From: a virus
Virus record (IMG/VR): IMGVR_UViG_3300009182_001783
Coordinates: 1-23,341 of that record
Strand: one strand, 5' to 3'
Length of the DNA stretch: 23,341 nt
Below the pieces are notes generated by a model. The model was not told where the DNA came from. It saw only the letters and a list, made by a program, of their open reading frames with translations, and did no database searches. Shown piece after piece: positions 1-23,341 of the stretch. Numbering within the stretch: the first letter of the stretch is position 1; each line of letters opens with the position of its first letter. The translations under genes were made by a program, and so were the position numbers.

Positions 1-1
1 A

Positions 2-868
2 AATCCAGAATACCTTAAATACATTCAAGTAGGATTCCCTATTGAAGTAATTATTGATCGAGTTGGTACAACCCACACAAATTCAGTATATAACATCCAA
101 GCTTCTTATTCTAAGAATATTATCGCTAAGAAACGAGATGAGTTACTTGATGCAATTGGAAAACCAATGGCTTACCTTGGAACTGTTACTGAATTAATCC
201 ATGGAGGTTACTTTGTAAATATTGCAGGAGTTCAATGTTTCATGCCAGGTTCGCTTGGTGGAATGAACAAATTGATCGACTTTGATGCTCTTATAGGCAA
301 ATCACTTTATGTTACCGCTATAAATTACTCAAAAGAGAAAGATTATATCGTTGTATCTCATAGAGAATATCTTAAAGCTTTAGTACCACAAACTATAGCA
401 GAATTACAAATGGGTATCTTATACAAAGGATTTGTAACTGGATGTTCACGTCACGGTATATTTGCTGAATTCAATGGTTGTTTAACTGGACTTATTGGTA
501 GAAATGATATTCTTCCTGAAAATGTTGATAATTTTGATGCACAAAAAATCAAACCAGGTGATGAGATTGAATTCTATATCAAAGAAGTTATTGACAACGA
601 TAAAATTGTACTTTCTCAGAAAGTTATCGAAGTTCAACCATCTGCATGGGATGATATCGAAGATAGATATAAAGTTCCATCAACAGTTACAGGCAGAGTA
701 AAAAAGATCGTTAGATATGGTGCTTTCGTAGAGATTGAACCTAAAATAGTTGGTCTACTTCACAAAACTTATTTAAGTGAAGACATAGAATTAGAAGTAG
801 GTCAAGAAATTGACGTTAAAATAACTAGAATCGATAAAGAATCTAAAAAAGTTGATTTTGCTATGTAG
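2..868 (+). CDS. S1-domain RNA-binding protein, ribosomal protein S1-like (5' partial)
   Basis: Open from the window edge, so 288 residues are visible and the true N-terminus is missing. Residues 1 to about 45 look like the tail end of one S1 (OB-fold) domain. Three full S1 domains follow at about 56-123, 136-207 and 226-288. The last is the most canonical, with the GRVKKIVRYGAFVEI strand pattern, then GLLHK and a closing VGQEIDVKITRID. S1 domains bind single-stranded RNA. In ribosomal protein S1 a chain of them carries mRNA to the 30S subunit. There are no catalytic residues or membrane segments, so it is probably a soluble RNA-binding factor. ATG at 167 is internal: the frame is open before it and encodes S1-like sequence. 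It ends in TAG, 33 bases before the next gene. A role in phage translation or RNA protection is inference; host S1 mimicry is the simplest idea. Confidence 0.85.
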   Translation, partial: NPEYLKYIQVGFPIEVIIDRVGTTHTNSVYNIQASYSKNIIAKKRDELLDAIGKPMAYLGTVTELIHGGYFVNIAGVQCFMPGSLGGMNKLIDFDALIGKSLYVTAINYSKEKDYIVVSHREYLKALVPQTIAELQMGILYKGFVTGCSRHGIFAEFNGCLTGLIGRNDILPENVDNFDAQKIKPGDEIEFYIKEVIDNDKIVLSQKVIEVQPSAWDDIEDRYKVPSTVTGRVKKIVRYGAFVEIEPKIVGLLHKTYLSEDIELEVGQEIDVKITRIDKESKKVDFAM

Positions 869-901
869 CCTTCTGGAATATATAATAAAAGAAAGCTATA
901 G

Positions 902-2266
902 ATGAATTTTAACTCTTACAATTTAACTGCTTTATTTGAAAAATCTTTAATTCGCATAACTGCTGATTTTGAATCTACCAAGGAGCCTAAATCAGCAGTT
1001 TCCGAATTGTCTAAATTACTTAAGACAAAGATTTCTCCAAATGAAGCTTCTTCGTATAATTTCCAATTGAATAGGACTGAAGATGGTGTATATCATTTTT
1101 CTACTAGCTTCATGTTGTGTAGAGACGCTAGATTAATTACTATCGACTTATTAAAATGGATTGAGCGAAATGGCTCTACCGGAAGAAATGACAATTTCTT
1201 CGTAGATCTGAAATTTTTAGATGAAGAGAAAGGACCTTTTAAAGGAACTCTATTTTCAACTGCTACAAAAATAGACAATATTGACAAACTTAAATTTATT
1301 TTAGAGTTTGATGAAGACAAAGTCTATAAAGCCTTTCCTTCAAGAAAGGACTCATTTAATTCGCAATCAATAATAAGATTCGAACCTACACAAAAGTTTA
1401 TACCCAAAGAGGCAGAATCCGTAGATCCAAGAGTTTATGATATTCCATCTACTCAAAATTGTGGTATCAACTTCGAAACACTTAATCAAGGATTCTTGAG
1501 AATGCAATATATTGGTGGTTTAGGGTACCAATCAAAAGTTGGCTTAGTTCTAGATACAATAAATCAATTTATCGTTACTTCATGGGATTGTGTGTTGAAC
1601 AAATCATTTACAAAAGAAAATCTTAAAGCTTTTGAAAAGGCTATTGCAGTAAAAGAAAAGATTAGACAATCATATTTAGATTACGCATTATTTAAGAAAA
1701 ATTTCCCAAAAGTTAAATTTACTGCAGATTTGATTTCTGACCAAAAGGTATTAGAATCATATTACAATATTCTTCGAGATAGATTTTATACAATATTTAC
1801 TAATTGTGAATTTTCTAATTCTGAATTTGAAATTAATTACGATTCAACATTATCGGTTATACAAATCCGAGATGCTAAAATTAAATGCAAAGAAATAGAA
1901 GGTTTAGAATTTATCAGTTGCGAAATCAAAAATGGAATTTTTCATAGATCAGATTTCTACGATTGCAAAATAGACGATGCAACACTTGTACAATCTAACA
2001 TTTACTTAGATTCAATTGTTACAAAATGTAATTTGATGAATTCATTTTCGAATCGAACTACTGAGTTGATTGATTGTGAGTTCAATGGAATGAATGGAGT
2101 ACTAAATGGTAAAATGACCAGAGGTATATTCAAGAAAGGAAAAATAGGCCTATTTGCTGATGTATCAAAAGACACAACGGTAATACAATACCAGTCGCTA
2201 AAATCAGGTTACGTTGTTGCTGGTGACCAAATCATTATACCTACAAAAAAATTTGACCAACTGTGA
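902..2266 (+). CDS. Uncharacterised phage protein: amidoligase-like body, pentapeptide-like C-terminus
   Basis: 454 residues in two visible parts. Residues about 15-250 follow the order of phage amidoligase-like proteins as I recall them: an early RITADFE strand, a helix ending in DLLKWIERNGST, a KFILEFDEDKVYKAFPSR segment, and FLRMQYIGGLGYQSK near residue 200. Where amidoligases usually have an E-L-V-S type strand and a G-L-H-I-N type strand, this protein reads FSTSFM and NFFVDL, so the catalytic Glu and His appear lost. Residues about 300-425 form a pentapeptide-like stretch in which NCEF, SCEI, DCKI, KCNL and DCEF recur (cysteines 302, 340, 355, 376, 392, plus 329). This fits a right-handed beta-helix with Cys at the i-2 position. 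The ATG follows a 33-base A-rich gap holding a TATAATA-like run (881-887). The stop overlaps the next start by 4 bases, implying coupling to the neck gene. Function unknown; the amidoligase link is a tentative recollection. Confidence 0.75.
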   Translation: MNFNSYNLTALFEKSLIRITADFESTKEPKSAVSELSKLLKTKISPNEASSYNFQLNRTEDGVYHFSTSFMLCRDARLITIDLLKWIERNGSTGRNDNFFVDLKFLDEEKGPFKGTLFSTATKIDNIDKLKFILEFDEDKVYKAFPSRKDSFNSQSIIRFEPTQKFIPKEAESVDPRVYDIPSTQNCGINFETLNQGFLRMQYIGGLGYQSKVGLVLDTINQFIVTSWDCVLNKSFTKENLKAFEKAIAVKEKIRQSYLDYALFKKNFPKVKFTADLISDQKVLESYYNILRDRFYTIFTNCEFSNSEFEINYDSTLSVIQIRDAKIKCKEIEGLEFISCEIKNGIFHRSDFYDCKIDDATLVQSNIYLDSIVTKCNLMNSFSNRTTELIDCEFNGMNGVLNGKMTRGIFKKGKIGLFADVSKDTTVIQYQSLKSGYVVAGDQIIIPTKKFDQL

Positions 2267-3009
2267 CGAATGACGAATTCATAGCAAACGTACAACAGGA
2301 ACTTTCTGTTGCTTGCGCATTACCTTTTACTGTTCCTATTCCTGAAATAAACCGAATCATTAAATATTCGGCTGATTGGTTCTATAAGAAATATGAAGAT
2401 GCAGTAGAAGAGAGATATTATTTTATTACGACAGCGTTGTTTAAACAAACTCAATTCAAAACTGATCGAACTGTTACTATGCCTGACTGTGTATTTTCTG
2501 TTTGGCAATTAAAAAAGCTAAAAGAAGATTTCGGTAGAGCAATGTCATTTGATGGTACTGCCGATTTTGGTATTGAGAGATTGTTTCTTTCGGATTCTGT
2601 ATCATTAGGACAAGGTACGGAAAACTTAATGTACTATACATTAAATATGTATTGGATGGATGTTGCATCTCATATTATTAATCACACGATTAGTTTCAAC
2701 TACAACCGAAATTCTCATAGATTATTTATTGGTGGAGCAACTCCAGAAAGAGATTGTGTTGCCATGTGTTATGCAAAAATACCATTAGAGCATTTGATGA
2801 ATGATGAGATATTCTATAGATATGTAGTGGCTAAATGTAAAGTTCAACTTTCTCGTATTCTTGGTACTTTTGATTTTAATCTACCTGGTGGAATAAAAAT
2901 TAACTACGACCTAATAAGAGACGAAGGTAAAGAGGAAATAGAAAAAATAGAAACTGAAGTAAAAGAAGAAGAAGGAATGGATTTTTTCTTTACTTCTGGA
3001 GGTTCGTAA
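2263..3009 (+). CDS. Putative neck / head-tail connector protein, T4 gp13-like
   Basis: 248 residues. The N-terminal part has the helical IPEINRIIKYSADWFYKKY segment, and a strand with the TMPDCVFSVWQLKKL pattern follows. The C-terminal part carries the most telling signal: a YNRNSHRLFIGG strand, then helices leading to LPGGIKINYDLIRDEGKEEI. That Leu-Pro-Gly-Gly-x-x-x-Asn segment before an acidic helix is what I recall from T4-type gp13 neck proteins. In T4, gp13 and gp14 complete the neck that joins the packaged head to the tail. T4 gp13 is about 309 residues, so this one is somewhat shorter. GTG is the only usable start: it sits inside GTGA, overlapping the previous stop, and the nearby ATG at 2270 is in another frame that stops at once. 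It is followed after 16 bases by the gp25-like gene. Another neck or connector type is possible. Confidence 0.6.
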   Translation: MTNDEFIANVQQELSVACALPFTVPIPEINRIIKYSADWFYKKYEDAVEERYYFITTALFKQTQFKTDRTVTMPDCVFSVWQLKKLKEDFGRAMSFDGTADFGIERLFLSDSVSLGQGTENLMYYTLNMYWMDVASHIINHTISFNYNRNSHRLFIGGATPERDCVAMCYAKIPLEHLMNDEIFYRYVVAKCKVQLSRILGTFDFNLPGGIKINYDLIRDEGKEEIEKIETEVKEEEGMDFFFTSGGS

Positions 3010-3016
3010 TAAATAA
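3009..3016 (+). promoter_or_regulatory. ATAAATAA motif before the gp25-like gene, candidate late-promoter core or A-rich translation leader
   Basis: ATAAATAA ends exactly 9 bases before the ATG at 3026. The same octamer at the same spacing precedes the next gene, and again lies upstream of 15581. It resembles the core of the T4 late promoter (TATAAATA). In an AT-rich genome it could also be only an A-rich, SD-free translation leader. Confidence 0.3.
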
Positions 3017-3025
3017 ACTACTAAT

Positions 3026-3397
3026 ATGGCAATAGATTTATATTTCAAAATGGACACATATCCATATTACGATGCTGACGAAATAGAGATTAATGATAGA
3101 GTTGAATTACTTCTACAAGAACTAGAAATGATTTTAACTACTCCTAAAGGGAGTGTATTAGGCGATCCTGATTTTGGAGTTTCTCTTGATTCATACATAT
3201 GGACGACGTCAAAAGGATCTTCACACATAAAACAAGATGTAGATTATCAAATTAATACGTACATATCTAACGACACATTAAAAGACATAGATTTAGATAT
3301 GGATGTTAATTTCGTTAAAGGCGAGATTTGGGACACTATATATCTTGATATATTAATAGACGGTACAAAGGTTGCTGGTTACGCGGTTGAACCATAA
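3026..3397 (+). CDS. Baseplate wedge protein, gp25-like (GPW/gp25 family)
   Basis: 123 residues, the usual size of the family. The helix LLLQELEMILTTPKGS runs into GDPDFGVSLDSYIW (around residues 45-58), the diagnostic gp25/GPW signature of a small residue, then D-P-D-F-G. A helix and a two-stranded ending follow (DTIYLDILIDGTKVAGYAVEP). In contractile-tailed phages gp25 joins the wedge to the central hub and sheath and nucleates sheath assembly. It has no lysozyme catalytic features, despite older annotations of this family. It lies directly before the gp6-like gene, the arrangement seen in many T4-like and P2-like tails. No Shine-Dalgarno sequence precedes the ATG. Confidence 0.9.
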   Translation: MAIDLYFKMDTYPYYDADEIEINDRVELLLQELEMILTTPKGSVLGDPDFGVSLDSYIWTTSKGSSHIKQDVDYQINTYISNDTLKDIDLDMDVNFVKGEIWDTIYLDILIDGTKVAGYAVEP

Positions 3398-3401
3398 ATA
3401 A
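3394..3401 (+). promoter_or_regulatory. ATAAATAA motif before the gp6-like gene, candidate late-promoter core or leader
   Basis: Second copy of ATAAATAA, again ending 9 bases before an ATG (3411). It overlaps the TAA stop of the gp25-like gene. Conserved spacing is the only argument for function. Confidence 0.3.
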
Positions 3402-3410
3402 AAATATAAA

Positions 3411-5174
3411 ATGAAATTTTTAAATCCAAATAAATTATCATTCGAGGAAATACAAGTTTCTATTAGAAACTGGTTAATCGAAACATATAGCCAAGCTGAA
3501 GCAGTTTTTTCTAAGTCTTCGCCATTTGGACAAATACTTGCAGTAATACAAGAATTTGGACAATTGATATTTTACTATATTGAAGATGCGATAGTTGAAT
3601 CAAACATATATACGGCAACAAAACAAAGATCGATATATGGAATGGCTAGATTGACTGGACATAATCCTACTAGATCCATTTCGGCTCAAGGAACAATTAA
3701 CATAAAAATAAAACCTGGAGCAGATGCACCAATCAATGCTAGTTATATCTTAATATTAGATAAAACTAAAATTACGTGCATAAACAATAATAAGAAATAT
3801 TTTGTACAACTAGGAAACATTAATGGAAATTTAAGAATTCCTCTAAATTCCACAGAAATAACACCGTTAAAAGTTATTCAAGGGGAATTAGAAAGCCAAA
3901 CATTAACTGGTACTGGATTAGCTTTACAATCATTTACAGTTCTTTCTAAAAACACAATTGAAAATGATTTAATTTATATTACGGTAAACGGTGAAACTTA
4001 TGACATCATAGATTCGTTATATGACATGAACAAAGGAGATAAAAAATGCATAGTTAAAACTGGTATCTCTGGAGGAATAGACATTTATTTTGGTAATGAA
4101 GATTTTGGAACTATACCACCTTTAGGATCTACGATAAATGTACAATATGTTAAGACTGATGGATTTTCTGGTAATGTGTATTCTAAATCATCTTCTATAC
4201 AATTCAAATTCGAAGATATGGGATATACTAACACTGGAGAAGAAGTAGATTTGAATAAAGTATTAAATGTATCTATTGAAAAACCTTTAATATTAGGTTC
4301 TGATTCCGAAAATCCTGAATTGACGAAATTAATAGCACCTAAAATGAGTAGGTCTTTTATATTAGCTAATTCTGACAATTATATTAATTATCTTTCTCGA
4401 TTTAATTATGCTTATGTCGATGCATACAATACATTCGATGATGATTATATTGCCGACGATAATGTAGTGTACTTATTTTTGATTCCGGATATTGCTAAAA
4501 GACTAACAACTAATTCTGATTATTTTACTACAAAACTTCAAAATTTTTACTTAGATTCGGATGAAAAGCAAGCTCTTATTGATTTTATTGATATGAGCGG
4601 TAGACAGGTTATGGGTACAGAATTACAGATAGTAGATCCTATTATTACAAAATACGTAGCAAATATTTATTTACGAATATATGATTCAGTAGATCAGAAT
4701 ACTTTAAAAGGAGACATTCTTTCAAAATTAACAGATTATTTACTTAAGGTAAAACGAAGAGATAAAATACCTAAGTCAGATATAATTGCTTTGATAGAAA
4801 ACGTTAAAGGAGTAGATTCGGTTAATATGTCTTTCGTATCTGAAGCTAATGAAAGAGCAATAATCGACGGATATTATGTACAGAAAGTTACCTCAATTGA
4901 CAAAGTAAGAGGAATCACCATAGTAACCGATAATCAAATAATGTTAAAAACGGATGAAGATCCAAATTTAGGATTAGACGATTTTGGAGATATTAAAATA
5001 GGATTAAACGAACAACCTATAATTAGAGGTGGCTGGTATGATCGATTTGGAAATTATTATGATGATGGTATATCTCATAATCAATATTCATCCGTTAATC
5101 TAGTGGTCAAAGAAGTTATCAGAGAATCATTATCGATCAGAATGATGAATAACACGAAAACAAATTTAAAGTAA
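3411..5174 (+). CDS. Baseplate wedge protein, gp6-like / baseplate J-like
   Basis: 587 residues (T4 gp6 is about 660). The N-terminal helical region (about 15-90) includes FGQLIFYYIEDAIVESN and RSIYGMARLTGHNPTRS, the pattern of baseplate J-type proteins: helices, then a GHxPxR-like turn into beta strands. A beta-rich middle follows. The typical J-like C-terminal core runs from about 350 to 475: a VYLFLIPD strand, GRQVMGTELQIVDP near 397, a helix of the SKLTDYLLK type, IPKSDIIALIENVKGVDSV ending near 470. In T4, gp6 forms the iris-like ring that holds the six wedges together. It shares a 1-base TAATG junction with the next small gene. No Shine-Dalgarno sequence is visible, and the leader is A-rich. 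Assignment is strong to the family level. Confidence 0.85.
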   Translation: MKFLNPNKLSFEEIQVSIRNWLIETYSQAEAVFSKSSPFGQILAVIQEFGQLIFYYIEDAIVESNIYTATKQRSIYGMARLTGHNPTRSISAQGTINIKIKPGADAPINASYILILDKTKITCINNNKKYFVQLGNINGNLRIPLNSTEITPLKVIQGELESQTLTGTGLALQSFTVLSKNTIENDLIYITVNGETYDIIDSLYDMNKGDKKCIVKTGISGGIDIYFGNEDFGTIPPLGSTINVQYVKTDGFSGNVYSKSSSIQFKFEDMGYTNTGEEVDLNKVLNVSIEKPLILGSDSENPELTKLIAPKMSRSFILANSDNYINYLSRFNYAYVDAYNTFDDDYIADDNVVYLFLIPDIAKRLTTNSDYFTTKLQNFYLDSDEKQALIDFIDMSGRQVMGTELQIVDPIITKYVANIYLRIYDSVDQNTLKGDILSKLTDYLLKVKRRDKIPKSDIIALIENVKGVDSVNMSFVSEANERAIIDGYYVQKVTSIDKVRGITIVTDNQIMLKTDEDPNLGLDDFGDIKIGLNEQPIIRGGWYDRFGNYYDDGISHNQYSSVNLVVKEVIRESLSIRMMNNTKTNLK

Positions 5175-5422
5175 TGTACAAAGATTCGATATATAATAAA
5201 ATAATTCAAGACTCGGAAAAAAGAGTAGATAATGGATATGATTACTCAAAAAATGGGTTGATAAATAAATTCGTTTCCCCTTCATTATACGGAAATCCAA
5301 GAATTGCTAATTTCCTAAACCGAATTGATTTATTACTAATAGAACTAACAGATTCAGTGAAAAAGGTTCAATTCTTTTTTAATTACACAATCGACAAAAA
5401 CGATAGAAGATATAACATATAA
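5174..5422 (+). CDS. Small baseplate-region protein of unknown function
   Basis: 82 residues, with no domain I recognise. The first half is charged and tyrosine-rich (KDSIYNKIIQDSEKRVD). The second half has an amphipathic helix around RIANFLNRIDLLLIELTDSVKKV. There is no signal peptide or membrane segment. It is real despite its size: it starts in the TAATG of the gp6-like stop and ends in the TAATG of the gp7-like start, so it is translationally tied to both wedge proteins. T4 uses gp53 as an extra wedge factor, but this protein is far shorter (gp53 is about 196 residues) and I see no sequence reason to equate them. A small wedge-assembly or clamp protein is the likeliest role, by context only. 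Confidence 0.75.
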   Translation: MYKDSIYNKIIQDSEKRVDNGYDYSKNGLINKFVSPSLYGNPRIANFLNRIDLLLIELTDSVKKVQFFFNYTIDKNDRRYNI

Positions 5423-8400
5423 TGTATCAAAACTTAAAATTTTTTAATAAAAAAGGAGAATATTGCAATTTTGATTACGATCAAATTAACGATAAATGGA
5501 CTGGTCGAATAGATCTGCACACAATATCGGAAGGGTTGATAGAAAATGAACAACTGTACATATTAGAGGAAGTTGTTGATTCGGCTACCGGATATCCTCA
5601 ACTAGTTTATCCACATACTAATTATGTTGCAAATCCTCAATCAGTTAGGGACGAAGGTATTAATGCAGGATTCAATCCTAAATTACCAGTACCAGAAATT
5701 TTCTTATACGAAGTAACGGATACTGAATTTGTTCATTTTGAACAGAAGAATTTAGGAAAATTAGATTACGATCCAAGTCAAATAAATTTACCTACCGGTG
5801 TTAAATCTAGTTCAGTCATAAATTCGAAAGCTTTACAAATTAACATTGCTTTTCAACCAAGTCATGAAAATAAATTTAGTTCAATTTTATATTTATGGGA
5901 TGAAACCGGATTAATATTTGCAGAAATAGAAATATATGGAGAAGGAGAGGAAGAAGATGAAAGATTAAAATCTTTATTAATGTCATTAGGTAACGATATA
6001 CTCCCTTCAGATTCTATTATATTTGATGCTTCCGATGTAAACGAAGAAGGAACTGATTGGCAATTAATAAATAGAAAACGAAAAGAACTTCTACTTGAGT
6101 ATCATAACATATTTCCTTATATGGGTTCATATAAGGCCATTATCAATATCCTTAAATTTTATGGATATCAGAATGTTAGGCTTAAAGAATATTGGAAAAA
6201 CGTAGATGCAACTGCACCAAATTTTGGAAAATATCGTCAGACTGATATTACCGATATTTTTTCTACTACACCAGATCCTCAAATATCTCGTTTGCTGCCA
6301 AGTAAAATATATCGTAAAACTGGTAAGTTTGGTTTATTTTATGACATAACAGTAGAATCTGGTGAATATGATGATGATGGTCTTCCTATAGCAGTAGAAG
6401 TATATGAATTTACTCCCGAAGAAGTTCTTACTAAAATATTCGCTCTAAAAAAGAAATTAGTTCAATATTTCTTACCAATAAATACTCATATTGTAGATAT
6501 AACTGGAGAAGCAATATACTTTGCTCAATATAAAATTAACAACGTTATATCTAGAAATCGAATCGATTCAATATCGATGGGAATTCATCCAAAATACGAA
6601 ATATATCCTAGCGAAAGAGGTTATATTCAAGACTTACGTGCACTTGAATTTTTAGGAGCACCAATAGGGCCTGATGTTTCGGCTGAAGGATATTCAAATT
6701 ATTTAGTATGGAGATTTTACGTAGATTCAAATATAATAACTGTTGGTAATGAAAAAATATCGACTCAAATAAAGTATACAGATCCTACGATACCATATAC
6801 TTACAACGGAGGTTATGATGTGTATTTTAATGACGTTAGACGAAGCACAAACAATTATTCTATAACAGAGATTTGTGCTAGATTAGCAGAATCCATAAAT
6901 AATCCTACATACAATCCATTAAATACTCAATCTGATTTAGATTATATAAAGGCTAATGTTTATGCATATCCAGAATTAGATAATCCGGGTTGGGTTCGTA
7001 TAGTTTCTAGAGGACCTGTTCCTGGAGCAAGTTCAATTACCACACCTACTATAATTTTTGATTGTTCAGTTTTAACTGGAACTCCTCTAACGTATCCAAA
7101 CAGTCAATACACTACTGCGATAATATCGAGTGCAACTGGTACTTATGGAGCTACTGGTTCGCCTATATCATTATACACTGCAGCATATGTAGGATATTTT
7201 AATGATATGAATTTACCAGTTAGTAGTCTTTCTGATGCACCAAATATTTCTATCGGATATCCAATCATATTAAAAAATAAAACTTTCGATATTACTTGGG
7301 AAAATGCAATTGCTAATTTTAATCAAGTTGATTCGATAGGTTCTACCTTTTCTACTTTGTATTCTCAATTCAATAACTCGTTTGATATTATTGGTTGGAC
7401 TGGTTCGACCGGTATAGTAACTCCTATAACTATCGGAGTAACTGGATTTCCTAATGGATTTCCTCATCAATTAACATATTCATGGGAGAACATTGGTTAT
7501 ATGGGCTATCATGAAATGCAATGGATAATATCAAAAGCTGAAGACGAAACTCCTGCATACTTATTTGATACCGGACAAAAGACGGTATATGAATTAAATG
7601 AATTTGGTATAAATTTACCATATGTTGGTAAATATGATGTAGAACTTAGATTATGGGACATGTTCAATAATCAAGCCTATACCACTAATAAACAACAGAT
7701 AGAAGTAGAAGCAAGTGAAGCGGATTTTATTGGTTGGTACACAAAAAGAGAATTAGAATATACATTAGATGACGTTAGAAGAGAAGTTCAAAGCGATGAA
7801 ACTTACAATCGTGTAGGTTCTTCTAGTCAATGGCTTACTCCTGCTCCTAATCAATATATTACATGGGACGAATATGCATCTACATGGGATTTGCCATTTC
7901 AACCTAACGAAGCCATAGAAATGGCTGAGATTACTGGAAATTCATTAGATTCAATAGAATTCTATCAAACGATGACTAATCCTATAGATAATCCTCTAGT
8001 CGATCGATATCCTTATAGATTTAACTTGATTGGAAATATACCTACGTGGAATGATGCATATCATTTATGGTGGGACAATACAGGAACTAGAATAACAGAA
8101 TGGAAGATAACAGGTACAACCGGAATAGGTTCAACCAGTGGTACGATATGGCTGACTCGAGCTAACTCGATGTTAAACTTAAGTAAAAATAAATATTACG
8201 AAATAGGTCCTACTGGATGGACTGGTCCTACTAGTACATTGATACCTTCTGGAACTACTGGAGATATTGCTTATATTGAATCCTTAAAGAAAACTTTCAC
8301 TCATGATGGAACTCTTTGGAATTATGTAATTGATGAATTGGAAGTTGTAAATGTAGATTTTATTTCGGGTGGAACTGAAAAGGACAACGTATTAGCAACT

Positions 8401-9255
8401 GCTAAAGCTTTAAATGAATATTCTCCTACTAGTAAAATATTCAAAGACTTTATATATTACTATAACGAAGAATATGATGCAAGTAATGCTTTAATTTCGT
8501 ATGTTAAAGCGGTTTCAGTTGGATTTGATAAATACGGTAGACATCGAATGGATTACGATAACTTTTCTGGTGAAACTAATTCTTATGATACTACATATTT
8601 TGGATATTTAGGAGACATTCCTACTCACTTTGAAATTTATCAAATTCCTTCAGGATCTACTGGTGCAACTTTTACCGTACAATATAATGAAGGTACTACT
8701 GCTTCTTACGAATATATAATAGGTTCAACTTCATTAAAAGACTTAGTTAAGGAATTAAATGGGGTAACGGCTCAAGCTTTACCTGTAATCGGCGATTTTG
8801 TTTATAATATGGTTTATGGTTCTCCTGGTTGGATTGGTGGTGGAGGTCCTAGCTCTTTTACTGAAGTTAAGTTACAAGGAGTTGCTAAAAGATTTACTGA
8901 ACCACAATCGATTACTACGACATTTGGTACTGGAGTAAATGGTACTTGGATGGGTCGATCACTTATTAAAAATCCATCATGGAATGATATTAGAATTTTA
9001 AAATATCAACAGGAATTACCAATATTAACCTCAGTTAACTTTACATATGATTCATCTAAGATGGTAGGTAAAACTAAATTCACTTGGCTGCTACAAAAAG
9101 ACGACGATACTTCGTTTGAGGATATATATTACAATAATCCATATTTCTCATATATGTTTACTTTAAGAGGAAGCTATTCTTTATCGTTAACTATTGAAGA
9201 TTCTAATGGTAATAAGAAAACAATTAAAAAACAAGAAATAATAAAAATCGTCTAA
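5422..9255 (+). CDS. Large baseplate wedge protein, gp7 / tail protein I-like, with PKD-like domains
   Basis: 1277 residues. Around residues 219-262 a helical segment with KRKELLLEYHNIF, GSYKAIINILKFYGYQ and LKEYW matches the order R-x-L-I, G-T-x-A-I, L-x-x-x-G, E-W seen in P2 gpI (tail protein I) and related wedge proteins. Its place straight after the gp6-like gene is that of T4 gp7. Two Ig-like PKD-type domains follow: about 680-766 (TYSW strand, then GKYDVELRLWDMFNN) and the C-terminal 1199-1277 (TKFTWLL, then GSYSLSLTIEDSNGNKK). Between them are Trp-rich and Thr-Gly-rich stretches such as GWTGSTG and GPTGWTGPTS. T4 gp7 is 1032 residues. In T4, gp7 lies along the wedge and contacts gp10, gp8 and gp6. 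The extra Ig-like domains may decorate the baseplate or hold host glycans. Wedge role well supported by position; domain calls by eye. Confidence 0.65.
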   Translation: MYQNLKFFNKKGEYCNFDYDQINDKWTGRIDLHTISEGLIENEQLYILEEVVDSATGYPQLVYPHTNYVANPQSVRDEGINAGFNPKLPVPEIFLYEVTDTEFVHFEQKNLGKLDYDPSQINLPTGVKSSSVINSKALQINIAFQPSHENKFSSILYLWDETGLIFAEIEIYGEGEEEDERLKSLLMSLGNDILPSDSIIFDASDVNEEGTDWQLINRKRKELLLEYHNIFPYMGSYKAIINILKFYGYQNVRLKEYWKNVDATAPNFGKYRQTDITDIFSTTPDPQISRLLPSKIYRKTGKFGLFYDITVESGEYDDDGLPIAVEVYEFTPEEVLTKIFALKKKLVQYFLPINTHIVDITGEAIYFAQYKINNVISRNRIDSISMGIHPKYEIYPSERGYIQDLRALEFLGAPIGPDVSAEGYSNYLVWRFYVDSNIITVGNEKISTQIKYTDPTIPYTYNGGYDVYFNDVRRSTNNYSITEICARLAESINNPTYNPLNTQSDLDYIKANVYAYPELDNPGWVRIVSRGPVPGASSITTPTIIFDCSVLTGTPLTYPNSQYTTAIISSATGTYGATGSPISLYTAAYVGYFNDMNLPVSSLSDAPNISIGYPIILKNKTFDITWENAIANFNQVDSIGSTFSTLYSQFNNSFDIIGWTGSTGIVTPITIGVTGFPNGFPHQLTYSWENIGYMGYHEMQWIISKAEDETPAYLFDTGQKTVYELNEFGINLPYVGKYDVELRLWDMFNNQAYTTNKQQIEVEASEADFIGWYTKRELEYTLDDVRREVQSDETYNRVGSSSQWLTPAPNQYITWDEYASTWDLPFQPNEAIEMAEITGNSLDSIEFYQTMTNPIDNPLVDRYPYRFNLIGNIPTWNDAYHLWWDNTGTRITEWKITGTTGIGSTSGTIWLTRANSMLNLSKNKYYEIGPTGWTGPTSTLIPSGTTGDIAYIESLKKTFTHDGTLWNYVIDELEVVNVDFISGGTEKDNVLATAKALNEYSPTSKIFKDFIYYYNEEYDASNALISYVKAVSVGFDKYGRHRMDYDNFSGETNSYDTTYFGYLGDIPTHFEIYQIPSGSTGATFTVQYNEGTTASYEYIIGSTSLKDLVKELNGVTAQALPVIGDFVYNMVYGSPGWIGGGGPSSFTEVKLQGVAKRFTEPQSITTTFGTGVNGTWMGRSLIKNPSWNDIRILKYQQELPILTSVNFTYDSSKMVGKTKFTWLLQKDDDTSFEDIYYNNPYFSYMFTLRGSYSLSLTIEDSNGNKKTIKKQEIIKIV

Positions 9256-9258
9256 AAA

Positions 9259-9831
9259 ATGGCAATACAATTAACAACAATCAACGGTACTGATTCAATC
9301 GCAGCTACCAGAATTACAATCAATGATAACTTTGCTACTCTAAGTGATTCGTTGAATTCCGTATTACAAATGGTTAATATATCTACTGGAGCGTTTGATA
9401 ATACAACATTCGGATCTAATCCACAAATCAAAACAGGGTCAATAATTGCCGGTAATGGAATTACTGTAACCAGTGGTGATATTGTTTTATATGGAGGTAA
9501 CGTAAAAGTAGGAACTAATGCATATTTAGAATTTGGACCAAGTTCTGGGTGTACAATAAAAAGAAGCTTAAAACAATTAGGTGGCGGTGCTACTACATAT
9601 TTTATGGATTTTTCTTCTGCAATAGGACCGACTGCAGGTGGTAACATCACTGGAATAATTTTACCTAGACAAACTACTACATTCATTAAAACCATACAAA
9701 ATCCTGAATTAGGTTCTCTAGCTTATGACACAACTCAAAATTGTTTAGCTTATTGTGTTGGAACTACTACCACTCCTGGAGCAACTGGTACTTGGAAAAA
9801 GATTTCTGCGACTGGAGCAACTGCTCTTTAA
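9259..9831 (+). CDS. Small fibre-like baseplate protein with gp9/gp10-type N-terminal motif
   Basis: 190 residues. The N-terminus has D12-S13-I14, then I21-N22-x-N24-F25-x-x-L28. An IN-x-NF/IN-x-DF motif near the N-terminus is what I recall from T4 gp9 and gp10, trimeric baseplate proteins that anchor fibres. The same spacing recurs in the collagen-like fibre that begins at 20583. The middle is glycine- and threonine-rich beta sequence (NGITVTSGDIVLYGGNVKVG). The C-terminus has the common phage fibre closing pattern, GSLAYDTTQN through TGTWKKIS. It is probably trimeric and exposed on the particle. It starts 3 bases after the previous stop with no Shine-Dalgarno. It could be a fibre connector or a short decoration protein; a precise gp9 equivalence is not claimed. 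Confidence 0.6.
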   Translation: MAIQLTTINGTDSIAATRITINDNFATLSDSLNSVLQMVNISTGAFDNTTFGSNPQIKTGSIIAGNGITVTSGDIVLYGGNVKVGTNAYLEFGPSSGCTIKRSLKQLGGGATTYFMDFSSAIGPTAGGNITGIILPRQTTTFIKTIQNPELGSLAYDTTQNCLAYCVGTTTTPGATGTWKKISATGATAL

Positions 9832-9848
9832 TAAAACAAAACTTTTAA

Positions 9849-11918
9849 ATGGCAACACCATTAATTAATCCTCTTAGAATATCTGGAGGGACATTCTATA
9901 CATTTTCATCTGCAGTAGCTGACATACAAAAGACTTTTACTGATGACGATGCAAGATTCGTTTTCTCTAAATTTGCTCTTCTTAATATTCCAGATGTAGC
10001 TACTCCAACTTCTAACCACGAAAATTACGTGGTATGGGAAGGGTTAGGTGGTGAATTAACTGGAGGAACTTCATCAGTACCTTCATTGTCAGGAGACAAT
10101 AACATAAATATAGCTCAATCTTTTCAAAACTATGTTCTTAATTTTGAAGAGGAAATTCTTCAAGGAACTAACACCACGGTACAAGCTTACGACCCTTCAC
10201 AAACTCATACAGTATCAGAAAGAATATTTTGGAGATGGATGGCTCAATTAAACACAATTCGTTTTAGAGACGCATCAGTTGCAGAATCTACTACTAATTT
10301 TAGATATGTCGAAGAAGATCCAACTCAATACTATAATAAAGTAGTTAGATATATCGGAGATATTGATGTTGTTAATAATGTTTCTAGAGGAGGTAATGCT
10401 TATTCTGAAATTTATATCAATATTCCAACTAATCACGGTGGTACACCTTTAGTTATGTGGAAGACCTATGAGGATCCTAATTATGGACCTAATAGAACTT
10501 GGAATAATGGCAATACTTTTATTTCAGGTAGAACTATATCATCAGTACATCCTAGTGGATTAGATTTAAGAGCATATTATGATGACGATCAAAGTTTATC
10601 ATATAACACTTATTCTGCATTTGGAGTAACCGGAAACTGGTCTGGATTTGTTGCTTTACCTGGTGGCGGATCATCTAAACCTGTTTTACTTTCTCATATG
10701 GATGGTATTATTTTAGATTTTGATGCTAATAGCTATTCTCCTATTGTAAATGATGGTACTATATCAACAATCGACGAATTTAATGCTACGACTGCTGCTC
10801 CTGATTTTTCTTTTAATGCAGCTTTAGTTTATTATGATTCGTATTCTGCTTCTAATTCAGGACAAAAAGCTACTAACTTATATGGAATTTTAATTTTAGA
10901 CGATTATATTAATTCCGCAGTTGGTAATAGCTATATCAAAAGATTTGATAAATACAAGCCTAATAATATTACTAAACTTAATGGTAATAGTTACAGTTTA
11001 AAAATAGACATTAAGTTTGATTCAACAGTTATAAACGCTGGAGTAGAAACACTTATTAATGATTACAATACATTTTCGATGGATTTATTCATTGATGCAT
11101 CTACTCGTTTACAAGAAGCTGCTGCAATGTTTATCGATTCGGAATTAGAAATTATTACAATCAAAAATAGATTGAAAAATTTAGAAAATTTCTATTTTAC
11201 TCAAGAAGAACTTACTACTTTATCTCAGAGATTATCTGATTTAGAAAAAAGTCTTAATAATGCTAAACTTTCATTTTCTTCTAGTACAACTTTATTAGAT
11301 TTGATTAATGTAAATGCCGATAACATTGAAAATTTACTTTCTGGTAAATTATCAGTTAATTTAACATACAATACTAACGTTCTCAAACAAGGTTCAGGTG
11401 TATTTTTAGATAGATCAGTCCCTAATCAAGTAACTATAAGTAACAAATTACAAGGAGTTAATGCGTTTTCTCAATGTAGAAACACGATAAATACTATAAA
11501 CACATTAGGTACATTACGTACTGATTATGCAAATGGAATAGATCCAACTGACACATATCTAAACAATGTATTAGTTCTAGGCGAATTTTCAAATTATTAT
11601 CGTCATCGAAGCACATCTCATCCGAATGTAGTAAATGGAATAGAAGTTTTTCAAGACAATGTAATAATTAACATACAAGATTCTCCTATAACATGGAAAA
11701 ACGGTCAGACTTTTAAAATAGTTTTTGCCGATCCGATTGATTTTTCAGGTAAAACCATATACATTAGAACTGATTCTCGAAATCGAATGGGATTTGGAAA
11801 TTATGGAACGATAATAGGTACAATGGATGCATCCATGCAAATAACAAACAAACCAATAATAGAAATTACGTGTACTGATGAAAATCGATACACCTTTAAT
11901 ATAGACATAATAAGATAA
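9849..11918 (+). CDS. Large structural protein, probable outer baseplate component
   Basis: 689 residues. The N-terminus (SGGTFYTFSSAVADIQKTF, then FVFSKFALLNIPD) looks like a family of large structural proteins I recall from marine T4-like phages; this is memory, not a search. The region to about 400 is beta-rich, with many aromatic and Gly residues (WWNN-like NRTWNNGN, LPGGGSSKP). A helical, coiled-coil-prone segment covers about 440-475 (NRLKNLENF, ELTTLSQRLSDLEKSLNNAK), suggesting oligomerisation. The C-terminal 70 residues are beta-rich (GKTIYIRTDSRNRMGFGNYG). No enzyme motif, signal peptide or membrane helix. Its place after the wedge genes corresponds to T4 gp8 to gp10, so a peripheral baseplate role is likely. 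The next gene begins 3 bases after its stop codon. Confidence 0.55.
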   Translation: MATPLINPLRISGGTFYTFSSAVADIQKTFTDDDARFVFSKFALLNIPDVATPTSNHENYVVWEGLGGELTGGTSSVPSLSGDNNINIAQSFQNYVLNFEEEILQGTNTTVQAYDPSQTHTVSERIFWRWMAQLNTIRFRDASVAESTTNFRYVEEDPTQYYNKVVRYIGDIDVVNNVSRGGNAYSEIYINIPTNHGGTPLVMWKTYEDPNYGPNRTWNNGNTFISGRTISSVHPSGLDLRAYYDDDQSLSYNTYSAFGVTGNWSGFVALPGGGSSKPVLLSHMDGIILDFDANSYSPIVNDGTISTIDEFNATTAAPDFSFNAALVYYDSYSASNSGQKATNLYGILILDDYINSAVGNSYIKRFDKYKPNNITKLNGNSYSLKIDIKFDSTVINAGVETLINDYNTFSMDLFIDASTRLQEAAAMFIDSELEIITIKNRLKNLENFYFTQEELTTLSQRLSDLEKSLNNAKLSFSSSTTLLDLINVNADNIENLLSGKLSVNLTYNTNVLKQGSGVFLDRSVPNQVTISNKLQGVNAFSQCRNTINTINTLGTLRTDYANGIDPTDTYLNNVLVLGEFSNYYRHRSTSHPNVVNGIEVFQDNVIINIQDSPITWKNGQTFKIVFADPIDFSGKTIYIRTDSRNRMGFGNYGTIIGTMDASMQITNKPIIEITCTDENRYTFNIDIIR

Positions 11919-11920
11919 AA

Positions 11921-14900
11921 ATGGATACGAAATACTCATTAACAACACTTCTAAACAATCTTTTAAAGTTACAAAACAACGGATATCAAATTATTACGAA
12001 GCTATCCGATGTGGTTTCTTCTAATGCTGATACCGTTGAAGTAGATGTAATGGATAGTACAGGAACTATACAAAAAGTATACATCCCTTCATATGGAGCT
12101 CTTAAGAATCAAATGATTCAAATGGAGCAAAACATTAAGAGTTTAAGTGCAGTAGGTGATACATCTACTTCAGTTCAATTATCAGACGGTTCATTTAGAA
12201 AAATCTTAGTTTCTTCGTTATTAAAAGAAGCTGAAGATATACAAACGATGCCTGTACCTACTAATTTCAATAAAAAGGAAAATTGGTTTTTTGAATCATT
12301 CTTAAATCCTCTGTTATATGTTTCTTTTAATCTTACTGGACAAGTAAAATATGAGACCGAGAAAATAGAAGTTGCTAGATATATCCTAAATCTTGACAAT
12401 CCTACTAAACTTAAATTGTTTAACACTAGATTCTCTGGCAAGTCAAATATCAAATTTGCAGATTTTTCTAAGATTTTAATCGACAATGGAATTACTTTCT
12501 TTTTAGATAAAGATGTAGTTGATATGCCACCTAGAACATTAAGATATTCCGGAAAATACACAGTCACAAACGTATTTGATGATACATTAACGAGTATCAT
12601 CAATGGAGCAAGTGTACAGAATCGTGTACTTAGAGTACAATTAGATAAATTAACATACAATGATAATCAATCTAAATATCTAGGAACTCAATCTTTAAAA
12701 ATAGGAGATTCTCTTGTAATTAATTCTGGAAGACAAAACACAAGATACGAAATTATACAAGTTGATGCTTCTAAGAGAACTGTTGCTGTTAAATTAATCG
12801 AAGGATTCGATCACATAACTATTGGTAAAGACGTTCTTTCTTTCTATGGAGAAGATAAAGCCGAAGTATTTGCAAACGTATCTATAGGTTTCAATGAGTA
12901 TTGTGTAATTTTTGTTAAACCTATCGATCCTGATTCAAGAATACAATCAGTTAACTGGTCTCCTGGTGTTGGGTTATATACAAACAGCCTTAAAATCGTA
13001 GATCCTATTACTGGCAATTCTATACCGTTGTCTACTTATTATCAAAATGAGGTTGTAGATTTTGGAGCATATTTATATTCAACAGTTAAAGATAAAACTC
13101 CACCATCAACATTCGCAGTTAAACCTACACCACCAGTAGTATCTACCGGTAATTTTCAGGTACTTCCAATAAATGAACATATTACTTCTACTGGTAATGT
13201 TGTAAAAATTAAAACTTTACAATCAGATAAATTGAGGATTCAATCTCAATTAACTGCATTAGATAAATCCATAACCGAAGCAAAAACTAAAGTACAAACT
13301 ACTAGATATTCATCTCAGAAATTACAAGATACAGATAATAGTAAACTATCTAAATTAGTTGACGATAGAGGTACTCAATCTTCTTTGCATGCATCTATTA
13401 TTGAAGACATAACAAAGCTATCTACGACGAGTTCGATTGATACTACTCCTAAATACAGAGTTAGAGGATTCTTTCCAATGCCGGTTGCAAAAAAATCAGA
13501 CAGAACAGCTCCTCAAGAAGTTATTCAATTCATCACTCAATATCGATATGTTAAAAAAGATGGATCGGCTAATCAACCTCAGCAAATCCAATTTGTTGAT
13601 AATAATGGAGGAGTTAGAAGAGGAACATTTTCAACTTGGTCAGAATACAAATCACCAGTAAGAAAGAGAGAAATTAACAGTAAGTCTAAAAAGGCTTATT
13701 GGGCAGTCGAAGATGTAGAAAGTGCTGATACAATAAATATCAATCAAATAGATTTCCCTATACAATCAGGTGAAAGTATAGAATTTAGAGTAAAATCTAT
13801 ATCTGAAGCTGGTTGGCCAGTTACAAATATTGAATCAGATTGGTCAGAAATAGTTAGAATCGATTTTCCTGCAGAATTTGAATCAATACCAAAAACTAAA
13901 GACATTATTGAACAAGCTAAAATGGATCAGATAAAAGTTCAAGTTAAATCTGATTTAACTAATATGAACTTAGATAAAGTTTCTGCGCAAACATTAGTAC
14001 AAAATGGAAAATTCTTTACTACTGATTCTACTCACGTTGCATCAGGATTTTTAACTCCTGAAAATAACATCATAACTCTATTTGATAAATTAAACTCGAT
14101 GGATTTAGAAATTCAAAATCTTAGAGGACTTATTGCAAATGCAAAAGGAGCTATTTCGGTTGTTATTGTTGATGATGCCGGACAAGAATACTCAGTATCA
14201 AAAAATTCAACAATTAGATTATTTGCAGGTAACTATAGAGACCAAGTTGCTTCTTTACCAATTAAAAAAGGAGTTATCATATCTAAAAATTACTTCATTA
14301 AAATATCTAATGAAGCCGCATCAGTACTTGAATTATATTCAAGAATGTATGGGTCAAGATTTTCGATTGTAAATTCAAGTAATACACTAGAACCTACTAA
14401 TCTTACTTATAGTAACAATGACATTGACTACAATAAATTAAGAAGATATGATTATGTTCCATTAGGATTATCAAATCCAGATATCAATGATATTGCAACT
14501 TATGGATTTATAACAAATACACCATATCAATCTACTCAAGTAATGGGTCAATTCATTAACTCAAGATATACTTCAGTTGATGGAACTCGAGCATTATATA
14601 GTTCTATTGATGGATCTACTTCAGTATATCAAATATTGGATTTATCAGGTGCACTGGTTAATTCATGGACACAGGTTGAATGGACAACAGATTTACCTAC
14701 TTTAACAGGATTAACTGCTGGTAATCTTACTACTGATTTTATATGGGCAGGCGGAACAAACTCTGCATCAGTTGTACCTTATTCTAATCCAATAGTACAA
14801 TCTGCATTGATTAATAATATACAAGTTCACGTAAATCATCCAGACATAAAAACCTGGATAACCGCTGGCGCTACTTATGGTATAAATCCTACTGATGGAG

Positions 14901-15520
14901 TTAATAATTATATTGCAAAAAGATTTGCACGTATGTCCGTACTAGGAAATATAATTAAAGGTAGTACCGGTTCAAACACTCAAACGGCTTATTATAAAGA
15001 TCCTACTATAGTAGATAGCTCTAAAATTGGTTTTGATGCACACGATCAATTCTTATTAGGACCTAAATCAGTTGGTGCATATCTATTCGTTAATCCTAAT
15101 TCCCATGTCGATTTGAGAGTTAATGGGTCTGATGCTATCTCTTATAAAGACATTAAATTTGGAAACACTAATGCAATATCGATACCTGTAACATTCCAAT
15201 ATAGAATGACTGATTATTTTGGTGTTGGTGATTTAGGTTTAGGAAATGTAAAAGGAGATCCAACTTCTAATAGTGGAACTAATTTAGAATATACAAAAAC
15301 TATTGGGATTGATTTATACCCTAACCCATTAGATAAAGAAAGATTTTCTTTTGATATTGAAGTTACCGCTAGATATTACTCTAAATCCGTAATTACTAAA
15401 GATATACCTTCAAGAACTTTTGAAACTGCTTTAGATGACCTTACAAAAACTATCAAGGTGGTAACACCAACAACTTCAAGAGACCAGACTATTAGAAGCG
15501 GTTCATCTACTTCTAAATAA
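11921..15520 (+). CDS. Giant structural protein with coiled coil and fibronectin-III-like segment
   Basis: 1199 residues. The N-terminus is helical and includes YGALKNQMIQMEQNIKSLS (about 54-73), followed by LSDGSFRKI. A long coiled-coil-prone stretch lies at about 427-500 (LRIQSQLTALDKSITEAKTK). A fibronectin-III-like region spans about 508-653: YRVRGFFPMP, a long insert, then FRVKSISEAGW and DWSEIVRIDFP. A shorter helix at about 721-740 (SMDLEIQNLRGLIANAK) precedes more beta-rich sequence. Thr-Gly-rich segments appear toward the end (TAGATYGINPTDG, KGSTGSNTQ). No catalytic motif or membrane segment. It is probably an elongated, oligomeric part of the outer baseplate or fibre network. It starts two bases after the previous stop, implying co-translation. 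A 60-base gap follows it, the largest in the window. No precise homologue is named. Confidence 0.5.
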   Translation: MDTKYSLTTLLNNLLKLQNNGYQIITKLSDVVSSNADTVEVDVMDSTGTIQKVYIPSYGALKNQMIQMEQNIKSLSAVGDTSTSVQLSDGSFRKILVSSLLKEAEDIQTMPVPTNFNKKENWFFESFLNPLLYVSFNLTGQVKYETEKIEVARYILNLDNPTKLKLFNTRFSGKSNIKFADFSKILIDNGITFFLDKDVVDMPPRTLRYSGKYTVTNVFDDTLTSIINGASVQNRVLRVQLDKLTYNDNQSKYLGTQSLKIGDSLVINSGRQNTRYEIIQVDASKRTVAVKLIEGFDHITIGKDVLSFYGEDKAEVFANVSIGFNEYCVIFVKPIDPDSRIQSVNWSPGVGLYTNSLKIVDPITGNSIPLSTYYQNEVVDFGAYLYSTVKDKTPPSTFAVKPTPPVVSTGNFQVLPINEHITSTGNVVKIKTLQSDKLRIQSQLTALDKSITEAKTKVQTTRYSSQKLQDTDNSKLSKLVDDRGTQSSLHASIIEDITKLSTTSSIDTTPKYRVRGFFPMPVAKKSDRTAPQEVIQFITQYRYVKKDGSANQPQQIQFVDNNGGVRRGTFSTWSEYKSPVRKREINSKSKKAYWAVEDVESADTININQIDFPIQSGESIEFRVKSISEAGWPVTNIESDWSEIVRIDFPAEFESIPKTKDIIEQAKMDQIKVQVKSDLTNMNLDKVSAQTLVQNGKFFTTDSTHVASGFLTPENNIITLFDKLNSMDLEIQNLRGLIANAKGAISVVIVDDAGQEYSVSKNSTIRLFAGNYRDQVASLPIKKGVIISKNYFIKISNEAASVLELYSRMYGSRFSIVNSSNTLEPTNLTYSNNDIDYNKLRRYDYVPLGLSNPDINDIATYGFITNTPYQSTQVMGQFINSRYTSVDGTRALYSSIDGSTSVYQILDLSGALVNSWTQVEWTTDLPTLTGLTAGNLTTDFIWAGGTNSASVVPYSNPIVQSALINNIQVHVNHPDIKTWITAGATYGINPTDGVNNYIAKRFARMSVLGNIIKGSTGSNTQTAYYKDPTIVDSSKIGFDAHDQFLLGPKSVGAYLFVNPNSHVDLRVNGSDAISYKDIKFGNTNAISIPVTFQYRMTDYFGVGDLGLGNVKGDPTSNSGTNLEYTKTIGIDLYPNPLDKERFSFDIEVTARYYSKSVITKDIPSRTFETALDDLTKTIKVVTPTTSRDQTIRSGSSTSK

Positions 15521-15580
15521 TAATACAAATATCCTACGAAGGATGAGTATTACGAGAATGGATTGAATAAATAACTTAAT
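15521..15580 (+). other. 60-base leader between two giant structural genes, largest non-coding gap
   Basis: It holds a 5-bp hairpin (15531-15544, ATCCT-ACGA-AGGAT), a 7-codon mini-ORF (15543-15566, M-S-I-T-R-M-D, TGA) with AAGG just before its ATG, and an ATAAATAA motif close to the next start. There is no U-run after the hairpin, so it is not a typical intrinsic terminator. It may contain a promoter for the 1663-residue gene. Confidence 0.35.
15567..15574 (+). promoter_or_regulatory. ATAAATAA motif before the 1663-residue gene, candidate late-promoter core or leader
   Basis: Third copy of ATAAATAA, here 6 bases before the ATG at 15581 rather than 9. It sits in the only sizeable intergenic gap, which favours a regulatory role slightly more than for the other copies. 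Confidence 0.35.
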
Positions 15581-18500
15581 ATGTCAGAAATACTTAAAAG
15601 AACCTCGTTTGGATTAATTAGAACAAATCCTAAATTAACTACAAATATAAAAATCATTGCAGACTCTAAAAACCAAGTGTTTTTAGAGTCTATTGATGCA
15701 GATCCATTATTGTCAAAATCTATATATAAAGGTTTTGAAGTAACTGGTGGATCTTATTCGCAAGATATTAAAAGATTCTACGATCAAGGATCTTCACCAT
15801 TACCTAAATCGGTAGCTTATACGGTATATGAAAAGGATGTATCGTTAAACATGAAAGATCGATACAAAGACCAATACGATTTTACTTATTGTATGGGTAT
15901 GCAACCTAAAGTTTCTCGATTGTATAGTGAAGAATTTTCTATATTCTCGCCTTTATGGATTGAGAAGGATAATGTACCAGATTATTTTGTAATTTTTAAA
16001 TTAGATGGTCCAGTTACTATTGATTACAACTCAATATTACAAACTCAGACTTCTATTAATCTTGATAATTCAAAATACTTAGATGACTTAGTTAAAAATC
16101 CTACATATTTCTTTGATAATTACATCAAAAAGTCTAAAATTATCAAAACTTTTGATTTAACCAATAAAACTAATATCGGTAAATATATTAGAAGCCACGT
16201 AGAAGATCCATTATTTCCGGAATCTTCTATCTATGCATCGATAGAAAAACATGATATGTCTTATTGGCAGGGAATTTCATATGATTATGGAGGATTTTGT
16301 AAAATTGCACAAGATATTTATGTTGATTATGTTTTAGTTGATAAAACCGTAACTGAGAGTGATGATTTTTTAACTTTTGGATTCCAGAATCACGGTGTTG
16401 TGCATCCTAATATTTTAAATTTAGAATTTTTATTTGATGATGTAAAACAAGAAGATTTTAGATTCAGTCGATATTTTGGTATGTATGTTTCCGAAGCAGA
16501 ATTAGGTAGATTTGAAATTGACGGTAGTCGATTGTTCAAAGATCGAAATTTTGAAATTACTCAATTACCGACTCCGTTCTACGACAATATTGGATATTCT
16601 GATAATACAGAAACTCAAATACAAACCAACATTAACGGAATTAAGATATATCCTAAATTGAATGCTGGTGGAACTGGTATATATGAAGGTAGGTTAATCA
16701 AATGGGAAGAAACTCAAAATCCTAGATTTCCTTATGTTAAAGATATGCAAAATAATTTCTATTCGATAAATTCTTCAACTGGATGGACGTCGACATATTG
16801 GTCTACTGGTAGTACTTCATATACCGACAACAAATTCTTGCGAATAAAAGATACATCAATCGATTGGAAAACTTTTGCCGGTTTTGGAGACCCACAAAAA
16901 TACATAAAAGCAACACCTACTCAATTTAAAGGTAGACCAAATTTTTCTTTTAGGGTAATTGATGAAATTAGTATTGGAGACCAAATTAGAATTAGCAAAG
17001 TTGATTGGACTAATCCATCAGACATAGACAAAATTGATTATTTTACTATAATTGCTGATAATTCATTAATTGCCGGACAGAATAATGAAAATCTTTTTAG
17101 TCTAAACGGTAACTCATATGAAATTGCTACGGCTATATCAAAAGCAATAAATCACATCAACACATATAATAGTGAACATATAACTTTCGAATCTATGGTT
17201 CGTAATGATACTATTATTGTATATAGTCGAGTAGCCTCAGAAAGTTGGAATCGTTCTAAATTTTCGTTTTTTAGTACTTCTACGAAGTTTCCTTTTTCTA
17301 AACCTAATATTTTTGTTAATTACGTAGAACAATTATATCAACCTTCTCCGGTATCAATACCTAATTTAATTTATGGTAAATACTATGAGTATCATTTTGT
17401 AAATGGATGCGACAACCCTAACGCAAGATTCATAATAGATGCTGATGATTTCAAAGAATTATATGATGACGCAGATCCAATATATACTAAAACTAATAAA
17501 GGCTTTGGTTTGATCGGAGATTACTCAATATACCTAGAAGAGCCAGTATATAATGAATTAGGAGAAATCTTAGATTTCCTTAACTGGGACAAATACATAA
17601 GCTATCATATACTAGAAACCGACGAAAATATTGAGTTTACTTCATCTAAACAAATACCAATATATCAATCATCTAAAAATAGTAATGGATATTTGTCAAT
17701 ATTTCCTATTAGAGATTTTGACTTTGATTTTTTAAGTACTGACTATGCAAAACTTGCAGATTCATCATATTCTTCATTATATAATTGGTATAAAGGAACT
17801 ACTGGACCTAATGGAGCAATACCAGCATTTGGTTATACTGCATTTGGTATAGGTATTACTGGATCTACTTCTAGAGGATTTATCGATTCTATAGTTGGTC
17901 CAACTTCACCATTTAGCATATCGGATGGATTCAGTAACTTAAATGGTATATCTAATGACTTCTTAGATCAAAATACTGAAGTTATAAATGAATATGATAG
18001 ACTTAAAGAAAATGTTCTTTCTGATATCGCTTTGTCTTCTAGAGTCGTTCCATTTATTAATAAATGGGTATATGATAACGAATCAGTAGATGTTAGAGAG
18101 AATGGCTATAGATTAAATTCAGATCAATCATTTGGGTATAGCAATTTCTCACCTTCATTTGATGAGATGAACAGAAATCCTAAATTTTATACTCATGAAT
18201 GGTATTATTTACAAAAATACCCTCCATATATGAGTTTTGACGAGAAGAAAAATTCATTTTCATATTTCGATGAAGATTTGTATTTTCCTACATTGCCACC
18301 TATAGGCTCAAGTGGAAGTACTCAAATCTATCTAGGATTAACTGGTGCTACTGGAGCAACATCAAATCTTCTATCAATCAAAGAGGATTATTTTTTATCT
18401 TATTTTACTAGAGAAACTATAGATGGAATCGATATTCCTAGAGATTTCAAATATTCGATATTTGAATATGGCACTGACGGAAATTTCTCAGAAACTTTAT

Positions 18501-20572
18501 TTAGAGGAGCTAAGGTAATTATAAAAGATAGATCTGAATACTCAAATATCAATTATAACATAGAGTCTTTAAAATGTTTACCGAATCCAATTTACAATGG
18601 ATATAAATTTTCTGCAGTATTGACATATAGTAATTACGGTACTCTATTGACATTTATAAAAAATGATAAATATAAAGCACTCACATTAGTCATTCAATCA
18701 GATCTTATAGATCCGGTGTTGTTGAAATATATTCAAGGTTCAACTGCTCATAATTTTATTGATCGTTCTTCTTTATATACAATAAATCACAAACTTAAGT
18801 ATATTCCACCTGCATTACCTATTCCACCTAATGGACCTACTGCCGGATATTTAGATTATAAAGATATAAATCTATCTGGTCAAATATATAAATGGAATAC
18901 TATAGGTGCTTCTAGTCTTGATACAAGTTATAATTGGACAGTATATGGTAGAAACGATCCTTCTGGTTCGGCACCTAATTATGCTAACGAATTAAGCTTA
19001 AATGAAAATGGTGGATATAATGATGTTACTTTAGGTGTAGGAGCAACTACAATTACTTTTCATAATATTACTAGACCTACGGCAAACACTTTTAGATGTA
19101 AGGACATTAAATTAAATAATGTTGGTCTTATTTCTGGTCCATCAATACTTACACCAATAAGTCAAACTGCTCAACCTGATAATTTTAGAAATGATTTAGA
19201 ACTTCTACCTATAGATCCAATTGGAGGATATTATGATTATGCTCTAATTAACGGTGTCCCTAAAGCATGGAATAATCCTTCAGTACCTAAATATTCGTAT
19301 CCACCAATAATAACTGAAATACCTAGATATATTGGAGGAGGATATAACATATATGCCCCTATCATAGAATCCATATCATTTGCTTCTATATCAGATCAAA
19401 TAAACAGTGGAAATCCTATCGTTAGATATATTAATGTAGATGAAAATGGAGTAGTTTCAGAAAATCAATATTTAGTAGAAATAACTAGACCGGATTATCC
19501 AGTCAAATCTTCATATTTAAAATATGAGGTTATAAAGGAAAAACCAAGAGACTTAGTTAGTTCTTCTAGAATAATAGGATATGAACTTGCTAGCGAACCT
19601 AGACTTGAGTTACATCAATTATCTAGATATCGTGGTCCATATAATCCAAAATGGAAAGATGTAGTTAAGTTTATTGATACTGATGATATAAAAGGAATGA
19701 CCGCATTAAATGGAAATTCGCTGACATATAACAATATACAATTAATGACCGATCAAGGTTTATTTAACGACAGCAATTTGTTTATCTTAAAGAATTTACA
19801 TTTTAATAAAGTAAACACTGAAAGTCCTAATGTTATATTACGATCAACATTAACTAAAAATTCATCGATATATCCTCTTATAGACGAAACTGCAATTTAT
19901 AATAAAGATATGTTCTTATTCAAAAGTAATTGGGACACTAATTTCTATAATAAATTTATAAAATCTAATATTCAATCAGGTGTAATTGGTACTAGAGAAC
20001 CTAAAGAAATTAAATCATTCTTTGGATCTAAAGTTATTGCAATACCTAATAATATCAATCTAGAAACTTTTCCTTCTGGTGTAATAAAAAAATCAGCAAT
20101 AGTACAACTATCTAAAATAACTAGAATTCCACAAAATATCGTCGAAGAGGAAATCTCGTTTGCAAAAAGCAAAACGTTAAACGTAAAAGTATTTACATCA
20201 TTAGCTTTACAAGATCAGTTGATTAGAGATGGTTTTGGACAAGATTTTTATACATATATGAATTCTGCATATTCATATGGAAATCCAAATCAAGATGATG
20301 ACATAAAGACTTACATCGCAGAGAATATCTTAGAGCGTTATGTCATTAAAGACATTATATTCTGGGAGAAATTTTGGAAGAAAGGTAGTCCTCTACCTAA
20401 TATTGAATATAATTTAACAGATGCACAAAAAATTGCAAATGGATATATTAAATCTAAAAACTTCCAGACAGTGTTCAATTCACCGGAAGACTTAGATTTC
20501 CAGTTGATATATAATATACCAAAAGACAAGAACTATTCTATAGCATTTTCTATAGTGCTCGAGAAAAAATAA
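15581..20572 (+). CDS. Giant structural protein (1663 residues), outer baseplate or tail, function unknown
   Basis: The largest gene in the window. The N-terminus contains FGLIRTNPKLTTNIKII, then FLESIDADPLLSKSIYKGF and SIFSPLWIEKDNVPDYFVIF (about 120-140). I recall similar openings in large unassigned structural proteins of T4-like phages from marine and Bacteroidota sources, but cannot verify it. The body is beta-rich and aromatic, with no coiled coil as clear as in the two preceding proteins. Short Thr-Gly-rich insertions such as GTTGPNGAIP and GLTGATGAT (near 919) resemble loop or collagen-like decoration. A compact, conserved-looking segment lies at about 1339-1366 (RLELHQLSRYRGPYNPKWKD). 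No enzyme motif, signal peptide or membrane helix. A perfect 13-bp inverted repeat lies within its first 40 codons. Being among baseplate and fibre genes, it is probably a large exposed tail component. Confidence 0.55.
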   Translation: MSEILKRTSFGLIRTNPKLTTNIKIIADSKNQVFLESIDADPLLSKSIYKGFEVTGGSYSQDIKRFYDQGSSPLPKSVAYTVYEKDVSLNMKDRYKDQYDFTYCMGMQPKVSRLYSEEFSIFSPLWIEKDNVPDYFVIFKLDGPVTIDYNSILQTQTSINLDNSKYLDDLVKNPTYFFDNYIKKSKIIKTFDLTNKTNIGKYIRSHVEDPLFPESSIYASIEKHDMSYWQGISYDYGGFCKIAQDIYVDYVLVDKTVTESDDFLTFGFQNHGVVHPNILNLEFLFDDVKQEDFRFSRYFGMYVSEAELGRFEIDGSRLFKDRNFEITQLPTPFYDNIGYSDNTETQIQTNINGIKIYPKLNAGGTGIYEGRLIKWEETQNPRFPYVKDMQNNFYSINSSTGWTSTYWSTGSTSYTDNKFLRIKDTSIDWKTFAGFGDPQKYIKATPTQFKGRPNFSFRVIDEISIGDQIRISKVDWTNPSDIDKIDYFTIIADNSLIAGQNNENLFSLNGNSYEIATAISKAINHINTYNSEHITFESMVRNDTIIVYSRVASESWNRSKFSFFSTSTKFPFSKPNIFVNYVEQLYQPSPVSIPNLIYGKYYEYHFVNGCDNPNARFIIDADDFKELYDDADPIYTKTNKGFGLIGDYSIYLEEPVYNELGEILDFLNWDKYISYHILETDENIEFTSSKQIPIYQSSKNSNGYLSIFPIRDFDFDFLSTDYAKLADSSYSSLYNWYKGTTGPNGAIPAFGYTAFGIGITGSTSRGFIDSIVGPTSPFSISDGFSNLNGISNDFLDQNTEVINEYDRLKENVLSDIALSSRVVPFINKWVYDNESVDVRENGYRLNSDQSFGYSNFSPSFDEMNRNPKFYTHEWYYLQKYPPYMSFDEKKNSFSYFDEDLYFPTLPPIGSSGSTQIYLGLTGATGATSNLLSIKEDYFLSYFTRETIDGIDIPRDFKYSIFEYGTDGNFSETLFRGAKVIIKDRSEYSNINYNIESLKCLPNPIYNGYKFSAVLTYSNYGTLLTFIKNDKYKALTLVIQSDLIDPVLLKYIQGSTAHNFIDRSSLYTINHKLKYIPPALPIPPNGPTAGYLDYKDINLSGQIYKWNTIGASSLDTSYNWTVYGRNDPSGSAPNYANELSLNENGGYNDVTLGVGATTITFHNITRPTANTFRCKDIKLNNVGLISGPSILTPISQTAQPDNFRNDLELLPIDPIGGYYDYALINGVPKAWNNPSVPKYSYPPIITEIPRYIGGGYNIYAPIIESISFASISDQINSGNPIVRYINVDENGVVSENQYLVEITRPDYPVKSSYLKYEVIKEKPRDLVSSSRIIGYELASEPRLELHQLSRYRGPYNPKWKDVVKFIDTDDIKGMTALNGNSLTYNNIQLMTDQGLFNDSNLFILKNLHFNKVNTESPNVILRSTLTKNSSIYPLIDETAIYNKDMFLFKSNWDTNFYNKFIKSNIQSGVIGTREPKEIKSFFGSKVIAIPNNINLETFPSGVIKKSAIVQLSKITRIPQNIVEEEISFAKSKTLNVKVFTSLALQDQLIRDGFGQDFYTYMNSAYSYGNPNQDDDIKTYIAENILERYVIKDIIFWEKFWKKGSPLPNIEYNLTDAQKIANGYIKSKNFQTVFNSPEDLDFQLIYNIPKDKNYSIAFSIVLEKK
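15661..15691 (+). repeat. Perfect 13-bp inverted repeat (hairpin) inside the start of the 1663-residue gene
   Basis: Left arm 15661-15673 (AGACTCTAAAAAC) and right arm 15679-15691 (GTTTTTAGAGTCT) are exact reverse complements, with a 5-base loop CAAGT. It lies about 80 bases downstream of the start codon and encodes residues around 27-37. No T-run follows the right arm, so a simple intrinsic terminator is unlikely. It would be the strongest RNA hairpin I noticed in the window. Confidence 0.7.
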
Positions 20573-20582
20573 ACATTCCTGA

Positions 20583-23341
20583 ATGCCAATTACAATCAAA
20601 GAACTTATATCGTCTGACTCAATGTCAGGAGTGATAGAAAAGATAAATTTTAACTTCGATCAGCTAATACTAGCTGGTGGTGGACCTCCTGGAATACAAG
20701 GCCTTCAAGGAATTGATGGACCTATTGGTCCACAAGGTTTTCGAGGTGACCATTGGTTTGCCGGTCCATCTGCGTATGGACAAACTGCCGATCATGATGG
20801 CTTATCTGAATTAAGAGTACAAGACCATTTCATTGATTCAACTGGTGAAGTGTATCAGTATTATAGCATATCTGGTTCAACTGGTTGGACTGCATCTGGT
20901 ATAAATCTTAGAGGTCCTGAAGGACCTCAAGGAGCTGCAGGTGGTTCATTGGAATGGAAAATTTATCTTGCAGCTACTGCAGGTAATGCTATTGACGGTA
21001 GTGCATATTCTCCAACAAATGTTCCTGCTACTGGACCAGATCCGTTATGGGCAGATTTCTTAATTCCTAATATGACATATAAAAACTCGATATTCATTGG
21101 AGATGGAGATTGGGCTTTTTATAATCTTAAGAATTTTGGTACTAATCTGTATGGAGCATTAGATACATCGACGATTCCTAAGTTTACGGTAATACAAAAT
21201 AATATTAATCCATTTGGACAGAATGGAGTTTCTTTTGGTGGACCTTTGTTTGAAGATTCGGCTTTAGGATCTATCTATCCTTCATACGGTAATTCCGGAG
21301 TAACAGGCGGTGGTAAAACTTATAGTGCATATAATTTTGTTAATGCTGCATTTGCTACCGAAGAACAAGAAATAGGAAGTGGATATATTACTAAATTTAA
21401 AGTTCATTCATATAGATCTAATATCAAAATACAAGCTGGAGGTATAGGTGGTGCAGGTACTGGAGCACCTGCATATGGATCAGCTATGTTAGAAATGGTA
21501 GCCGATAATATTAAAATTCAAGATTATTTTCAGGTTAAAAACATTAACATAGTAAAGGATTACTATTCTTCAATATATGGAAATGATAACCCAGACATTA
21601 ATAGAGAGATTTTATTAAATGCAATATCTGATACTAATACTGTTCCTGGTGTAACGACAGAAGCTAATATCGCAAATATTTATGGATATATTGGATTACA
21701 AAATGCACAAGGAGGTGGTAGTGGAATAGATAGTGAAGGATTTGCTGAGCATCATTATGGTAATGTTATAATTGGTCCTACCTATAATAAAAATACTTCT
21801 GTACCTCTAGCAACTAATAGTTTTCAAGGATTAGCAATCGTTAGAAAGATAACTAAGTTTGATGGTGCTGATGCTGCTATAAGATTTTTTCAACCAGATT
21901 CTCAATTGATTGGTTGGACTAATAACAAACTTAATTTAGCAGGTTCGATAACCCCGGTAAGAACTTTCGATGAACCAATAGAAGTACCTACAATATATGG
22001 TTCTACTGCGGTATTAGATTCATTAATGATTACTGCTGGTGTTTATAACATAGATAACAATACACAAAATCAAGACGATGTTTACGGTTTCAATGGAGGT
22101 AGACTTGGTTTATCTAATAACGCAATAACAATAAACAAACCTCAATTTCCTTTACATGTATCTATAATTCCAGATGCTACTACTAGATTTGCATCATGGG
22201 ATGGTGATTTACTTTCCGGATCTCCATACAATAAAAATACTAAATATTGGTTTGCCGGTTTTGATACTCGAGACTATAATGCAACGTTTAATCCGGGTAT
22301 TGGCTTTGGTATGACCGAATGGCGAGATGATTTATACGTTTATAGTTCAAGCGGAGTTTTCGGTAAAGGAACTGGTACATGGAAATCTGTTCCTAGAGCA
22401 TATATAAATCCAGTAATTAGAACTTATAATAGAGGAGATGTTGGAACTGATTTCTCATATGGTCCAGCATATGGTCAAGATGGAGAAGATGGTGGAGGTA
22501 TCGACGATTATGGATATGGTCAAATTAATGGTAAATATAATGCTCATATATATTTACAACCCGGTTCAGAATTAAATACTGGTAATGTAGGAATAGGATT
22601 TGTGCCAGGTACTACTGGATATGTTGGGTCAAAAGGTATTAGTATACGAAATATATCTTTTGCTAGATCTAAAATGTCGATTAACGGATCTATCACGGTT
22701 GGTCCTACATATGGTGGTTATCATAGCTTTTTTGCTCGTCCACCAATATATGGAGCTTTAGTAGGTGGATTAATTGCTCAAGGAGACATAATAAATCAAG
22801 GTCTTGGAACTTTAAAATGGAAATCTGATACAGGTTCTTGGAAAACTGGTGAGCCATATCCTGCGAATTCTCGAAATTTCTCATCTAATTTAGACGATTA
22901 CAATTATAAATTACAAGTAGGTTTTGCATCTGAAAAAATCGTAATGGCTAAAAGATTTTTATCTAAAGGTCATTCTAGTCCTATGTATCCGGATTTCATT
23001 TTACCAGATGCTAAAACTGGTATGGGTAGATTTCCTGGAGAACAAGGAACTGGTGCATTATTTGCAGATAGAAGCCTTTTTACTGGAGCAACTACAGTAA
23101 GTGATACCGTTAGTCCTATAATAGCTGCTAAATGGAGCGGAACTGGTGATGGAATGTATAAAAATGCAAAAACTGGAGTTGCCGGATTTAGTGTTACCGA
23201 CGCATTTGCTTTATCTCCTATATATTTAAACATAAATACATTACCGACATATGCAGTGAATGTAATACCTACTCGAGGAGGTATGACTTTAGCTGGAGGT
23301 CAACCTCATCAAATAGTTTATTATCAAATTCCTGCAAAAAA
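20583..23341 (+). CDS. Collagen-like tail fibre protein (3' partial)
   Basis: At least 919 residues, open to the window end with no internal stop. The start is fixed: an in-frame TGA (20580-20582) lies directly before the ATG. Residues 12-28 carry DSM, then IN-x-NF-x-x-L, the docking-type motif shared with the protein at 9259. Seven collagen-like Gly-X-Y triplets follow at 34-54 (GPPGIQGLQGIDGPIGPQG, then FR), then a module ending in W and a second short collagen run at 111-119 (GPEGPQGAA). The rest is beta-rich fibre sequence with repeated modules: GNVIIGPTY at 393, GNVGIG at 667 and GSITVGPTY at 702. These resemble the G-N-V-G-I-G shaft repeats common in phage fibres. It is probably a homotrimer that projects from the baseplate to bind the host surface. 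The C-terminal tip, which would hold the receptor domain or a chaperone, lies beyond the window. Confidence 0.8.
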   Translation, partial: MPITIKELISSDSMSGVIEKINFNFDQLILAGGGPPGIQGLQGIDGPIGPQGFRGDHWFAGPSAYGQTADHDGLSELRVQDHFIDSTGEVYQYYSISGSTGWTASGINLRGPEGPQGAAGGSLEWKIYLAATAGNAIDGSAYSPTNVPATGPDPLWADFLIPNMTYKNSIFIGDGDWAFYNLKNFGTNLYGALDTSTIPKFTVIQNNINPFGQNGVSFGGPLFEDSALGSIYPSYGNSGVTGGGKTYSAYNFVNAAFATEEQEIGSGYITKFKVHSYRSNIKIQAGGIGGAGTGAPAYGSAMLEMVADNIKIQDYFQVKNINIVKDYYSSIYGNDNPDINREILLNAISDTNTVPGVTTEANIANIYGYIGLQNAQGGGSGIDSEGFAEHHYGNVIIGPTYNKNTSVPLATNSFQGLAIVRKITKFDGADAAIRFFQPDSQLIGWTNNKLNLAGSITPVRTFDEPIEVPTIYGSTAVLDSLMITAGVYNIDNNTQNQDDVYGFNGGRLGLSNNAITINKPQFPLHVSIIPDATTRFASWDGDLLSGSPYNKNTKYWFAGFDTRDYNATFNPGIGFGMTEWRDDLYVYSSSGVFGKGTGTWKSVPRAYINPVIRTYNRGDVGTDFSYGPAYGQDGEDGGGIDDYGYGQINGKYNAHIYLQPGSELNTGNVGIGFVPGTTGYVGSKGISIRNISFARSKMSINGSITVGPTYGGYHSFFARPPIYGALVGGLIAQGDIINQGLGTLKWKSDTGSWKTGEPYPANSRNFSSNLDDYNYKLQVGFASEKIVMAKRFLSKGHSSPMYPDFILPDAKTGMGRFPGEQGTGALFADRSLFTGATTVSDTVSPIIAAKWSGTGDGMYKNAKTGVAGFSVTDAFALSPIYLNINTLPTYAVNVIPTRGGMTLAGGQPHQIVYYQIPAK

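Follow-up and report, generated by a model that had tools for sequence, protein, structure and literature searches.

Ribosomal protein S1 (bS1) and its relatives have been described in phages on several occasions. Al-Shayeb et al., 2020 reported rpS1 from huge phages in association with few Shine-Dalgarno (SD) sequences, so that the hypothesis of a phage S1 that favours viral messages is already published; in the accessible part of that text a true rpS1 is considered hard to confirm, and whether it works 'on or off the ribosome' is left undecided (PMC7162821). A similar argument was made by Chen et al., 2022 for phage bS21, with packaging raised as a possibility (PMC9723584). The bS1 of PhiMa05 was reported as acquired from Vampirovibrio-like hosts, together with bL21/bL27 (ISME J 2026, PMC13157829), and the S1 domain was set aside as ambiguous by Mizuno et al., 2019. 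Statements drawn from these and the other cited papers apply to the accessible portions of their texts.

The window, that is the whole stretch of DNA that was analysed, is an IMG/VR virus record of 23,341 bases from a structural region of a large phage. Its first open reading frame (2-868, plus strand, 288 aa) has no start inside the window and is open at the left edge. The features referred to below are as follows.

2 to 868, plus strand: C-terminal 288 aa of a phage S1 protein; full-length relatives have 387 aa and four S1 domains, of which residues 1-99 fall beyond the left edge of the window
2 to 106, plus strand: end of S1 domain D1, the ribosome-anchoring domain in bS1 (L006 model residues 100-134; bS1 alignment)
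161 to 379, plus strand: S1 domain D2 with the bS1-type F-[ML]-P-G-S motif (L006 model; sequence alignment)
419 to 619, plus strand: S1 domain D3 (PF00575 at 413-616; L006 model)
674 to 865, plus strand: S1 domain D4 (PF00575 at 683-865; L006 model)
879 to 885, plus strand: TATATAA box, late-promoter-like, before the next gene (902-2266); read from the sequence
902 to 2266, plus strand: conserved 454-aa neighbour, function not assigned; adjoins S1 in 49/54 non-redundant relatives
2263 to 3009, plus strand: head-tail adaptor Ad2-like protein with a GTG start; linkage conserved in 48/53
3026 to 3397, plus strand: gp25-like baseplate wedge protein (phrog_43)
3411 to 5174, plus strand: gp6-like baseplate wedge protein (phrog_219)

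The Pfam S1 model (PF00575) matched the first reading frame with an E-value of 3.8e-25, and the matches at D3 and D4 were separate and over the cut-off. Six other IMG/VR loci (L003-L007 and L015) are 96-98% identical to this frame. The complete gene there encodes 387 aa, and the copy in the window therefore lacks its first 99 residues, window residue 1 corresponding to residue 100 of the near-identical full protein L006. An AlphaFold2 model of L006, computed from 11 aligned phage S1s, contained four OB/S1 folds and two helices, one of them short (residues 13-16) and the other at 47-54. With a mean pLDDT of 77.5 and a pTM of 0.48 the single domains are reliable and their mutual arrangement is not. 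The preliminary description, made from the window alone, had read the frame as at least three complete S1 domains preceded or followed by part of one more; mapping the model on the window showed three complete domains and the end of D1, in exact agreement, and the missing N terminus and the domain count were recovered from the full-length relatives. It had also placed the frame in a phage structural-gene block, as the Ad2-like and the two baseplate wedge genes downstream bear out.

In a phmmer search of the PDB the best match of L006 was a bS1 of 591 aa (9zcd_A, E 2e-35), with residues 52-383 aligned onto 34-367 and D1-D4 in register; this chain has six S1 domains and is almost identical to a Flavobacterium bS1. 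Foldseek placed the L006 model closest to E. coli bS1 in the '30S mRNA delivery complex' (E 7e-27), and the best viral models carried the names '30S ribosomal protein S1' or 'S1 motif protein'. Based on phmmer, AlphaFold2 and Foldseek, the phage protein thus has four tandem S1 domains homologous in order to D1-D4 of bS1, D4 scoring highest among them, and D5-D6 are absent. The top NCBIfam models were all bS1, at scores far under the naming cut-offs (NF004952, 167 against 524 bits; NF005208, 138 against 368 bits), and we therefore use the label phage bS1 homologue and not rpsA orthologue. A nuclease or polynucleotide phosphorylase (PNPase)-type enzyme with accessory S1 domains, named in the preliminary description as the case against its reading, was ruled out, as the full L006 protein matched S1-type Pfam models only and no catalytic, RNase PH, KH or RNB domain. 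Sequence and model comparisons thus support a bS1 homologue over D1-D4 that has no nuclease domain and retains an anchor-type helix and most of the charged anchor positions. The closest deposited relative found was a 47% identical copy in the phage collection record LR756500. We assume that LR records such as this one stem from the 2020 study of Al-Shayeb et al.

The preliminary description had further proposed that the phage S1 acts in an SD-independent setting. We scored leaders for a 4-base SD match at -20 to -4 and compared them with shuffled leaders. The SD-less setting was real: none of the nine scored leaders in the window had a match (0/9, although one of the nine precedes an ATG inside the gene at 2263, whose start is GTG), and in the nearest long relative, G001 (200 kb), a match was present in 8% of 213 leaders and in 8% after shuffling. 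T4 had a match in 80% of 45 leaders against 30% in shuffled leaders, and Cellulophaga phage phi14:2 in 9% of 45 against 12%. An S1 domain was found neither in phi14:2 nor in T4. As phi14:2, a Bacteroidota phage, is equally SD-less without an S1 domain, A-rich SD-less leaders are imposed by the host with or without a phage S1, and the absence of SD sequences lends no support to an action of the S1 protein. SD absence tracks the host and not the S1 gene, as judged from this one control phage.

A profile scan gave at least 567 phage S1 relatives. Among the matches listed, a baseplate-hub gene lies upstream of S1 in 36 of the 46 non-redundant relatives that reach far enough, and downstream the 454-aa gene follows in 49 of 54 and the Ad2 gene in 48 of 53. 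The exceptions to the downstream linkage are L030-L034, five phages in which S1 is away from these tail genes. The S1 gene is thus a stable tail-block gene, held at one place across a wide phage group in nearly the whole family. The 454-aa neighbour had no Pfam or PHROG match; its middle part contains short repeats that are pentapeptide-like by eye. At the other end of the window the frame 20583-23339, open at the right edge, begins with Gly-x-y repeats of the collagen type (GPPGIQGLQGIDGPIGPQG), a feature of tail fibres.

The S1 genes were also marked by their upstream sequences. TATATAA was found 15-70 bases upstream of 34/53 S1 genes, as compared to 52/408 other genes of the same loci and 43/5435 gene-interior stretches. 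The boxes of the family's S1 genes themselves fall outside this window, and the box at 879-885 belongs to the 454-aa gene. TATATAA was seen before structural genes in G001 and relatives as well. We take the box to resemble T4 late promoters, and late expression of S1 is inferred from this likeness.

Close to the S1 start there was a second mark, which in the loci tested was specific to this gene. At 7672-7703 of L006, and in 53 other S1 leaders, a conserved UUAACCUUUUAA-like ACC-U-rich element precedes the S1 start by about 12-28 bases; it too falls outside the window. A weight matrix trained on 24 S1 leaders, with a threshold score of 10, recognized 15/24 held-out S1 leaders and 0/424 other genes of these loci, and in the 200 kb of G001 it recognized a single gene out of 299, which was S1. 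The conserved leader sequence amounted to 10.9 bits for S1 and 3.4-5.1 bits for the hub, 454-aa and Ad2 genes, with a held-out AUC of 0.997 against 0.78-0.85. L029-L034 were excluded from the matrix and neighbour-gene tests. The pattern was composed after the leaders had been viewed, which the held-out tests are meant to answer, and related leaders are not independent. As a general promoter the element was rejected, its first pattern occurring in 12/212 leaders of G001 and in 77/1898 interior stretches. An origin from host rpsA was likewise ruled out (2/88 host rpsA leaders), and no known RNA family matched the S1 leader in six sources. The element resembles what we take to be the ACCUCC-U-rich 3' tail of 16S rRNA. 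It is a candidate site of autogenous control, through which the phage S1 may regulate its own synthesis.

E. coli bS1 is anchored to uS2 via Phe5 and Phe9 of its N-terminal helix and via Asp39 and Lys43 of D1 (PMC4288201, PMC10123108). Following the residue numbering of these papers, we compared the contact positions in an alignment of 83 proteins, 18 of them from phages. The F9 position was Y in 15/18 phage rows and the K43 position R or K in 15/18. D39 was retained in 12/18 and lost in 6/18, and the F5 position was L in 12/18. The D2 residue F130 was conserved in 18/18.

Upstream of the anchor-type helix the phage protein has the motif F-D-W-x-x-[YF]-E. The cellular bS1 set consisted of 80 titled Bacteroidota loci, 91 phylum-sample loci (two of them from genomes also in the titled set) and named plasmid-collection records. 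F[DN]W was present in 82/83 titled Bacteroidota rows, the single miss (L110) being truncated by a contig edge, and in 30/91 phylum-sample rows. In the tree the motif ahead of D1 marked exactly one clade, with 35/35 rows of the Bacteroidia clade, 0/20 other phylum rows and 0/10 outgroup rows; the clade is named after its titled rows, and all named Bacteroidia fall within it. Some phylum-sample genomes (e.g. G109, G067, G121, G113 and G035) also encode a further S1 protein, about 490-590 aa long and about 30% identical to bS1.

Among the phage S1s listed, non-redundant at 90% and without the truncated rows L010 and L026, 35/54 had F[DN]W within the first 95 residues. When the phage S1s were shuffled 500 times, the count averaged 0.3 and never exceeded 3, and the motif occurred in 2/228 ORFs of G001. 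The strict motif was missing from 19/54. Seven of these have a degenerate form (FMW, FQW, FLW, TDW, ADW or FDF), and the other 12 comprise a subgroup (L027, L029, L285, L294, L304, L310), the pair L264/L280 and the four large phages L030-L033. The latter are 630-735-kb phages that encode bS21 in addition to an S1 lacking F[DN]W, with different neighbours, and their host group may be different from that of the F[DN]W phages. Either FNW or FDW occurs in the Lak phages (L034, L222), for which Prevotella is given as host in the sequence records. The S1 of Lak-A2 lacks D4 and has a long insert in D1 with FNW and the anchor helix retained; Lak-B5 has FDW. The motif in the phage S1 points towards a bS1 fitted to Bacteroidia ribosomes. 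From it, and from the occurrence of relatives in Lak phages, we infer Bacteroidota as the host phylum.

The phage S1 rows formed one clade with 100/100 support in both trees (18 of 83 rows and 29 of 68 rows), from which the N-terminal motif had been left out. The branch from this clade to cellular bS1 was long, 1.6-4.7 changes per column, and the trees gave no firm sister group. When phage and Bacteroidia rows were constrained together the likelihood was 0.9 higher and the AU test did not reject the constraint (p-AU 0.569). The phylogenetic comparison proposed in the preliminary description thus yielded a single phage clade on a long branch; the shared N-terminal motif favours either descent from Bacteroidia bS1 or adaptation to the Bacteroidia ribosome. 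Some 'phage' records with rpsA resemble cellular DNA and served as outgroup only. One of them, L223 (Acinetobacter phage MD-2021a), has rpsA in the order cmk-rpsA-himD as in E. coli and is possibly misfiled cellular DNA, as are possibly L212 and L213, small Bacteroidales 'plasmids' with the core gene rpsA.

Taken together, these comparisons are best read as indicating that the phage S1 works on host ribosomes, and they suggest that it directs these ribosomes towards viral mRNA. The shortened, four-domain bS1 is encoded by a large phage with a contractile tail, probably infecting Bacteroidia-like bacteria, and would be made late, out of the tail gene block. The F[DN]W motif, the amphipathic helix and D1 would dock on uS2 of the host 30S at the site used by host bS1, which the phage protein would compete with and displace. 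D2-D4 would keep A-rich, SD-less late phage mRNA close to the decoding channel, and initiation would then favour phage mRNA at the time of highest demand for virion proteins. We regard this course of late expression, docking and mRNA capture as the most likely one and as reasonably probable. In its favour, F. johnsoniae bS1 doubled the amplitude of the initiation reaction on one SD-less mRNA in vitro (PMC9976891). Against it, SD-independent translation was not abolished in E. coli with bS1 blocked from the 30S (PMC11800381). The missed bS1 cut-offs, the changes at F5 and D39, the phage S1s without the strict motif, the absence of D5-D6, the long branch without a firm place in the tree and the independence of SD absence from S1 also count against this course. 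A more far-reaching version, in which the phage has a complete initiation module of its own for SD-less ribosomes, is speculative and we consider it unlikely. The module would combine a mini-bS1 that docks on Bacteroidia ribosomes and exchanges onto the host 30S late in infection with a dedicated UUAACCUUUUAA-like leader by which the protein recognizes and throttles its own mRNA.

The same protein could work off the ribosome, as a chaperone or protector of phage mRNA or as a cofactor of a phage RNA enzyme without docking on the 30S. RNA binding is general among S1 domains, D4 is the best-scoring one here, host bS1 acts as a cofactor for T4 RegB and Qbeta replicase (PMC13157829), and the accessible text of Al-Shayeb et al. 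is undecided on this very point (PMC7162821). Such a protein would have no need of a D1-type domain, an anchor-type helix or an N-terminal motif specific to Bacteroidia, all of which have been retained, and we give this explanation a small chance. The fixed place between the baseplate hub and head-tail adaptor genes and the late-type box would also fit a protein associated with the virion. It would be produced along with the tail and then packaged or injected, in line with the packaging raised for phage bS21 (PMC9723584), and any action would come as infection begins; however, four-domain bS1 homology and a host-type N terminus have no obvious use in a tail, and in L030-L034 the S1 genes are away from those tail genes, which makes this quite improbable. 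A dominant-negative decoy that takes the place of host bS1 on uS2 and shuts down host translation instead of aiding phage mRNA draws on the same docking evidence, and D5-D6 are lost (in the Lak version D4 too), but it is very doubtful given the late promoter type, the long conservation of D2-D4 and the dependence of phage late mRNAs on the same ribosomes.

By what means Bacteroidia ribosomes locate start codons in the absence of SD pairing is an open question. With docking on the host 30S as the preferred reading, a compact phage bS1 carrying the N-terminal mark of its host group, together with an S1-specific leader, makes a small natural two-part system that would test which part of bS1 docks on Bacteroidia ribosomes and which mRNA feature is read. 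The F[DN]W mark is also of practical use, both for guessing the host group of uncultured phages and for separating true phage bS1 from other S1-domain proteins, a separation described as hard in the accessible text of the 2020 study (PMC7162821).

As compared to the rpS1 of huge phages (PMC7162821), the protein described here likewise has several S1 domains and is encoded among phage structural genes in genomes with few SD sequences. The difference lies in the positive marks found here, namely the Bacteroidia-type N terminus, the D1-D4 register, the fixed locus and the leader element, and in the SD link, which is here explained by the host. With Bacteroidia bS1 (Flavobacterium, 9zcd_A) it has in common the D1-D4 register, F[DN]W, the anchor-type helix and [L/M]PGS in D2, whereas the Flavobacterium protein has 591 aa and six S1 domains against 387 aa and four, is distant in sequence (the long branch) and has an unlike rpsA leader. 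Phage bS21 of Bacteroidetes phages (PMC9723584) is similarly an initiation-related ribosomal protein encoded beside structural genes in phages of SD-less Bacteroidota hosts, but it is another protein. A bS21 partner was not found in five long IMG/VR relatives, LR756500 or Lak-A2, but four huge phages of more distant relationship did contain bS21. The bS1 of PhiMa05 (PMC13157829) is phage-encoded as well, and in the tree it grouped, on a long branch, with bS1 rows of the outgroup and apart from this phage S1 family. In the open-licence texts searched, which do not prove absence, we found no literature on a phage S1 N-terminal motif or on phage S1 autoregulation. Relative to these systems, the present analysis adds the F[DN]W N terminus, the fixed tail-block locus with its TATATAA box and the S1-specific leader element.
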